NCBI RefSeq assembly: GCF_014892515.1
Contig: NZ_JADBGR010000019.1
Coordinates: 1-64,000, forward strand
Source of the DNA: Myceligenerans pegani
Lineage (GTDB): Bacteria; Actinomycetota; Actinomycetes; Actinomycetales; Cellulomonadaceae
DNA length: 64,000 nucleotides
Direction of reading: 5' to 3'
Shown here: positions 1 through 64,000 of the stretch, in pieces
Layout of the letters: every line of letters begins with the position of its first letter
Numbering within the stretch: the first letter of the stretch is position 1
Notes under the pieces: generated by a model
Database searches by the model: none
What the model was told of the DNA's origin: nothing
What the model saw: only the letters and a program-made list of their open reading frames with translations
Made by a program: the position numbers and the translations under genes

Positions 1-1
1 C

Positions 2-163
2 GGCGGTTCGCCGAGTGGTGCGCAGGCAGGCGGAGCGAGGGCGAACGACGCCTCCGGCGGCGGCTCGTCCGGCCACGGCGCGGACGGGACGCCGGGCGGC
101 GCGCGGCGTCGGCGCCGGGGAAGCCGCGGCGGCCGCGGGCGGAACACGCGCACCGCCGACTAG
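2..163 (+). CDS. C-terminal tail of an unidentified protein (partial)
   Basis: An open frame enters from the left edge and ends at a TAG at 161-163. The 53 visible residues are rich in Gly, Ser and Ala and finish in a strongly basic Arg/Gly stretch (RRRRRGSRGGRGRN) followed by TRTAD. Such tails are common at the C-terminus of RNA-binding proteins, for example DEAD-box helicases. The identity cannot be proven because the catalytic part lies outside the window. The other two frames are also partly open here, so the call rests on composition only. Confidence 0.35.
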   Translation, partial: GGSPSGAQAGGARANDASGGGSSGHGADGTPGGARRRRRGSRGGRGRNTRTAD

Positions 164-259
164 GTTGGTCTCTGAGGGGCGCGGACAGATCCGTCGCGCC
201 CGTCGGCCCCTCGGCGTGACCCGCCGAACGGCCCTGCGCGAAGCGAGCGGAGACGAGCG

Positions 260-667
260 ATGACGTACGAGGTGTCCAAGTCCGAGGACCAGTGGCGTGA
301 CGAGCTGTCGCCCGAGGAGTACGCGGTGCTCCGCCGGGCCGGCACCGAACGTGCCTGGACCGGTGAGCTGCTCGACGAGAAGCGCGTGGGCGTGTACCGG
401 TGCCGGGCGTGCGGGAACGAGCTGTTCCGGTCGGACACGAAGTTCGACTCGCACTGCGGGTGGCCGTCGTTCTACAGCCCGCTCGCCGGGGACCGGGTCG
501 AGCTGCTGGAGGACCGGTCCCTCGGGATGGTCCGCACCGAGGTGCGCTGCGCTCGTTGCGGCTCGCACCTGGGCCACGTCTTCGACGACGCCCCGCAGAC
601 CCCGACGGGCGACCGCTACTGCATGAACTCCATCAGCCTGACCTTCGAGGAGAGTGCGGGCGACTGA
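260..667 (+). CDS. msrB: Peptide-methionine (R)-S-oxide reductase MsrB
   Basis: Cytoplasmic repair enzyme that reduces the R epimer of methionine sulfoxide in oxidised proteins, with thioredoxin as usual electron donor. At 135 aa it is the normal length of a single-domain MsrB. Two CxxC pairs (CRACG near residue 44 and CARCG near 93) form the structural zinc site. The family core DSHCGWPSFY is present, and the nucleophilic cysteine is Cys121 in RYCMNS. The ATG follows a GGAG element (249-252) in the upstream GAGCGGAGACGAGCG. It stands alone, with only about 40 bases before the next gene. Confidence 0.95.
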   Translation: MTYEVSKSEDQWRDELSPEEYAVLRRAGTERAWTGELLDEKRVGVYRCRACGNELFRSDTKFDSHCGWPSFYSPLAGDRVELLEDRSLGMVRTEVRCARCGSHLGHVFDDAPQTPTGDRYCMNSISLTFEESAGD

Positions 668-708
668 TGTCGCGTTCAGGGTGACCGGCGACGGCGATAC
701 GATGCCGC

Positions 709-1455
709 ATGCGGATCGCAGCCATCTCCGATGTCCACGGGAACGTCTTCGCGCTGCGCGCGGTGCTCGACGCCATCGCCGAGGACGAGGCCGATGTCGT
801 CGTGAATCTCGGCGACCACCTCTCCGGCGGAGTCGCCCCGGCCGCAACGGCGGACCTGCTTCTGCGTACGCCGATGGTGTCGGTCAGCGGCAACCACGAG
901 CGCCAGGTGCTCACCATGGCTCGCGGCCAGATGGGGAAGTCGGACCGCCTCGCCCACGACCAGCTCGACGCCGCCCACCGGGAGTGGCTGGCCGGTCTGC
1001 CGACCACCGTGACGATCACCGAGGGCGTGCTCGCCTTCCACGGCAGCCCGAAGAGCGACCTCGAGTACCTCCTGGAAACGGTCACCCCCGACGGCGTTCG
1101 TCCGGCGACGGTCGACGAGGTGACGCGGCGTCTGGCCGGCTACCTCGATCACGACCTCCTGCTGTGCGGCCACACCCACCTGCAGCGCGCCATCCGCCTC
1201 GACGGCGGCCCCCTCGTCGTCAATCCGGGGAGCGTCGGCTGGCCCGCCTACGACGACGACAACCCCTTTCCTCATGTGGTCGAAGCCGGCTCGCCGCACG
1301 CCCGCTACGCGATCGTCGACGACGCCACCGGACGGTGGGAGGTCGACTTCCGGGCACTCGACTACCCCTGGAACGACGCCGCGGCGCTCGCCCGGTCGAA
1401 CGGCCGACCGGACGTGGAGCACGCCCTCCTCACGGGAACCAATCTCAGCGGATGA
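709..1455 (+). CDS. Calcineurin-like metallophosphoesterase
   Basis: Two-metal phosphoesterase of the YfcE/MJ0936 type, 248 aa. Metal-binding blocks occur in family order: SDVHGN near residue 7, a GDH block (NLGDHLSGG) near residue 35, SGNHERQ near residue 62, CGHTHLQ near residue 158 and NPGSVG near residue 175. Proteins of this family hydrolyse phosphodiesters or phosphomonoesters, but the substrate cannot be told from sequence. No clear Shine-Dalgarno sequence precedes the ATG. The gene follows msrB in the same direction and may be read with it. Confidence 0.85.
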   Translation: MRIAAISDVHGNVFALRAVLDAIAEDEADVVVNLGDHLSGGVAPAATADLLLRTPMVSVSGNHERQVLTMARGQMGKSDRLAHDQLDAAHREWLAGLPTTVTITEGVLAFHGSPKSDLEYLLETVTPDGVRPATVDEVTRRLAGYLDHDLLLCGHTHLQRAIRLDGGPLVVNPGSVGWPAYDDDNPFPHVVEAGSPHARYAIVDDATGRWEVDFRALDYPWNDAAALARSNGRPDVEHALLTGTNLSG

Positions 1456-1645
1456 GGCCGCACCGGCCGGCCGTGAACTTCCGGTAGGGGATCTGCGCAT
1501 CGGGTGACGGAGCGGCGCAGAATCCGGCGCCCGCTGTGGGCATCGGGTGGTGACCACCCCGGCACACCGCCCCCGGTCGGTAGGTTGCACCCAAGGCGTC
1601 GTTCCGGCGCCGTCGCCGCCGACCCGCACACTCCCGGAGGAGCCC

Positions 1646-2818
1646 ATGACACCCGTCGACCTCGTGCTCCTCCTGATCCTGCTCGTCGCTCTCGGCGCCG
1701 GGCTGAGCCGGGGCCTGCTGGCCACGCTCGGCGGCCTCGCGGGCCTGATCGCCGGGGGCCTCGCGGCCTTCTGGGCCGTCCCCGCCGTCAACGACCTGCT
1801 GCCCAGCTCCCAGTGGCGCGGCCCGGTCGCTGTCGCGGTGGCGATCGCGCTCCCGGTGCTCGGCGCCTCGCTCGGGTCGGGGCTGGGCCACGACCTGCGG
1901 CGGGGCGTGGATCGCACCGCCCTGCGACCGCTCGAACGTCTCCTCGGCGGTGCGGCGAACGTCGTGGTCGCGGCCCTCGCGCTCTCGTTCGTCGGCAACG
2001 CGATCACCGCCACCGGCACGCCGGGTGTCGCCGCCGCGCTCTCGTCGTCGAGCGTCCTGCGCACCATCGACGACCTGACGCCGCCGGCGGTCGGCCGCCC
2101 CCTCGCCGAGATGCGCGCCATGGCGCTCGACGACGGCCTGCCCCGGCTGAACCTCCTGATCGTCCCGCGGCAGGCGCCGGTGGCGCCCACCGTCGACCTG
2201 GACGACGCCGACCTGGAGGCCGCGGCACGGTCGGTGGCCCGGATCTCGGGCATCGCCTACGCGTGCGGGAAGAGCTCGACCGGGTCCGGGTTCGTCGTCG
2301 CTCCGGACCGGGTGGTCACCAACGCGCACGTCGTGGCGGGCGTGGACCGGCCCGTCGTGGAGCTCCCCGACAGCCCGGCCCGGGAGGGGCGCGTCGTGTA
2401 CTTCGACCCGGTCGACGACCTCGCCGTCGTCGCCGTCGACGGGCTGTCCGCCGACGCCCTCGACATCGCGCCGACCCTGTCGGTGGGCGACCGCGCGGTG
2501 GTCCAGGGCTACCCGTACGGTGGCCCGTTCACCTCGACGAGCGCCGGGGTCCTCGGCGTGGACACCGCCCGGGTGCCCGACGTGTACGGCTCCGGCGCGG
2601 CCGGCCGCGAGGTGTACTCCCTGGCCGCCGCGGTGCGCCCGGGCAACTCGGGTGGGCCGCTCCTGACGACCGGCGGGGACGTCGCCGGTGTCGTCTTCGC
2701 CCGTGCCGACTCCTCGGCCGACGTCGGGTACGCCATGACGAGCGCCGAGCTCCGCCCGGTCGCCGCGCAGGCCACCGAGCTCGACGCGGCGGTCTCGTCC
2801 GGGCAGTGCACGGCCTGA
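1646..2818 (+). CDS. MarP-like membrane-anchored serine protease (CvpA + trypsin-like)
   Basis: 390 aa. The N-terminal ~150 residues form a CvpA/colicin-V-type domain of about four hydrophobic helices beginning MTPVDLVLLLILLVALGAG. A chymotrypsin-fold protease follows. The triad is visible as His228 (VVTNAHVV), Asp258 (DDLAVV) and Ser335 (GNSGGP). This matches mycobacterial MarP, a periplasmic protease needed for acid and oxidative resistance; the same role here is inference. The ATG at 1646 has a GGAGG five bases upstream and opens directly into the first helix; an upstream in-frame ATG at 1547 has no ribosome site. The stop abuts the convergent neighbour's stop in the palindrome TGATCA. Confidence 0.88.
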   Translation: MTPVDLVLLLILLVALGAGLSRGLLATLGGLAGLIAGGLAAFWAVPAVNDLLPSSQWRGPVAVAVAIALPVLGASLGSGLGHDLRRGVDRTALRPLERLLGGAANVVVAALALSFVGNAITATGTPGVAAALSSSSVLRTIDDLTPPAVGRPLAEMRAMALDDGLPRLNLLIVPRQAPVAPTVDLDDADLEAAARSVARISGIAYACGKSSTGSGFVVAPDRVVTNAHVVAGVDRPVVELPDSPAREGRVVYFDPVDDLAVVAVDGLSADALDIAPTLSVGDRAVVQGYPYGGPFTSTSAGVLGVDTARVPDVYGSGAAGREVYSLAAAVRPGNSGGPLLTTGGDVAGVVFARADSSADVGYAMTSAELRPVAAQATELDAAVSSGQCTA

Positions 2819-3382
2819 TCACCCAGGTTTCCGGAGGCCGGCGACGTCCGTCGTCGCGCGGCTCCCGAGCTTCCCCCACGGCTTCGCCACCGCGATCCAC
2901 GTCGCCAGCGCGAGCGCGGTGAGCGACACGACGGGCGGGTAGACCAGCTGGGCGACGACCTCGGGCGCGGGCTGCGCACCACCCGCGAGCGCCTGCCCGT
3001 ACGCCGCCACCTCCGGCATCCCGGGCCGCAGCGCGAACAGGATCGCCGCGCACAGGGCAAGGTTCATGGCCAGCTTGACCGCGACCCACCAGTACCGGAC
3101 CAGCCCCCAGCGGGTGAACATCCCGAGCGCCACGCCGGTCGCGAGGCACAGCAGCGCCGAGACGAGCATCGGGCCGAGGACGTACGTGCCGAGCGCCTGG
3201 TAGGCAAGTCCCGCGGCGGCAGGGTCGGAGGCGGTCATGCCCACGACGACGAGCACCGCGACCATCACGTCGACGCCGATCCACGCGCCCGCCGCGATGA
3301 CGTGCACCGTGAGGACGAGTTGGCGCGCCCGCGGCGGGAGTCCGGGCCGCGCCGGGTTCTTCGCTACCTGTGTGTTCACCAT
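2819..3382 (-). CDS. DUF2269-like integral membrane protein
   Basis: 187 aa, with about four hydrophobic helices: LVLTVHVIAAGAWIGVDVMV, the YQALGTYVLGPMLVSALLCL region, a WWVAVKLAMNLAL segment and VVSLTALALATWIA. An early helix with His plus a GAWIG turn is typical of DUF2269/CopD-like small membrane proteins, whose function is unsettled. I chose the ATG at 3382 because the 18 codons upstream are Arg/Thr-rich and unlike a membrane N-terminus; a start at 3436 is possible. Convergent with the MarP-like gene. Confidence 0.65.
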   Translation of the reverse strand: MVNTQVAKNPARPGLPPRARQLVLTVHVIAAGAWIGVDVMVAVLVVVGMTASDPAAAGLAYQALGTYVLGPMLVSALLCLATGVALGMFTRWGLVRYWWVAVKLAMNLALCAAILFALRPGMPEVAAYGQALAGGAQPAPEVVAQLVYPPVVSLTALALATWIAVAKPWGKLGSRATTDVAGLRKPG

Positions 3383-3727
3383 GCCCGACACGATTCCCGG
3401 TGAACGTGTGGGCCGTCGTCGTCCCAGGGTTGTCACCCGGGCGGCACTCCGGTGCCACCGCCGGCCTGCCCTTCCGGTCGCGTCGTCTCCGCCGGACTGC
3501 CTCCACCGGCCTCCACCGGCCTCCGCCGGCCCGCTCGCCCGACGGTTCCCTTCCGTCGGCCGGCCTGCCGTTCCGGCCTTCCGGTGGCCGCCGCGTAGCC
3601 CGTCGGAGAACGATCCGGCGGGGCAGTTGAACGCGCGCGGAAGTTTCCCGGAACTCCCCGGCCGATCGCGCCGACCGCGACTCGCGCAGACCTATCGTGA
3701 GAAGACGTCCGCAGATCGGAGCACGAC
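3383..3727. other. Intergenic region with short GC-rich repeats
   Basis: Divergent spacer between the membrane protein and the glycerophosphodiesterase. It holds three exact tandem copies of a 10-base unit (CTCCACCGGC with one variant) at 3501-3530 and several looser CCTTCCGG-like copies. I see no convincing gene, and no promoter I can place with confidence. Confidence 0.4.
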
Positions 3728-4840
3728 ATGGCCCTCCTGGATCGCCCGGACACCCCGGTGCGGCCCTTCGCCGTCGGCAGCACCTCCGTGTCCCACGGCA
3801 CGACGCACGGTACGACGTCGCGCCCCCCGTCCACGCACTCCGCGACCGCGGTCCGCGCGACCGCGCGTCGCACGACGAGCCGCGCCCTGACCCGCCGTCC
3901 CGCGCCGAGGAAGCGCGTGCCGCGCTGGACGCCGCTGGTCTGGCTCGCCCTGCTCGCCGACCACCGGCGGCACGCCCGGCTCGCGGCCCGCTCGGCGGTC
4001 GCCACGGCTGCGTCGGCCGGACTCTCGCCGTACGAGTCCCCCGGCCGGCCCGGTGTCGTCATGGAGCAGCCGGAGCGGCCCGGTACGCTCGGCCGGATGA
4101 CCCGCCCCGCCGTCGTCGCGCACCGAGGGAACTCGTCGGTCGCACCGCAGAACACGCTGGCCGCGATCGAGGCCGCGTGCCGGGCCGGGGCCGACGCGGT
4201 CGAGATCGATCTGCAGCGCACCGCCGACGGTGCCGCCGTCATCATCCACGACGACGTGGTCGACGCGACCACCGACGGCCACGGCGCCGTGGCGCGCCTC
4301 AGCCTGGTCCAGCTCCGCGCCCTCGACGCCGGCCGCTGGTTCGGCCCGGCCTACGCGGGGCAGCGGGTGCCGCTGCTCGCCGAGGTGCTCGAGATCCTGG
4401 TGCGCTACCCGAGCACGCACCTGCTGCTCGAGCTGAAGGGCGTCTGGGCTCCGGCCGAGATCCGGGGCGTCACGACGGCGATCGACGACGCCGGGCTCGG
4501 TGAGCGGGTGCTCGTCCAGTCCTTCTGGCCCGACACGGTCGCCGCGGCCCGCGACGTCGCCCCGCACCTGGAACGCGGGCTCCTGCTGGCGTACGAGCCG
4601 CCGGACGTGCTCGACGTGTGCGCGGGCCTCGGCGTGGCCGCGTGCAATCCGTCCGCCGAGATGGTGCGCCGCGATCCGGGGATCGTCACGCGGCTGCACC
4701 GCGCGGGCCTGCGGGTCATGGTCTGGACGGAGAACGACCCGTCGGGCTGGTCGCACCTGTGCGAGGTCGACGACGGCGCCGGCGTGGACGCCATCATCAC
4801 CGACCGCCCGGACCGCCTCCTGGGTTGGTTCTGCCGCTGA
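3728..4840 (+). CDS. Glycerophosphodiester phosphodiesterase family protein with N-terminal extension
   Basis: The catalytic part starts near residue 124 with MTRPAVVAHRGNSSVAPQNT and continues with the metal/active-site block EIDLQRTADGAAVIIHDD. It ends TEND, then DAIITDRPDRLL, the standard GDPD barrel end. The enzyme cleaves glycerophosphodiesters to sn-glycerol-3-phosphate and an alcohol. The first ~120 residues are Thr/Arg/Ala-rich, lack a signal peptide and match no domain I know. They keep strong GC third-position bias with no stop, so the frame seems translated from 3728; if not, the enzyme begins at 4097 (247 aa). Its stop abuts the M4 peptidase stop in TGATCA. Confidence 0.82.
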   Translation: MALLDRPDTPVRPFAVGSTSVSHGTTHGTTSRPPSTHSATAVRATARRTTSRALTRRPAPRKRVPRWTPLVWLALLADHRRHARLAARSAVATAASAGLSPYESPGRPGVVMEQPERPGTLGRMTRPAVVAHRGNSSVAPQNTLAAIEAACRAGADAVEIDLQRTADGAAVIIHDDVVDATTDGHGAVARLSLVQLRALDAGRWFGPAYAGQRVPLLAEVLEILVRYPSTHLLLELKGVWAPAEIRGVTTAIDDAGLGERVLVQSFWPDTVAAARDVAPHLERGLLLAYEPPDVLDVCAGLGVAACNPSAEMVRRDPGIVTRLHRAGLRVMVWTENDPSGWSHLCEVDDGAGVDAIITDRPDRLLGWFCR

Positions 4841-6277
4841 TCACCGGTCCCGAGAGGCGAGGATCAGCTCCGCCAGCCGGAGCAGATCGGGTGTGGCGTA
4901 GTCCTCCGGGACCTCGACCTCGTGACCGCCGCAGACGATCACGTAGGTGAACGCGTCCGGCCGGCGCGGTTCCTCCGACCAGGCCGCGGCCTCGTGCTCG
5001 AGCAGCGAGATGTCCACGCGGTGCACCAGCGTCCGGGCCTCGCCGACGCGCGGGTCGTCGCCGTCCAGGTCCAGGGAACTGGTCATGGTGATCCCCGCGA
5101 AGCCTCCGCTCCGCCGGACCTCGACGACGCCGATCGGTTCGCCGGTGTCCGACGGCGGCGCCGGGGTCCCCGGGGCGTCGGGCTCCCCCTGGTCGTCGGT
5201 GCGGTCCGACGGCGCCTCCTGCGCGCCGTCGTCCTCCGCGATGACGCCCACGCTCGCCCAGGCCTCGCGGACGACGTCCGCGTGCTCTCCGGCGACGGCG
5301 ACGGTGGCGGCGGCGAACCCGGCGAAGTCCGTGGTGGGCCCGACGGTGAGCAGCGCGTCGTACCAGATCCTCCCCGCACCCTCGGTGGACGAGCCGCCGA
5401 TCTCGGTCGCGGCGAGGTAGAACGCCCGGTTCGGGATGCCGGAGTTGATGTGCACGCCGCCGTTGTCGTCCCTCGTGACGACGAAGTCGTCCATGTGAGC
5501 CGGCTGCGGGTCCTTGCCCAGGATCGGGTCGTCGTAGGCGGTGCCGGGCTCCGACATCGACCGCAGGGCGTCGCCCCGCACGTGGTCCGTGAAGAGCCCC
5601 TCACCGATCAGCCAGTCGGCCTCCGCCGCGTCCTGCCCGAGGACACGCTGCTTGAGGCAGGTGCCGAACACGTCCGACATCGATTCGTTCAGGGCGCCCG
5701 GCTGGTTCCGGTAGACGAGACCCGCCGTGTGCTCGGTGACGGCATGCCCGAGCTCGTGCGCCAGGATGTCGACGGCGATCGTGAAGCGGTTGAAGATCTG
5801 CCCGTCGCCGTCGCCGAATACGAGTTGCCTGCCGTCCCAGAACGCGTTCTGGTAGTTCTGCCCGTAGTGCACCGTCGCGCTGACGCGCGCGCCGGCGTCG
5901 TCGTACGACGTGCGGCCGAAGGCGTCCCGGAGCATGTCGAGGGTGTCCCGGACGCCGTCCCAGGCCTCGTCGACGGGCAGGTCGCCCGACGGCGACCCGT
6001 CCGTCTCGTCCCGCACCGGCTCCCCGGGCAGGGTCTGGGTGTTGCCGGCCGTGTGGATCGTCCACGCGAGCCCGGTGGTCTCCACCGGGCGGGGCTGCTC
6101 GGGCTCGGCCGCCTGCGTCCGTAACCGGTGTGCGCTGCGCTCGTCGCGGAATCCCGCGTCCAGGTCCAGCGTGTGGCGGCAGGCCTCGCGGAGCCCGGGT
6201 TCGGGCGCCGGCCCGGAGGAGGCGGCCTCGGCCACGTGCCGGAGGAGGTAGGGCGGGACAAATCCGGAACGACTCAT
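4841..6277 (-). CDS. Protealysin-type M4 metallopeptidase fused to an emfourin-like inhibitor domain
   Basis: 478 aa thermolysin-family zinc peptidase without a signal peptide. It opens with the short protealysin propeptide signature (GFVPPYLLRHVAE). Zinc and catalytic residues are His174, Glu175 and His178 (HELGH) and Glu198 (NESMSD); the downstream HINSGIPNRAFY block is also intact. After an Asp/Pro-rich linker near residues 350-380, the last ~95 residues begin VVEVRRSGGFAGI and resemble emfourin, the small protein inhibitor of protealysins that is normally a separate neighbouring gene. The ATG at 6277 is preferred over a TTG three codons upstream. It starts five bases after the MscS stop, so the two are probably co-transcribed. 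Confidence 0.88.
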   Translation of the reverse strand: MSRSGFVPPYLLRHVAEAASSGPAPEPGLREACRHTLDLDAGFRDERSAHRLRTQAAEPEQPRPVETTGLAWTIHTAGNTQTLPGEPVRDETDGSPSGDLPVDEAWDGVRDTLDMLRDAFGRTSYDDAGARVSATVHYGQNYQNAFWDGRQLVFGDGDGQIFNRFTIAVDILAHELGHAVTEHTAGLVYRNQPGALNESMSDVFGTCLKQRVLGQDAAEADWLIGEGLFTDHVRGDALRSMSEPGTAYDDPILGKDPQPAHMDDFVVTRDDNGGVHINSGIPNRAFYLAATEIGGSSTEGAGRIWYDALLTVGPTTDFAGFAAATVAVAGEHADVVREAWASVGVIAEDDGAQEAPSDRTDDQGEPDAPGTPAPPSDTGEPIGVVEVRRSGGFAGITMTSSLDLDGDDPRVGEARTLVHRVDISLLEHEAAAWSEEPRRPDAFTYVIVCGGHEVEVPEDYATPDLLRLAELILASRDR

Positions 6278-6282
6278 AAGTC

Positions 6283-7398
6283 TCAATCAACCATGTCGCG
6301 TTCCGGCGCGCCAGGGGAAGCACCCGACGCCACCTGCGCGAGGACGCCTCCCGGCGCCTCGGACTCGAACCGCGTGCGGGGGAGCGACCCGGCCGCCTCC
6401 CGCTGCACCCAGACGACGATCTCCTCGCGCACATGGCACCGGAGGTTCCACAGATCGTCCCCGTCCCGTGCGCTGACACAGGCCCGGACCCGGATGGTGC
6501 CTCCCGTGGCGTCCGTGACCTGCAGGCTCTGCACCCGGCCGTCCCACAGCGTGGTTCCCGAGACGATCCTGCCCAGTTCCGCGCGCAGCGGTTCGAGCGG
6601 GGTGCGGAAGTCGAGGTCGAACTCGACCGTGCCGAGCAGTTCCGACGAGGTGCGCGTCCAGTTCTCGTAGGGCTGCTGCGTGAAGTAGGTGCAGGGCAGG
6701 ATCAGGCGGCGATCGTCCCAGATGTGCACCACGACGTAGGCGAGCGTGATGTCCTCGATGCGCCCCCACTCGCCCTCGACCACCACGACGTCCCCGACGT
6801 GGATGCGGTTGGTGAACGCGACCTGGATGCCGGCGAACACGTTCCCGAGCGAGCTCTGCGCCGCGAGCGCCGCGACGATCGACACCAGCCCGGCCGAGGC
6901 GAGCAGGCTCGTCCCCACGGTGCGGGCGCCGTCGAAGGTCATCATGATGCCCGCGAGCGCGAGGACGCCGAGCACGCCGACCGTGATCCGCCGCAGCATC
7001 ATGACCTGGGTGCGGAGCTTGCGCGCCTGGCGCCAGTCGTGGACGCCCACCCTGATGCGCGCGTAGGCCCGCTCCTCGACGACGAAGGCGAGGTTCCCGA
7101 CGAGCCAGGCGCCGGTGACGATGACGGCCGGCACCACGAGATTCTGCGCCACGGGGAACCAGTCCGCCCTGGAGTGCCCGGACAGGTTCAGCGCGATCCA
7201 GGCGGCCACCACGAGGAACGTGGCCCGGACGGGGTTGCGGAGCCGCTGGGCGATCTGGCGCGCGATCTCGCTGCGTCGGCCGAGCCGGCGGATGAGCCAC
7301 GCGAGAGCTGCCGTGAGGAGGTAGGCGACGACGACGGCGCCCGCCATCCACGCGATGGTCTCGAGCAGCCCGGACGTGCCCTGGAGTGCGTCTGGCAT
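6283..7398 (-). CDS. Mechanosensitive ion channel, MscS family
   Basis: 371 aa. Three to four hydrophobic helices fill residues 10-165. The conserved pore-lining and beta-domain region follows: GLVSIVAALAAQSSLGNVFAG, then a HVGDVVVVEGEWGRIEDIT stretch and PYENWTR. MscS channels open under membrane tension to release solutes on osmotic downshock. The frame is open far upstream, but that extension is out of character and overlaps another gene, so I start at the ATG at 7398 (MPDALQG), just before the first helix. Probably the first gene of a pair with the M4 peptidase. Confidence 0.9.
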   Translation of the reverse strand: MPDALQGTSGLLETIAWMAGAVVVAYLLTAALAWLIRRLGRRSEIARQIAQRLRNPVRATFLVVAAWIALNLSGHSRADWFPVAQNLVVPAVIVTGAWLVGNLAFVVEERAYARIRVGVHDWRQARKLRTQVMMLRRITVGVLGVLALAGIMMTFDGARTVGTSLLASAGLVSIVAALAAQSSLGNVFAGIQVAFTNRIHVGDVVVVEGEWGRIEDITLAYVVVHIWDDRRLILPCTYFTQQPYENWTRTSSELLGTVEFDLDFRTPLEPLRAELGRIVSGTTLWDGRVQSLQVTDATGGTIRVRACVSARDGDDLWNLRCHVREEIVVWVQREAAGSLPRTRFESEAPGGVLAQVASGASPGAPERDMVD

Positions 7399-7448
7399 GG
7401 CCCTACTGTGGCGCGCCGGGCACATTTCGCGCAAAGCCCCACAGGGAC

Positions 7449-8012
7449 CTATCGGCTGTGGAGCCAGCCGTGCAGACGCCGCGTCACCCACGGCAGCACC
7501 CAGTACGCCATGACCGGTGTCAGGACCAGGGTGGAGATCAGCACCCGGAGCACGAGCGGAACGCCGGACCACCCCGGTACGAACGCCGTGGACAGCCAGG
7601 TGAAGAGCAGATTCACCGGAAAGAAGCCGAGCCAGATGCTGGTGGCCTGCTTCCAGCGGGGTGGTGCCGGGACGGCGTCGTCGGCGCGGACCGGGTCGTC
7701 GAACCAGCCCTCGATACCGGTCCGGCGTTCGACCCGGCGTTCCTCCACGAGCCCCGCGCCCCGCGCGAGCCACGTGCCACGCTCCTCGGACCGCTCCCAC
7801 GCGTCGAGGCGCGCCTCGTCGGCGAACCGGTAGAGCATGAACCAGTCGCTCGACCCCTCGGCCGCCCGCACCCATCCGGAGCCGAGGAAGCCGTCCCAGC
7901 GGTTGGCGAGGTTGACGCCGTCCTGCACCCAGCGCGTCACCTCCGGAACGTTCTCGGGACTCACGACGCGGTGGATCGAGACGGTCACCGGGACGGTCGG
8001 GGTGTGGTCCAT
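7449..8012 (-). CDS. Antibiotic biosynthesis monooxygenase-like (ABM) domain protein with C-terminal membrane helices
   Basis: 187 aa. Residues 1-95 look like a ferredoxin-fold ABM domain (VTVSIHRVVSPENVPEVTRW, then FLGSGWVRAAEG and DWFMLYRFADEARLDAWERS). A basic stretch leads to two hydrophobic helices (IWLGFFPVNLLFTWLST and VLISTLVLTPVMAYWVLPWV) and ends RRLHGWLHSR. The same two-part arrangement is known in many bacteria, without firm function. Start chosen at MDHTPTV, where the ABM fold begins. Followed by the MscS gene in the same direction. Confidence 0.75.
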   Translation of the reverse strand: MDHTPTVPVTVSIHRVVSPENVPEVTRWVQDGVNLANRWDGFLGSGWVRAAEGSSDWFMLYRFADEARLDAWERSEERGTWLARGAGLVEERRVERRTGIEGWFDDPVRADDAVPAPPRWKQATSIWLGFFPVNLLFTWLSTAFVPGWSGVPLVLRVLISTLVLTPVMAYWVLPWVTRRLHGWLHSR

Positions 8013-8560
8013 GTCCAGCAGTGAACGACGACAGCGAAGTGCCCGACCCGGTGAAGCGCGCCCCCGGGAGGCACCGTCTCGCGATGCGGACACCTGTGGC
8101 GGCCGTCACCGCGCTCTTGCCCGGCGACGGCCGACCCGGCGTGAGAGCGATCCCACATTCGGGCGGGTCGAGGCGTCACCTGTGTCCCGACCTTCACGCC
8201 GGTTCCACGAGATGGCTACTGACATTGTGACCAATGTCGCGCCGAAACGTCGTGGCCGAACCGTGACCGTCCCCCACCATGGATGGGTCGCCGACGCCGG
8301 CGCGGGTCTCGAGGCCCGCCGTGCGAGCCACCCGGGCCGCACGATGAACCGGCACAGGTTCGAGATTCCGCTCGCCCCCCGAGGGTCGCGTGAGTCCACC
8401 GGGCGACGTGCCGTGGGCCTCGTCCGACGACGAGCGCGCGCCATGGCACCGAGAAAACAGCATCGGCGTGCACATGGATCCGCCCCCCGCAGGGTCTTCC
8501 CCTCACGGACCCATGACTCTGACTCCCAGCCACCGCGCCGGTGCGTGAACGGAATGCCGC
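8013..8560. other. Long intergenic region upstream of the M15 peptidase
   Basis: About 550 bases between divergent genes. Apart from the inverted repeat at 8221-8238, I see no gene, no terminator and no recognised riboswitch. I searched for the c-di-AMP (ydaO) riboswitch often found before actinobacterial wall hydrolases and could not find its conserved blocks. The length suggests a long leader for the peptidase. Confidence 0.4.
8221..8238. promoter_or_regulatory. Perfect inverted repeat, possible operator
   Basis: GACATT and AATGTC form exact 6-base arms around a 6-base spacer, about 320 bases before the M15 peptidase gene. The surrounding bases are less GC-rich than the rest of the region. 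It could bind a dimeric regulator of either divergent gene. No regulator is linked to it. Confidence 0.3.
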
Positions 8561-9715
8561 GTGAAGCACCCCCACCCTGCCACTGCACACCCTGTCGCGC
8601 ACCCCGTCGCCCGGTGCACCGCGTTCGCCGCGGTCGTGGCGATCGGTGCGCTGAGCATGAGCGCTCCCGCCGCCGCGTCCCCCGTGAGCATCGCGCCGGA
8701 AGGTGTCGCCGCGCCGGCGACCGTGCCGGGAACGGAGCCCGCCGACCCCCTCTCGGTCGTGCTCGCCGGCACTCCCATGACACTGGACGCCGAGACCGAG
8801 GAGGCCCTCGCCGACGCCACCGGCGCACTGGTCCAGGCTCGCCACCTCACGACCTCGACGGACATGAGGGCCAAGCGGGCCGCGCGTATCGAGGAGGCCG
8901 CCGCCGAGGTCCGCGAACTCGTCATCGCCGCTACCGCCGTGTCGGCCGAGGGCACCGTCGCCGCGTCGGCGGCCGCCGCCCTGGCGGACCGCACCGAGCG
9001 CGCCTCGCGTTCCGACGGGCGTTCTGCCCTACCTGGCGAGGCAGCCGACGAGGCATCCGGGGACACCGGATCGCCGTCGGTCACGGAGGTCTCCGCGGCG
9101 CACCTGACCGAGGCGACCGAGGACCTGTCGGCCCTGCTGGAGTCATCTGCCGGCGACGTGGTGTCGGAGGTCGTACCGGGCCCGACCAAGAAGGAGATCG
9201 CCGCCCAGAAGGCGAGAGCGCGCGCGAAGGCCGAGGCGAAGGCGGAAGCCGAGGCAGCGGCACGGGCCGAGGCCGGGCGGAAGCGGGCCGCGAAGCTCGC
9301 GGCCCAGGCCAAGAAGTACGGGAACGGCCAGATCCCGTCGAACCTGCTGTGCGACCTGTCGTTCGCGCCCGGACACGAGTTGCGGTGCGACGCCGCGCTG
9401 GCGATCGAGGACCTGAACGCCGCCTTCCGCGCGGCGTTCGGCCGGAACCTGAAGGTCAACGACTCCTACCGGTCGTACGCGGAGCAGGTCGCCGTCGCCG
9501 CGACGATGGGCGCGCTGGCGGCTCCCCCGGGAACGTCGAACCACGGGCTGGGGCAGGCGATCGACCTGGGCGGCGGGATCTCGGCGTTCGGCTCGGCCGA
9601 GTACCAGTGGATGGCCGCGAACGCCGGAAAGTTCGGCTGGATCCACCCGGCGTGGGCGGAGCCCGGCGGGTCCAAGCCCGAGGCCTGGCACTGGGAGTAC
9701 AAGACCGGGGCCTGA
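8561..9715 (+). CDS. Secreted M15 (VanY/D-alanyl-D-alanine carboxypeptidase) family peptidase
   Basis: 384 aa. A Sec signal peptide (basic start, AFAAVVAIGALSMSAPAAAS) is followed by a long Ala/Glu/Lys-rich helical region (about residues 75-250, with a charged coiled-coil-like stretch near 208-245). The C-terminal M15B domain is about residues 255-384. Zinc ligands are His328 and Asp335 (SNHGLGQAID) and His377 (EAWHWEY); the NDSYRSYAEQ motif is also present. It should trim peptidoglycan stem peptides in the cell wall. The start is a GTG at 8561 in MKHPHPATAH. Confidence 0.9.
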   Translation: MKHPHPATAHPVAHPVARCTAFAAVVAIGALSMSAPAAASPVSIAPEGVAAPATVPGTEPADPLSVVLAGTPMTLDAETEEALADATGALVQARHLTTSTDMRAKRAARIEEAAAEVRELVIAATAVSAEGTVAASAAAALADRTERASRSDGRSALPGEAADEASGDTGSPSVTEVSAAHLTEATEDLSALLESSAGDVVSEVVPGPTKKEIAAQKARARAKAEAKAEAEAAARAEAGRKRAAKLAAQAKKYGNGQIPSNLLCDLSFAPGHELRCDAALAIEDLNAAFRAAFGRNLKVNDSYRSYAEQVAVAATMGALAAPPGTSNHGLGQAIDLGGGISAFGSAEYQWMAANAGKFGWIHPAWAEPGGSKPEAWHWEYKTGA

Positions 9716-9740
9716 CGGCGTACCCGGGTTCGACCGGGCG

Positions 9741-9789
9741 GGGTCTACGCCCAGCCGAGCTGGCGAGGGTCTACGCCCAGCCGAGCTGG
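9741..9789. repeat. Duplicated 3' end of the metallopeptidase gene
   Basis: A 23-base unit beginning GGGTCTACGCCCAGCC occurs exactly twice, at 9741-9763 and 9767-9789. The right copy encodes the last codons (QLGWA-stop) of the minus-strand metallopeptidase. The left copy lies just beyond its stop and repeats those codons, so it looks like a recent tandem duplication of the gene's end. Confidence 0.8.
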
Positions 9790-10115
9790 TGGAGGCGTTC
9801 GTCGTCGATCCCGAAGTGATGGGCGATCTCGTGCACGACGGTGACGGCCACCTCCTCGACGACCTCTTCCCGGCTCTCGCACATGGCCAGCGTCGGGTTC
9901 CGGAAGATCGTGATGCGATCCGGCAGGGAGCCCGCCGCCCACTGGTGGTCGCGCTCCGTGAGCGGTACGCCCTCGTAGAGCCCGAGCAGTCCGGGATCCT
10001 CCGGCGGAGCGTCGTCCTCGACGAGCACGACGACGTTGTCCATCTGGGCCGCGAGGTCCTCCGGGACCAGATCGAGCCCCTCGCTGACCGCGTCCTCGAA
10101 CTCGCCACGTGTCAT
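9771..10115 (-). CDS. Small zinc metallopeptidase family protein (DUF1025-like minimal zincin)
   Basis: 114 aa cytoplasmic protein with an HExxH site near the C-terminus, HEIAHHFGIDDERLHQLGW, the hallmark of the conserved metallopeptidase family adjacent to tRNA and translation genes in many actinobacteria. Its substrate is unknown. The start is uncertain: ATG at 10115 (MTRGEFEDAV) fits family N-termini, but two in-frame GTG codons lie just upstream at 10121 and 10124. Its last codons are duplicated just downstream. Confidence 0.8.
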   Translation of the reverse strand: MTRGEFEDAVSEGLDLVPEDLAAQMDNVVVLVEDDAPPEDPGLLGLYEGVPLTERDHQWAAGSLPDRITIFRNPTLAMCESREEVVEEVAVTVVHEIAHHFGIDDERLHQLGWA

Positions 10116-10249
10116 CTCCACCACGGGCCCATCATCGCCGACGGCGGCCCGGCGCGCGCAGCCGCCCACGCCCGGCGGCGGACGGCCGGGTCGGGGTGAC
10201 GGATACGACGTGGACGCACGCCGTCGCGCCTGTAGACTTTCCGCGTCCA

Positions 10250-10322
10250 GCCCCCATCGTCTAGCGGCCTAGGACCCCGCCCTTTCACGGCGGTAGCACG
10301 GGTTCGAATCCCGTTGGGGGTA
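10250..10322 (+). tRNA. tRNA-Glu (anticodon TTC)
   Basis: Full 73-base cloverleaf: acceptor GCCCCCA pairs with TGGGGGT (one G-T wobble), anticodon stem CCGCC/GGCGG carries loop CTTTCAC, T-arm ACGGG-TTCGAAT-CCCGT, discriminator A. No CCA is encoded. A TAGACT promoter -10 candidate lies about 17 bases upstream. Confidence 0.97.
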
Positions 10323-10479
10323 CGAAGAAGCGCCATAGCCGCAGCTCAGGGCGAGTCTCACCCGGTGTGAGCCACGCCATCGTCGCGGGAGCGGGATTCA
10401 ATTTCCGGTTCGGACACCGCGTGGGTTAGGCTTCTCTCGGTTCGCACGGCGGACCACCTCGGCCGCAGGATGCGGCCAT

Positions 10480-10553
10480 GGCCCTGTAGCGCAGTTGGTT
10501 AGCGCGCCGCCCTGTCACGGCGGAGGTCGCGGGTTCAAGTCCCGTCAGGGTCG
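10480..10553 (+). tRNA. tRNA-Asp (anticodon GTC)
   Basis: 74-base cloverleaf: acceptor GGCCCTG pairs with CAGGGTC, anticodon stem CCGCC/GGCGG with loop CTGTCAC, T-arm GCGGG-TTCAAGT-CCCGT, discriminator G. CCA is not encoded. Second gene of a Glu-Asp-Phe cluster. Confidence 0.97.
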
Positions 10554-10617
10554 CGCTTGATCGCCCGGTATCGTCGGTATCGACGCACCGGGCTTTCGCG
10601 CACGGCACCAGTGCCAC

Positions 10618-10690
10618 GGCTCTGTAGCTCAGTTGGTAGAGCGTTCGACTGAAAATCGAAAGGTCACCGGATCGACGCCGGTCGGAGCCA
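10618..10690 (+). tRNA. tRNA-Phe (anticodon GAA)
   Basis: 73-base cloverleaf: acceptor GGCTCTG with CGGAGCC, anticodon stem TTCGA/TCGAA with loop CTGAAAA, and a T-arm closed by CCGG pairs. Discriminator A. A terminator follows within ten bases, and a recombinase remnant lies about 100 bases beyond. Confidence 0.97.
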
Positions 10691-10698
10691 CAACGAAA

Positions 10699-10732
10699 CC
10701 GCAGGTCAGGGGATCATGCCCCTGACCTGCGG
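10699..10732 (+). terminator. Terminator of the tRNA cluster
   Basis: Perfect 14-base-pair stem (CCGCAGGTCAGGGG with its complement) and a 6-base loop ATCATG, followed by CGTTTCTG. It lies nine bases after tRNA-Phe. Confidence 0.85.
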
Positions 10733-10786
10733 CGTTTCTGCGGGTGCTCTCGAATGGGCTGAGGCTCCCAATGGGGCTCTACCACC

Positions 10787-10990
10787 TCACGAAGGCTCGC
10801 CCGCGCTCTGGTCTGGGCCGCCGGACGGAGTCGGCCGGTAGAACAGTTCGGTCACCGCCGTGCCGCTGTGTCCGACGAGCCCGACACCTCTTCGATCGGA
10901 ACGGCGCTCCAGGACATCAGCGACACGAACATGTGGCGAAGCTCGCGGGGCGTCCACTCGGGCGCGTCGGCTCTTGACCAATGCCGCAAT
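10787..10990 (-). pseudogene. Tyrosine recombinase/integrase C-terminal remnant (frameshifted)
   Basis: On the minus strand, one frame encodes EWTPRELRHMFVSLMSW and IEEVS, the Arg-box region of phage-type integrases. The continuation LVGHSGTAVTELFYR, with the catalytic His and nucleophilic Tyr, is in the next frame. A single missing G in the GTGTCGGGCTC stretch explains the shift. Nothing upstream resembles the N-terminal or central integrase domains, so only about 65 residues survive. Location just behind tRNA-Phe fits a decayed element integrated at that tRNA. I found no second copy of the tRNA end to mark the other att site. Confidence 0.75.
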
Positions 10991-11331
10991 GAACGGTCAC
11001 CCGACAGGCGTTCCGGCACTGTTGCGCGGCCGCTCCCGTCGAATCTTGTCGATGCAGACGAAACTATCCGGAGTCGCCGGCACAAGCCCATCCCGACGGG
11101 GCCCGACCCCGCTCGTTCCGACCCGACAGTTGGTCGATCGTCCAACAACTTCATGACCATACCCCCACATTGCCTCCACGTTGCGCGTGTCACACGCGCC
11201 GTACGGACGGAATCCGCGCCGCGCCGCCCTCTGGAATTGCCCTCCGCCTCCCCTACCGGTTGAGTTGACCTCAACAGATGCATGGCAGGCGACAGCAAGA
11301 TCCGCGGCAGCGCCGTGCACGGGAGGGGCAC
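10991..11331. other. Intergenic region, no gene recognised
   Basis: Lies between the recombinase remnant and the holin-like gene. Base composition is more mixed than in the flanks, and open frames on both strands have no family resemblance. It may be further eroded integrated DNA plus the promoter of the holin/DUF3618 pair. Confidence 0.4.
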
Positions 11332-11760
11332 ATGAGCCAGGACACGATGGACGGCACGCCGTCGCAGGACCGTCCGACATCGCTCGGCGGACTCGTCGAG
11401 CACATCAGCGAGCAGGCATCGCGCCTGGTACGGGCGGAGATCGCGCTCGCCCGGGCGGAGCTCACCGACAAGGCGATGAAGTCCGGGATCGGGATCGGCC
11501 TGTTCGTCGGGGCACTCGTGGTGCTGCTGTACGCGATCGGCGTCCTGCTCCTGGCGGCCGTGTACGGCCTGGGCACGGTGTGGCCGATGTGGCTCGCCGC
11601 GCTGGCCGTGGGCGGATTCCTGGTGCTCGTGACCCTGATCCTGGTGCTCGTCGGCCAGGCGCTGCTCAAGAAGGGCACACGGAAGCCGGAGAGCGTGCAG
11701 CGCATCAAGGACGACGTCACGACCATCCGCACGGGCATCCAGGAAGGGCTGCACCGATGA
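11332..11760 (+). CDS. Actinobacterial holin-X (phage_holin_3_6) family membrane protein
   Basis: 142 aa. An amphipathic N-terminal helix (GGLVEHISEQASRLVRAEIA) precedes two long hydrophobic helices (IGLFVGALVVLLYAIGVLLL and WLAALAVGGFLVLVTLILVL) and a charged tail. Despite the family name it is a chromosomal actinobacterial protein, not a lysis gene; its role is unknown. ATG at 11332 with GGGAGGGG just upstream. Its stop overlaps the next start in ATGA, so the two are translationally coupled. Confidence 0.88.
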   Translation: MSQDTMDGTPSQDRPTSLGGLVEHISEQASRLVRAEIALARAELTDKAMKSGIGIGLFVGALVVLLYAIGVLLLAAVYGLGTVWPMWLAALAVGGFLVLVTLILVLVGQALLKKGTRKPESVQRIKDDVTTIRTGIQEGLHR

Positions 11761-12092
11761 GCACCGAGGACAAGGCACGGCGTTCGCCCTCCAAGGAGGA
11801 GCTCGAGGCCGAGGTGCTGCGCACCCGCGCCGAGCTGGCCGCGACGATCGACCAGCTGACACTCAAGATCAACCCTGCCCATCAGGCTCAGCGATTCGCG
11901 CGGAACGCCAGGCAGGCGGCGGCGGGCGCCGGCAGTCGGGCAGCTGGAGCGTTCCAGCGGGACAAGAGGAACCCGGTGCCTGAGGGACACCGGGTTCGAA
12001 ACACCAAGCTTCTCGTGGGTACCGCACTGGGTCTCGCGGCCCTGGGTGCGGTCACGATCACTGTGGTGGTCCTGCGGCGCGCGCGGGGCTGA
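11757..12092 (+). CDS. DUF3618 domain-containing membrane protein
   Basis: 111 aa. The N-terminal DUF3618 motif reads ELEAEVLRTRAELAATIDQL, followed by a short helix and a C-terminal membrane helix (LLVGTALGLAALGAVTITVV) with basic residues after it. This family regularly pairs with holin-X proteins in actinobacteria, as here, where it overlaps the upstream gene by four bases. Function unknown; both are probably envelope proteins. Confidence 0.88.
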   Translation: MSTEDKARRSPSKEELEAEVLRTRAELAATIDQLTLKINPAHQAQRFARNARQAAAGAGSRAAGAFQRDKRNPVPEGHRVRNTKLLVGTALGLAALGAVTITVVVLRRARG

Positions 12093-12142
12093 GCTGGGGC
12101 AGCACCCGGCGCGCCGTCACCACTGCCTGCCGACCTCGTCGG

Positions 12143-12352
12143 CTACGCGTCGGAGTCGTCGGGACTCTCGGCCGCTGCACCGAGCAGCGCCCGAACCTCG
12201 GACTCCTTGTACCGGCGGTGTCCACCGAGCGTGCGGATCGAAGAAAGCTTTCCCGCCTTTGCCCAACGCGTAACCGTCTTGGGGTCTACACGGAACAAGC
12301 TCGCTACCTCGGCAGGCGTGAGCAGGACCTCGGATTCTCCGTGGATGGACAT
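12143..12352 (-). CDS. bldC: BldC-type MerR-like transcriptional regulator
   Basis: 69 aa single winged-helix protein. The core EVASLFRVDPKTVTRWAKAG followed by KLSSIRTLGGHRRYKESEVR is nearly identical to Streptomyces BldC (68 aa), which binds head-to-tail on AT-rich direct repeats and controls developmental genes. In non-sporulating relatives it is still conserved. The ATG at 12352 has a strong GGAGGAGG eight bases upstream, so longer upstream frames are not needed. Monocistronic. Confidence 0.93.
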   Translation of the reverse strand: MSIHGESEVLLTPAEVASLFRVDPKTVTRWAKAGKLSSIRTLGGHRRYKESEVRALLGAAAESPDDSDA

Positions 12353-12886
12353 CCCTGCACCTCCTCCGGAACGGCGCCGGCCCTGGCGGCACCAGGTTCT
12401 TGACGGCTCCCGCTCTCTCACCATTGTTAGCAGCAAACAGGATTTAGGCGACTTGAGAGCGGACTCATTTCGCTCACATTCTCCGACGCGTCTCTCCGCA
12501 ACGGAGCGCCCAACGACGCAACCATAGCGCGAACCCCCCACCTGTTAGCGATTCGTCACCATTTGTCGCCATCTTCCACCACCATCATGCATCACTCGGC
12601 TACCGACTCCTCGTGGAGGGCAGTTCGCGACGCGCGAACATCGTCACGTCATGACGGTCACGACAGACGACGACGCTCTGTCACGTCGTCACGTCCAGCG
12701 CCTTCCGGGGCGTCCCGATGCGAATCGTGCCGAAGATCACCGGCGCATCGGACGAATCACACGTGCAGACTGGAGGAAACCGCGTACAACCATGTACCGT
12801 TAGAGCCTGGACAGATCAAGCACACTCCGGGGCCGCACGTCTGTTGCACGTAGCCGCCCCGCTCCTACGTTGAGGGGGTCGGAGCC
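12353..12886. other. Divergent regulatory region between bldC and DUF3073
   Basis: 534 bases with clearly lower GC around 12420-12600, for example ATTGTTAGCAGCAAACAGG, which probably holds the bldC promoter and a long leader. The right half has GTACA/TGTAC arms around ACCA at 12782-12795. I see no gene in it. Confidence 0.5.
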
Positions 12887-13117
12887 ATGGGCCGCGGCCG
12901 TCAGAAGGCAAAGCAGACCAAGGTTGCTCGAGCGCTGAAGTACTACAGCCCTGAGACCAACTACCACGCCCTCGAGCAGGAGCTCCGAGGCGGGAAGTCC
13001 CACACGGATGTGGCGACGGACGATTCCCGCTGGGACGCCCCCGAGGACGAGGACTACGACAACCGCTACGCCGACTGGGCTGACTTCGACGATTCGAACG
13101 AGCGCCGAGAACACTGA
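12887..13117 (+). CDS. DUF3073 domain-containing protein
   Basis: 76 aa, conserved only in actinobacteria. A basic start (MGRGRQKAKQTKVARALKYY) is followed by SPETNYHALEQELRG and a very acidic tail with many Asp and Tyr residues. No enzyme motif is seen. The charge split suggests nucleic-acid or protein binding, but this is inference. The ATG follows GAGGGGGTCGGAGCC. It sits beside purM, a common arrangement, and ends into a shared bidirectional terminator. Confidence 0.9.
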   Translation: MGRGRQKAKQTKVARALKYYSPETNYHALEQELRGGKSHTDVATDDSRWDAPEDEDYDNRYADWADFDDSNERREH

Positions 13118-13150
13118 CACAGCGTTCCCGCACCCCGATCGTCGACACCC

Positions 13151-13304
13151 CAGCAGTCGATAGTCCCCCGTGACCGGCCTCACCGCCACTCGGGCAACCC
13201 GCACAGCCCCTGTCACAGCTGTGTGCGCCACCCAGCGTCCAGCCGCAGTGAGAGTTCCTACCGAGGTGTGCGGCTCGGCCGACACTCCCAGCAGTCGACA
13301 GTCC
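13151..13304. repeat. Imperfect direct repeat
   Basis: CAGCAGTCGATAGTCC at 13151-13166 recurs as CAGCAGTCGACAGTCC at 13289-13304, 138 bases apart, one mismatch in 16. It lies in the spacer before the DUF3073/purM terminator. Meaning unknown. Confidence 0.5.
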
Positions 13305-13324
13305 ACCCACAGCAGTACTCACCG

Positions 13325-13360
13325 CAGTGATCTGCCTCGCGGGGGCGAGGCAGATCACTG
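13325..13360. terminator. Bidirectional terminator between DUF3073 and purM
   Basis: Perfect 16-base-pair stem (CAGTGATCTGCCTCGC with its complement) closed by a GGGG loop. The purM stop codon lies within the right arm, so the hairpin overlaps the last purM codons. It can end transcription from both sides. Confidence 0.85.
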
Positions 13361-14467
13361 GTAGTCGTTCACCAGGCGCACAGCCCCACCCCGCACCCCC
13401 TTGGTGCCACCCACCAGCTCCTCCGACGCACTCGCCGAGACGTCGTCGAGGGCTTCGATCCGGCCGAGCTCCCACGCCGGCACCCCGAGCTCGGCCAGTC
13501 GGCGCAGTGCGGCGTCGGCTCCCGCGGCGTCGACCACCGCCACCATCCCGACGCCCAGGTTCAGCGTGTTCTCGAGATCACGGCGCGGCACGCCGCCCAG
13601 TTCGCGCACCATCCGGAAGACCGGCGGCACCTCCCATGACGCGCGGTCCACGGTGGCCACGGTTCCGGCGGGCAGCACACGCGCGAGGTTTGCGGCCAGG
13701 CCGCCGCCCGTGACATGAGTGAAGGCGTGCACGCTCGCCGCGTGGTCCGCGGCGAGGGCCAGGACGTCGCTCGCGTACACGCGCGTCGGCTCCAGGAGTT
13801 CCTCGCCGAGCGTGCGCCCGAACTCCTCGACGTGCCGGTCCAGCTCCCACCCGGCGTGCTTCACCACGGCGCGCACCAGCGAGTACCCGTTCGAGTGGAG
13901 CCCGGAGGAGGCCAAGGCGATCAGGACGTCGCCCTCACGCACACGGTCGGGCCCCAGCACGTCGTCGGCCTCCACGATCCCCGTGGCGGCGCCGGCGACG
14001 TCGTACTCGTCGGGTGCGAGCAGCCCGGGGTGCTCGGCGGTCTCGCCGCCCACGAGGGCGGTCCCGGCCGCCTCGCACGCCTGGGCGATCCCCCGCACGA
14101 TGTCGGCGACGCGCTCCGGCACGACCTTGCCCGTGGCGATGTAGTCGGTCATGAACAGCGGCTTCGCACCGACGACGACGATGTCGTCGACGACCATCCC
14201 CACGAGGTCGAAGCCGATGGTGTCATGCTTGTCGAGCGCCTGGGCGATCGCCACCTTGGTGCCGACACCGTCCGTGGACGTGGCGAGCAGCGGCTTGCGA
14301 TAGGTCCGGAACGCCGACATGTCGTACAGCCCGGCGAACCCGCCGACGCCTCCGAGGACCTCTGGCCCCTGCGTCCGCCGTACGGCATCCTTCATCAGTT
14401 CGACGGCCTTGTCGCCGGCCTCCGTGTCGACCCCTGCGGCCGCGTAGGTGAGCCCTTCGGATGTCAC
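13355..14467 (-). CDS. purM: Phosphoribosylformylglycinamidine cyclo-ligase (AIR synthetase)
   Basis: 370 aa. Catalyses the fifth step of purine synthesis, ATP-dependent closure of FGAM to AIR. Family blocks: TYAAAGVDTEAGDKAVELMK, the GGFAGLYD motif, ATSTDGVGTKVAIA (ATP site), GMVVDDIVVVGAKPLFMTDY and ALASSGLHSNGYSLVR. The start is GTG at 14467 with GGAG six bases upstream; the frame is open far upstream but only as a shadow of purF. It lies 80 bases downstream of purF on the same strand, probably one transcript. Confidence 0.95.
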   Translation of the reverse strand: MTSEGLTYAAAGVDTEAGDKAVELMKDAVRRTQGPEVLGGVGGFAGLYDMSAFRTYRKPLLATSTDGVGTKVAIAQALDKHDTIGFDLVGMVVDDIVVVGAKPLFMTDYIATGKVVPERVADIVRGIAQACEAAGTALVGGETAEHPGLLAPDEYDVAGAATGIVEADDVLGPDRVREGDVLIALASSGLHSNGYSLVRAVVKHAGWELDRHVEEFGRTLGEELLEPTRVYASDVLALAADHAASVHAFTHVTGGGLAANLARVLPAGTVATVDRASWEVPPVFRMVRELGGVPRRDLENTLNLGVGMVAVVDAAGADAALRRLAELGVPAWELGRIEALDDVSASASEELVGGTKGVRGGAVRLVNDYQ

Positions 14468-14547
14468 TGGTACTCCATCACTGGTCGGGTCGGTGGTCCG
14501 GGGACGACGGCGGTCGTGGTGCGCCGACGCGCCACGAGCCGTTCGTC

Positions 14548-16095
14548 TCACGGGCGGTCGAGCGCGCCCGCTCCGCCGGCGGAGACCGCCAGGGTCGACA
14601 GGCCGTCCTCCGGGGCGCCCAGCGGGAGTTCGGCCTGTTCGAGCAGGTGCTTGCCGAGCCGGTCGTCGGAGGGCAACTCGATCGGGTACCTGCCGGTGAA
14701 GCAGGCCGCGCACAACTGGGACGCGGGCTGCTCGGTCGCGCTGATCATGCCTTCGGTCGAGATGTAGCCCAGGCTGTCGGCGCCGAGCGACTGCCCGATC
14801 TCCTCCACGCCGAGCCCATTGGCGATGAGCTCGGCGCGCGACGCGAAGTCGATGCCGTAGAAGCACGGCCACTTCACGGGCGGCGAGGAGATGCGCACGT
14901 GTACCTCGGCGGCCCCGGCCTCGCGCAGCATGCGGACCAGGGCCCGCTGCGTGTTGCCGCGCACGATCGAGTCGTCGACCACCACGAGGCGCTTGCCCCG
15001 CACGTTCTCGCGCAGGGGGTTGAGCTTCAGCCGGATCCCGAGCTGCCGCAGGGTGTCGGACGGCTGGATGAACGTGCGCCCGACGTACGCGTTCTTGGTG
15101 AGCCCCTGTCCGAACGGGATGCCGGACTCGGTGGCGTACCCGATGGCAGCGGGCGTGCCCGACTCCGGCGTCGCGATGACGAGGTCCGCGTCGACGGGGT
15201 GCTCGCGGGCGAGCGCACGCCCCATCTCGACGCGCGCCGCGTGCACGGAGCGCCCGTTCAGAGTGTGGTCCGGCCGCGCCAGATAGACGTACTCGAAGAC
15301 GCAGCTCGCTCGCTCGGCGGGCGCGAACCGCGTCGAGCGGAGTCCTTCGGCGTCGATGCAGATCAGCTCGCCCGGTTCGACGTCGCGCACGTAGGAGGCT
15401 CCGACGATGTCCAGCGCGGGCGTCTCGGAGGCGACCACCCAGCCACGCTCGAGGCGGCCCAGGACCAGAGGGCGCACTCCTTGCGGGTCCCGGGCCGCGT
15501 AGAGCGTCCTCTCGTCCATGAAGACGAGCGAGAACGCGCCGCGCAGCCGCGGGAGCACCTCGAGCGCCGTCGTCTCGAGGGTGTGATCGGCGTCTCCGGC
15601 GAGCAGGGCGGTGATGAGGGCGGTGTCCGTGGTGTTCCCGCGGGCGAGCTCGCCGCGGCGCTGGGCGCCGTACCGCTCGGCGACGAGATCCACGAGCTCG
15701 GCGGAGTTGATCAGGTTGCCGTTGTGGCCGAGCGCGACGGTACCCGACGCCGTCGGGCCGAGGGTGGGCTGCGCGTTCTCCCACGTGACCCCACCTGTCG
15801 TGGAGTAACGGCAGTGACCGAGGGCGATGTGACCGGTCAGGGCGTTGAGCGCGGTCTCGTCGAAGACCTGGGACACGAGGCCCATGTCCTTGTAGACGAG
15901 AATCTGGTCACCGTTGCTGGTGGCAATCCCCGCGGACTCCTGGCCGCGGTGCTGGAGCGCGTACAGCCCGAAGTAGGTGAGCTTGGCGACTTCCTCGCCG
16001 GGGGCCCATACTCCGAAGACGCCACAGGCGTCCTGGGGACCCTTCTCCCCGGGCATCAGATCGTGGTTCAGGCGGCCGTCCGGGCGCAGAGGCAT
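14548..16095 (-). CDS. purF: Amidophosphoribosyltransferase
   Basis: 515 aa. First committed step of purine synthesis: PRPP plus glutamine to phosphoribosylamine. It is made with a propeptide that is removed to expose the Ntn nucleophile Cys in DACGVFGVWAP, near residue 24. All four 4Fe-4S ligand positions of the Bacillus-type enzyme appear intact: SCVFEYVYLARP, WPCFYGIDF and CAAC. The PRPP motif VVVDDSIVRGNT is present. ATG at 16095 chosen over an upstream frame extension, giving the usual propeptide length. Followed by purM. Confidence 0.96.
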   Translation of the reverse strand: MPLRPDGRLNHDLMPGEKGPQDACGVFGVWAPGEEVAKLTYFGLYALQHRGQESAGIATSNGDQILVYKDMGLVSQVFDETALNALTGHIALGHCRYSTTGGVTWENAQPTLGPTASGTVALGHNGNLINSAELVDLVAERYGAQRRGELARGNTTDTALITALLAGDADHTLETTALEVLPRLRGAFSLVFMDERTLYAARDPQGVRPLVLGRLERGWVVASETPALDIVGASYVRDVEPGELICIDAEGLRSTRFAPAERASCVFEYVYLARPDHTLNGRSVHAARVEMGRALAREHPVDADLVIATPESGTPAAIGYATESGIPFGQGLTKNAYVGRTFIQPSDTLRQLGIRLKLNPLRENVRGKRLVVVDDSIVRGNTQRALVRMLREAGAAEVHVRISSPPVKWPCFYGIDFASRAELIANGLGVEEIGQSLGADSLGYISTEGMISATEQPASQLCAACFTGRYPIELPSDDRLGKHLLEQAELPLGAPEDGLSTLAVSAGGAGALDRP

Positions 16096-16197
16096 GCCAC
16101 GAGTATCCCATGTCGGCGGCAGGGCGCCGCCGCCCCTGTCTCCGGGTGGGTGTGTGACGTGCACGACCCTCGCAGCGGTCTCGTGGCGTGGAGCGGC

Positions 16198-16557
16198 TCA
16201 GCGGCGGGAGCGGGCTCGCTCGTACCGGCGGAGGCTCCGGCGGTCCGCCAGGATCGCCAGCAGCCCCGCCGCGAGCGTCGTGAGAGTCCCGGTGAAGGCC
16301 GTGATCACCGCGACGTACACGCCCGGCTTCAGCATCCCGGCCGCCTCCGGGGTCCCGACGGCATACCAGCCGAGCGCCAGACCGATCACGATCCCCACGA
16401 CGGCACCGACCATCAGGAACCTGCCGTACCGGGGTGCCCGGCGAACGTCCGCCGGGTCGACCACGTCGTGCAGGTGCACCTCGGCACGCGGGTCCGCACC
16501 GGTCCGGTCCTCGGGCTCCGGGCCGGTCTGCGGCGCGGTCGAGGGAGAGTCGCTCAC
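16198..16557 (-). CDS. Small two-helix membrane protein upstream of purF
   Basis: 119 aa. An acidic, Pro-rich cytoplasmic start contains HLHDVVDPADVRRAPRYGRF. Two helices follow (FLMVGAVVGIVIGLALGWYA and YVAVITAFTGTLTTLAAGLL), then a basic Arg-rich end. It recurs next to purF in related actinobacteria but has no assigned function. ATG at 16557; about 100 bases ahead of purF on the same strand. Confidence 0.78.
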   Translation of the reverse strand: MSDSPSTAPQTGPEPEDRTGADPRAEVHLHDVVDPADVRRAPRYGRFLMVGAVVGIVIGLALGWYAVGTPEAAGMLKPGVYVAVITAFTGTLTTLAAGLLAILADRRSLRRYERARSRR

Positions 16558-16618
16558 GGGTCCAGCCTAACGACTGGCGCGCCGGTGCTCACACGAGCGA
16601 GCGGCGTCCCGACAGCGC

Positions 16619-16653
16619 CGAGCGGCCGGTCGTGCACGACGACCGGCCGCTCG
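16619..16653 (-). terminator. Terminator downstream of the extracellular nuclease gene
   Basis: 15-base-pair perfect stem (CGAGCGGCCGGTCGT and complement) with a 5-base loop, 80 bases past the nuclease stop and before the small membrane protein's promoter region. Confidence 0.75.
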
Positions 16654-16734
16654 ACACCCTGGTCACAGGCTCGCTGATCCCTCACTTGGGCACTCGGTGA
16701 CCGGCCATCGGGCGATCGACCACCGAGTCGTGGA

Positions 16735-19700
16735 TCACCCGCCGACAGGCGCCCACGGGTTGGCCCACCACCGGATGGCCGGGGACCAGTGGATGTTCGG
16801 GCGCTTGGCCTCGTAGAGCTGACCCCGGTACATCACCCGGTCGCCCCACCAGTAGAGCTTCCACGGATGCCACTCGGGGGCCGACGGCGTGGCGTCCTCG
16901 ATCGTGACGGGCACCTCGATGCTCGTACCGGACGGTTCCGCGACGACGTGCAGCAGATACCCGCCCGCGGTCGTGTCGGCCGGGACGGTCGCGGTGACCG
17001 AGGTGGCGCCGTCGGACACCGGGAACGTGCCGAGCGACGTGCCCTGGGAGACGTCCTCGCCGACGGCGGCCAGGACGGCCTCGGCCTCCGTGTTCCGCGG
17101 GGCGCCGAGCGACGTGAGGTCGAGCTCCGAGAGCTCCACGGCCACCTCGCCGCCCGCCGCGACCGTGCCCGGGAGGGCATCGACGACGGCGTGCGACCGC
17201 GCGAACGACGGGGACAGCGGCGAGTTCGACTCGATGTACCCGATCCAGGCCTCCCGGTCCACGAGACCCGAGTCCCGCAGGTCCGTCCCCTCCCTGAAGA
17301 CGCGGAAGTTGTCGCCGCCCGACGTCAGGAACGAGAAGGTGGCGACGCGGTACTCCGCCGCCGGGTCGACCGGGACGCCGTCGATGGTGACGGACGAGAC
17401 GTTGTCGCCCGGGGTGGCGTTCGGGTCGTCGGTGGACGCCGTGTACGAGACGTTGTCCGAGAGCCCGAGAGCCAGGTACGGGCGGGACGGACGGTTGCCG
17501 TTCGCGTCCGTCTGCCACTGCTGCTCCAGCAGCGTCTCGATCTGCGCGCCGGTCAGCGTGACCGTGTGCAGGTTGTTGACGAACGGCAGCACGGCGTTGG
17601 CCTCGGCGTACGTGACCACGCCGTCCCCCTCCGCGCCCGAGGCCGCGTAGAACAGCTCGCTGCGCAGTCCGCCGGGGTTCACGACCCCGAGGTCGGCGCC
17701 GCCGCGCTCCTCGCTCGCGAGCGAGTCCCGCAGCGCGTTCGCGACGAGGTTCCCGAGCGCCGACTCCGACGCGCGGTCGTCACGGTTGCCACCGGTCCAG
17801 ACACCGTCCGTGTACTGGCCGCCCGCGAACGCGGTGGTGATGTCCGCCGTGACCGCGCCGACCGGCTGCGCGCCGATCTCCTCGGCCTCCGCGAGCGCGG
17901 CCCGGACGATCGTGTCCACCTCCGCGACGCGCGGATAGGTCGCGATCAGCTCCGCGTCGGGCGTCTGCGTGCGGGCGACGTTCTCCGCGGTGTAGTCCGT
18001 GACCTCGAAGGTCTCGGTGTCGACCGTGAGTGTCACGTGGCCCAGGTTGGCGCCGTAGTCGCCGGTCTGGATGATCGGCCGGGTGACGCCGTCGGTGCCG
18101 GGCACCGGGGCGTCCCACGCGTACTCCTTGTGGGTGTGACCGGTGAAGATCGCGGCGACGCGCGGATCGGTGTTCTGGACCATGTCCGCGAACGGGCCGC
18201 CGGCGGCGACCTCCTCCTCCAGCGTGGCGCCGTCCGGCGTGCCCATGCTCGCGCCGTCGTGGGTCATCGCCACGACGAGGTCGGCCTCGCCGTTGTCGAC
18301 GTCACCGTCCAGAAGTTCGTCGGTCACCCGGTTGATCGCCTCGACGGGGTTGCCGAACTCGAGCCCCTCGATCCCGGCCGGGGTGACGAGCGTGGGCGTC
18401 TCCTCGGTGACGACGCCGACGAAGCCGACGTCGATCCCGCCGATCTCCTGCACCGAGTACTCCGGGAGCGCCGGCTCGCCCGTGGCCTCGTCGTAGACGT
18501 TGGCGCCCAGGTAGTCCCAGTCCGCCGCCTCGGTGACGCGACCGGTGAGGTCGTCCATCCCCTGGTCGAACTCGTGGTTGCCCACCGCCGACGCAGCCAG
18601 CTCGAGCGCGTTCAGCACGTCGATCGTCGGCTGGTCCTGCTGCAGCGCCGAGGCGAACAGCGAGGCGCCGATGTTGTCACCCGCGGAGATGAAGGCGGTC
18701 GCGTCCGGGTTCCCCGCGCGGATCTCCTCGACCGTCCCGGCGAACGCGACGGTGTTGCCGTCGATCCGGCCGTGGAAGTCGTTGATGTCCACCAGGTCGA
18801 TCGTCGTCGTCCCGGGCTCCGACGTGTCTCCGGTCAGGTCGAGGCCGACCAGGAGCGGATCGTGGTCGGAGGACCGGAACGGCGACTCGTCGTACAGGAT
18901 CGTCGCGTTGTAGTTGTACCGGCTGTACTCGTTCGCGACGGGCTCGTACGCGTTGATGTTCCAGATGTCCGTGCCGGTCACGACCTCGGCCGCACCCGGG
19001 GAGGCCAGCACGTGGTCGAGCGAGCCGACCTGCCCGCCGTAGCTGTACGAGTACTCGCCGGTGGCCGCCCCGAGGTCGACGTAGCCGGCGTCGGTCATGA
19101 CCTGGATCGGGTCCTCCTGCTCGTAGGCGTTGAAGTCGCCCACGAGCAGCACCTTGTCCGTGCCCGCCGCGGCGGCGCGCTCCTCGGCGAACGCCACGAG
19201 CGACGTCGCCTGGCGGACGCGGGACTCGTTCGAGTTGCCCTGCCCGTCGCCCTGGTCCTCGTCGCCGGGCCACGGTCCGACCGATCCCTTGGACTTGAAG
19301 TGGTTCGAGATCACGAGGACGTCGTCGCTCGCGTCGGCTGCCCCGCCGGCCGGCTGGAAGACCTGCGCGAGCGGCTGACGCGCGTTGCCGAACGCCTCGT
19401 CACCGACCAGCATGTGCGACTCGCCCACGGGCTCGGCCGCACCGGTCCGGTAGATGAACGCGTTGCGGATCACGTCGTCCTCGGCCGCCGCCGGCACCTC
19501 GGCCGGCGACGCGGTGTACGCCCAGGTACCGGCGCCGTCGTACGCGTTGAGCGCGTCCACGAGGTCGCTGAGCGCCTGGTCACGGTCCTTGCCGAGGAAG
19601 TGGCGGGAGTTCTCGATCTCCTCGAGCGAGACGACGTCGGCGCCGAGCGCGGAGATCGCGCGCACGATCTTGACCTGCTGGCGCTCCAGGTCCTCGTCCT

Positions 19701-20778
19701 CGGCGGCGCCACGCGCGTCGCAACCACCCGACACCGTGACCGGATCGCCGGCACGGTCGGTGTAGTACGTGCAGCCCTCCAGCTCGTCGCCCGTCGTCGT
19801 GAAGTAGTTCAGGACGTTGAAGGTGGCGACCTGCAGCGAACCGCCCACCTCGGCGGGCGCCGGCTCACGGGTGTCCTCGAACGTCGCGGGCCGGACAGTG
19901 TCCGCGGTGTCCGGCGTGAGCTGGCCCTGCGGCTGGAGGCCCCAGGCGCTGTAGCGGTAGTCGAGCACGACCGGCGCCGTGAACTCGACGGGCGCGCCCA
20001 CTCGTACGGGGGCGCCCCCGGTGAGCCAGGGCAGCGGCTTCGACTTGTTCGACGCGGAGTTGTAGTTCCACGAGGATCCGTCGTCGAGCAGCAGCTCGCG
20101 GGCCGCGTTGTCCGCGATCTGCGCCTCGTACTCGGCCGAGAGCGGGCGGCCGACCGAGGTGGGCTGCACCAGCGGCGAGTCCCCCGCGGCCAGGCCGATC
20201 GTGCCGTAGTAGTTGGTCTGGTAGTTGTCGGTGACGGTGAACTCGCCCTGCGGCGCCAGCAGCATGCCCTCCAGGGCCTCGCGTTCGGCGTCCGTGGCCG
20301 GCCAGTCCGTCCGCAGCGGCTCGACGGCGGCGCCGTCGTCCAGCACCGTCCACGAGTCCGGGGTGATCTCCGTCAGGCCGTAGTACTCGGACACCTCGCC
20401 CGTGACCTCGACCGAGTCTCCGACCGACAGCTCCGAGGCCGCCGCCGACGAGTACACGAAGATGCCGTCCGACGCCCCGGGTGTCGGATCGCCGGCCGGG
20501 TCTCCGCCGGTCCCGGAGGTCTGGAGGTAGAGGCCGTTGAACCCGCCGGTCGGGTAGGCGGCCGTCACGACGCCGCGCGTCGTGACGGTCTGCCCGGCCA
20601 TCGGGGACGCGTCGCCGGTGCCCTGGATCTCCGCGATCGGCGTGACATCCTCCTCGTCGGCGAGGGCGGGTGCCGAGAACACGGCGGTGGTGGGAACGAC
20701 GAGCGCGGCCGCGAGGCAGGCCGCCAGGGCCCGCCGGCGCTCGACCGGTCGCTTCGACCGGAGCGTGCTGGGTCTCAC
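16735..20778 (-). CDS. Secreted ExeM/NucH-type endonuclease fused to 5'-nucleotidase, with terminal aromatic binding module
   Basis: 1347 aa, the largest protein here. Signal peptide ends near residue 40 (SAPALA). An OB-fold-like domain spans ~45-165. An endonuclease/exonuclease/phosphatase domain spans ~312-645 (LQVATFNVLNYF, VGDFNAYEQEDP, GSLDHVLAS, SSDHDPLL). A calcineurin-like 5'-nucleotidase domain begins ~655 (VDINDFHGR, ISAGDN, AVGNHEFDQGM, FTGHTHKEY), and its C-terminal substrate domain is ~940-1180 (LGNLVANALRDS, TSGGDNFRVF). The last ~47 residues (HPWKLYWWGDRVMYRGQLY, then PWAPVG) resemble a CBM5/12 chitin-binding module. It could degrade extracellular DNA to nucleosides and phosphate. 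GTG start with AAGGAG upstream. Confidence 0.9.
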   Translation of the reverse strand: MRPSTLRSKRPVERRRALAACLAAALVVPTTAVFSAPALADEEDVTPIAEIQGTGDASPMAGQTVTTRGVVTAAYPTGGFNGLYLQTSGTGGDPAGDPTPGASDGIFVYSSAAASELSVGDSVEVTGEVSEYYGLTEITPDSWTVLDDGAAVEPLRTDWPATDAEREALEGMLLAPQGEFTVTDNYQTNYYGTIGLAAGDSPLVQPTSVGRPLSAEYEAQIADNAARELLLDDGSSWNYNSASNKSKPLPWLTGGAPVRVGAPVEFTAPVVLDYRYSAWGLQPQGQLTPDTADTVRPATFEDTREPAPAEVGGSLQVATFNVLNYFTTTGDELEGCTYYTDRAGDPVTVSGGCDARGAAEDEDLERQQVKIVRAISALGADVVSLEEIENSRHFLGKDRDQALSDLVDALNAYDGAGTWAYTASPAEVPAAAEDDVIRNAFIYRTGAAEPVGESHMLVGDEAFGNARQPLAQVFQPAGGAADASDDVLVISNHFKSKGSVGPWPGDEDQGDGQGNSNESRVRQATSLVAFAEERAAAAGTDKVLLVGDFNAYEQEDPIQVMTDAGYVDLGAATGEYSYSYGGQVGSLDHVLASPGAAEVVTGTDIWNINAYEPVANEYSRYNYNATILYDESPFRSSDHDPLLVGLDLTGDTSEPGTTTIDLVDINDFHGRIDGNTVAFAGTVEEIRAGNPDATAFISAGDNIGASLFASALQQDQPTIDVLNALELAASAVGNHEFDQGMDDLTGRVTEAADWDYLGANVYDEATGEPALPEYSVQEIGGIDVGFVGVVTEETPTLVTPAGIEGLEFGNPVEAINRVTDELLDGDVDNGEADLVVAMTHDGASMGTPDGATLEEEVAAGGPFADMVQNTDPRVAAIFTGHTHKEYAWDAPVPGTDGVTRPIIQTGDYGANLGHVTLTVDTETFEVTDYTAENVARTQTPDAELIATYPRVAEVDTIVRAALAEAEEIGAQPVGAVTADITTAFAGGQYTDGVWTGGNRDDRASESALGNLVANALRDSLASEERGGADLGVVNPGGLRSELFYAASGAEGDGVVTYAEANAVLPFVNNLHTVTLTGAQIETLLEQQWQTDANGNRPSRPYLALGLSDNVSYTASTDDPNATPGDNVSSVTIDGVPVDPAAEYRVATFSFLTSGGDNFRVFREGTDLRDSGLVDREAWIGYIESNSPLSPSFARSHAVVDALPGTVAAGGEVAVELSELDLTSLGAPRNTEAEAVLAAVGEDVSQGTSLGTFPVSDGATSVTATVPADTTAGGYLLHVVAEPSGTSIEVPVTIEDATPSAPEWHPWKLYWWGDRVMYRGQLYEAKRPNIHWSPAIRWWANPWAPVGG

Positions 20779-20946
20779 GCTGACTCCTTCAGCAATAGAG
20801 GGCCGCTACGCGGCCGGGGGGACAGCACTGCCTTGTGGTGCGCGACGCCGATCGGCGCCACCGCGGCCCGTCGCGTCGCAGGAGCACACACTGCCAGGCA
20901 CGGACACGGATCCAAACCAACCAGTACACCGTGAACCACCGGTTAC

Positions 20947-20969
20947 GGCGGGGATAAAACCGCCCCGCC
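20947..20969 (-). terminator. Possible terminator of the sterol-carrier gene
   Basis: GGCGGGG and CCCCGCC arms (7 bp) around a 9-base AT-rich loop, about 80 bases past the stop of the sterol-carrier-like gene. Read on the minus strand, the loop is CGGTTTTAT. Confidence 0.45.
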
Positions 20970-21051
20970 CGCCGAGCGAACACCGCTTCGATCGCGCACC
21001 CGTGAGAGTAGTGGGGGTCACCGACATCCACACGCGCCAGGCGGTTTCGCG

Positions 21052-21420
21052 TCAGCTCACCCGGAGCCGCAGCGGTACGAGCCCCGAGAGGTCCGAACGC
21101 TCCCCGGAGGCCGCGACACGCCCGTCGGCGACGGCATCTTCCCAGTTCACGCGCCCTGTGACGAGCCCGAGCCACGTCTCGGGATCGGTCTCGACCACGT
21201 TCGGCGGCGTGCCCCGCGTGTGGCGGGGACCCGCCACCGCCTGCACCGCTCCGGCCGGCGGGACACGCACCTCGACGGCATTGCCCGGGGCGACGTCGGC
21301 CAGTTCCTCGAGCGTGAACCGTACCGCCGTCGTGACGTCACGGCGCTCGGCCGACCCCTCTGCCCACGCCACGAGCGCGGCTCGACCGGTCACGGGATCC
21401 GTACGACGGCGGGATGGCAT
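21052..21420 (-). CDS. Sterol-carrier-like (SCP2 fold) family protein
   Basis: 122 aa soluble protein that matches the short actinobacterial 'sterol carrier family' proteins often found near purF: RFTLEELADVAPGNAVEVRVPP, then the core ETDPETWLGLVTGRVNWEDA and SGERSDLSG. The hydrophobic-pocket motif W-x-x-L-x-x-G is present. Ligand unknown. Its ATG lies 53 bases from the divergent EEP hydrolase gene, so the two share a control region. Confidence 0.8.
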   Translation of the reverse strand: MPSRRRTDPVTGRAALVAWAEGSAERRDVTTAVRFTLEELADVAPGNAVEVRVPPAGAVQAVAGPRHTRGTPPNVVETDPETWLGLVTGRVNWEDAVADGRVAASGERSDLSGLVPLRLRVS

Positions 21421-21473
21421 GGGGCAAGCATAGAGGTCGCGACCCCTCGGGAAAGTTGTGGCACTCTTCGCGA

Positions 21474-22586
21474 ATGACCCACCACAGCGACGCGTACGCG
21501 CCGCCGGCGTTCCCGGAGCCGCGCCGACCGGGGTACGGCGGCCCGGGCGACAGGAACCGCGACGGCGAGGAGTACGACGGCGACCGGCGGGACGGCCCGG
21601 GCCGCGGGCAGCGGATCGTCACCTGGCTCGTATGGCTCTGTGCGATCCCCGTCCTGGCGGTCCTCGGCTCACGCGCGCTGCCCGACGACGGCATCACCCC
21701 CGTCGCTCAGCTGGTGCCGTTCTTCCCGTACGCCGTGCTCGTCGCCGTTCCGCTGCTCGTGCTCGCCGTCATGGGCCGGCGATACGTGCTGGCGGTCGTC
21801 CTGGTCGTCTGCGTGACCCTGGGCGGCTACGTCGTGGCGTCGGCCTTCATCCCTGGGGAACGGCAGGCCTTCGCCGCAGATCCTCGCGACGCGGGGACGC
21901 TCCGGGTGATGACGGTCAACGTGCTGTACGGTTCCGCGAACGCCGAGTGGATCGTCGAGACCGTCCGGGCGGAGGGGGTGGAGATCCTCGCGGTCCAGGA
22001 GCTCACGCCGGAGTTCGGCGAGGCCCTTGCCGACGCGGGGCTCGGTGAGTTGCTGCCCCATCAGGTGACCGGCAAGGTCGAGACCGGCAGCCCGGCGGGC
22101 AGCGGCCTCTACTCGGCGCTCGAACTCACGGAGCAGGAGGGTGGCGAGTCCTCGACCTTCGCGATGCCCTCGGCGGTGGTGGACGCCGGCGGCCTGGACG
22201 TGCGGATCCGTAACATCCATCCCGTTCCCCCGATGCCGGGGAACATCGCCACCTGGAAACGGGAACTGCGCGAGATCCGTCAGGTGGCCCGTTCGGACAC
22301 GATGGCCCAGATCATGCTCGGGGACTTCAACGCGACCCACGACCACGCGTCCTTCCGCGACGTCCTCGGCGACCGCTTCCGCGATGCCTGGCGGGAGACG
22401 GGCGCGGGACTCGAGCGCACCTGGCCCGAGGGCAAGACCCTTCCCGTGCTGGACACGCAGATCCCGGCGCTGATCGCCGTCGACCATGTCGTCGTGGAGA
22501 GTTCGATGGGGGTGGCCGACGTCCGGTCACGGATCGTGCCGGGCGCCGACCACCGCGCGGTCCTGTCGACGATCGTGGTGCGCTGA
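21474..22586 (+). CDS. Membrane-anchored endonuclease/exonuclease/phosphatase (EEP) family hydrolase
   Basis: 370 aa. A Pro/Gly/Arg-rich cytoplasmic start (~45 residues) leads to three hydrophobic helices (residues ~46-125) and an outside-facing EEP domain. Active-site blocks: VMTVNVLYGSANAEWIV, AVQELTPEF, IRNIHPVPP, MLGDFNATHDHASF and GADHRAVLST. EEP enzymes cleave phosphodiester bonds in DNA, RNA or phospholipids; the target here is unknown. ATG at 21474 opens MTHHSDAY; a frame extension to 21414 would run into the divergent gene's start. Confidence 0.85.
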   Translation: MTHHSDAYAPPAFPEPRRPGYGGPGDRNRDGEEYDGDRRDGPGRGQRIVTWLVWLCAIPVLAVLGSRALPDDGITPVAQLVPFFPYAVLVAVPLLVLAVMGRRYVLAVVLVVCVTLGGYVVASAFIPGERQAFAADPRDAGTLRVMTVNVLYGSANAEWIVETVRAEGVEILAVQELTPEFGEALADAGLGELLPHQVTGKVETGSPAGSGLYSALELTEQEGGESSTFAMPSAVVDAGGLDVRIRNIHPVPPMPGNIATWKRELREIRQVARSDTMAQIMLGDFNATHDHASFRDVLGDRFRDAWRETGAGLERTWPEGKTLPVLDTQIPALIAVDHVVVESSMGVADVRSRIVPGADHRAVLSTIVVR

Positions 22587-22626
22587 CGCCACCGATGTCG
22601 GCGACGCCTGCGGCCACGCCGGCGAC

Positions 22627-24387
22627 TCAGTGCGTGCGGGTCCACTCCCGGGGCAGGGGCACCTGGCCGCCTCCGGCCGCCGGGACGCCGCCCTCGCGCA
22701 GCTCGGACACCTCCGGCAGCTCGGACGACGCGGCCCCGGCCGTCGCGGCGGGCTCGTCCGCCGGCTCGGCCGGCTCTTCCGTCCGGGCCGGCTCTTCCGT
22801 CCGAGCAGGTTCGGCCGGCACGCCCCACTCCGCGGGCCTGATGGGCTCGGCCTGTGCCGCCGCGACCTGGCCCGCGCCACCGGCGGAACCGCCGCTGTCG
22901 GCGCCATCACCCACGAGAGCGAACTCGACCCGGTGCGCCTCGACGTCGGCCCGCACGAGCTTCACCCGGACCGCTTCCCCGAGCGGCAGACCGGGGCCGA
23001 CGACGGTGGCCCGGACCGCCGGCTCGGGCAGGACGACCGTGCCCCGTTCGTCGTCGACGTCCACGATCACGCCGTCGAACTCCTCACCGACCCGATCGTC
23101 GAGGAGCGTCGCCTCGACGATCTCGACGACGGCACGCTCGAACTCCGCCGCACGTCGGCCGGCCTCGGACATCTCCCGCGGCAGGGAACCGAGTGCGGTC
23201 AGCACCCAGTCGGGCACCGGGTCACCCGCGGCCAGGGCGAGGCACGTCTCGGTCGTGTAGCGGTCCACGAGCCGTCGCAGCGGCGCGGTCACGTGCGCGT
23301 AGTCGGTGGCGAGCGCGTGGTGCCGCGTGTCTGCGGGGACGGGGGTGTCGCCCGAGCCGTCCTCCGCCGGATGGCCGAACGCCACGTAGCCGGCGCCCCG
23401 GAACAGGGTCGTGGCCTCGTTGAGGAACGCCGCGTGCTGAGGAATCCGCGACTCGAGCGACCGGATCAGCTCCGCGTACGGCATCGCATCGGGCCAGTCG
23501 ATCTCCAGGGCCCCCGCCGTCCGCCGCAGCCGCGCGAGGGCACGCTCGTCGGCCGGGGGGAGGGTACGCAGGATCCCCACGCCCGCCTCGCGCATCATCG
23601 TCGCCGCGGCCATCCCCGTGAGCAGCGAGATCTGTGCGTTCCAGGCCTCGACGGGCAGGGTACGACGGAATCCGAGCGTGAACGAGCCGTCCTCACCGCG
23701 CTCCACCACCTGCTCGGGCACGTCCAGCGAGACCCCGCCCCGCTCGCGCTCGAGATCCTGACGCAGGCGCCCGACGTCGGCGAGGAGCTGCAACGACTCG
23801 CTCGCCGTGCCGTCGTCCAGGGAAGCCTGTGCTTCCGCATACGTCAGCCGCACCCGGCTCCGGACCACCGCGCGCACGACGGTCGCCGACGTGATCTCCC
23901 CTCGCGAGTCGAGCCCGACGGTCCACAGGGCGGCGGGCCGGTCCTCGTCCGGCAGCAGGCTGGCCGCCCCCTCGGAGAGCAGTTTCGGGTGCAATGGCGT
24001 GCTCGTGTCCGGGCCGTAGACCGTGAGCCCGCGGCGATGCACCTCGGTGTCGAGCGGGCCGCCGGGCTCCACGAAGGCACCGAGATCCGCGATGGCGTAC
24101 CGCACGAGGTAGCCGTCCCCCGACTGCGCGACGTGGACTGCCTGGTCGAGGTCGAGCGAGCCGGGCGGATCGATGGTGACCAGCTCGATGTCGCGACGGT
24201 CCTGGCGGGCGACGCCGTCGGCACCGTTCGGGTCCGGCGCGACCGCGCGCTCCGCGACGGAACGCGACTCGTCGAGGACGTCGGCGGGAAACATCGGCGG
24301 AAGCCCGATCTCGGCGCGCAGCGCGGCGAGGGCGCCGACCACGCTGTCCGGCGTGGCGGGCGCGAGGCGCATCTGACGGTTCGGCAT
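22627..24387 (-). CDS. RNB-domain (RNase II/R family) exoribonuclease
   Basis: 586 aa. The RNB catalytic domain is nearly complete: the Asp cluster in VTIDPPGSLDLDQAVHV (~residue 75) binds the two magnesium ions, and HPKLLSEGAASLLPDEDRPA, YAHVTAPLRRLVDRY and the EFERAVVEIVEA helix follow. It lacks a long cold-shock front domain and so resembles the short actinobacterial RNB proteins. The last ~80 residues are Pro/Ala/Glu-rich with PARTEE repeats. Start at MPNRQMRLAP (24387), alternative 24372. It follows purL with a 51-base gap and may be co-transcribed. Confidence 0.92.
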   Translation of the reverse strand: MPNRQMRLAPATPDSVVGALAALRAEIGLPPMFPADVLDESRSVAERAVAPDPNGADGVARQDRRDIELVTIDPPGSLDLDQAVHVAQSGDGYLVRYAIADLGAFVEPGGPLDTEVHRRGLTVYGPDTSTPLHPKLLSEGAASLLPDEDRPAALWTVGLDSRGEITSATVVRAVVRSRVRLTYAEAQASLDDGTASESLQLLADVGRLRQDLERERGGVSLDVPEQVVERGEDGSFTLGFRRTLPVEAWNAQISLLTGMAAATMMREAGVGILRTLPPADERALARLRRTAGALEIDWPDAMPYAELIRSLESRIPQHAAFLNEATTLFRGAGYVAFGHPAEDGSGDTPVPADTRHHALATDYAHVTAPLRRLVDRYTTETCLALAAGDPVPDWVLTALGSLPREMSEAGRRAAEFERAVVEIVEATLLDDRVGEEFDGVIVDVDDERGTVVLPEPAVRATVVGPGLPLGEAVRVKLVRADVEAHRVEFALVGDGADSGGSAGGAGQVAAAQAEPIRPAEWGVPAEPARTEEPARTEEPAEPADEPAATAGAASSELPEVSELREGGVPAAGGGQVPLPREWTRTH

Positions 24388-24438
24388 GCTGCCGAAACTA
24401 CAGCGTGTGGCGAAACTCGCGACTTATCGGCGGGTGGG

Positions 24439-26760
24439 TCAGCCGAAGATCCTCGGAAGCGTGCCTTCGTGCGTCTCCCGCGCCTCGTCCAGGGGGATCT
24501 CGAAGTGTCCCTCGACCTCCACCGAGTCACCACCCGTCACCCCGAGCCGCAGGGCCGGCACGCCGTACTCGTCGGCGAGGTGGATCAGGTCACCCTCGTG
24601 ATCCTGGGTCACCGCGACCAGCACGCGCGCGGTCGACTCGCTGAACAGCGCCACGAACGGGTCGACCTTGTCGCGCCCGGTCACACCCTCGAGCGCGATC
24701 CTGGCACCGACGCCGAACCGCAGCGACGCCTCGAGCACCGCCTGCGCGAGCCCGCCTTCCGACAGGTCGTGGGCGGCCACCTCGAGCTCGTCCTTGCGCG
24801 CCGCGACGAGCAGCGCCGCGAGCGCCCGCTCGGCCTCGAGGTCCACCTGCGGCGGCAGCCCGCCGAGATGTCCGTGCACGACGTCGGCCCACGCGGAGCC
24901 GTCCAGCTCGTCCCGTGTGGTGCCGAGCAGGATGACCGAGAGTCCTTCGGCGCGCCAGCCCGAGGGCAGCGCGGTACGCACGTCGTCGAGCACGCCGAGC
25001 ACGCCCACGACGGGGGTCGGGTGGATCGCCGAGTCGATCTGCCCGGGCTCGCCCGTGCCGTTGTACAGGGAGACGTTGCCGCCGGTGACGGGCACGCCGA
25101 GCACCTGGCAGGCGTCCGCGAGGCCTTCGATCGCCTCCACGAGCTGCCACATGGAGTCGGGATGCTCCGGCGACCCGAAGTTCAGGCAGTCGGTGACGGC
25201 GAGCGGTTCGGCGCCGACGGTGGCGACGTTCCGGTACGCCTCCGCGAGGGCCAGCGCCGCCCCGGTGCGCGGGTCGAGTTTGCCGTAGCGGCCGTTCGCG
25301 TCCGTGGCGAGCGCCACGCCGAGGCCGGTGGCCTCGTCGACGCGGACGACGCCGCCGTCGTCGGGCTGGGCCAGTGCGGTGTTGCCCTGGACGAACCGGT
25401 CGTACTGGTCGGTCACCCAGGCCTTGGAGGCGAGGTTCGGGGAGCCGAGCAGACGCAGTGCGGTCTCCCGCAGTTCGTCACCCGAGCGAGGACGGGCGAG
25501 GCCGACGGCGAGGTTCCCGGCGGCGTTGAGTGCGTCCTGCCACTCCGGGCGGGCGTACGGCCGGTCGTAGACGGGGCCTTCGTGGGCCACGGTCGTCGGG
25601 TCGACGTCGACGATGCGCTGCCCGTGGTGGTCGATGGTCAGCCGGCCGCTGTCGTTGACCTCGCCGATGACGGCGGTCTCCACGTCCCACTTGCTCGTGA
25701 TGGCGAGGAACTCGTCCAGCTTGTCGGGTCGGACCACGGCCATCATGCGCTCCTGGGACTCCGACATGAGGATCTCACCCGCGTTGAGCGTGGGGTCGCG
25801 CAGGAGGACGTCGTCGAGGTCGACGTGCATGCCGCCGTCGCCGTTCGAGGCGAGCTCGCTGGTGGCGCACGAGATGCCCGCGGCGCCGAGGTCCTGGATG
25901 CCCTCGACGACCTTCGCCCCGAACAGCTCGAGGCAGCACTCGATCAGCACCTTCTCCATGAAGGGGTCGCCCACCTGGACGGACGGTCGCTTCGCGGGGA
26001 CGCCGTCCTCGAAGGTCTCACTGGCGAGGATCGAGGCGCCGCCGATTCCGTCACCGCCCGTCCGGGCGCCGAAGAGGACCACCTTGTTGCCCTTGCCGGA
26101 CGCGTTGGCAAGGTGGATGTCCTCGTGGCGCAGCACGCCGAGGCAGAGCGCGTTGACCAGCGGGTTGCCCTGGTAGGAGCCGTCGAAGACGAGTTCGCCG
26201 CCCACGTTGGGCAGGCCGAGCGAATTTCCGTAGCCGCCGATGCCGCTCACCACGCCGTGCACGACGCGCCCGGTGTCCGGGTGCTCGACGTCACCGAACC
26301 GGAGCTGGTCCATGACGGCGACCGGCCGTGCTCCCATCGAGATGATGTCGCGCACGATGCCGCCGACGCCGGTCGCAGCGCCCTGGTACGGCTCCACGAA
26401 CGACGGGTGGTTGTGGGACTCGACCTTGAAGGTCACCGCCCAGCCGTCGCCGATGTCGACGACGCCGGCGTTCTCCCCGATGCCGACGAGGAGATTCCGC
26501 TTCATCTCCTCGGTGACGCGTTCGCCGAACTTGCGCAGGTGCACCTTCGACGACTTGTAGGAGCAGTGCTCGCTCCACATCACCGAGTACATCGCGAGCT
26601 CGGCGGCCGTGGGACGGCGGCCGAGGATGTCGCGGATGCGCTGGTACTCGTCCTGCTTCAGACCCAGCTCGCCGAACGGCTGGACCTCGTCGGGCGTGGC
26701 CTTCGCATTCTCGACCGTGTCGAGAACGGGGCGGGCGGCCTGAGACGCGGGCGCGGTCAT
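24439..26760 (-). CDS. purL: Phosphoribosylformylglycinamidine synthase subunit II
   Basis: 773 aa, normal for the small PurL. With PurQ and PurS it converts FGAR and glutamine to FGAM. Motifs: [16 protein letters not shown] at the N-terminus, [20 protein letters not shown] (ATP/substrate), [27 protein letters not shown]-like [16 protein letters not shown], and [17 protein letters not shown]. The ATG at 26760 gives [11 protein letters not shown]. Its partner subunits purQ and purS are encoded about 21 kb away. Confidence 0.97.
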
Positions 26761-27124
26761 GTATCCCTCGCGTGCAGTGGGGGAGCGCAGAGCAACGGCT
26801 GCGCGGGAACGTTGCGCGGGAGGCGCGCGCACAGTCTATCCGCCGCGCGACGGGGGGCGCCCGATCGGGCCGGTGCGACGCGACTCTGCAGGTCGGAGAC
26901 CATGGGACCGAACGACGACGGCGGAGGAGCGGCGGGCACGGAACCCCCGGCTCGAACTGTGACCCAGCTCATCGACCAAGGTCACGCTGTCGCGCGTGCC
27001 ACAGCCGACCCTCCTTCGACCGCACATGCCGGATATGCCGCATTTATGCACCTCGCCGTGGCATAGAAAACCCATCGTGGCCAGGGGGTTTCGCATCCAT
27101 ACCACAAAGTGGTTTGATGCGCCC
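26761..27124. other. Divergent region between purL and the Tdi1-like gene
   Basis: 364 bases. The left part holds the purL leader; the right part becomes AT-richer (GCATAGAAAACCCATCG) and carries the inverted repeat at 27101-27113. No gene is supported in it. Confidence 0.45.
27101..27113. promoter_or_regulatory. Inverted repeat just before the Tdi1-like start
   Basis: ACCAC-AAA-GTGGT, perfect 5-base arms, followed by TTGATGC and ending 11 bases before the ATG. It may be an operator over a very short leader, or a small hairpin in the leader. No regulator is encoded next to it. Confidence 0.35.
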
Positions 27125-27886
27125 ATGCAGATGCTTCGCACTTTTGCCAAGGATGCCTTCCGTTTCGGACTGGCCTCCTGGCGATGGCTGGGTATCAGCG
27201 GCAAGACCCCTCGCTTCACCACCTGCTTCGGCGACGTCTTCCTCGAGTCCCTCGAGGGCTGGTGGTTCCTGGACACGATGGAGGGAACGCTGGAGCTCCG
27301 CTGGACCACGGCGGTGGACATGTACGCGGAGCTCGAGGCGCCCGAGGGCCGTGCCACCTACCTCATGGACGATATCGTCCGGGACGCCGAGCAGCGCGGC
27401 ATGCGCCTCGGGCGCAAGGACGTCTTCACCTTCAATCCGCATCCCGCGCTCGGCGGCGAGATGACGGTGGACAACCTCACGACGATGCGCTTCAGCCTCG
27501 CGCTCAACTGGGCCGGGACCATGCATGAGCAGCTTCGGCAGGCGCCCGTGAACTCCGTCCCGCAGCCGCAGGCATCGTCGACGCGCTGGGTCGTGGCCGC
27601 ACCTCCCGTCCGCGTCGATACGGCGCACCCGGCCTACGCCGAGCCGCATCCGCCGACGGGCTCGTTCGCGATCACCGGGCCGTACGGTCACCACGTCCCG
27701 GCCGAGACCGGGGCCCATCACGTCGCGGACACCGGGACGTTCCCGCACTACGCCCCGCAGGACGCGTACGACGCCCCGCCCATGACCGGGCAGCACATGG
27801 CGACCACCCCCGCGCCGCGCGAGGACCCCCGGCCCTACGTGCAGGCCGGCGAGCCCCCGGCGTGGGACGACATCTGGCGCCGCTGA
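27125..27886 (+). CDS. DUF1851 / T6SS immunity Tdi1-like domain protein
   Basis: 253 aa. The front ~150 residues follow the DUF1851 pattern: LGISGKTPRFTTCFGDVFLE, EGWWFLDTMEGTLEL, a TYLMDDIVRDAE helix, then FNPHPALGGEMTVDN and MHEQLRQAP. The last ~100 residues are Pro/His/Ala-rich and probably disordered. The family is named for the immunity protein of a type VI DNase toxin, but most members in actinobacteria are not next to any toxin, and none is seen here. Start at ATG 27125 (another at 27131). Its end overlaps the convergent DUF222 gene by about 50 bases. Confidence 0.72.
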   Translation: MQMLRTFAKDAFRFGLASWRWLGISGKTPRFTTCFGDVFLESLEGWWFLDTMEGTLELRWTTAVDMYAELEAPEGRATYLMDDIVRDAEQRGMRLGRKDVFTFNPHPALGGEMTVDNLTTMRFSLALNWAGTMHEQLRQAPVNSVPQPQASSTRWVVAAPPVRVDTAHPAYAEPHPPTGSFAITGPYGHHVPAETGAHHVADTGTFPHYAPQDAYDAPPMTGQHMATTPAPREDPRPYVQAGEPPAWDDIWRR

Positions 27887-28476
27887 CGCACCGAGTCCGC
27901 CCTGGCGGCGCGGCGCCTCGGCGCCCGCAGCCGGCGCTCCCGCTCCGTGCGGGCGATCAGGCTCAGCTCGGCCACCGTGGCCGTCCGCGCGTGCCGCAGC
28001 AGCCGCGTCTCCAGCGCGGCGCGCCCGCCGCGATGCAGCCCGTAGGTGTACCCCAGGATCGTCTGCGCGTGCCCGTAGGAGATCTTGCCGCCCCTCAGCG
28101 CCGCGAGGGTTCGCGGGTGCCGGCGCACCAGCGCGCGGGACTCCTCGACGAGACCCGCCGCCGCGTCCGGTGACACGCGCAGGATCTCCGCGAGTCGGTC
28201 CGCCACGATTCCCGCGGCGAGATCCTCGGCCTCCGCGGCCGCCGCGTCGCCGTCACCGACCGAGCCGGGAAGGATCTCCCCGACGTGCGTGCTCGCCCAC
28301 TCCCCGAGTTCGCTCATCAGCACCGCACGCGAGGCCGCGAGGGACGCGAGCAGGGCGTCCACCGCCGCGACCGCGTCGATCGCCTCGGCCAGCGACCCGA
28401 ACCCGTCCCGCTCCGGCCCCGCCGTGACCGCACCGCTCGTCACGACCGATCTGCTGGTGGTTGCACTACCGACCAT
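27835..28476 (-). pseudogene. Truncated DUF222 protein (HNH endonuclease family) lacking the HNH domain
   Basis: 213 aa readable. It begins with a normal DUF222 N-terminus (EAIDAVAAVDALLASLAASR, a VADRLAEILRVSPDAA stretch, RGGKISYGHAQTIL, ELSLIARTERERR). Full members run 400-600 aa and end in an HNH nuclease motif; here the frame leaves the family after about 185 residues and reads into the opposite strand of the Tdi1-like gene. The catalytic half is therefore missing. It looks like a broken copy, possibly still translated. These genes are usually present in many copies in related genomes. Confidence 0.7.
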
Positions 28477-28570
28477 GTGGTGACCCTCCTCGAACCCCGA
28501 TTCGAACGTGTGTTCCAACAATAGCCCTGACCCTCGGGCGGCGCCACCGCACGTCCGGGAGAATGGCGTC

Positions 28571-29335
28571 GTGCGAGCCTCACACGTCCTCGTCGTCGCG
28601 GTCGCCGCGCTCGTCCTGGCCGCGCTCGTCGCGTCCCGCGCGGAAATCGGCGGCGACACCACCGGACCGGCGACCCCGACGTCGCCCACCCGGACGACGG
28701 CATCGCCGCCCCCGGACGACGGGGACGGCGGAGACACCGCGCGGACGCCGACCCCCGCGCCCCGGGAGCGTTCGACCGTCACCGTGGCGGGCGTCGTCCT
28801 GGAGATCGCGGCCACCGAGATCACGATCGGGGAGCCTCGGCCCGACGGCACCCGTCGTGTCACGGCGTCGGGGTCTCGCGCGTACTCGACCGGAACGCCC
28901 GGGGCGGACGTCGTCGAGCACGGCGACGAGAGCGTCACCGTGCTTCGCGACGGCATCCCCGTCGCCGCGCTCACGCCCGAGGGGCACGACAGGACGAAGC
29001 GCCCCGACGACTCGCCGTCGGGCACCGTCGCCCTCGTGCTCGGCGACGACGCGCTCGACTCCGCGACCTGGGCCGAGCGGGTGGGCGAGGGCGGCCTCTC
29101 ACTCGCCGTCGTCCCCGAACCCTGGGTACGCGACGGCGGGGAGGCGACGCTCGAGCTGCTCGCCGCCCAGCTCGCCGCCGCGGAACCCGAGGCGGGCAGC
29201 GACGGGATGCGTGACCAGCTCGCCTGCCACCACCTGGGCGCCCCCGACAAGGCGTCGTGGAACCTGGAGCCGTGGCGTCCCGACGTCGGGATGTTCGGGA
29301 CCATCGCGGCACGCTGCAATCCGACGGAGTCGTGA
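28571..29335 (+). CDS. DUF2599 domain-containing exported protein
   Basis: 254 aa. An N-terminal signal/anchor helix (HVLVVAVAALVLAALVASRA) is followed by a Thr/Pro-rich spacer (~residues 30-65). The C-terminus ends in the DUF2599 pattern: DQLACHHLGAPDKASWNLEP, then WRPDVG and ARCNP, with two Cys that may form a disulfide. It should be outside the membrane. No biochemical role is known for the family. GTG start at 28571 with GGGAG upstream. It diverges from the truncated DUF222 gene. Confidence 0.72.
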   Translation: MRASHVLVVAVAALVLAALVASRAEIGGDTTGPATPTSPTRTTASPPPDDGDGGDTARTPTPAPRERSTVTVAGVVLEIAATEITIGEPRPDGTRRVTASGSRAYSTGTPGADVVEHGDESVTVLRDGIPVAALTPEGHDRTKRPDDSPSGTVALVLGDDALDSATWAERVGEGGLSLAVVPEPWVRDGGEATLELLAAQLAAAEPEAGSDGMRDQLACHHLGAPDKASWNLEPWRPDVGMFGTIAARCNPTES

Positions 29336-29640
29336 CCGCGGGACGCGGGTGTCCGATATCGAACGACGATCACAAGGCGACACCGGGCCGTAATGGGATC
29401 GTGACGTAGCACGTCTCCGTTCGGCGTGCGAGCCGAGCCGTCATCAGGTTTCCTGGAAGTGGTGCGGGCGTCGGCAGAGGGCGTCGCGGCACCGAACGGA
29501 CGTTGTCAGCAACCCCCGGCTGATCCTTGTACGGCCCCCGGGTCGTGGCAAGCACTACCCCCGCGTCCCCAGACCACGTGGGAGCCCCGTGCAGGGGCCA
29601 CCAGCACCAGCACGGCAGAACCTCGGCAGGGAGGCTCCCC
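29336..29640. other. Intergenic region, leader of the small membrane protein
   Basis: 305 bases with no supported gene. It has a purine-rich ribosome site (CAGGGAGGCTCCCC) at its right end for the next gene; no hairpin terminator stands out. Confidence 0.4.
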
Positions 29641-29994
29641 ATGACTCGTGTATTCGCCCTGGGAACGATCGTCGCGATCGGCTGTGGCGTGCTCCTCGGC
29701 CTGACGCTCGCCTACGGCCAGTGGATGCTCGCCATCGGCGCGCTGATCCTCGGCGTGGGAGGAGCGACCGTCGTCGCCCTCGCAGCGCCCGAGCCCGAGC
29801 CCGCGATGGCACCGGTGACCCTCGGCGGCCCCGTCGTCCGCCCGACGATCGAGCTGGACGACGAGGCCGATGACGCGCTCGATGCCGCCCCGGCGTCCGG
29901 CAGCACCTCGGAGACGGCTCCGGAGACGGCCCCAGCGCCGGTGCCGGCGCTGCTGCCGCTCGATCAGGACCGCTCGATCCCGAGCGCGGCCTGA
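29641..29994 (+). CDS. Small membrane protein of unknown function
   Basis: 117 aa. Two short hydrophobic helices (LGTIVAIGCGVLLGLTLAYG and MLAIGALILGVGGATVVALA) sit at the N-terminus, followed by an acidic, Ala/Pro/Thr-rich tail that should be soluble. I do not recognise the family. ATG at 29641 with GGGAGG eight bases upstream and biased codon use support it as real. Convergent with the MaoC gene, ten bases away. Confidence 0.65.
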   Translation: MTRVFALGTIVAIGCGVLLGLTLAYGQWMLAIGALILGVGGATVVALAAPEPEPAMAPVTLGGPVVRPTIELDDEADDALDAAPASGSTSETAPETAPAPVPALLPLDQDRSIPSAA

Positions 29995-30004
29995 CAGCGG
30001 AGCC

Positions 30005-31087
30005 TCACAGCGGCGTGACGGTGCCCGTCAGATGACGGGTCGTCCGGCCCGCACGCCAGGCGTCGTAGACGAAGCCGCCCTCCGGGCCAACAGCAGGGGC
30101 GGCGCCGGCGCCGGCGTCCGACGCGTACCGGATCGCCACGTCGACCGAGCCGGGCAGCAGCACCGGCTTGAAGAACTCGGCGGTCCACTCGTACGCGTCA
30201 CCGCGCCGGGCCGGCCCCACCTCGGCCAGGGCACGCGCCGCCGTGTACATCCCGTGGGCGATCGCACGCGGGAATCCGAAGGCCTTCGCCCCGAGCGCGG
30301 ACATGTGGATCGGGTTCCGGTCACCGGAGACCGCGCCGTACTCGGGGCCGATGCTCCTGGGGAGGCGCCAGCGCGCCGTGGGCAGCGGCGGCACCCAGGG
30401 GGCGCGTGACGCGGGTCGGCCCGCGCCGTCGGCCGCTCGGTCCGGCATCGCCCCGTCCGGCACCTCCCGCCCAGGCAGCGCCCCCTCCGACGCCGCGCGG
30501 TCCGGTCCCGCCCACTCCGACGGCGTGCTCGCACCGTCCCGCACCGAGAAGCCCTTCGCGAGGTACGTCGAGACCCCCCGGTACACCGGCACGCCCCCCG
30601 CGAAGGCCTCCGCCACCAGGTCGACCTGCACGCCCCGCCGGTGGGCGCGCGCATGCTCGGCCCAGGCCCGGATCTCCAGCCGGTCGCCCACCCCCACCGG
30701 GCGGAACACGCGGGCCGTGTTGCGCAGGTGCACCATGCCGAGCAGCCCCAGCGGGAAGTCGGGGCGCACCATGACCGCGGTCGCCAGCGGGAACGTGAGG
30801 ACGTGCAGGAATCCGGCCGGCAGCACGTCCGACACCGGCTCCCCCACCACGCCCTGGTAGTCGGCCAGGTGGGCGGCCACGCCCGTGGTGTCGACGTCCG
30901 CCACGCGGTACACGACCCGCGGGAGGACGACGCCGGCTCGCGGACGCTTCGTCACGGAGCCCATCGCGCCCTTCACGTACAGCCCGCCGAGCGGCGGCAC
31001 CACGCCCAGGTCGGTGACGGTGTAGGACGACGGCGCCCCGGCCCTCGGCGCGGATCTCACCTCGTCGGCCCCGACCACCGCGGTCAC
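30005..31087 (-). CDS. MaoC-like double hot-dog enoyl-CoA hydratase / 3-hydroxyacyl dehydratase (HtdX-like)
   Basis: 360 aa with two hot-dog halves. The C-terminal half has the complete hydratase-2 motif, YGAVSGDRNPIHMS followed by AKAFGFPRAIAHGM (~residues 245-275), with catalytic Asp and His. The N-terminal half keeps only the fold. In the middle is a low-complexity insert (about residues 180-225). It should hydrate or dehydrate 2-enoyl/3-hydroxyacyl thioesters. GTG start overlaps the stop of the FabG4-like gene by four bases (GTGA), so they are coupled. Position matches htdX in the mycobacterial htdX-fabG4-fadA2 cluster. Confidence 0.88.
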   Translation of the reverse strand: MTAVVGADEVRSAPRAGAPSSYTVTDLGVVPPLGGLYVKGAMGSVTKRPRAGVVLPRVVYRVADVDTTGVAAHLADYQGVVGEPVSDVLPAGFLHVLTFPLATAVMVRPDFPLGLLGMVHLRNTARVFRPVGVGDRLEIRAWAEHARAHRRGVQVDLVAEAFAGGVPVYRGVSTYLAKGFSVRDGASTPSEWAGPDRAASEGALPGREVPDGAMPDRAADGAGRPASRAPWVPPLPTARWRLPRSIGPEYGAVSGDRNPIHMSALGAKAFGFPRAIAHGMYTAARALAEVGPARRGDAYEWTAEFFKPVLLPGSVDVAIRYASDAGAGAAPAVGPEGGFVYDAWRAGRTTRHLTGTVTPL

Positions 31088-32427
31088 TTGCCCACCATGT
31101 GCTGACCGCAGACGCGCAGCGTCCGGCCGTTGATCCCGGCCGCCGCGTCGGACGCGAGGAAGCAGATCGCCTCCGCGATGTCGACCGGCTCACCGCCCTG
31201 CGCCAAGGAGGGCAGCATCCGCGCCACCGAGCGCGTCGCGAACGGAATCCTCGCGGTCATCTCCGTCTCGATGAAGCCTGGCGCGACCGCGTTCGCGGTG
31301 CCACCCGTGGCGGCGACGAGCGGCGCCGTGGCCGCGGTGTGACCGATGACGCCCGCCTTCGAGTAGGCGTAGTTGGTCTGGCCCTTGTTGCCGGCGATGC
31401 CCGACGTCGACGCCAGGGAGACGATCCGCAGCCCCTCGACACCCGCCTCCAGGAGCCGGGCGTTGATCCGCAGTTGCGAGGCGAGGTTGACGGCGATGAC
31501 GGAGTCCCAGCGGTCCGCCTTCATGTTGGCGAGCAGCTTGTCGCGGGTGATGCCGGCGTTGTGGACCAGGATGTCGAGCCCGCCGAGCGGCTTCGCGGCG
31601 GCCAGGATCTTGTCGGCGGCGTCGGCGGCGGTGACGTCGAGCTGGAGCGCGACGCCGTGCACCGAGTTGGCGACCGCCGACAACGCCTCCCCCGCGGGCG
31701 GCACGTCGACGACGACGACCTTCGCGCCGTCGCGCGCCATCGTCCTCGCGATCGCGGCGCCGATGCCGCGCGCCGCGCCGGTCACGACCGCGACCCTGCC
31801 GGCGAGCGGCCGGTCCCAGTCGATCTCACCGGGGCCGTCGCAGGGTCCGACCGGGAGGATCTGGCCGTCGACGTACGCCGACTTCGCGGAGAGGAAGAAG
31901 CGCAGCGTGGCGATCACGGAGATCGAGTCGACGGCGGCGCCCCCGGTCAGCTGGACGCCGTTCGCGGTCGAGCCCCCGCGGAGTTCCTTGCCGAGCGAGC
32001 GGACGAAGCCCTCCACGCCCGCGCGGGCCGCCGCGAGCGTGGGTGCGTCGCCGGTCTCCGGGGCGCGGGAGAGGGTGACGACGCGGCCGTTGCCGGCGAG
32101 CCCGCGCAGGGTCCCGCCCAGGGCGAGGGCCGCGCCGGAGACGTCCTCGGGGTGTTCCACCGCCGAGAGCACGAGCACGACGGCGCCGAACTTCTCGCGC
32201 TCGGCGAGTTCCGGAGAGCGGCGTACGTCGATGTCCCAGCCGGTGAGGACCTTGGTGACGGCGTCGGCGTCGGATGCCGAGGCGTCGTCGGACACCACCA
32301 GCACCGGGCCGACGGTCAGCGGGCTGCCGGCCTGATGCCGGCGAAGGATCGCGGGCTGGGGCAGCCCGAGCTTCTTGACGAGCGGCTTGAAGCCGCCGTT
32401 GGCGAAACGGGTGTAGCTGTCGGTCAC
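31084..32427 (-). CDS. High-molecular-weight 3-oxoacyl-(ACP/CoA) reductase, FabG4 type
   Basis: 447 aa, far longer than ordinary FabG (~245 aa). The first ~200 residues are a flavodoxin-like Rossmann domain without an active site. A complete SDR follows: cofactor motif TGAARGIGAA (~residue 212), NAGITRDKLL, then catalytic Ser (STSGIAG) and YAYSK (~residues 342-362). FabG4 reduces 3-oxoacyl-CoA with NADH in mycobacteria, running fatty-acid synthesis or beta-oxidation backward; a similar role here is inference. GTG start with AAGAGGGC upstream. Confidence 0.92.
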   Translation of the reverse strand: MTDSYTRFANGGFKPLVKKLGLPQPAILRRHQAGSPLTVGPVLVVSDDASASDADAVTKVLTGWDIDVRRSPELAEREKFGAVVLVLSAVEHPEDVSGAALALGGTLRGLAGNGRVVTLSRAPETGDAPTLAAARAGVEGFVRSLGKELRGGSTANGVQLTGGAAVDSISVIATLRFFLSAKSAYVDGQILPVGPCDGPGEIDWDRPLAGRVAVVTGAARGIGAAIARTMARDGAKVVVVDVPPAGEALSAVANSVHGVALQLDVTAADAADKILAAAKPLGGLDILVHNAGITRDKLLANMKADRWDSVIAVNLASQLRINARLLEAGVEGLRIVSLASTSGIAGNKGQTNYAYSKAGVIGHTAATAPLVAATGGTANAVAPGFIETEMTARIPFATRSVARMLPSLAQGGEPVDIAEAICFLASDAAAGINGRTLRVCGQHMVGK

Positions 32428-32497
32428 GGTGCCCTCTTGGATCGTGGTGGTCGGAAGTGCTGGTGAGGCCGGTCAGATACGCGGAGGCCGGATCCGC

Positions 32498-33835
32498 TCA
32501 GGCGGACTCGACGAGCGCCGTGACACCCAGTCCGCCCGCCGCGCACACGGAGATCAGGGCGCGGGCCGGCTTGCCGGTCTCGGCGGCCTTCGCGTGCACC
32601 AGCTTCGCGGCCGTGGCGACGATGCGTCCGCCGGTCGCGGCGAAGGGGTGCCCGGCCGCGAGCGAGGAGCCGTTCACGTTCAGCCTGCTGCGGTCGACCT
32701 TGCCGAACGCCCCGGGCAGGCCGAGCTCGTCGCGGCAGTAGTCCTCGTCCTCCCAGGCGGCGAGGGTGGTGAGGACGGTTGCGGCGAACGCCTCGTGGAT
32801 CTCGAAGAAGTCGATGTCCTCGAGCGTGAGGCCGTGGCGCGCCAGGAGGCGGGGAACGGCGGCGGCCGGCGCCATGAGCAGCCCTTCGTGGCCGTGCACG
32901 AAATCGACGCCGGCGGTCTCCGCGTCGACGAACTTCGCGAGCACGGGCAGGTTGCGTTCCTCGGCCCAGTCCCGCGAGCCGAACAGCACCGCGGAGGCGC
33001 CGTCGGTCAGCGGGGTGGAGTTGCCGGCGGTCATCGTGGCCGGCAGCGGTGCGCCGTCGTCGCCCGTGAGCCCGCGGCCGAAGACCGGCTTGAGCTTCGC
33101 GAGCTTCTCGGCCGAGGTGTCGCCGCGCAGGTTGTCGTCGCGGGACAGGCCCCGGAACGGGGTCACGAGGTCGTCGAAGAAGCCCTCTTCCCAGGCGCGG
33201 TACAGGTTCTGGTGCGACCGCAGGGCGATCTCGTCCTGCGCCTCGCGGGTGATGCCCCACTTCGCGGTGGTGATGGCCTGGTGCTCGCCCATCGAGAGGC
33301 CGGTGCGCGGCTCGCCCGTGTCCGGTGTCTCGGGTGCGAGCCACTTCGGGTGGCCCAGCACGGGAAGCAGCGCCTTGATGCGGTCGCCGGTGCTGCGCGC
33401 GTGGTTCGCCTGGAGCAGGGCACGGCGCAGCTTGTCGCCGACGGCGATCGGCGCGTCGGAGATCGTGTCGGTCCCGCCTGCGACGGCGGACTCGATCTGG
33501 CCGAGCTTGATCTTGTTGGTGACCGCGATCGCGGCCTCCAGGCCCGTGCCGCAGGCCTGCTGCAGGTCGTACGCGGGCGTGGCGGGAGCGAGGGACGAGC
33601 CGAGCACGCTCTCCCGGATCAGGTTGAAGTCGCGGCTGTTCTTCAGCACGGCGCCACCGACCACCTCGCCCAGGAGCTCGCCCTGCAGGCCGAAGCGGGC
33701 CACCAGCCCCTCGAGTGCGGCGGTGAACATGTCCTGGTTGCTGGTGCGGACGTACTTCTTGCCGGCCCGGGCGAACGGGATGCGGTTGCCGCCGATGATG
33801 ACGGCCTCTCGAGTGGTGGGAATGGAAGAGGCCAT
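32498..33835 (-). CDS. Acetyl-CoA acetyltransferase / 3-ketoacyl-CoA thiolase (FadA2-like)
   Basis: 445 aa. Active-site Cys95 lies in DLQQACGTGLEA. The C-terminal thiolase motifs are present: EIHEAFAATVL (His), NVNGSSLAAGHPFAATGGR and ISVCAAGGLG (second Cys). Splits 3-ketoacyl-CoA with CoA, or condenses two acetyl-CoA. Start at ATG 33835 (MASSIPTTRE) with AAGGA nine bases upstream. First gene of the thiolase-FabG4-MaoC operon, divergent from the TetR gene across a shared operator. Confidence 0.93.
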   Translation of the reverse strand: MASSIPTTREAVIIGGNRIPFARAGKKYVRTSNQDMFTAALEGLVARFGLQGELLGEVVGGAVLKNSRDFNLIRESVLGSSLAPATPAYDLQQACGTGLEAAIAVTNKIKLGQIESAVAGGTDTISDAPIAVGDKLRRALLQANHARSTGDRIKALLPVLGHPKWLAPETPDTGEPRTGLSMGEHQAITTAKWGITREAQDEIALRSHQNLYRAWEEGFFDDLVTPFRGLSRDDNLRGDTSAEKLAKLKPVFGRGLTGDDGAPLPATMTAGNSTPLTDGASAVLFGSRDWAEERNLPVLAKFVDAETAGVDFVHGHEGLLMAPAAAVPRLLARHGLTLEDIDFFEIHEAFAATVLTTLAAWEDEDYCRDELGLPGAFGKVDRSRLNVNGSSLAAGHPFAATGGRIVATAAKLVHAKAAETGKPARALISVCAAGGLGVTALVESA

Positions 33836-33897
33836 TTCGTCAGGTCCTTCACGTCGTTTGGGAAGTTCTTGGGCGGATGTCAACGTGGACGGTGTCC

Positions 33898-33928
33898 GAG
33901 ACTCACAGTACCTGATACTGTCAGTCTC
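33898..33928. promoter_or_regulatory. 31-base palindrome, probable TetR-regulator operator
   Basis: Arms GAGACTCACAGTA (33898-33910) and TACTGTCAGTCTC (33916-33928) match as inverted repeats at 12 of 13 positions around centre CCTGA. It lies in the 137-base gap between the divergent thiolase operon and TetR gene, about 45 bases before the TetR start and 62 before the thiolase start. That position would let one dimer pair repress both directions. It is AT-richer than its surroundings. Confidence 0.75.
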
Positions 33929-33972
33929 GTGAGGCGGAGCACAAGAGCGACGGCCCGTGAAGGAGAAAATCG

Positions 33973-34686
33973 ATGAGCGTCGGCGTGGACGGACGATCGA
34001 CTCGCTGGGCGGACCACCGCACCGCGCGCCGGGCAGAACTCGTGCGCGCAGCCCGGAAGGCCGTGCACCGCCTAGGTCCTACGGTATCCATGGACGAGAT
34101 CGCCGCAGAGGCGGGAACGTCGAAGTCGATCGTGTACCGCTATTTCGACGACAAGGCGGGGCTGCGCCTCGCCGTGGCCGAGGCCGTCGTCGCTCAGATG
34201 CACGACACGCTGCAGGAGGCCGCGCACGGGGCCGCCACCCCCGAGGGGGCGCTGCGCGCCATGGTCCGCGTCTACCTCGAGATGATCGAACACTCGCCGA
34301 ACGTGTACTGGTTCGTGACCCGGACGTCGATCGGCGGCAACGACCCGGTCTCGCCCGTGGAGCAGCCCGGCGGGCGGGACACCCAGGCCACGGCCTCGCC
34401 GGTCGGCTCGTCGGACGCGCCGCTGGGTGCCTACCTGGAGTCGGTGATCGAGCTCGTCGCGGAGCCGTTCGCCCAGGCGGCCGACGTCACGCCCGAGGAC
34501 GCCGCCGCCTGGGCGGCCGGCGCCGTCGGCTTCGTCCGGGGTGCCGGCGAGTGGTGGCTCGGTCACCGCGTCGCCGGGCAGTCCGTGACCCGCGAGCAGC
34601 TCACCGAGCGCGTGAGCCTGTGGCTCTGGACGGGGCCCGTCGGCGTCCTGCATCCCGACGAACCCGCCGCGGCGACCACCGCCTGA
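33973..34686 (+). CDS. TetR/AcrR family transcriptional regulator of the fatty-acid locus
   Basis: 237 aa. The DNA-binding domain is residues ~20-68 (ELVRAARKAVHRLGP, DEIAAEAGTSKSIVYRYF), followed by an alpha-helical ligand-binding part (MVRVYLEMIEHSPNVYWFVT and others). By context it should sense an acyl-CoA or fatty acid and control the divergent thiolase operon and the acyl-CoA dehydrogenase directly downstream. ATG preceded by AAGGAGAAAATCG. 57 bases separate it from the dehydrogenase gene, so they form one operon. Confidence 0.9.
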   Translation: MSVGVDGRSTRWADHRTARRAELVRAARKAVHRLGPTVSMDEIAAEAGTSKSIVYRYFDDKAGLRLAVAEAVVAQMHDTLQEAAHGAATPEGALRAMVRVYLEMIEHSPNVYWFVTRTSIGGNDPVSPVEQPGGRDTQATASPVGSSDAPLGAYLESVIELVAEPFAQAADVTPEDAAAWAAGAVGFVRGAGEWWLGHRVAGQSVTREQLTERVSLWLWTGPVGVLHPDEPAAATTA

Positions 34687-34743
34687 CCTCCCGCACCCGC
34701 CTCAACCTCGCGGCTACCAGCCGCCGACCCTCGAGGAGAACCG

Positions 34744-36897
34744 ATGACGACCACCTCCGAACCTCCGACGACGACACTGGCCGTGCCGACCGCCGCGCCG
34801 CGCACCGCCACCCAGGACCGCAGGAACGAACCGGCCCGCGGCGCCTCGACGGCGTCGGACGGTCCGCGCGTGAACGTCGCCGAACTGGAGCACCTCCTGC
34901 TCGGGCGCTGGAAGGAGGTGCGTTCCAACGCCCGCCGTCTCGTCGCCGAACGCGAGGAGATCTGGAAGATCGACGGGATCTCGAAGGAGGAACATCGCGA
35001 GCGCACCCTCGAGACCATGAAGTTCATGGCGCGGGACGAGCACGGCCAGGTATGGCGTGCCTTCCCCGAGCGCCTCGGCGGCAACGACGACGCCGGCGGC
35101 AACCTGGTGGGCTGCGAGGAGCTCTTCGTCGCCGACCCGTCGCTGCAGATCAAGTCGGGCGTGCAGTGGGGCCTGTTCGCGGCCGCCATCCTGCACCTCG
35201 GCACCGAGGAGCAGCAGGACCGCCTGCTGCCGGGGGCGATGGACCTGTCGGTCCCGGGCGCCTTCGCGATGACGGAGACCGGGCACGGTTCGGACGTCGC
35301 GTCGGTCGGTACGACGGCGACGTACGACCCGGGGACCGAGGAGTTCGTCATCAACACCCCGTTCCGGGGGGCGTGGAAGCAGTACCTCGGGAACGCGGCG
35401 CGGCACGGCGTGGCCGCGACCGTGTTCGCCCAGCTGATCACGAACGGCGTGAACCACGGCGTGCACTGCTTCTACGTGCCGATCCGGGACCCGGAGACGC
35501 TCGAGTTCCTGCCCGGCGTCGGCGGCGAGGACGACGGCCACAAGGGTGGCCTCAACGGCATCGACAACGGCAAGCTGCACTTCACCGACGTGCGGATCCC
35601 GCGCCGGGACCTGCTGGCCCGCTACGGCGAGGTCGCCGCGGACGGCACGTACACGTCGTCGATCGACAGCCCGGGACGCCGCTTCTTCACGATGCTCGGC
35701 GCCCTGGTGCAGGGTCGCGTGACCCTGGACGGGTCGGCGTCGGTCGCCGCGAAGGTCGGCCTGGCGATCGCCACGAAGTACGCCGACGAGCGCCGACAGT
35801 TCGCGGCCGGCGACGGCCAGGAGGAGATCACGCTGCTCGACTACGCGATGCACCGCAAGCGGCTCCTCCCGCGCATCGCGGAGACGTACGCGATCTCGTT
35901 CGCGCACGAGGAGCTGCTGGAACTCTTCGACGGCGTGTTCTCGGGTGCGACGGACACCCCGGAGAACCGCGAGGACCTGGAGACGACGGCCGCCGCGCTC
36001 AAGGCGACGTCGACCTGGTTCGCCATGGACACGCTGCAGACGTGCCGCCAGGCGTGCGGCGGGGCCGGCTACCTGTCGGAGAACCGCTTCACGTCGATGC
36101 GGGCGGACCTCGATGTCTACACCACGTTCGAGGGCGACAACCACATCCTCCTGCAGCTCGCCGCGAAGCGGCTGGTGGGCGACCACGGCAAGCGGCTGGC
36201 CAGGGCCGCCAAGTCCCCCGCCGGCATGGCGGGCATCGTGGCCGGACGGCTGAAGGACACGCTGCTGCACAAGGCGCCGCTGCGGAAGCTCGGCCAGAAC
36301 GTGGCCGACGGCGGCGGCGCGCGGGCGGCGAGCAACCTGCTCGACGCCAGGACCCAGCGAGCGCTGCTGCAGGAGCGCGTGGACGGCCTCGTGAACTCGG
36401 TGGCGATGGGCCTGCGGCCCGCGCTGGGGACGAAGGACCCGGCCAAGGCGCAGGAGATCTTCGACGACAACCAGGTCGAGCTGATCACCTCGTCGATCGC
36501 GTGGGCCGAACTGTTCCGCTGGGACGCCTTCACCAAGGCGCTCGACGAGATCGAGGACGTCGGCACCCGCGCGATCATGACGACGGTGCGTGACGTCTAC
36601 GGCCTGACCGTGATCGAGCGCAACCTCGACTGGTACCTCGTGGGCGGGCGGCTGTCGGTGTCGCGCGCCAAGGCCGTGACGACGACGATCCACCACCTGC
36701 TCAAGCAGATCCGCCCGCACGCGGTGGACCTCGTCGACGCGTTCGGCTACGGCCCGCGCCACCTCCGGGCGCCGATCGCCGACGGCTCGGAGCGGCTGCG
36801 CCAGGACGAGGCGAGACAGTACTACCGCGATCTCGCAGCCAGCGGAAAGGCCCCGAGGTCGGAGAAGTCCCTCCGCAAGACCGGCGCAAAGGCCTGA
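34744..36897 (+). CDS. Acyl-CoA dehydrogenase / acyl-CoA oxidase family protein (FadE5 position)
   Basis: 717 aa flavoprotein; the length and C-terminal half resemble acyl-CoA oxidases more than the ~390-aa dehydrogenases. FAD/substrate motifs: GAFAMTETGHGSDVASVGTT, the RITLDG-like RVTLDGSASVA, CRQACGGAGYLSENRF and DVYTTFEGDNHILLQLAAKR. The first ~40 residues are a Thr/Pro/Ala-rich tail. Catalyses the first oxidation of acyl-CoA. Whether electrons go to ETF or oxygen cannot be read here. Strong GAGGAG before the ATG. It matches fadE5 in the mycobacterial locus. Confidence 0.9.
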   Translation: MTTTSEPPTTTLAVPTAAPRTATQDRRNEPARGASTASDGPRVNVAELEHLLLGRWKEVRSNARRLVAEREEIWKIDGISKEEHRERTLETMKFMARDEHGQVWRAFPERLGGNDDAGGNLVGCEELFVADPSLQIKSGVQWGLFAAAILHLGTEEQQDRLLPGAMDLSVPGAFAMTETGHGSDVASVGTTATYDPGTEEFVINTPFRGAWKQYLGNAARHGVAATVFAQLITNGVNHGVHCFYVPIRDPETLEFLPGVGGEDDGHKGGLNGIDNGKLHFTDVRIPRRDLLARYGEVAADGTYTSSIDSPGRRFFTMLGALVQGRVTLDGSASVAAKVGLAIATKYADERRQFAAGDGQEEITLLDYAMHRKRLLPRIAETYAISFAHEELLELFDGVFSGATDTPENREDLETTAAALKATSTWFAMDTLQTCRQACGGAGYLSENRFTSMRADLDVYTTFEGDNHILLQLAAKRLVGDHGKRLARAAKSPAGMAGIVAGRLKDTLLHKAPLRKLGQNVADGGGARAASNLLDARTQRALLQERVDGLVNSVAMGLRPALGTKDPAKAQEIFDDNQVELITSSIAWAELFRWDAFTKALDEIEDVGTRAIMTTVRDVYGLTVIERNLDWYLVGGRLSVSRAKAVTTTIHHLLKQIRPHAVDLVDAFGYGPRHLRAPIADGSERLRQDEARQYYRDLAASGKAPRSEKSLRKTGAKA

Positions 36898-36942
36898 CCC
36901 CACGCTGACCCCCACGCGGCCCGCGAGGGACGGCTTCGGCGT

Positions 36943-37926
36943 TCAGAGCCACCCCTTGCGGGCCGCGTGCCAGCCCAGCTGGATGCGCGTCGCCACGCCG
37001 GCCGTGTCCATCATCGACTTGACGCGCCGCTGAACCGTGCGAAGACCCAGCTCCAGATGCTTGGCCACAGCCTGGTCGGTCAGGCCGGAGAGCATGAGGC
37101 CGAGGATCTTCAGGTCGAGGTCGTCCAGCTCGCCGTGGACGCCTTCGGACTGCACCCGCAGCGGCACCGCGTCCCGCCAGAACGCCTCGAAGAGCGCGAT
37201 GATCCCGTCGAGCAGCCCGCTCTCATGGATGATCAGCGCGGAGACGGTGTCGACCTCGTCGTCGGGCCGCAGCTGGCTCTGCACCGGGACGATGGCGAGC
37301 CGCCGGTCGATGACGAACGCCTTGATCGGGACGTCGTCGGCGATGCGGACCTCCTCGCCCGCGCGGACGGCCTCGACCGCGGCCTCGACCGTCAGGAGGC
37401 CCTCGTCGAGCATCGACCGGTCCATCACGGCCCGGTAGCGCACGCCGCGTTCGACGGCGTCGTCCTCGGCGGTGTTCTCCTCGGTGCCCATCACCAGCAC
37501 GGGAGGCCGGAGGAAGGTCTCGACGGTCTCGTGCGCGCCCGCCTGGAGCTGCAGGATGCGCTGCAGCACGGCGTCGGAGCCGCGCACCAGGTCGACGATG
37601 TCGCTCGCCGGGCGCAGGTCGGCGGACCGGCGGTACTCCTCCTCCAGGTCGAGCATCTCGAGCTGCGCGGACCGCAGTTCCTCGGTCCGGCGCGAGAGGA
37701 TCGCACCGAGCGCGATCTCCGGGGGCGCCGCCTGGAATCGCGAGTCGTCGGTACCCTGCCGCGCGGCAAGCCCGTGCTCCTCGAGGACCTGCAGCACCGC
37801 GTAGGCCTCGCCGGGGTCGACGCCCATCCGCCGGGCCAGCTCGCTCGCGTCGAGCGAGGGCGAGCGGACGAGCTCGCGGTAGGCGAGCGCCTGTGCTTGC
37901 GACAGGCCGAGCACGTTGCCGAACAT
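36943..37926 (-). CDS. Transcriptional regulator with N-terminal TrmB-like wHTH and C-terminal LuxR-type HTH
   Basis: 327 aa. N-terminal winged helix (LSQAQALAYRELVRSPSLD, then ELARRMGVDPGEAYAVLQVL) and a coiled region (RRTEELRSAQLEMLDLEEEY) resemble TrmB sugar regulators. The middle has a PLD-like/ligand region (GVRYRAVMDRSMLDE). The last ~65 residues are a LuxR-like HTH (DLKILGLMLSGLTDQAVAKH, LRTVQRRVKSMM). This two-headed build is common in actinobacteria. Target unknown; its neighbours suggest neither clearly. ATG at 37926 (MFGNVLGLS) preferred over 37980. Confidence 0.85.
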   Translation of the reverse strand: MFGNVLGLSQAQALAYRELVRSPSLDASELARRMGVDPGEAYAVLQVLEEHGLAARQGTDDSRFQAAPPEIALGAILSRRTEELRSAQLEMLDLEEEYRRSADLRPASDIVDLVRGSDAVLQRILQLQAGAHETVETFLRPPVLVMGTEENTAEDDAVERGVRYRAVMDRSMLDEGLLTVEAAVEAVRAGEEVRIADDVPIKAFVIDRRLAIVPVQSQLRPDDEVDTVSALIIHESGLLDGIIALFEAFWRDAVPLRVQSEGVHGELDDLDLKILGLMLSGLTDQAVAKHLELGLRTVQRRVKSMMDTAGVATRIQLGWHAARKGWL

Positions 37927-38081
37927 TCTCAACCCTCCAGCAGTAATCGATGCACCGAGGATGCGGCGAGGATACGCCATGGCGGGTTACCGCCACGAGA
38001 CCTCAGGCGATTGCGCGCCGCCTCCGCCGTGGTATTCCCGAGCAGACGGACGGGGCGCCGGCGGGCGCAGCAACAAGGAGA

Positions 38082-38113
38082 GGCCCCGCACTCCGCCGTC
38101 GGAGTGCGGGGCC
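38082..38113 (-). terminator. Terminator of the CmpX-like channel gene
   Basis: Perfect 14-base-pair stem GGCCCCGCACTCCG with its complement, CCGT loop, about 30 bases past the channel's stop. Confidence 0.8.
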
Positions 38114-38142
38114 CGACCGTGTGCCGGGGCCGATGTCGCGAT

Positions 38143-38874
38143 TCAGCCGTTGCTCGGCGGGGCGTAGGTGCCACCGGCCGACTGCTGCCCCGCACCGCTC
38201 TGGGCAGCACCACCCGGGCCGCCGGGCGCGCCGATCCCGGCGAGCCAGCCCTCCCACTTCGTCCGCATCGGGCCGATGAGGCCGCCTCCGACACCGACGA
38301 TCAGGATTCCGGCGATCGTCGCCAGAACCGCGGTGAGCACCGACGTCGTCACCGACACCGCGATACCGACCTGGTTCAGGGCGGCGACAATGCCCAGGAA
38401 AAGGATCCCGACCCAGGCGACCTTCGCCACCAGCGGGCCGTAGGAGACGCCGCCCATGGTCGATGTGAGCAGGTCCCTGACGGCGTTCGCGATCGCGCCC
38501 GCAATGACGACGATGACGATCGCGACGACGAGCTGCGGCAGCCAGCCGACGATCTCGTTGACGATCTGGCTGACGGGATTGGTGGGCCCGAACGCACTGA
38601 GCGCGAGCTGCAGCACGATGAGCAGGATGAAGTAGTAGATGATCTTCGTGAGCAGCGAGATCGGCTCGACCCCGGAGCCGGCGAGCAACCGCCCGGCACC
38701 CGCCTTGTCGAGCAGTTTCGTGAAGCCGATTCGGTTCAGGATCATGCCGACGAAGCGTGCGACCGCCTTCGCGATGATCCAGCCGATAAAGAGAATGACC
38801 AGGAACACGAGAAGCTTCGGGACGAAGCTTGCGATCGAGTTCCAGGCATTGGTGAGACCTGCCATCCAGTCCAT
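38143..38874 (-). CDS. CmpX-like small-conductance channel (TM-helix repeat family)
   Basis: 243 aa with five hydrophobic helices. It contains the conserved TM-helix repeats of the CmpX/MscS-relative family: PKLLVFLVILFIGWIIAKAV near the start, then FVGMILNRIGFTKLLDKAG, and LPQLVVAIVIVVIAGAIAN. The end is a Gly/Ala/Gln-rich tail. Related proteins modulate osmotic and surface sensing. ATG at 38874 with AGGGGAAA upstream. It stands alone with its own terminator. Confidence 0.85.
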   Translation of the reverse strand: MDWMAGLTNAWNSIASFVPKLLVFLVILFIGWIIAKAVARFVGMILNRIGFTKLLDKAGAGRLLAGSGVEPISLLTKIIYYFILLIVLQLALSAFGPTNPVSQIVNEIVGWLPQLVVAIVIVVIAGAIANAVRDLLTSTMGGVSYGPLVAKVAWVGILFLGIVAALNQVGIAVSVTTSVLTAVLATIAGILIVGVGGGLIGPMRTKWEGWLAGIGAPGGPGGAAQSGAGQQSAGGTYAPPSNG

Positions 38875-39053
38875 GTGGTGTTTCCCCTTCCCCCTTCGAG
38901 ATGATTCTCGCCGTGCCGGGCACGTTTATCCCCGGACAGTTCCGGCACGTCACGAAGGTATCCCTGTGGGCGGTATGGCGCGCGTTCAGGAAATGTGGTG
39001 GAGGGAAATCAAAAGTGATATGTCAGATGACGCCGCAGGTCGGACCTCGCAGG

Positions 39054-40532
39054 TCAGACCTCATCGGGCAGGCAGACGGCGACGTCCGCCAGGTAGCCGG
39101 CGGCCGCCGTGGCGAGCAGCCCGGCCAGGCCGGACCCCTCGGGCACCGGCCGCGGGTCGTCGACCACGACCCAGAGCCCGTCGACGACGTCGTACTGTGC
39201 CTGCGGCCCGTCGGTGACCAGCGTACGCACCGCCGCGACGAGCCGCTCGACCTCCTCGCCGGCGGTTCCGACACCGACCGAGGCGCGCACGGCCCCGGCG
39301 TCGAACCCGAGACGTCCGAGCAGCGGGTGCGCGCAGAACCGCCCGTCGCGCACGCCGATCCCGTGCTCGGCCGACAGGTAGGCCGCGACGAGACCGGGGT
39401 CGTACCCCGCCACCGTGAAGGTCACCACCCCGACCGGGTCGACGGCGTCGTCCCACACCCGCACCACCGACACCCGGTCGATCGACTCCAGGCCGCTCAC
39501 GAGGCGACGGCGCAGCGCGCCCTCGTGCGCACGAACCAGGTCGGGGTCCAGGGCGGCGAGCGCCTCGCACGCGGCGGCCAGCGCGACGGCCCCGATCACG
39601 TTCGGTGAACCCGCCTCGTGCCGCGCGGGCCCGTCGTGCCAGTCGGTCTCGCCGGTACGCACCCGCCGGACGGCACCGCCGCCGGCGAGGTAGGGAGTGC
39701 CCGCGTCGAGCCAGTCACGGCGGCCGATCAGGGCGCCGGCGCCGTAGGGCGCGTAGGTCTTGTGCCCGGAGAAGGCGAGGTAGTCGACGCCGCTGTCGGC
39801 GAGCGAGATCCGGCGGTGCGGGACGAGCTGGGCGCCGTCGAGCACGATGCGTGCGCCGTGCTCGTGGGCCGCACCGACCAGGTCCGCGAGGGGGAGCGAC
39901 TCGCCCGTCACGTTGGACGCGCCCGTGACGGCGAGCAGCACGTACGGCCTGCCGGTGCCGGCGCCGTCGGCGAGCTCGTCACGGACCTGCGCGAGCGTGT
40001 CCGCGACGGTCGTGCCGCCGGTGAGGACGGTGGCGTCGGTGAGCCGCTGCCAGGGCAGGAGGTTGGCGTGGTGCTCGACGTCGAGCACCAGCACCCGGCC
40101 GGGTGCCCCCGTGGCCGGATCGGCGGGGACGCATCCCGCCAGCAGGTTGAGCGAGTCGGTGGTGTTGCGCGTGATGAGAGTGAGGTCCTCTGCGCGCGCA
40201 CCGACGAAGTCCCCGATGGCGCGGCGGGACGCCTCGTACAGGGCGGTGGAGACCTGGGAGAGGTAGCCCGCGCCCCGGTGCACGCTGGCGTACAGCGGCA
40301 GGGTCTCGGCGACGCGCTCCGCGACGGACTCCAGCGCGGGAGCGGAGGCCGCGACGTCGAGGTTGGAGTAGGTGACCTGCCGCCCGTCGACGAGCGGGAC
40401 GAGCGTGTCGTGCCCCACGACCGGCAGGAGCGGCGCGGTCGGGTCCGGCGCGGCCCGCTCGGCGGGCGCGGGAGCGGTCGACGTACGGGCCGAGCCGCCG
40501 GGCGTGGTCGTGGTGTCGGTGGCTGCCGTCAT
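39054..40532 (-). CDS. Class V aminotransferase-fold PLP enzyme (cysteine desulfurase-like), SAM-IV controlled
   Basis: 492 aa. An Ala/Thr/Pro-rich start of ~45 residues leads to the class V core: TYSNLDVAASAPALESV, LITRNTTDSLNLL, VLDVEHHANLLPW, VLDGAQLVPHR, and the PLP lysine in SGHKTYAPYGAG. The C-terminal part (RDGRFCAHPLLGR) resembles cysteine desulfurases of the SufS/Csd branch; the Cys here may be the persulfide carrier. The last ~60 residues are unusual. ATG at 40532 with GGAGGG just upstream. The SAM-IV riboswitch in its leader ties it to sulfur amino-acid metabolism. Confidence 0.86.
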   Translation of the reverse strand: MTAATDTTTTPGGSARTSTAPAPAERAAPDPTAPLLPVVGHDTLVPLVDGRQVTYSNLDVAASAPALESVAERVAETLPLYASVHRGAGYLSQVSTALYEASRRAIGDFVGARAEDLTLITRNTTDSLNLLAGCVPADPATGAPGRVLVLDVEHHANLLPWQRLTDATVLTGGTTVADTLAQVRDELADGAGTGRPYVLLAVTGASNVTGESLPLADLVGAAHEHGARIVLDGAQLVPHRRISLADSGVDYLAFSGHKTYAPYGAGALIGRRDWLDAGTPYLAGGGAVRRVRTGETDWHDGPARHEAGSPNVIGAVALAAACEALAALDPDLVRAHEGALRRRLVSGLESIDRVSVVRVWDDAVDPVGVVTFTVAGYDPGLVAAYLSAEHGIGVRDGRFCAHPLLGRLGFDAGAVRASVGVGTAGEEVERLVAAVRTLVTDGPQAQYDVVDGLWVVVDDPRPVPEGSGLAGLLATAAAGYLADVAVCLPDEV

Positions 40533-40563
40533 GGCGCCCTCCAGCGAGTCCTGGGGGAGTGCG

Positions 40564-40680
40564 TCCCCGCGCTTGCCACGAACGGTCTCGAACGCGGCCT
40601 GGTCGTCACCCGGGGCACCCCACCGCGAGAGGAGGGTTGCCGGCCAGCAAGCCGGGGCTTGTCGCTGGCACTCATGACCT
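40564..40680 (-). promoter_or_regulatory. SAM-IV riboswitch in the leader of the aminotransferase gene
   Basis: Read on the minus strand, it opens GGTCATGAGTGCCAGCG at 40679, continues CCGGCTTGCTGGCCGGCAAC, CCTCC, GCGGTGGGGTGCCCCGGG, GACGACCAGG, and ends with GGCAAGCGCGGG near 40566. This is the order and near-exact sequence of the actinobacterial SAM-IV class, including its 3' pseudoknot strand. It ends about 30 bases before the start codon, so SAM probably blocks translation of the downstream gene. Confidence 0.93.
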
Positions 40681-40778
40681 GGCGTCATCCTGCGATCCCC
40701 GCACGGACGCGTCAACGAGCGTCCACATTCTGGTCTCACTGTGTGATCGGCCCGCGCCGGTGACGTACGATCGCGTCG

Positions 40779-40886
40779 ACCATCCCGAGCGGGCGAGTGA
40801 CGTGGCACGTCGACCCCGCAGCAACCCGCGGGTCTCGCGCACACGCGACGCCTCCCGGACCAGGGTGCTAACGCCACGACCGATGG
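40779..40886 (+). promoter_or_regulatory. S-box (SAM-I type) riboswitch in the leader of the rhodanese-metZ operon
   Basis: P1 is CCATC (40779-40783) with GATGG (40882-40886). P2 carries GCGGGCGAGTGAC and GACCCCGCAGCAACC, and the J3/4-P4 part reads AGGGTGCTAACGCC. These match the order of S-box elements in divergent actinobacterial form (GCAGCAACC in place of the usual GGCAACC). The P1 3' strand directly abuts and shares a G with the ribosome site GGAGGAG, so ligand-stabilised P1 should limit ribosome access. Confidence 0.82.
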
Positions 40887-40896
40887 GAGGAGTGCC

Positions 40897-41376
40897 ATGA
40901 GCAACCCCGAAGCCGACACCCCCGCGAACGCGGGCCCCCCGCTGGACGCACGCCCGGCCGCGGGCTACGCCGGCGACATCACCCCGCAGCAGGCGTGGGA
41001 CCTCCTGGCCACGGATCCGGACGCCACCCTCGTGGACGTCCGCACCGAGGGCGAGTGGCGCACCATCGGCGTGCCGGACGTCAGTTCGCTCGACAAGCAG
41101 GCCGTGTTCGCGGAGTGGGTGCACGCCGACGGCCGCCCCAACCCGGCGTTCCTGGAGGAGCTGAAGGCCGGCGTCGGCGCCGCCGGTGGACCGGTCGTGT
41201 TCCTCTGTCGCTCCGGCCAGCGGTCGATCGGCGCCGCGCGGCTGGCCACCAGCGCCGGCATCGCGCCGTCGTACAACGTGCTGGAGGGGTTCGAAGGGCC
41301 GGCGGGGCCCGACGGTGTCCGCAACCACAGCGGCTGGAAGGTCCGCGACCTGCCGTGGGCGGAGGCCGACGCGTGA
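40897..41376 (+). CDS. Rhodanese-like sulfurtransferase domain protein
   Basis: 159 aa single rhodanese domain. The active-site loop is CRSGQRS (Cys near residue 108), preceded by ATLVDVRTEGEWRTIGVP. The end, NVLEGFEGPAGPDG then HSGWKVRDLPW, is typical of rhodaneses that precede O-succinylhomoserine sulfhydrylase. It probably supplies or relays persulfide sulfur. Its GTGA overlap with metZ couples translation. The whole operon lies behind an S-box riboswitch. Confidence 0.93.
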   Translation: MSNPEADTPANAGPPLDARPAAGYAGDITPQQAWDLLATDPDATLVDVRTEGEWRTIGVPDVSSLDKQAVFAEWVHADGRPNPAFLEELKAGVGAAGGPVVFLCRSGQRSIGAARLATSAGIAPSYNVLEGFEGPAGPDGVRNHSGWKVRDLPWAEADA

Positions 41377-42635
41377 CGACGACCGGCGCCTTCCCGCCCG
41401 ACGCCGTCCCCGGCGGTTCCGGGCGCAAGCCGCTGCCCGCGGGTGTCCGGCCGCGCACCCTCGCCGTGCGTGCCGGGCACGCCCGCACGGAGTTCCAGGA
41501 GACCGGCGAGGCCGTCTTCCTCACCCAGGGGTACGTGTACGACTCCGCCGCGGACGCCGAGGCGGCGTTCTCCGGCGACCTGGACCGGTTCGTCTACTCG
41601 CGCTACGGCAACCCGACCGTGCACACCTTCGAGGAGCGCCTGCGCGTCCTGGAGGGCGCGGAAGCCTGCTACGCCACGGCTACCGGGATGTCGGCGGTGT
41701 TCACGGCGCTGGCCGCGCTGGTGCGGTCCGGGTCCCGGATCGTCGCGGCCCGGGCGCTGTTCGGGTCGAGCGTGGTGATCTTCGACGAGATCCTCGCCAA
41801 GTGGGGAGTGCGCACCGACTACGTGGACGGGCACGTGCTCTCCCAGTGGGAGGAGGCCCTCGCGGAGCCGGCGGACGTCGTCTTCTTCGAGACGCCGTCG
41901 AACCCGATGCAGGACATCGTCGACGTGCGGGCCGTGGTGGAGCTGGCGCACCGCGCGGGCGCGACCGTGGTGCTCGACAACGTGTTCGCGACGCCGCTCC
42001 TGCAACGGCCGCTGGAGCTCGGCGCCGACGTCGTCGTCTACTCCGCGACCAAGCACATCGACGGGCAGGGACGCGTGCTCGGCGGCGCGATCCTCGGGAC
42101 CACCGAGTTCGTCACGGGTCCGGTGCAGACGCTGATCCGGAACACCGGGCCGTCCTTGTCGCCGTTCAACGCGTGGACACTGCTCAAGGGGCTGGAGACA
42201 CTGCCGGTGCGGATCACCGCACAGAACGCGGCGGCGCTGGAGGTCGCGCGGGTGCTCGAGGGGTTCGACGGCGTCACCGGGGTGCGCTACCCGTTCCTCG
42301 ACTCACACCCCCAGGCGGAGCTCGCGCGGTCGCAGATGTCGGGCGGCGGGACCGTGGTGACGTTCGACCTCGACGTCCCGCCCGGGACGGACGCCGACGG
42401 CGCCAAGAAGCGGACGTTCGCGTTCCTGGACGCGCTGCGGATCGTCGACATCTCGAACAACCTCGGCGACGCGAAGTCCCTGATCACCCACCCCGCCACG
42501 ACGACCCACCGCAAGCTGGGCGCCGACGGCCGCGCCAGGGTGGGCATCAACGAGACCACGGTGCGGCTGTCCGTGGGGCTCGAGGACGTCCAGGACATCG
42601 TCGAGGACGTGGAGCAGGCGCTGGCCACGTCGTAG
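41373..42635 (+). CDS. metZ: O-succinylhomoserine sulfhydrylase
   Basis: 420 aa Cys/Met-metabolism PLP enzyme. The PLP lysine is in YSATKHIDGQGRVLGG; other family blocks are RYGNPTVHTFEERL, FFETPSNPMQDIVDV and SLGAAKSLITHP-like DAKSLITHPATTTH. Forms homocysteine from activated homoserine and sulfide, one step before methionine. The closest pattern is MetZ, but MetY/MetB-type substrates cannot be excluded by eye. Starts at GTG 41373, overlapping the rhodanese stop. Confidence 0.92.
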   Translation: MTTTGAFPPDAVPGGSGRKPLPAGVRPRTLAVRAGHARTEFQETGEAVFLTQGYVYDSAADAEAAFSGDLDRFVYSRYGNPTVHTFEERLRVLEGAEACYATATGMSAVFTALAALVRSGSRIVAARALFGSSVVIFDEILAKWGVRTDYVDGHVLSQWEEALAEPADVVFFETPSNPMQDIVDVRAVVELAHRAGATVVLDNVFATPLLQRPLELGADVVVYSATKHIDGQGRVLGGAILGTTEFVTGPVQTLIRNTGPSLSPFNAWTLLKGLETLPVRITAQNAAALEVARVLEGFDGVTGVRYPFLDSHPQAELARSQMSGGGTVVTFDLDVPPGTDADGAKKRTFAFLDALRIVDISNNLGDAKSLITHPATTTHRKLGADGRARVGINETTVRLSVGLEDVQDIVEDVEQALATS

Positions 42636-42719
42636 GCGCTGTCCCTGCGCCGGTGCCTTGACTCCACGGTCGGGGCACCGGCCTTGGTGTGATCCAGGCC
42701 ACAGTTCAGCCCAGCCCGA

Positions 42720-42815
42720 ATCCTTTCGTTGTTCCGCGAGGTCGCTCGCGATTACGTTCGGAGAGCACTTTCCGATCTGTCGCAGATGACCGCTTTACCG
42801 GAACAACGAAGGGAT
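42720..42815 (+). promoter_or_regulatory. Structured leader RNA candidate of the subtilase gene
   Basis: The outer arms 42720-42736 and 42799-42815 pair over 17 bases with one G-U (right arm CGGAACAACGAAGGGAT). Inside lie three small hairpins: CGAG-GTCG-CTCG (42737-42748), TCGGA/TCCGA (42758-42775) and TCTG-TCG-CAGA (42776-42786). The right outer arm contains the AAGGGA ribosome site of the TTG start at 42823. So the fold would hide translation initiation. It matches no riboswitch class I know. An alternative is a pair of protein operators. Confidence 0.55.
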
Positions 42816-42822
42816 CTCACCC

Positions 42823-45800
42823 TTGCGTACCCGATCAGTCACCGTAGCGGCCGTCGCCGCCGCGCTCGTCGCGAGCAGCTGCATGCTCCCGAGCGCGGCC
42901 GCGCAGCCAGGCAGTTCATCCGACGGCGCCGCCGCCGAAAGCGCCCCGGCCCTGGCCGAGTCCGTCACGGTCCCGCTCCTGACGGGCGATCGCGTGACCG
43001 TCACGACGGCCCCGGACGGAAGCCGGACGGCCGCCGTTCTCCGCGCCGAAGGACGCGAGGACGTCCCGTTCCTCCGGCGCGGCCACGGCGAGCACCTGTA
43101 CGTCATCCCGGCCGATGTCGCCGAGTTCGTCGGCGAGACGCTCGACGAGCGGTTGTTCGACGTCGCCGCGCTGGCCGACGCCGGATTCGGCGGTCGGCCG
43201 ACACTGCCGGTCATCGTGCAGCGGACCGGACGGCCGAGCGACGTCTCGACCCTCGCGGCCCGCGGCGACTGGACGTCGGCCGGCATCACGCCGGAGCGCA
43301 CCCTGGAGTCCGTCCGTGCCGTGTCCGACGACGTCGACGCCGCGGCGGGCGCGAAACTGATCGACGCCCTGCGCACGCAGGCCGGCGAGGCCACGACGCG
43401 CGCCGCGCAGGAAGCGCCCGCGATCGAGCGCGTCTGGCTCGACGCGCCGGTGCGGGCGCTCGACGCCGACTCGGCACCCCAGATCGGCGCACCCCAGGCC
43501 TGGGAGGCAGGCTTCACCGGCGACGGGGTCACGGTCGCCATCCTGGACACCGGCATCGACGCGACCCACCCCGACCTGGACGAGCTCGTGGTGGCGCAGC
43601 AGGACTTCTCCGACACCGGGTCCGTCGTCGACGGGGACGGGCACGGCAGCCACGTCGCCTCCATCGTGGCCGGGTCCGGCGACGCGTCCGACGGCGTGAA
43701 CTCCGGCATGGCTCCCGATGCCGACATCATGGTCGGCAAGGTGCTGGACGACTACGGGTACGGTGACGAGTCGTCGATCATCGACGGCATGGAATGGGCC
43801 GCCTCGCAGGGCGCGGACATCATCAACATGTCCCTCGGCGCGTCCGAGTACACCGACGGCACGGACCCCATGGCGCTGGCCGTCGACCAGCTGACCGCGG
43901 AGCACGACGCCCTGTTCGTCGTCGCGGCCGGCAACGACGGCATGGACGAATCGATCGCGACGCCCGGCTCGGCGTCGTCGGCCCTCACGGTCGGCGCGGT
44001 CGACGACGACGACGTGGTCACCGACTTCTCGAGCCGCGGGCCACGAACCGACGGTGCCATCAAACCCGACGTCGTCGCTCCCGGCGAGGAGATCGTCGCC
44101 GCGCGTGCGGCGGGGACGCAGCTCGGCAGCCCCGTCGGGGAGCACTACACGGCCCTGAGCGGAACCTCGATGGCGACGCCGCACGTCGCGGGTGCGGCGG
44201 CGGTCGTCCTGGAGGCTCGGCCCCACCTGGGCGCGGCCGAACTGAAGGCCGTCCTGATGGGGTCGGCGGACCCGACCGGTGCGTCCGTCTTCGAGGAGGG
44301 TGCGGGGCGGGTCTTCCTGCCCGCCGCGATCGAGCAGCCGGTGCTGGCCGATCCGGCGTCGGTCTCGCTCGGCGCCTTCGAGCACCCGCACGAGGGCACG
44401 GCGTCGGACACGGTCACGTACCGGAACACCGGCGACCAGGACGTCGTCCTCGGCGTGGATCTCGCCGTGACCGGCCCTGACGGCGAGGCCGCCGAGGGCG
44501 CGTCCGTCTCGGACGACCGGGTGACCGTTCCGGCGAACGGCACCGCCGAGGTCGCCGTGACCGTGGACCTTGCGCTCGGGCCCATCGGCCGGTACTCCGG
44601 CGTGGTCACGGCGACCGGCCCGGACGGCGCGACGGTGCGGACACCCGTGGGCTGGGAGAAGGAGCCCGAGCTGTTCGACCTGGAGGTGGAGTTCGTCGGA
44701 CGGGACGGAATGCCGTTCGAGGACGGAATGACGGACCTCGCCGTCATGAACGTCGACGACGCCGGGCAGTTCCTGTTCTCCGACCTCACCGAGGACGCGA
44801 CGCACACCCTGCGCGTGCCCGCGGGCCACTACTCGGTCGCCGCAAGCATGCTCAACGACACGTTCACGCAGGTCACGGACGCGTTCGCGCCCGAGGTGAC
44901 CGTCACCGCCGACACGACCGTGACGCTTGACGCGCGGGAGGCCCTGCCGGTGTCGATCGCCACGCCGCGCAGGGCGTCGGTGAGGGAGCTCGGCCTGGAC
45001 GAGCAGCGGACCGACCCGAACGGGGGCGGCATCTCGACGGGGGTGAGCGTCGGGGGCGCCGACGCCTTCGTCACGCCGACCGAGCCGGTGTCGATCGGAG
45101 AGTTCGACCACGTCACCTCGGCGCACCTGGACCAGCCGACCTCGGATGGGACGGGACCGTCGTACACCTACGACCTGGTGTTCCAGCAATCCCCGGTGAC
45201 CACGGGGACATTCACCGCGCGCCGCGGGGACCTGGCGGCCGTGAGGACGACGCACGCGGAACCGGCACGGGACGTCGCGATCTTGACGGGCCGCGGTGCC
45301 CTGCCGGAAGGTCGGTTCTTCGGTTCCGCGACGTTGGTCCCCGTGGAGCCGGGTACCCGGACCGAGTACGTGAGCGCGCGGAACGTGAACTGGTTCCAGG
45401 GCACGCTCTACGGCACCCCCGCCGGGGAGGAGATCCTCGGCGGCTACGACTCGCCGCTGACCGCGTACGAGCCCGGTTCAACCGTCGAGGAGACGATCGG
45501 CGGGGCGCCCCGCACTCCGCAGGCCGACGCCGCGCAGCTGGGAGACCTGCTCGCGATCTTCCCGAACGGCTGGTCGGACTCGGCCGGAAACACGTTCACG
45601 GGCTGGGGCGAGGACGACGAACGACTCACCGTCTGGCAGGACGGCGAGGTCGTCGTGGACGACGCACCCGGATGGGCCGAGCTGACGATGCCGCCCGGCG
45701 GCGCGGGCTACCGGGTCGCCTACCACGGGATCCCGGCGTCCGACCAGTGGTACACCGCGAAGCGCGTCACGGGCGAGTGGACGTTCCACGCCGAACCGGT

Positions 45801-46125
45801 CGGCGAGGACGAGGTCGTGCCGCGGGAACTGCCCGATGTCCGGTACGACGTCGCGGGGATCGATCTGCGAGGCGCGGCACCGCGGCGCACCAAGGTCGGG
45901 GTCGAGGTGACCGGTACCGAGGGTGACGCCGACGTACGCCTGTGGTGGTCCGCGAACGACGGCAGGGACTGGAAGGAGGCCAGGACCAGGAACGGCGTGG
46001 CCATGGTGAAGGTCCCGAAGGGCACCTCGGCGGTGTCGCTCCGTGCCGAGGTGACGGACGCGGCGGGGAACAGTCTGCGGGAGACCGTGATCGAGGCGTA
46101 TACCGTGAAGAAGTGGCCGTGGTGA
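42823..46125 (+). CDS. Secreted S8 family serine peptidase (subtilase)
   Basis: 1100 aa. Signal peptide (VAAVAAALVASSC) then an N-terminal propeptide region to ~residue 215. The subtilisin triad is Asp242 (ILDTGIDATHPDL), His274 (DGHGSHVASIVAG) and Ser449 (SGTSMATPHVAGAA), and the oxyanion Asn is in AAGNDG. From ~500 onward are beta-rich Fn3/CARDB-like segments and no recognised enzyme. It lacks the PA insert between His and Ser. The TTG start is eight bases past AAGGGA. The leader is unusually structured, and a hairpin terminator follows the stop. Confidence 0.92.
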   Translation: MRTRSVTVAAVAAALVASSCMLPSAAAQPGSSSDGAAAESAPALAESVTVPLLTGDRVTVTTAPDGSRTAAVLRAEGREDVPFLRRGHGEHLYVIPADVAEFVGETLDERLFDVAALADAGFGGRPTLPVIVQRTGRPSDVSTLAARGDWTSAGITPERTLESVRAVSDDVDAAAGAKLIDALRTQAGEATTRAAQEAPAIERVWLDAPVRALDADSAPQIGAPQAWEAGFTGDGVTVAILDTGIDATHPDLDELVVAQQDFSDTGSVVDGDGHGSHVASIVAGSGDASDGVNSGMAPDADIMVGKVLDDYGYGDESSIIDGMEWAASQGADIINMSLGASEYTDGTDPMALAVDQLTAEHDALFVVAAGNDGMDESIATPGSASSALTVGAVDDDDVVTDFSSRGPRTDGAIKPDVVAPGEEIVAARAAGTQLGSPVGEHYTALSGTSMATPHVAGAAAVVLEARPHLGAAELKAVLMGSADPTGASVFEEGAGRVFLPAAIEQPVLADPASVSLGAFEHPHEGTASDTVTYRNTGDQDVVLGVDLAVTGPDGEAAEGASVSDDRVTVPANGTAEVAVTVDLALGPIGRYSGVVTATGPDGATVRTPVGWEKEPELFDLEVEFVGRDGMPFEDGMTDLAVMNVDDAGQFLFSDLTEDATHTLRVPAGHYSVAASMLNDTFTQVTDAFAPEVTVTADTTVTLDAREALPVSIATPRRASVRELGLDEQRTDPNGGGISTGVSVGGADAFVTPTEPVSIGEFDHVTSAHLDQPTSDGTGPSYTYDLVFQQSPVTTGTFTARRGDLAAVRTTHAEPARDVAILTGRGALPEGRFFGSATLVPVEPGTRTEYVSARNVNWFQGTLYGTPAGEEILGGYDSPLTAYEPGSTVEETIGGAPRTPQADAAQLGDLLAIFPNGWSDSAGNTFTGWGEDDERLTVWQDGEVVVDDAPGWAELTMPPGGAGYRVAYHGIPASDQWYTAKRVTGEWTFHAEPVGEDEVVPRELPDVRYDVAGIDLRGAAPRRTKVGVEVTGTEGDADVRLWWSANDGRDWKEARTRNGVAMVKVPKGTSAVSLRAEVTDAAGNSLRETVIEAYTVKKWPW

Positions 46126-46141
46126 GGTAAGAGGTCGCGCG

Positions 46142-46181
46142 AGGGCGCCGGCGCCGGACCTCCGCCCGGTGCCGGCGCCCT
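46142..46181 (+). terminator. Terminator of the subtilase gene
   Basis: Arms AGGGCGCCGGCGCCG (46142-46156) and CGGTGCCGGCGCCCT (46167-46181) pair over 15 bases with one G-T, 10-base loop. It lies 17 bases past the stop. Confidence 0.8.
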
Positions 46182-46200
46182 GAGCGCGTAGCGTGGGGGC

Positions 46201-47001
46201 GTGAGAATCGTGACGCCGTTCGTGTCGATGCTGCGGGCCGACAACCCCGGCCCGATGACGCTCGACGGGACCCGGTCCTATGTGCTGCGGGCGCCCGGCG
46301 CCGTGGGGTGCGTGGTGGTGGATCCGGGGCCGGACCTCGACGAGCACCTCGACGCGCTGGCCGGTGCCGGGCCCGTCGAACTGGTGCTGATCACGCACCG
46401 GCATCCGGACCACACCGCGGGGTCAGCCGGGTTGCGGGAGCGGACCGGAGCGCCCGTGCGGGCCCATGACCCCGAGTTCTGTCTCGGCGGGGAGCCGCTG
46501 CGCGGGGGCGAGGTGCTCGACGCGGCGAGCCTGCGGATCGAGGTTCTGGCAACGCCAGGACACACACGCGACTCCGTGTCGTTCGTGGTCAGCGGGCCGG
46601 CGTCGTCGGACACGGAGACCGTCGTGCTGACGGGGGACACCGTCCTCGGTAAGGGCACCACGGTCATCGCCGAGCCGGACGGCTCGCTGCACGACTACTT
46701 CGAGAGCCTCGATACCCTCGAATCGGCGGGTGCCGGCACCCTCGGGCTCCCCGCGCACGGCGAGCCGATCGGTGACCTGGCGGCGGCCGTGCGCATGTAC
46801 CGTGCGCACCGGATCGAGCGGCTCGAGCAGGTGCGGCGCGCGCTGGACCGGCTCGGCGTGCCCGACGACGGCCGGAGCGCGGAGATCTCGGAGCTCGCCG
46901 ACGCGGTGGTGGGGATCGTGTACGCCGACGTCGACCCGAGCGTCCTGGGCGCGGCTCGGCAGAGCGTCACGGCGCAGCTGAGCTACCTGCGCGGGGAGTA
47001 G
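46201..47001 (+). CDS. MBL-fold metallo-hydrolase (LACTB2-like)
   Basis: 266 aa. Metal site THRHPDHTAGSAG (~residue 64), LATPGHTRDS (~120), VLTGDTVLGKGTTVI (~142) and GLPAHGEPI. The C-terminal helical segment (YRAHRIERLEQVRRALDRLG) is typical of the LACTB2/beta-lactamase-like subfamily with putative nuclease or thioesterase activity. Start is GTG at 46201 (MRIVTPFVSM). It reads toward, and ends 24 bases before, the convergent GNAT gene. Confidence 0.88.
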   Translation: MRIVTPFVSMLRADNPGPMTLDGTRSYVLRAPGAVGCVVVDPGPDLDEHLDALAGAGPVELVLITHRHPDHTAGSAGLRERTGAPVRAHDPEFCLGGEPLRGGEVLDAASLRIEVLATPGHTRDSVSFVVSGPASSDTETVVLTGDTVLGKGTTVIAEPDGSLHDYFESLDTLESAGAGTLGLPAHGEPIGDLAAAVRMYRAHRIERLEQVRRALDRLGVPDDGRSAEISELADAVVGIVYADVDPSVLGAARQSVTAQLSYLRGE

Positions 47002-47025
47002 GAGGAGCAGGAGGAGCCTGCCCGG

Positions 47026-47673
47026 TCAGAGAGCCTTGCCGTAGCAGCGCTGGTCTTCCTCGCCCGCGTACTTGCCGTAGGGCGCGATGCGCTCGTAGCC
47101 GAGCTTCTCGTAGAGCGAGATCGCCTCGGGCTGCGCCGTCCCGGTCTCCAGGACGACTCGCGTCAGGCCCGCCTCACGGGCGGAGCACTCGAGTTCCTCC
47201 ATGATCAGCGTCGAGAGGCCGCGGCGCCGGAACACGGCGCCCACGAAGACGCGCTTGACCTCGCCCGTCCCCGACGGGTGCCGGCCACCCACGCCGTCGT
47301 CGGCCCCGGACAGGTCCCGGAGGCTCCCGCCCGCGGCGGCGACACCGCCGGCCCTGATCACGACCGTCGCGACGATGGTCGCCGGGTCGAAGTACTCGTC
47401 CGCGTCGCCATCGTCGCCGTAGCGCTCGGCGAGTTCCGCGACGGCGGCGAGCCGGAGGGCGACGGCGTCCGGATGGTCGAACGGGACCCGCTCGACCACG
47501 ACCTGCTCGGACGCAACCTGCTCGGCCGCGACACGCTGGGCCACGACCTGCCCCGAGGCGGCCTGCCTGGCTCGACCGGACTCGGTCACGACCCGCCCGA
47601 CCCGCCCGGCCGGCCCGCGCTCGGTCGCGGCCTCGGCGAGCGCGCCGTCGTGCGCCCCGACCGCCATCGTCAC
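47026..47673 (-). CDS. GNAT family N-acetyltransferase coupled to purQ
   Basis: 215 aa. Acetyl-CoA binding motif in [20 protein letters not shown]; substrate side [20 protein letters not shown] and YGKAL at the end. About 60 extra N-terminal residues carry near-repeats ([20 protein letters not shown]) written in a repeated codon pattern. Substrate unknown. Its GTG start overlaps the purQ stop (GTGA), so it is the last gene of a purS-purQ-GNAT operon. Confidence 0.88.
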
Positions 47674-48383
47674 GCCCCGACGAGCGACGCCAGGACCGAC
47701 CGGAAGAACGGGAGCCCGTCCGTGCCCGCGCGCGGGCCGTCCGCGCCGGCGGGGCCGAAGCCCGGTTCGACGGCGTGCTCGGGGTGCGGCATCAGGCCCA
47801 CCACGTTGCCCCTCTCGTTGGTGATGCCCGCGATGTCGCGGCGCGAGCCGTTCGGGTTCCAGCCGTCGTAGCGGAAGGCGACGCGGCCCTCACCCTCGAG
47901 CCGGTCGAGCGTGGCCTCGTCCGCGACGTACTGACCGTCCTGGTTCTTCAGGGGGATGGTGATCCTCTGCCCCGTGGCGAACTCGTTGGTCCAGGCCGTG
48001 TTGGCGTTGGCGACCACGAGCGTCTGCTCACGGCAGACGAAGTGCAGGTGGTCGTTCTTGATCATCGAACCGGGCAGCAGGTGGGCCTCGGTGAGGACCT
48101 GGAACCCGTTGCAGATGCCGAGCACCGGCATGCCACCGCGCGCGGCGTCGATCACGGACGACATCGCCGGGGCGAACCGGCTGATCGCGCCGGCCCGCAG
48201 GTAGTCGCCGTAGGAGAAGCCGCCCGGGAGCACGACGGCCTCGACGTCCCGCAGGTCGGCGTCCGCGTGCCAGAGGGCGACGGGTTCGCCGCCGGCCAGG
48301 CGGATGGCCCGGGCCGCGTCGCGGTCGTCGAGCGTGCCCGGGAAGGTGACGACACCGATCCTGGCGCTGTTCAGCGTGCCCAT
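47670..48383 (-). CDS. purQ: Phosphoribosylformylglycinamidine synthase subunit I (glutaminase)
   Basis: 237 aa class-I glutamine amidotransferase that feeds ammonia to PurL. The nucleophile Cys is in [11 protein letters not shown] (near residue 93), and the His/Glu pair is in [12 protein letters not shown]. Other blocks: [16 protein letters not shown] and [15 protein letters not shown]. Its ATG overlaps the purS stop by one base (TGATG). Its stop overlaps the next gene's start. purL is 21 kb away. Confidence 0.97.
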
Positions 48384-48676
48384 CAGGCCAGCCCGGCGCG
48401 CTGTGCGACGGGGGCGGTCCCGGCGTCCGCCGAGGCATCGGTCACGGCGACGATGTCCTCGATGATCGGGTTCGACAGGACCTCCTCGGCCGCCTTGCGA
48501 GCCTGCTCCAGGATCTCGGGCGTGACCTCGCCGTCGACCTCCAGTTCGAATCGCTTGCCCTGGCGGACACCGGTGAACTGCGTGAACCCGAGGCGCGGCA
48601 GCGCCCCGACCACGGCCTTGCCCTGGGGGTCCAGGATCTCGGGCTTGGGCATGACCTCGACGACGACGCGTCCCAC
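48383..48676 (-). CDS. purS: Phosphoribosylformylglycinamidine synthase subunit PurS
   Basis: 97 aa. Small dimeric subunit that holds PurL and PurQ together. Motifs [20 protein letters not shown] and [20 protein letters not shown] are characteristic. The C-terminal ~15 residues after IEDIVAVT are an extra Ala-rich tail. GTG start with AAGGAGCCCCC upstream. Confidence 0.96.
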
Positions 48677-48715
48677 GGGGGCTCCTTGAAAGACGAGGGA
48701 ATTCCGGGGCCGAGT

Positions 48716-51070
48716 CTACTGGGAGGCGGGGAACGGCGAGGCATCGGCCTGTGGACGCACGCGTGAGGTGCGCCACGGCGTCGCCTCGGTGCCCTCCGTC
48801 CCGTCCGGATCGCCCTGGAAGCCCAGGACCATCAGCACCCCGACCATCCGGGCCCGCACTCCCGCGTCGTCGGTGACGGTCGTGGCCCGGGCGCGCACCC
48901 AGAGCTCACGGCCGTCGGCCGCCATGAGGCGGTGCTCCAGGTCCAGTGGTTCACACGCCCCGGCGAGCTGCTGCGCGATCGCGGATCGCACCGCGCGCTG
49001 GTCGTCCGCGTGGACACGGCTCGTCCACTCCTCGATGCCAGTGCCGACCTCGGTGTCGGTCAGTCCGAGCAGCGACTTCCAGGTGCGTGAGTAGTACACG
49101 TGACCCGTGGTGATGTCCCAGTCCCAGGTGCCTTCCAGCGCCACCTCCTCGACCAGGCGGTAACGCACCTGGCCCGCCCGCAGGTCGAGGGCCAGCGCCC
49201 GCTCGCGCGCGGCCATGTCGGCGAGGGCGGCCCGCTGCGTGCGCAGCGAGACCAGCCGGGCCTCGCGGTCCAGCGCGACCGCGAGCATCGCCGCCCAGTG
49301 GTCGAACTTGTCGCGAGCACTGGTGGCGTGCGTGTCGATCGCACCGCCGATGAGCAGCAGCCCCCAGTCGCTCGTGTCGAAGGTGACCGGGATGACGAAG
49401 GCGATCCCGTCGGCGGAGTCGAGCAGGGCCCGCGTGGGGAAGGACGCCACGGGCAGCTTCGTTCCGACGAGCGCGCGGGCCTGGGCCGACGTCGACGTGG
49501 TGCCGACGACGGTGAGCTCGCGCGCCGGGTCCGCCGCGGTCCCCGCCGGAGGCCGTGGCGCCGGGCTGTCGATCTCACCCGCGTAGTCCCGCAGGCCGGG
49601 CCGGGGGACGTCGTCGGGCACGGGCGGGTGGGCGAGTCGCTCGGCGGCGTCGGACCAGAGCGCGAGCGTGGCGGGACCGCGGTGTCCCGTGGGCAGCCAG
49701 CGCAGCGTCCGGATGGTGGGAGCGTCCGCGTGCAGCAGCCCCAGGTCGAGCTCGTACTGCTCGCCGATCGTCCGCTCGAGGCGGCCGGCCCTGGCGAGCA
49801 GCGTCTGCGTGCACCCGGTGCTGAGCGCGACGATGACGTCGGTGATGGCGCGGGCCACGGCACGGCGCCGGGCCGTCGGCCCGGGCTCGCCGGGAGCCCG
49901 GGTCCCGCCCTTCCGAGCCTTGGCCAGCTCCTCCTCGACCGAGCGGAGCGCCGGCACGAGCTGCTCCAGGGCCTCGGGGTGCGGGCGGAGCGCGCGGGTG
50001 ATGTCCACGAGCGACGCGAGCGCGTCGGCGTCGGGCAGCACGGCGAGCGCGTCGGCAGCCCGGACGATCCGTTGCACGCTGCGCATCCACGCCTCGATGC
50101 CCGGGGTGGCCCCCGCGCCGTCGAGCACGATCTCCGCGACACCGGCGAGGCGTGCCCAGGAGCTCGACGCCCCGCCGCCGGTGCCCTGCACGGGGCCCAC
50201 GCTCGCCTCCCGGCAGCCGCACGACTCGCGGGTGATCAGGCTCGCCGCGGAGAGATGCCGCCCCCGCGGCCGCTCGCCACGGATCTGCGCGACGAGGAGC
50301 GAGACGGCGAGCTCGCCGACGCCGTCGTGATGCGGGTCGACGGTCGCGAGCCGCGGACGCATGCGCGCGCCGAGGTCGGAGTGGTCGAAGCCGACGATCG
50401 CCTGCCGCCTCGGCAGGGCGAGCCCGCTGACCTGGAGCATCCTGGTGAAGCCGGCGGCATTGCGGTCGGTGGCGACGAACGTCGCGGTGGTCGGCATCCC
50501 CGCGGCCAGGGCCTGCCGCGCTGCCGCCGCGCCCGCCGCCTCCTGGTTGTCGGCCGCCTGGTAGACCCACTCGTCGCGCGGTTCGATGCCGTGGTCGCGC
50601 AGCGTGGCCCGGTAGGCCTCGTAGCGCTCCACGATGTCGGACTGCCGCAGACTGCCCACGAAACCGATTTCGACGTGGCCGTGCGAGATGAGGTGCTCGA
50701 CGGCCGCGCGTGTGCCTCCCGCGTTGTCGGGCGCGACGGCGGGCGCCTGCGCGCCGGGCGAGTGCTCGCCGACCAGCACCATGGGCCGGTCCTCCGCGCC
50801 GAGCCGTTGCACGGTCTCGGCGTCGACGGCGGTCGTCACCACGATCAGGCCGTCCGCCGCGTCCAGCCCGACCGGCACGCCGACGGGCGGCTCCTCCGGG
50901 AACTGGGCGCGCTCCAGGTCGGCCGGGTACGTCTGCACGACGACGACCCGGTGGCCTCCCGCCCGGGCCGCGCGGGACACGCCCGCCAGGACCTTGCCGA
51001 AGTAGTGCCCACCGACGACCGGTGACAACACGGCCAGAGAGTACTTGCCCCTTACGGATGTCATGCTCAC
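48716..51070 (-). CDS. HTH-less LacI-type periplasmic-binding/PAS sensor protein
   Basis: 784 aa, no signal peptide. Residues ~7-290 are a LacI/PBP1-type sugar-binding domain ([59 protein letters not shown]) but the DNA-binding helix-turn-helix of LacI proteins is absent. A CGCRE motif follows, then ~300 residues of mostly helical sequence with a GAF-like stretch. A PAS/PAC domain is near 635-750 ([23 protein letters not shown]..). No GGDEF, EAL, kinase or HTH output is seen. GTG start at 51070 or ATG at 51064. Divergent from a LacI regulator 55 bases away, which precedes a cellulase. Confidence 0.85.
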
Positions 51071-51125
51071 ACCCCGTCCTCGTCGACGCTGTGCAAAGTA
51101 TGGGCTAACAGGGCATGCTACGGGA

Positions 51126-52268
51126 ATGGTCTCGACGGCGCGACCGAATCATCACGAAGATCCAGATAACTCGGCGGGAAAAGGTGGAATTCCTGCCTCA
51201 CCCCGGGGAGGCCGGTCACGTTCCGGCGAGGGCAGGCGACGACCGACGATCGTCGACGTCGCGCGGGCGGCCGGCGTGTCCACGGCCGTGGTCTCGTACG
51301 CCCTCAACGGCAGACGCGGCGTGGCGGAGGTGACGCGCGAGCGCGTGCTCCGGGTGGCCGACGAACTGGGCTGGCGTCCCGCCACGGCCGCCCGCTCCCT
51401 GCGTGCCGGCCCCGGCGCGGCCGCCCTCGTCGCGGTGCACGACGGCGCCGCCGGGTCGCGCGCCGCCTCCACGCTCGATCTCGTCACGGCCGCGGCCGAG
51501 GTGCTCGACGAGGCCGGTGTCACGCTCGCGGTCCACACCGCGAGCAGCGTGGAGCAGGCCGCGCACCTCATGCGCCAGTGGTGGGCGGAGCGCCGCTACG
51601 CCGGCTTCGTCGTGACGGGCCTACGGTCCGACGACGCCCGGCTCGCCGCCCTGCGCCACCTGCCCGCCCCGGCGGTCATGGTCGGAGACCCGGCCCTCCC
51701 GGCCCCACCCGCGTGGCGCAGCGTGGTGCTCGACGACGCGACGGCGTTCGCCCAGGTCGGCGAGTTCCTGGCGGATCTGGGACATCGCCGGGTCGCCATG
51801 CTCACCGGGGCAGAGGGTCTCCTGTCGACCCGGCGGCGCGCGACCGCGCTCGGCGGGGCGCTGAACAAGTCCGGAATCGATTTCGAGGCGGTCTCCGGGG
51901 ACGGGGTCGACCGGGCGGCGGCCGCCGTCGGCTCGCTGCTCTCGTCGGGGAGCCATCCCACCGCCGTCGTGACCGACGACGACGTCACGGCCGGCGTCGT
52001 GCTCGACGTCGCGCGGCGGCTGAACGTCAACGTGCCCTGGCAGCTCTCCGTCGTGGCCGGGACCGACGCCGCGGCGTGCCGGCTCACGACGCCGTCGCTG
52101 ACCGCCGTGCCGTATCCGGTGGAACGCCTGGGGAACGCCGTCGGACACGCGCTCCTCGGCGTGCTGCGTGCGGACGGGACGAAACGCGAGAAGGCACCTC
52201 CTTCCACGACGGTGGCCGCCGGCGGGCTGGTGGTCCGCGGCTCGACCGCGCCGCCGGATCCGCGGTGA
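51126..52268 (+). CDS. LacI family transcriptional regulator next to the cellulase
   Basis: 380 aa. HTH at ~residues 41-62 (TIVDVARAAGVSTAVVSYAL) with hinge SLRAGPG, then a PBP1-like effector domain (VVLDDATAFAQVGEFLADLG, RVAMLTGAEGLLSTRRR, VVTDDDVTAGVVLDVARRL, SVVAGTDAAAC). The first 40 residues are an Arg/Gly-rich extension. The best guess is a repressor of the downstream GH6 gene, in the manner of CelR, but that is context only. ATG at 51126 (MVSTARPNH). Confidence 0.9.
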   Translation: MVSTARPNHHEDPDNSAGKGGIPASPRGGRSRSGEGRRRPTIVDVARAAGVSTAVVSYALNGRRGVAEVTRERVLRVADELGWRPATAARSLRAGPGAAALVAVHDGAAGSRAASTLDLVTAAAEVLDEAGVTLAVHTASSVEQAAHLMRQWWAERRYAGFVVTGLRSDDARLAALRHLPAPAVMVGDPALPAPPAWRSVVLDDATAFAQVGEFLADLGHRRVAMLTGAEGLLSTRRRATALGGALNKSGIDFEAVSGDGVDRAAAAVGSLLSSGSHPTAVVTDDDVTAGVVLDVARRLNVNVPWQLSVVAGTDAAACRLTTPSLTAVPYPVERLGNAVGHALLGVLRADGTKREKAPPSTTVAAGGLVVRGSTAPPDPR

Positions 52269-52346
52269 GACGGCGCCTGCTCACTCGCTCCGTCTCCGAG
52301 ACGCCGCACGGCGGTGACCGTGCGGCGGCGTGGAAGCGGCCGCCTG

Positions 52347-52358
52347 TTAAACGATTCG
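52347..52358. promoter_or_regulatory. Candidate LacI-type operator before the cellulase
   Basis: TTAAACGATTCG in the AT-richer part of the 227-base gap between the LacI regulator and GH6 gene. Its centre AAACGATT is symmetric at 6 of 8 positions with the usual central CG of LacI-family sites. It is weak and unproven. Confidence 0.3.
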
Positions 52359-52495
52359 TCTGGTGTCGTCCAAGTCGTCGCCCGGGCAACGATTCCCAGG
52401 CCACGCAGAAAGGCCTGCGGGGTGCGCGCGCCGCCGGCCCCACCGCGGAGGAGGGCCGGCGGGCGCGTGCGAAACGAACGACCCGGGAGGGCATC

Positions 52496-54277
52496 GTGCA
52501 ACGAGAGAAGAAGGTGCGCGCGGGAATCGCGGCCGGAGCCACAGGGGCGCTGGTCACCGCGTCGGCCCTGGTGGCGCTGGCGGCGGCGCCATCGGCCACC
52601 GCGGCGGTGGGCAACCCGTACGAAGGGGCCGCGCAGTACATCAACCCTGACTGGCGCGAGGACGTGCTGGAGGCCGCCGACGTGGCGGGAGGCTCGCTCG
52701 GCGAGGACATGCGCGCCATCGCGAACGAACCCACCCACGTGTGGATGGACCGCATCCAGGCGATCGAGGGCATCGACCGGCAGCACGGCCTGGAGTGGCA
52801 TCTCGACCAGGCCGTCGCGCAGGCCGGCGGCAGCCCGCTGGTGTTCAACCTCGTCATCTACGACCTGCCCGGCCGCGACTGCTTCGCCCTCGCGTCCAAC
52901 GGTGAACTGCCCGCCACGGACGAGGGCATGGAGCGCTACAAGACCGAGTACATCGACGCCATCGTCGAGATCCTCGACCGTCCGGAGTACGAGAACCTGC
53001 GGATCTCGGCCGTGATCGAGCCGGACTCGCTGCCGAACCTGGTGACGAACGCGTCCCACCCGCCCTGCCAGCAGTCCGCGCCGTACTACCGCGAGGGCGT
53101 GCGGTACGCCCTCGACCGGCTGCACGAGGTGGGCAACGTCTACTCGTACATCGACGCGGCGCACTCGGGCTGGCTGGGCTGGCCGGACAACGCGAGCGGC
53201 AGCGCGCAGGAGTTCGCGAGCGTGATCGAGGGCTCCACCTACGGCTGGGACGCCGTGGCGGGCTTCGTCACCAACACGGCGAACACGACGCCGCTCGAGG
53301 AGCCGTTCCTGACCAACCCGAACCTGCAGGTCGGCGGCGGCCAGGTGCGCTCGGCGAACTACTACGAGTGGAACCCGGACTTCGACGAGATCGACTGGAC
53401 CGCCGACCTGTACGACCGGATGGTCGCCCAGGGAGCGCCGTCGCGCATCGGCATGCTGATCGACACGTCCCGCAACGGCTGGGGCGGCCCGGAGCGCCCG
53501 ACGTCGGCGTCGTCGTCGAGCGACCTCAACACCTACGTGGACGAGTCCCGCGTGGATCGTCGCAACCACCGTGGCGCCTGGTGCAACCCCGACGGAGCCG
53601 GCATCGGCGAGCGCCCGACCGTGTCGCCCGCCGGCTACGCCGAGTCGCACCTGCACGCCTTCGTGTGGGTCAAGCCGCCGGGCGAGTCCGACGGCGCCTC
53701 GGAGGAGATCCCGAACGACGAGGGCAAGGGCTTCGACCGGATGTGCGACCCGACCTACCAGGCGGACAAGCTCGGCGGCGCCTACACCGGCGCGCTGCCG
53801 AACGCCCCGCTGTCGGGCTGGTGGTTCCAGGAGCAGTTCGAGATGCTCGTGGCCAACGCGTACCCGCCGATCGGTGACGGGCCCACCCCGGACCCGACCG
53901 AGGACCCCACGGAGGACCCGACCGAGGATCCCACCGAGGACCCCACGGAAGATCCCACCGAGGACCCGACCGAGGACCCCGGGCCCGGGACCTGCGCGGC
54001 GTCCTTCGACGTCGTGAACAACTGGGGCAGCGGATTCCAGGGCCAGATCACGGTCACCGGCGGTTCCTCCGGCGTGAGCGGCTGGACGACGCAGTTCACG
54101 CTGCCGTCCGGCACGACGATCGGAAGCCTGTGGAACGCGAGCTACTCCGTCAGCGGATCCACGGTCACCGCGAGTGACGTGGGCTGGAACGGCACGCTGA
54201 GCGCCGGCCAGTCGACGTCGTTCGGCTTCACGGCCAACGGCAGTGCCCCGTCGTCGATGGCGGTCTCCTGCTCCTGA
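52496..54277 (+). CDS. Secreted glycoside hydrolase family 6 cellulase with CBM2
   Basis: 593 aa. Sec signal peptide (AGATGALVTASALVALAAAPSATA). Catalytic GH6 domain ~40-460 has both family signatures: LVIYDLPGRDCFALASNGE with Asp128, and SAVIEPDSLP with Asp177, the likely acid pair. A linker of DPTE repeats (466-495) joins a C-terminal CBM2 cellulose-binding module (500-593) with conserved Cys500 and Cys592 and Trp residues. It should act as a beta-1,4-glucanase/cellobiohydrolase on crystalline cellulose outside the cell. GTG start with GGGAGGG five bases upstream. It follows a LacI regulator. Confidence 0.95.
   Translation: MQREKKVRAGIAAGATGALVTASALVALAAAPSATAAVGNPYEGAAQYINPDWREDVLEAADVAGGSLGEDMRAIANEPTHVWMDRIQAIEGIDRQHGLEWHLDQAVAQAGGSPLVFNLVIYDLPGRDCFALASNGELPATDEGMERYKTEYIDAIVEILDRPEYENLRISAVIEPDSLPNLVTNASHPPCQQSAPYYREGVRYALDRLHEVGNVYSYIDAAHSGWLGWPDNASGSAQEFASVIEGSTYGWDAVAGFVTNTANTTPLEEPFLTNPNLQVGGGQVRSANYYEWNPDFDEIDWTADLYDRMVAQGAPSRIGMLIDTSRNGWGGPERPTSASSSSDLNTYVDESRVDRRNHRGAWCNPDGAGIGERPTVSPAGYAESHLHAFVWVKPPGESDGASEEIPNDEGKGFDRMCDPTYQADKLGGAYTGALPNAPLSGWWFQEQFEMLVANAYPPIGDGPTPDPTEDPTEDPTEDPTEDPTEDPTEDPTEDPGPGTCAASFDVVNNWGSGFQGQITVTGGSSGVSGWTTQFTLPSGTTIGSLWNASYSVSGSTVTASDVGWNGTLSAGQSTSFGFTANGSAPSSMAVSCS
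53891..53980 (+). repeat. 12-base tandem repeat encoding the DPTE linker
   Basis: About 7.5 units of a 12-base repeat (GACCCGACCGAG with third-position variants) encode Asp-Pro-Thr-Glu repeats between catalytic and binding modules. Copy number probably varies among strains. It is coding and is not a CRISPR array. Confidence 0.9.
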
Positions 54278-54292
54278 TCCGTCCCTGACAAC

Positions 54293-54327
54293 GTGGTTGG
54301 GAACTCCGTATCGGGGTTCCCAACCAC
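54293..54327. terminator. Bidirectional terminator between cellulase and purD
   Basis: GTGGTTGGGAAC pairs with GTTCCCAACCAC (12 bp), continuing with TCCG/CGGG inside (one G-U) to about 16 bp, loop TAT. It lies 15 bases past the cellulase stop and 11 bases from the convergent purD stop. Confidence 0.85.
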
Positions 54328-54337
54328 CGTCCTTCCG

Positions 54338-55633
54338 TCAGGCCGGGACCGTGAGGGTGCCGGCAGCGGCCTTGGCGGCGATGTCCGTCCGGTGCTGGGA
54401 GCCGGGCAAAGAGATCCTGCCCACCCCCTCGTACGCCCTCTCGCGCGCCTCCCGCAGGTCTCCGCCCAGTCCGACGACCGACAGCACGCGGCCGCCCGCG
54501 GCGACGAGCACGTCGTCCTCGGACAGGGCCGTGCCCGCCTGCAGGACGTGCACGCCGGCGAGCGCCTCGGCCTCCTCGATCCCCGTGATCGGATCGCCCT
54601 TCCGGGACGACGCCGGGTAACCGGCGGACGCCACGACGACGGTGACCGCCGCCTCGTCCCGCCAGTGCAGCGACTCCAGGTCCGCGAGCTCGCCCCGGGC
54701 AGCGGCCAGCATGACCCGGCTCAGCGGCGTCACCAGACGCGCGAGCACCGCCTGCGTCTCCGGGTCCCCGAAGCGCGCGTTGAACTCGACCACGCGCATA
54801 CCGCGCGAGGTGAGCGCGAGTCCGCAGTAGAGAACGCCGCTGAACGGGGTCCCGCGTCGGGCCATCTCGTCGACGGTCGGCCGCGCGACCCGCGACACGA
54901 CCTCGTCCACCAGACCCGCGGGTGCCCACGGCAGCGGGCTGTAGGCGCCCATGCCGCCGGTGTTGGGGCCCTCGTCGCCGTCGAAGATGCGCTTGAAGTC
55001 CTGGGCGGGGGCGAGCGGCACGACGCTCCTCCCGTCGCACACGCAGAAGAGCGAGACCTCGGGGCCGTCCAGGTACTCCTCGACCACGACCTGGCCGGCG
55101 CCGCCGCGGGCGTCCAGGGCGGCGCGTGCGTGTTCGAGCGCCACGTCCCGGTCCTCGGTGACGACGACACCCTTGCCGGCGGCCAGGCCGTCGTCCTTCA
55201 CCACGTAGGGGGCGCCGAACGCGTCGAGGGCGGCGCCCACCTCGTCGAGGTCGGTGCACACGTGGGCCATCGCGGTCGGCACGCCGGCCGCGGCCATGAC
55301 CTCCTTGGCGAAGGCCTTGCTGCCCTCCAGCCGCGCGGCCTCGGCGCCCGGGCCGAACACGGGGAAGCCGGCCTCCCGCAGGGCGTCGCCGACACCGGCC
55401 ACCAGTGGCGCCTCCGGCCCGACCACGACCAGGTCCGCGTCGATCTCGCGGGCGATCGCGACGACGGCCGCGCCGTCCTCCGCATCCACCGGATGGAGCG
55501 TGGCCTCGGCGGCGATGCCCGGGTTGCCCGGCGCGGCGTGGATCTCGTGCGCCTCGCCGCTCTTCGCCTCCGCGGCGAGTGCGTGGACGATGGCGTGCTC
55601 ACGGGCACCGGGCCCGACGACGAGGATCTTCAC
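54338..55633 (-). CDS. purD: Phosphoribosylamine-glycine ligase (GAR synthetase)
   Basis: 431 aa ATP-grasp enzyme, step two of purine synthesis. Motifs: VKILVVGPGAREHAIVHAL, APGNPGIA, VVGPEAPLVAGVGDAL, KDDGLAAGKGVVV, DEGPNTGGMGAYSPLPW and VVEFNARFGDPETQ. GTG start at 55633 with GGAG upstream; a longer frame upstream is not supported. Followed by the cellulase terminator. Confidence 0.96.
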   Translation of the reverse strand: MKILVVGPGAREHAIVHALAAEAKSGEAHEIHAAPGNPGIAAEATLHPVDAEDGAAVVAIAREIDADLVVVGPEAPLVAGVGDALREAGFPVFGPGAEAARLEGSKAFAKEVMAAAGVPTAMAHVCTDLDEVGAALDAFGAPYVVKDDGLAAGKGVVVTEDRDVALEHARAALDARGGAGQVVVEEYLDGPEVSLFCVCDGRSVVPLAPAQDFKRIFDGDEGPNTGGMGAYSPLPWAPAGLVDEVVSRVARPTVDEMARRGTPFSGVLYCGLALTSRGMRVVEFNARFGDPETQAVLARLVTPLSRVMLAAARGELADLESLHWRDEAAVTVVVASAGYPASSRKGDPITGIEEAEALAGVHVLQAGTALSEDDVLVAAGGRVLSVVGLGGDLREARERAYEGVGRISLPGSQHRTDIAAKAAAGTLTVPA

Positions 55634-55707
55634 GGGGCTCCAGTGTAGGAGGTCGCGCGGCGGCGGGTGGCGTCGGCTCCGGATACGGGACGCTCCGGAT
55701 ACGGGAC

Positions 55708-57006
55708 TCAGTGACCGCGCGCGTGGATCAGGTCGTGGACCGGGATGATCGCGTCCCGGGCCGGGCCCACGCCGATGGCCGAGATCCGCGTGCCCGACAT
55801 CTGCTCCAGGGCGTCCACGTAGGCGCGTGCGGCGGGCGGGAGATCCTCCAGCGTGCGGGCTCCGGAGATGTCCTCCCACCAGCCGTCGAGCTCCTCGTAG
55901 ATCGGCGTCGCGTGGTGGAACGCCGTCTGGTCGGTCGGCATCTCGTCGTGGCGGACGCCGTCGACGTCGTACGCCACGCAGACCGGGACCTTCTCCAGGC
56001 CGGTCAGCACGTCCAGCTTGGTCACCACGAGATCGGTGAGCCCGTTGACCCGCGAGGCGTAGCGGGCGATGACCGCGTCGTACCAGCCGCAGCGGCGAGG
56101 CCGCCCCGTCGTCGTGCCGTACTCGTGACCCACCTTGGCGAGGAACGCGCCGTTGTCGTCGAAGAGCTCGGTGGGGAACGGGCCCTCACCGACGCGCGTG
56201 GTGTAGGCCTTGATGACGCCGATCACGGAGTCGATCCGCGTCGGCCCGACGCCGGAGCCCGTGACCGCACCGCCCGCGGTCGCGCTGCTGCTGGTGACGA
56301 ACGGGTAGGTGCCGTGGTCGATGTCGAGCATCGTGGCCTGGCCCGCCTCGAACAGGACGTTCTTGCCCTCGTCGAGCGCTCGGTTCAGCTCCACCGACGT
56401 GTCGGTGACCATGGGGCGGAGCCGGTCGGCGTGCTTCAGCAGCTCGTCGACCGTCTCGTCGACGTCCACCGCGCGGCGGTTGTAGACCTTCACGAGCAGG
56501 TGGTTCTTCTGGTCGAGGGCGCCCTCGATCTTGGCGCGCAGGATCTTCTCGTCGAACAGGTCCCACATCCGTAGGCCGACGCGGCTGATCTTGTCCGCGT
56601 ACGCGGGGCCGATGCCACGGCCCGTGGTCCCGATCCGGCGCTTGCCCAGGAACCGCTCTGTCACCTTGTCGATGGTGCGGTGGTACGGCGCGATGACGTG
56701 GGCGCTGCCGGACACGAGGAGGCGCGAGACGTCGACCCCCCGCGCCTCCAGGGCGTCGAGCTCCGAGAACAGCACGTCGATGTCGACCACGACGCCGTTC
56801 GCGATGACCGGCGTGACGCCTGGCGACAGGATGCCGGACGGAAGCAGGTGCAGCGCGTACTTCTCGTCGCCGATCACGACGGTGTGGCCGGCGTTGTTTC
56901 CACCGTTGAACTTCACGACATGGTCGACACGCGAACCCAGAAGATCGGTTGCCTTCCCCTTGCCCTCATCGCCCCACTGGGCACCGACGAGCACCACGCC
57001 TGGCAT
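55708..57006 (-). CDS. purA: Adenylosuccinate synthase
   Basis: 432 aa. Joins IMP and aspartate with GTP, the first AMP-specific step. Motifs: [17 protein letters not shown] (GTP loop), [32 protein letters not shown] and the ending block [20 protein letters not shown]. The usual GTP-binding block [10 protein letters not shown] is present. ATG with GAGAAGGTGGG upstream. Upstream lies the DUF3151 gene on the same strand. Confidence 0.97.
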
Positions 57007-57104
57007 GGATTTCCCACCTTCTCGGGAGTTTGTTGAGCGACGGCGAGTTTACCCGTGACCACCGACATCGACGAAGGAGGGGTCGATCCGGCGGCCCGGG
57101 TGCC

Positions 57105-57584
57105 TCACCGGCCGGCGACGACCAGGGCCCGCACCTCGTCGGCCGAGCTGCCCGAGTCCACGAGGAACTGGCGGCACCGGTCGCGCTCCTCGGCCTCCCC
57201 GATCAGCGCGGCGGCCTCGGACAGCGCCAGCAGCGCCCGTAGGAAGCCCTGGTTGGGCACGTGTGCCGCGGGGATCGGGCCCTGCCCGCGCCACCCGGCC
57301 CGGCGCAGCGCGTCGAGGCCGCGGTGGTAGCCGGTGCGTGCGTAGGCGTACGCCGCCACGGGCGCGGTGGCGGTGTTGCCCGCACCGTCGCCCGGGGTGT
57401 CGCCCGCGCCGTCGCCCGCGGCGAGGACGCGTTCCGCGAGCGCCGCCCAGGCCAGGGAGGACGCCGGGTTCCCCGCGGCCACGGCCGCCGGGTCGTCGCC
57501 GGCAGCGAGGCGGGTGCGGACGTCGGGGAAGTCGTCGGGAAGCTCGACCGGGGCGGGACCCGCGAGCAGGTTGTCGTGGCTCAT
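57105..57584 (-). CDS. DUF3151 domain-containing protein
   Basis: 159 aa actinobacterial protein of unknown function, often beside purA and fba as here. Typical blocks: LAGPAPVELPDDFPDVRTRL, AYARTGYHRGLDALRRAGWR, and VPNQGFLRALLALSEAAALI. The region near residues 55-75 carries an extra Gly/Asp insertion with GDGAGDTPGDGAG. The motif set suggests a helical repeat (TPR-like) fold. 98 bases ahead of purA. Confidence 0.9.
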   Translation of the reverse strand: MSHDNLLAGPAPVELPDDFPDVRTRLAAGDDPAAVAAGNPASSLAWAALAERVLAAGDGAGDTPGDGAGNTATAPVAAYAYARTGYHRGLDALRRAGWRGQGPIPAAHVPNQGFLRALLALSEAAALIGEAEERDRCRQFLVDSGSSADEVRALVVAGR

Positions 57585-57701
57585 GAGGACATTCTCCCCT
57601 CTCGGGCCCAGGACTGTTCCATATTTCCCGGAAGGGTCCGATCCGGGCGAATCCTTCCACTCAACCGGTGGGATCGGCGATCTGTGGTTACTCTCGTGAG
57701 C

Positions 57702-58097
57702 ATGATCGAGATCGCGACGTCACCGACGACGACGACTCTCGTGATCGCCGGAGAGCTCGACCTGCAGGAACGGGACCAGTTTCCAGGCATCGCGGCTCGT
57801 GTCGTCGGCCTTCGCCGTCAACTCCTGGTGATCGACATGTGCCGTGTCACGTTCATGGACTCGACGGGCGCGGCGTTCCTCATCTCGCTGGCGGATTCCG
57901 GCGCGAAGCGTGGCGGCGCCACGGTGATCCGGGGCGCCGACGAGAGGGACCTGTTCGTGCTCGAGGTGTGCGGCGCGATGGACCTGTTCCGGATCGACAA
58001 CGAGCACCGCTGCGAGCCGGCGACCCCGGCGACGGGGTTCCACGTCGTCACGCCGCGGATGATCGCCGCGGACCGGGCGGACCGTCGCGCGATGTAG
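57702..58097 (+). CDS. STAS-domain anti-sigma factor antagonist-like protein (1)
   Basis: 131 aa. STAS fold with phosphorylation-site motif TFMDSTGAAFLISLAD, near residue 50. It begins MIEIATSPTTTTLVIAGELD; the C-terminal ~30 residues are extra. It should bind an RsbW-type kinase or PP2C output, by analogy with SpoIIAA/RsbV. GTG at 57696 is an alternative start. It lies convergent with a second STAS gene and upstream of a PP2C/ATPase protein. Confidence 0.85.
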   Translation: MIEIATSPTTTTLVIAGELDLQERDQFPGIAARVVGLRRQLLVIDMCRVTFMDSTGAAFLISLADSGAKRGGATVIRGADERDLFVLEVCGAMDLFRIDNEHRCEPATPATGFHVVTPRMIAADRADRRAM

Positions 58098-58110
58098 CAG
58101 GCCGCGCGGC

Positions 58111-58288
58111 GGAGCCCAGCCGCTCGGGAAACCCAACAGCCCCCCCCCCCCACACACACGCAACCGATCCCCGGCCGCCGGATGCGAAGCGTCGCGACGG
58201 CGCCCGCAGGCGACGCAGGAGCCGAGGACGACGGAGCCCGGCGGCTCGGGAAACACAGGACGGAGCCTGGCGGCTCGGGAAAACACAG
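58111..58288. repeat. Three-copy 26-29 base repeat
   Basis: GGAGCC..GC.GCTCGGGAAA followed by CACAG-like ends occurs at 58111-58139, 58233-58258 and 58262-58288, near-identical. The spacer also holds a run of 12 C and a CA dinucleotide stretch. They lie between the convergent STAS genes. Confidence 0.75.
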
Positions 58289-58744
58289 TCAGTTCGTGGC
58301 CAGGTCCTCGTCGACGATCTCCAGCAGGTCGCCGATGCGCGTGACCTCGAGCAGGAAGCGCACCGTCGGTGGCGCCCGGAGCACCCGGACCTTGTGCGGG
58401 CTCCGGCTGGCCAGCCGGGCCAGGAACGCCACGCCGGACGAGTCCATGAAGGTCACGTGGTGCGCGTCGATCTCGACCGGGAGCCGCGATCCCTCGGCCT
58501 CGCTGATGGCGTTCTGCAGATCGCCCGCGATCTTCGCGTCGATCTCGCCGGCGAGCACGAGCCGGGACCGCTGGTCGACGGTGAGGACGTGGACGCTCGC
58601 CGGTTCTCCCAGATCAGGATGAGCGTGCGCATGAGCAGGTGCGCTCTGCTGCGGCTCCGGCGTGGCAGGCTCCGGCGTGGCAGCCTGGTCGCGCGAACCC
58701 GTGGCCTGCGGCTCACGGGTCGGATCGTTCCGGTCGTCCTGCAC
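58289..58744 (-). CDS. STAS-domain anti-sigma factor antagonist-like protein (2)
   Basis: 151 aa. A ~45-residue Pro/Ala/His-rich start (with HAHAHPDLGE) precedes a STAS domain with TFMDSSGVAFLARLA as its phosphoacceptor motif. GTG start at 58744 with AGGAGAACC just upstream. Divergent from the SpoIIE-type protein, sharing a control region. With the other STAS protein, it likely is the substrate of that phosphatase/kinase. Confidence 0.85.
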   Translation of the reverse strand: MQDDRNDPTREPQATGSRDQAATPEPATPEPQQSAPAHAHAHPDLGEPASVHVLTVDQRSRLVLAGEIDAKIAGDLQNAISEAEGSRLPVEIDAHHVTFMDSSGVAFLARLASRSPHKVRVLRAPPTVRFLLEVTRIGDLLEIVDEDLATN

Positions 58745-58921
58745 GGTTCTCCTTCCGAGGCGATCGGCTGCGGTGTCACGCTGTCGGCTGGGGCTGCCAT
58801 CGGCTCTGATTTGTCATTGAGATGATAGAGGTTGGGGGTTCACCTCTCGGACTGTCCCAATCTACGGTTGAATGTCCTGTTGGAACAGAGGCAACGCAGA
58901 GATTGTCGAAAGGGGGACAGG

Positions 58922-61357
58922 ATGATAGGCAACTTGTCCTGGTCGGTCCCCCCCGACGGCCCAGGTCAGGGTCGCACACCGCCGGTCCCGCCGCTTCCCG
59001 CCGGCCCGATCACGTCGGCCATGGGTCCGCGCTCGTCGGCCATGGGTCCGCCGTCGTCGGACGGGGAGAACGCGTCCCCGGCGGCCGCGGGGGGCTCCGG
59101 AGTCCCCGAGCCGCTCGCCGCGCCGCGCCGTACCGACCCGCCGCAGGCGCGTCGGCCGATGCCGCCGTCGGTCGGTGATCTCGTGCTGCGCGGCGCCGCG
59201 AGTATCGGCGTCCCGGTGTTCCTCACCGGTTCCTTCGAGGACGGCCTGCCCCTGCTGTGGGCGAACGAGGCGTTCGAGAAGTACGCGGATGTGCGCTTCA
59301 CCGACCTCGCGGGGCGCAAGCTCTCCGTCCTGGGCGACAGGCTCGGTGACCCCGAGGACTTCGCCAAGCTGCGGGAGCACCTGGCCGCGGGCGAGGAGGT
59401 GCAGACGATGGCGCGGTCCGCGCTGCGCGGCGGGGTCTCGGGCTGGGTGCAGCTCACCCTGACCCCCGCCCGGGCGGCGCACCACGGCCGGGTCACGCAC
59501 TGGATCGGGATCAGCGTCGACGTCTCGGAGCACATGGAGCGCCAGGCGGCCCAGCTCGCCAGCCAGGCCATGGAGAACCGGCAGCGCGAGGACAGCGATC
59601 TGATCGCGCAGACCACGGAGCTGCTCGCGGACCTCGAGTACCCGTACGTGCTGCGCGACATCGCCGAGCTGCTCGGCCACGTGGTGAAGTGGGCCGGCTT
59701 CTACGTGAACGACGACGGCCTCAAGCCCGCGGAGGGCATCGACGTCGCGAACCCCCCGTCGGGTCGTGGTCGCCGGCACGCCCGGTACGTCGCCGGGGAC
59801 GACCAGCCCCGCAGCGCACCGCACCGCGGCGTCCAGGACCAGCTCGGCGACACCACGGCCGCGGGTGATGCGACGACGGTCGCCCCGGGCCGGCTGCTCG
59901 AGGTCGTCGACAACGTCCAGGACCTCCTCGACGGCAAGGGCGACGAACCGGTCACCCTGCACCTCGACATCCCGCACGCGCAGTACTCCGCCTCCGGCTG
60001 GCTGCAGCGCGAGCTGAACCGGCGTCTGACGGACGAGATGGGCGGGGTTCCCCGCAGCGTCGTCGTGCACCCCGTGGCCGGACGGAAGAGCACGCTGGGC
60101 CTGCTGGTGGTCTGGCTGGCCGACGCCGGCGCTGACGAGGTCCTGTTCTACGAAGGCACCGACGAGTCCGAGGAGGTCCGGGGCGTGCTGGAGGTGGTCG
60201 CGCGCCGGGCCGGGAACGCGATCGACAACGCGCGCCTCTACGCCCGCGAACACCGCCTCGCGGAGACCCTGCAGCGCGCGATGCTGCCGGAACAGGCGGA
60301 CGTCCCGGGCATCGACGTGTGGACTTACTACGCCCCCAACGCCGAGCACGCCCAGGTGGGGGGCGACTGGTACGACATCCTGCAGATCTCGACGGAGGTG
60401 GTGGGGCTCGTCATCGGGGACGTCGTCGGGCACGACGTCGAGGCGGCCGCCACCATGGGCCAGCTGCGCTCCGTGGTCCGGTCCTACGCGTTCGAGCTGT
60501 TCACGCCCGGGCAGGTGCTGGAGAAGGTCGATCAGCTCGTGGCGGGGATGGGGATCCCCCGCTCGGCGAGCATGGTGTACGCGGCCCTGCACAAGGACGA
60601 CGAGGGCTGCCATGCCATCGAGTACTCCCGGGCCGGGCACCTTCCGCCACTGCTGCTGCGCGCCGGTGAGGTCATCACGCTGGATCAGGGCGGGGGCGCG
60701 CTGATCGGCTTCGGTTCGCGCGAGCGCACCACCGGGACGCACGAGCTGCGCCGGGGCGACACGCTGCTGTTCTACACGGACGGCCTGATCGAACGCCGCG
60801 ACCGGCCGCTGCGTCTCGGGCTGGAGGCGCTGCTGGAGACCGCCGCGGCGATCCAGGCCAAGGACGCGGCCGGCGTCGGCGAGGAGCTGCTGGCGCGGCT
60901 GGCCGACAAGCCGGAGGACGACGTCGCGATCGTCGTCGTGCGGGTCCCCGATCCCGAGGGCGACCGCGCCCAGCCGACGCTGTCGCCGCGGTGGCGGCGC
61001 TGGATGCTGCCGAGCGAGCCGTCGTCGATCGGGCGGGCGAGGCACGCGGTGCTGCGCACGTGCCAGGCGTGGGGCATCGAGGAGTCGGCGCAGGCCGAGC
61101 TGGTGGTGTCGGAGCTCGTGGCCAACGGCGTGCTGCACGGCTGGGGCCACATCGCACTGCGGCTCTACGACACGGGCGAGGGGCTGCGGATCGAGGTCGA
61201 GGACTCCAACCCGGCGCCGCCGGTCGCGACGGACGGGCACCCGAACCGCCTGGGCGGCTTCGGCATGCAGATCGTGGACCGTCTCGCCGAGTGGGGCTGG
61301 CGGCCGTCCGGCACGGGGAAACTGGTCTGGGCCAAGCTCCGCGACCAGGCGAAGTAG
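58922..61357 (+). CDS. PAS-SpoIIE phosphatase with C-terminal HATPase (RsbW-like) domain
   Basis: 811 aa cytoplasmic signal protein. A Pro/Gly-rich start (~80 residues), PAS (~89-207), a GAF-like sensor (~210-445), PP2C SpoIIE phosphatase (~475-680: GGDWYDILQI, VIGDVVGHDVEAA, YSRAGHLPPLLL, FYTDGLIERRD) and a GHKL ATPase kinase domain (~693-811: ELVVSELVANGVLHG, GGFGMQIVDRLAEWGWR). It thus combines an RsbU-like phosphatase and an RsbW-like kinase for STAS antagonists. ATG with GGGGGAC upstream. Confidence 0.92.
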   Translation: MIGNLSWSVPPDGPGQGRTPPVPPLPAGPITSAMGPRSSAMGPPSSDGENASPAAAGGSGVPEPLAAPRRTDPPQARRPMPPSVGDLVLRGAASIGVPVFLTGSFEDGLPLLWANEAFEKYADVRFTDLAGRKLSVLGDRLGDPEDFAKLREHLAAGEEVQTMARSALRGGVSGWVQLTLTPARAAHHGRVTHWIGISVDVSEHMERQAAQLASQAMENRQREDSDLIAQTTELLADLEYPYVLRDIAELLGHVVKWAGFYVNDDGLKPAEGIDVANPPSGRGRRHARYVAGDDQPRSAPHRGVQDQLGDTTAAGDATTVAPGRLLEVVDNVQDLLDGKGDEPVTLHLDIPHAQYSASGWLQRELNRRLTDEMGGVPRSVVVHPVAGRKSTLGLLVVWLADAGADEVLFYEGTDESEEVRGVLEVVARRAGNAIDNARLYAREHRLAETLQRAMLPEQADVPGIDVWTYYAPNAEHAQVGGDWYDILQISTEVVGLVIGDVVGHDVEAAATMGQLRSVVRSYAFELFTPGQVLEKVDQLVAGMGIPRSASMVYAALHKDDEGCHAIEYSRAGHLPPLLLRAGEVITLDQGGGALIGFGSRERTTGTHELRRGDTLLFYTDGLIERRDRPLRLGLEALLETAAAIQAKDAAGVGEELLARLADKPEDDVAIVVVRVPDPEGDRAQPTLSPRWRRWMLPSEPSSIGRARHAVLRTCQAWGIEESAQAELVVSELVANGVLHGWGHIALRLYDTGEGLRIEVEDSNPAPPVATDGHPNRLGGFGMQIVDRLAEWGWRPSGTGKLVWAKLRDQAK

Positions 61358-61412
61358 TGTCGCCCGGCCGCGAAGCCGCCAGAGGTCGCTACCTACTCGC
61401 GCGGCCTCCGAG

Positions 61413-62435
61413 TCACTTCAGCTTGGTGCCGGCGCTGCGCAGCTGCCGGCAGGCCTCGACGACGCGGGCGGCCATGCCGGCCTCCGCGAGCTTGCCCCAC
61501 GCGCGCGGGTCGTAGGCCTTCTTGTTGCCGACCTCGCCGTCGACCTTCAGGACGCCGTCGTAGTTCTTGAAGAAGTGGTCGGCCACCGGACGGCTGAACG
61601 CGTACTGCGTGTCCGTGTCGATGTTCATCTTGATGACGCCGTTGTCGACCGCCTCGGCGATCTCCGCCTCGGTCGAACCCGAGCCGCCGTGGAAGACGAG
61701 GTCGAACGGGTTCTCCTTGCCGATCTCGTCACCGACCGCCTTCTGGATGTCCGCCAGGATCGACGGGCGCAGCTTGACGGCGCCGGGCTTGTAGACGCCG
61801 TGCACGTTGCCGAAGGTCAGCGCCGTCAGGTAACGACCCTTCTCCCCCGCGCCGAGCGCTTTGACCGTGGCCAGGCCGTCCGCCGGCGTCGTGTACAGCT
61901 TCTCGTTGATCTCGGCCTCGTGGCCGTCCTCCTCGCCACCGACGACGCCGACCTCGATCTCCAGGATCGTCTTCGCGGCCTGCGACAGCTCGAGGAGCTC
62001 GGCGGAGATCACCAGGTTCTCGTCCAGCGGGACGGTGGAGCCGTCGTACATGTGCGACTGGAACGTCGGGTTCTGGCCGTTCTTGACCTGCTCCGCCTCG
62101 ATGGCGAGCAGCGGCTTCACCCAGGACTCGAGGTTCTCCTTGACGCAGTGGTCGGTGTGGATCGCGATGTTCACGGGGTAGTTCTTCGCGACCTCGGTGG
62201 CGTAGGCGGCGAGGGCGAGCGAACCGGCGATGCGGTCCTTGACCGTCGCGCCCGAGCCGTACTCGCTGCCGCCGACCGAGACCTGGATGATCCCGTCCGA
62301 CTCCGCCTCGGCGAAGCCGCGCAGAGCTGCGGTGATGGTCTGGGACGACGTGATGTTGACCGCGGGGTAGGCGAACTTACCGGCCTTGGCCCGGTCGATC
62401 ATCTCGCCGTAGACCTCGGGGGTTGCGATGGGCAT
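61413..62435 (-). CDS. fbaA: Class II fructose-bisphosphate aldolase
   Basis: 340 aa, class IIA type. Zinc sites and core: AIHTDHC (~residue 90), FDLVFHGGSGS, and VIKMNIDTDTQYAFS; start MPIATPEVYGEMIDRAKAGK. Splits FBP to DHAP and glyceraldehyde-3-phosphate in glycolysis/gluconeogenesis. ATG at 62435 with GGAGCTGGAGC upstream; an upstream in-frame ATG at 62504 adds 23 unlike residues. Confidence 0.95.
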   Translation of the reverse strand: MPIATPEVYGEMIDRAKAGKFAYPAVNITSSQTITAALRGFAEAESDGIIQVSVGGSEYGSGATVKDRIAGSLALAAYATEVAKNYPVNIAIHTDHCVKENLESWVKPLLAIEAEQVKNGQNPTFQSHMYDGSTVPLDENLVISAELLELSQAAKTILEIEVGVVGGEEDGHEAEINEKLYTTPADGLATVKALGAGEKGRYLTALTFGNVHGVYKPGAVKLRPSILADIQKAVGDEIGKENPFDLVFHGGSGSTEAEIAEAVDNGVIKMNIDTDTQYAFSRPVADHFFKNYDGVLKVDGEVGNKKAYDPRAWGKLAEAGMAARVVEACRQLRSAGTKLK

Positions 62436-62709
62436 CTGCTCCAGCTCCAAGTAACTCGTGGTGTGGGCGTCCGTCGCTTCCAGGTCCGCCCGGGTATGCA
62501 CCAACGATCTTATGCGCGCACGGACCCGGTGGCGTGGCCGTCCACGACAAGAACGCCCGCCGAGGATTGCGGTTCATGGCCACCCGGCGCCGACAGCGAC
62601 GGGCACGACGGCGGTCGGGCAGCGGGCACCGCTTGCGCCGGGGGCGGCCCGGCGTAAGCCGAGCGGTGGCCACGGCACCCGTCGGCCGGGAGACGCGACA
62701 CGCGCCGGG

Positions 62710-63555
62710 TCACAGGTGCTGCGCGACCCACGCGTGCATGGCGATGGCCGCGGCGGCCCCGGCGTTGACCGAACGGGTGGAGCCGTACTGCGTGATGTGG
62801 AGGACGACGTCGCACACCGCCTGCGCCTCGGGCGTCAGGCCCGTCGACTCCTGCCCGAACAGCAGGATGCACCGCGGGGGGAGATCGTGGCCCTCGATCG
62901 GGACGGAGCCCGGGATGTTGTCGATGCCGATGATCGGGAGGGCGCGGCCGTCGTCACCGGGCTCCTCGCCGACGGTGCGCTCGGTGCCGCTCGGACCGGC
63001 GGAACCGTCCTCGCCGACGGCGCGCTCGCCGCGACCGGGTCGAGCGGGACCGCTCTCGCCGACTTCCTGGCCGGCGGCCCAGGCCGCCAGCTCCGCGGCG
63101 TGGGGGTGGTGGTGGACGTGCAGGTAGCGATCCGTCACCATCGCTCCGCGCCGGTTCCACCGTCGTCGTCCCACCACGTGCACGCCCGCCACGTTGAACG
63201 CGTTCGCGGTACGCACCACCGATCCGATGTTCAGGTCGTGCGACCAGTTCTCGATCGCGACGTGCAGTTGCCGGTCCGCCGGGCGGCGGGCGTCCATGTC
63301 CGCGACGATGGCCTCGACCGTCCAGTACCGGTATCGGTCGGCGACGTTCCGCCGGTCACCCTCGGCGAGCAGCTCGGGGTCGTAGCGCGGGTCGGGTCGG
63401 GGCCCGGCGCCGTCGTCCACCGTGGGCCACGCCTCCGGGCCGCCCGGCCACGGCCCGACGCCGACCGCGGGGGCGGGGCCCGGCGTACCGGAGCCGTCGG
63501 CGACCATGCCGGCCCGGGCCCCCTCGGCAGGCGTCCCGCCCGGGTCAGGCGTCAC
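62710..63555 (-). CDS. TrmH/SpoU family RNA 2'-O-methyltransferase
   Basis: 281 aa. SPOUT knot motifs: ENWSHDLNIGSVVRTANAFN, LLFGQESTGLTPEA and TQYGSTRSVNAGAAAAIAMH. Transfers a methyl from SAM to a ribose 2'-OH in tRNA or rRNA; target unknown. Odd: a ~45-residue Gly/Glu/Pro-rich insert sits in the middle, between EVGESGPARP and GRALPIIG. The first ~60 residues are also low complexity. GTG start overlaps the upstream DUF368 gene's end by 11 bases. Confidence 0.9.
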   Translation of the reverse strand: MTPDPGGTPAEGARAGMVADGSGTPGPAPAVGVGPWPGGPEAWPTVDDGAGPRPDPRYDPELLAEGDRRNVADRYRYWTVEAIVADMDARRPADRQLHVAIENWSHDLNIGSVVRTANAFNVAGVHVVGRRRWNRRGAMVTDRYLHVHHHPHAAELAAWAAGQEVGESGPARPGRGERAVGEDGSAGPSGTERTVGEEPGDDGRALPIIGIDNIPGSVPIEGHDLPPRCILLFGQESTGLTPEAQAVCDVVLHITQYGSTRSVNAGAAAAIAMHAWVAQHL

Positions 63556-64000
63556 GAGCCACCCGGGACTCCCACAGCATCGCGATCAGCACGACGCCCG
63601 CACCGGCCAGCGCGAGCAGCACCGGGCCGGCCACCGAGCCCGTCGGCGCGAGCAGTTCGTTGGACTCGCCCTGCCACGGCCAGAGTGATCGCAGCGAGCC
63701 CAGCATCAGGCCCGCGAGCACCGCCATCGTGCCCTGGCGACGATGGTGCAGCAGCCACCTGAGCACCTTGACGAAGCTCCCGAGCCCCACCAGGGCGCCC
63801 AGGGCGAAGACCGCGACGAACCCGAGGTCGCGCTCTTCGATCGCGTGCTGGACGGGGATGTAGAGGCCCATCACGAGCAGCAGGAACGAGCCCGACACAC
63901 CCGGCAGCACGAGGGCGTTGATCGCCAGTGCGGCGCCGATGAAGACGTACCAGAGCTCAGGCTCTCCGACCTCGGCCGCGGGAAGACCGGTCAGCAGGAA
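63545..64000 (-). CDS. DUF368 domain-containing membrane protein (partial, 5' end beyond window)
   Basis: 152 residues of the C-terminal part. The family signature PGVSGSFLLLVMGLYIPV is followed by helices FVAVFALGALVGLGSFVKVL, an MAVLAGLMLGSLRSLWPW stretch and LLALAGAGVVLIAML. DUF368/PopT-like proteins are polytopic; some work on undecaprenyl phosphate recycling, which is plausible but not shown here. The gene continues past 64000. It overlaps the methyltransferase start. Confidence 0.88.
   Translation of the reverse strand, partial: FLLTGLPAAEVGEPELWYVFIGAALAINALVLPGVSGSFLLLVMGLYIPVQHAIEERDLGFVAVFALGALVGLGSFVKVLRWLLHHRRQGTMAVLAGLMLGSLRSLWPWQGESNELLAPTGSVAGPVLLALAGAGVVLIAMLWESRVARDA

Follow-up and report, generated by a model that had tools for sequence, protein, structure and literature searches.

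Divergent SAM-IV and P4-less SAM-I riboswitch elements between sulfur and methionine genes of Myceligenerans pegani

The SAM-I (S-box), SAM-IV and SAM-I/IV riboswitches are the closest described relatives of the elements analysed here. SAM-IV has no P4 helix and binds SAM; it shares its ligand-binding core with SAM-I, whereas the peripheries of the two differ (PMC6890682). SAM-I/IV has neither the P2 internal loop nor PK-1, and P4 is present (PMC2864571, PMC6890682). The conserved or ligand-contacting residues of SAM-I are given as A6, U7, G11, A12, C44, A45, C47, U57, G58, and G27/G28 with C65/C66 (PMC3764141); moreover, SAM-I riboswitches that work by building the ribosome binding site into the 3' side of P1 have been described (PMC2258182). 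In the transcriptome of Streptomyces clavuligerus, an aminotransferase class V-fold gene has a SAM-IV leader, with premature transcripts there (PMC8269248), and the link between SAM-IV and class-V genes is therefore not new. Mixed tandem SAM riboswitches are also known, including SAM-II/SAM-V and SAM-II with SAM-I/IV (PMC9481103).

In the soil actinobacterium Myceligenerans pegani, two RNA elements of SAM-sensor classes are located back to back between sulfur and methionine gene units. The window is a stretch of 64,000 nucleotides of its genome, and the features of the locus are listed in Table 1. The class-V protein has the SufS-type lysine and cysteine motifs (SGHKTYAPYG and GRFCAHP), and its PLP lysine and catalytic cysteine were aligned with those of cysteine desulfurases in the PDB (E down to 2.8e-55). 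It scored 271.8 bits against TIGR01979 (sufS), below the cutoff of 475.1, so that it is homologous to SufS and not filed as such. The closest relative of the rhodanese-domain protein is found in M. indicum (89% identical), and the GTG start of metZ overlaps the rhodanese stop codon (GTGA). Judged from their functions, the desulfurase and the rhodanese would feed sulfur to MetZ. Directly downstream of metZ is an ORF for a subtilisin-like secreted protease (1100 aa, TTG start, 42823-46125). The intergenic region is very probably a divergent SAM-controlled promoter region, in which two translational OFF switches would lower sulfur mobilisation and homocysteine synthesis.

Table 1. Features of the locus, with positions in the window
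Feature	Position	Strand	Details
Class-V PLP enzyme, cysteine-desulfurase-like	39054-40532	minus	PF00266, E 6.7e-77
Intergenic region	40533-40896		364 nt; class-V PLP gene (minus) on one side, rhodanese-metZ operon (plus) on the other
SAM-IV expression platform (predicted)	40533-40563	minus	anti-SD CUCCCCCAG 40559-40551; SD GGAGGG 40542-40537; ATG 40532
SAM-IV aptamer, full length	40564-40679	minus	P1, P2, P3, P5, 3' PK-2 strand GCGCGG; RF00634
Putative promoter of the SAM-IV unit	40687-40715	minus	TTGACG 40715-40710, 17 nt, CAGGAT 40692-40687
Operator-like palindrome	40733-40748	.	GTCTCACTGTGTGATC; family consensus about GTCTCRCATnnTGRGAC
Putative -10 of the rhodanese-metZ promoter	40766-40771	plus	TACGAT
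SAM-I aptamer without P4	40777-40889	plus	P1 40780-40784/40882-40886; kink-turn P2, P3, loop 2-J3/1 pseudoknot; RF00162
SD of the rhodanese gene	40886-40890	plus	GGAGG; first base common with the P1 3' strand
Rhodanese-domain protein	40897-41376	plus	PF00581, E 8.9e-8; active-site loop CRSGQRS
metZ, O-succinylhomoserine sulfhydrylase	41373-42635	plus	NF005870 719.7 bits (cutoff 618); TIGR01325 578.7 (cutoff 510)

Both strands were searched with the Rfam models. The minus-strand element matched SAM-IV (RF00634) with 117.7 bits (gathering score 38; model positions 1-116; E 3.9e-21 in the window search), and the copy was aligned with 38 relatives. P5 and the 3' strand of PK-2 follow P1, P4 is absent, and model positions 80-116 are matched; the PK-2 3' strand GCAAGCGCGG is also conserved in the relatives. 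The plus-strand element scored 39.4 bits against RF00162 (E 4.6e-7 genome-wide). This is less than the gathering score of 44.4, and the shortfall is probably due to the missing helix P4; most of the listed SAM-I orthologues exceed the cutoff. A dedicated model made from these SAM-I sequences gave 95.9 bits on the window copy, which is itself part of the model. The genome contains three SAM-I elements and one strong SAM-IV in total, the window copies included. A weak SAM-IV-like match elsewhere in the genome (G000:C94:129161-129294, 25.2 bits) is below the cutoff.

The SAM-I alignment was composed of the window copy and 38 orthologous copies. P1, P2, P3 and the L2-J3 pseudoknot are all present, and the complete structure (P1, P2a, P2b, P3 and the L2-J3/1 pseudoknot) is paired in 98.9% of the cells in these 39 sequences; the pairing falls to 28-57% when the structure is slid along the alignment. 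Nine pairs are changed on both sides, compared with 2.8 in shuffles and at most 1 in the slid controls. This covariation is located in P2, P3 and the pseudoknot, whereas P1 is invariant and gives no covariation evidence. For example, C-G, G-C and U-A all occur at the P2 pair 17-39, and both U-A and A-U at the pair 22-31; at the pseudoknot pair 26-109, 16 sequences have G-C, 12 have C-G and 8 have a mispair. The tandem G.A of the kink-turn in P2 can be recognized at the sequence level (G19 A20 and G36 A37, invariant and matching the G.A positions of PMC3764141), and the columns that match the SAM-I residues of PMC3764141 are invariant in all 39 sequences. Plain minimum-energy folding of the SAM-I leader, with a method that cannot form the pseudoknot, gives a structure other than the aptamer, and its stability does not exceed that of shuffles (z -0.43).

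On this comparative evidence, the plus-strand SAM-I element is real. A chance or artefactual origin of the sub-threshold match was rejected by the covariation and by the recurrence of the element across the family. An assignment to SAM-I/IV or another Rfam class was also rejected; no other class matched, RF01725 did not match at E 10 in a search that keeps only the top-scoring one among overlapping clan matches, and the P2 internal loop is present. The sequence-only reading had named a SAM-IV riboswitch on the minus strand and an S-box-type riboswitch on the plus strand, and had let each stand or fall with its covariance-model threshold. SAM-IV passes, and SAM-I taken literally does not; that failure is overruled by the S-box pairs holding in 39 sequences and by the same element occupying the same place across the family. 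The motifs of both aptamers had been read correctly and their ends placed to within 3 nt, and the estimated distance of about 100 bases in a 364-base spacer agrees with the measured 97 nt between the aptamers and 364 nt between the genes. The description of two unrelated folds does not hold; SAM-I and SAM-IV belong to one Rfam clan (CL00012) and have a common binding core (PMC6890682). The lack of P4 in SAM-I and a conserved operator-like palindrome in the spacer are additional to what that reading reported.

The window copy of SAM-I has 4 nt at the position of P4, where the RF00162 model has about 20, and there is no room for P4 in any of 41 SAM-I orthologues. To avoid circularity, 31 SAM-I copies were also examined that the Rfam model, which includes P4, had found in genomes of the order; none of them has P4, and at most 30 nt follow GGUGC. 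The plus-strand element is therefore called a SAM-I variant with three helices, not a standard member. The absence of P4, together with the score of 39.4 against 44.4 bits, would be expected of a degenerate S-box relic or of an element with a changed ligand (e.g. SAH) instead of a working SAM sensor. That explanation seems improbable, given the strong compensatory change in the fold and the binding-site positions that are invariant in 39 sequences. Moreover, SAM-IV has no P4 and yet binds SAM with the same core, which suggests that the loss of P4 need not abolish binding. The P4-less type also precedes metF, metE, metZ and sulfonate/ABC-transport genes in several families, where RF00162 scores are above the cutoff, and the same type is found before metF and metE in M. 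pegani itself. The two further P4-less copies of this genome are about 1.1 kb apart on one strand (G000:C92:62681-63908). In another genome (G383), a c-di-AMP riboswitch (62.3 bits; L218:3085-3293) and a P4-less SAM-I lie within 1 kb of each other.

The divergent pair was then compared among related genomes. Strict sequence patterns missed most real aptamer copies, and covariance models were used instead; the pairs were counted by hand from the coordinates of the SAM-IV search, the SAM-I search and the dedicated model. R1 matches of about 35-55 bits in other families were left out of the SAM-I counts, because scores of this size could also come from SAM-IV copies. SAM-IV and SAM-I on opposite strands and pointing apart were found within 3.4 kb of each other in 45 of 61 genomes of the family, and within 200 bp in 36 of them. 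Among 40 pair loci that were fetched (two from one genome of another family), the class-V, rhodanese and metZ genes are all in place in 38; one locus is on a cut contig and one has other genes. This conserved pairing in 45 of the 61 genomes makes joint control of the two units plausible, and the coordinate control proposed in the sequence-only reading likely. Two other divergent pairs were observed: SAM-IV/SAM-I serving a luciferase-like monooxygenase and an ABC transporter (genome G430, L219:2282-2662), and two SAM-I copies at an ABC transporter and a flavin reductase (genome G438, L215:7983-8278).

The genes and their riboswitches also occur apart. In 9 of the 45 paired genomes, the distance between the riboswitches is 0.3-3.4 kb, and an APH-family phosphotransferase gene is inserted between them in several genera. 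In two genomes of another family (f13), the class-V gene keeps SAM-IV and rhodanese-metZ keeps SAM-I at a distance of 4-9 kb. In a third family (f37, probably Streptomyces), all 7 sampled genomes have SAM-IV 0.1-0.4 kb ahead of the class-V homologue, with no metZ partner near this unit in the data seen. The persistence of the gene-riboswitch links when the partners are apart indicates that these links predate the adjacency or are more firmly maintained than it, and the f37 genomes bear out the earlier proposal of a connection between the class-V enzyme and SAM sensing. One f37 genome has a second SAM-IV (74.6 bits; G168:C2:85169-85314) away from the class-V gene. The rhodanese-metZ genes are preceded by a same-strand SAM-IV, not SAM-I, in Nocardia (five loci) and Antrihabitans (one); no SAM riboswitch was found at the sampled rhodanese-metZ loci of Mycobacterium and Rhodococcus.

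These separations might mean that the adjacency is a by-product of two independently regulated neighbours, and that neither the closeness nor the mix of classes carries a function. We consider this rather probable, as the widely spaced pairs with the inserted gene, the f13 and f37 arrangements and the SAM-IV of rhodanese-metZ in Nocardia are all consistent with it; the spacing within 200 bp in 36 of 61 genomes and the positionally conserved palindrome between the promoters argue for more than proximity. It is compatible with SAM control of both units and denies only an added meaning of the class mix.

The spacer between the two aptamers contains putative promoters and an operator-like palindrome. 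The motif GTCAA, the reverse of a TTGAC -35, was found in 25 of 27 spacers, compared with 1.4 in shuffles, and in most cases its distance to the 5' end of SAM-IV is 31-33 nt. A promoter consensus scan of the region found nothing, and the putative promoter of the SAM-IV unit thus rests on this conservation. In 18 of the 27 spacers, the SAM-I match is preceded by a TA-type hexamer at a distance of about 11 nt. The half-site RTCTCR is present in 23 of 27, compared with 2.3 in shuffles, and as a rule it follows the -35 of the SAM-IV unit 19-20 nt further out. The exact pattern RTCTCRCATnnTGRGM has 21 sites in the 61 genomes, whereas the reversed pattern has none. This spacer accounts for four of the 21; others adjoin metK, metY (O-acetylhomoserine sulfhydrylase), metZ, and genes for a MetQ-like lipoprotein and an alkanesulfonate-monooxygenase-like protein. 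Further sites are without a clear methionine link (acetolactate synthase, an MFS transporter and others). The window palindrome is diverged from the family consensus and has the same form in four Myceligenerans genomes. These data suggest that the palindrome is the site of a methionine transcription factor and marks a candidate methionine regulon.

In the proposed mechanism, the transcript of each promoter would almost at once enter a leader with a SAM-clan riboswitch. On the plus side, SAM would close P1 of the three-helix SAM-I, the 3' strand of which touches the SD; translation of the rhodanese would be blocked, and that of metZ as well through the overlapping GTGA. In nearly all relatives GATGGAGG or GATGGGAGG is found at the P1/SD position. 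The plain leader fold also contains a stem that would mask the SD (CCTCCC/GGGAGG), which was set aside; it is not conserved in the sister species. On the minus side, the PK-2 strand GCGCGGGG, the CUCCCC stretch and the SD allow two mutually exclusive pairings. SAM would fix the SAM-IV 3' strand GCGCGG in PK-2 and free CUCCCC to pair with the SD of the desulfurase-like gene; without SAM, CUCCCC would pair back to GCGGGG and the gene would be on. When the PK-2 strand is free, the mean accessibility of this SD in 30 relatives is 0.38, and it falls to 0.18 when the strand is fixed; the corresponding values are 0.40 and 0.35 in a shuffled-linker control, which ignores the relatedness among the sequences. 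The effect was not seen in several relatives, and the SAM-IV platform is variable among them. At high SAM, sulfur mobilisation and homocysteine synthesis would both fall, and the palindrome between the promoters, probably the site of a DNA-binding protein of the methionine regulon, would add transcriptional control.

The premature transcripts at the class-V SAM-IV leader of S. clavuligerus (PMC8269248) suggest that the control may be partly transcriptional. A mainly transcriptional control, through the palindrome's factor or through Rho-dependent or intrinsic termination with the riboswitches acting by termination and not by SD masking, would also fit the palindromes that adjoin metK, metY, metZ and the metQ-like gene. 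It is nevertheless unlikely: no intrinsic terminator was found in the region, the SD is directly at P1 of SAM-I, and the SAM-IV side has the PK-2/anti-SD/SD relation.

It is a tentative proposal, with somewhat less than an even chance, that the SAM-I elements without P4 form an actinobacterial subclass of their own in the SAM clan, in which a three-helix junction would bind SAM in the absence of P4 and control translation directly via P1, and that the region joins SAM-I and SAM-IV with the predicted operator of a methionine regulator that has sites at metK, metY, metZ and a metQ-like gene. A natural P4-less SAM-I is a test of the purpose of the fourth helix, and probably represents a structural stage between SAM-I and SAM-IV. 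Orthologous rhodanese-metZ genes, which one family has under SAM-I and another under SAM-IV, are a natural riboswitch-class-swap experiment; moreover, the spacer motif predicts a methionine regulon, and the Rfam SAM threshold can miss GC-rich actinobacterial copies. The open-access literature searched contained no prior description of P4-less S-boxes or divergent SAM pairs, and priority is not claimed. As far as this literature goes, four things are new, each being a variant of something known: the SAM-I type without P4, the divergent arrangement of this type with SAM-IV, the exchange of riboswitch classes, and the candidate regulon marked by the palindrome.

Compared with the described systems, the window SAM-IV shows no difference in the aptamer. 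It matches all positions of RF00634, it is actinobacterial and precedes a sulfur gene, like the class-V case in S. clavuligerus (PMC8269248), and only the divergent partner differs. The window SAM-I has P1, the kink-turn P2, P3, the L2-J3 pseudoknot, the binding-site residues and the ribosome binding site at the 3' side of P1 (PMC2258182) in common with RF00162; however, it is a three-helix junction without P4, whereas the standard S-box has four helices. SAM-I/IV (RF01725), an intermediate between SAM-I and SAM-IV, is of the same clan and core as the window SAM-I and is its reverse in the periphery; the window element has the P2 internal loop and PK-1 and no P4. The mixed tandems (PMC9481103) also bring two SAM classes to one locus, but in series in one mRNA. 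The surveys PMC9481103 and PMC12452182 treat contiguous or tandem cases; whereas the pair in M. pegani is on opposite strands and belongs to two mRNAs.
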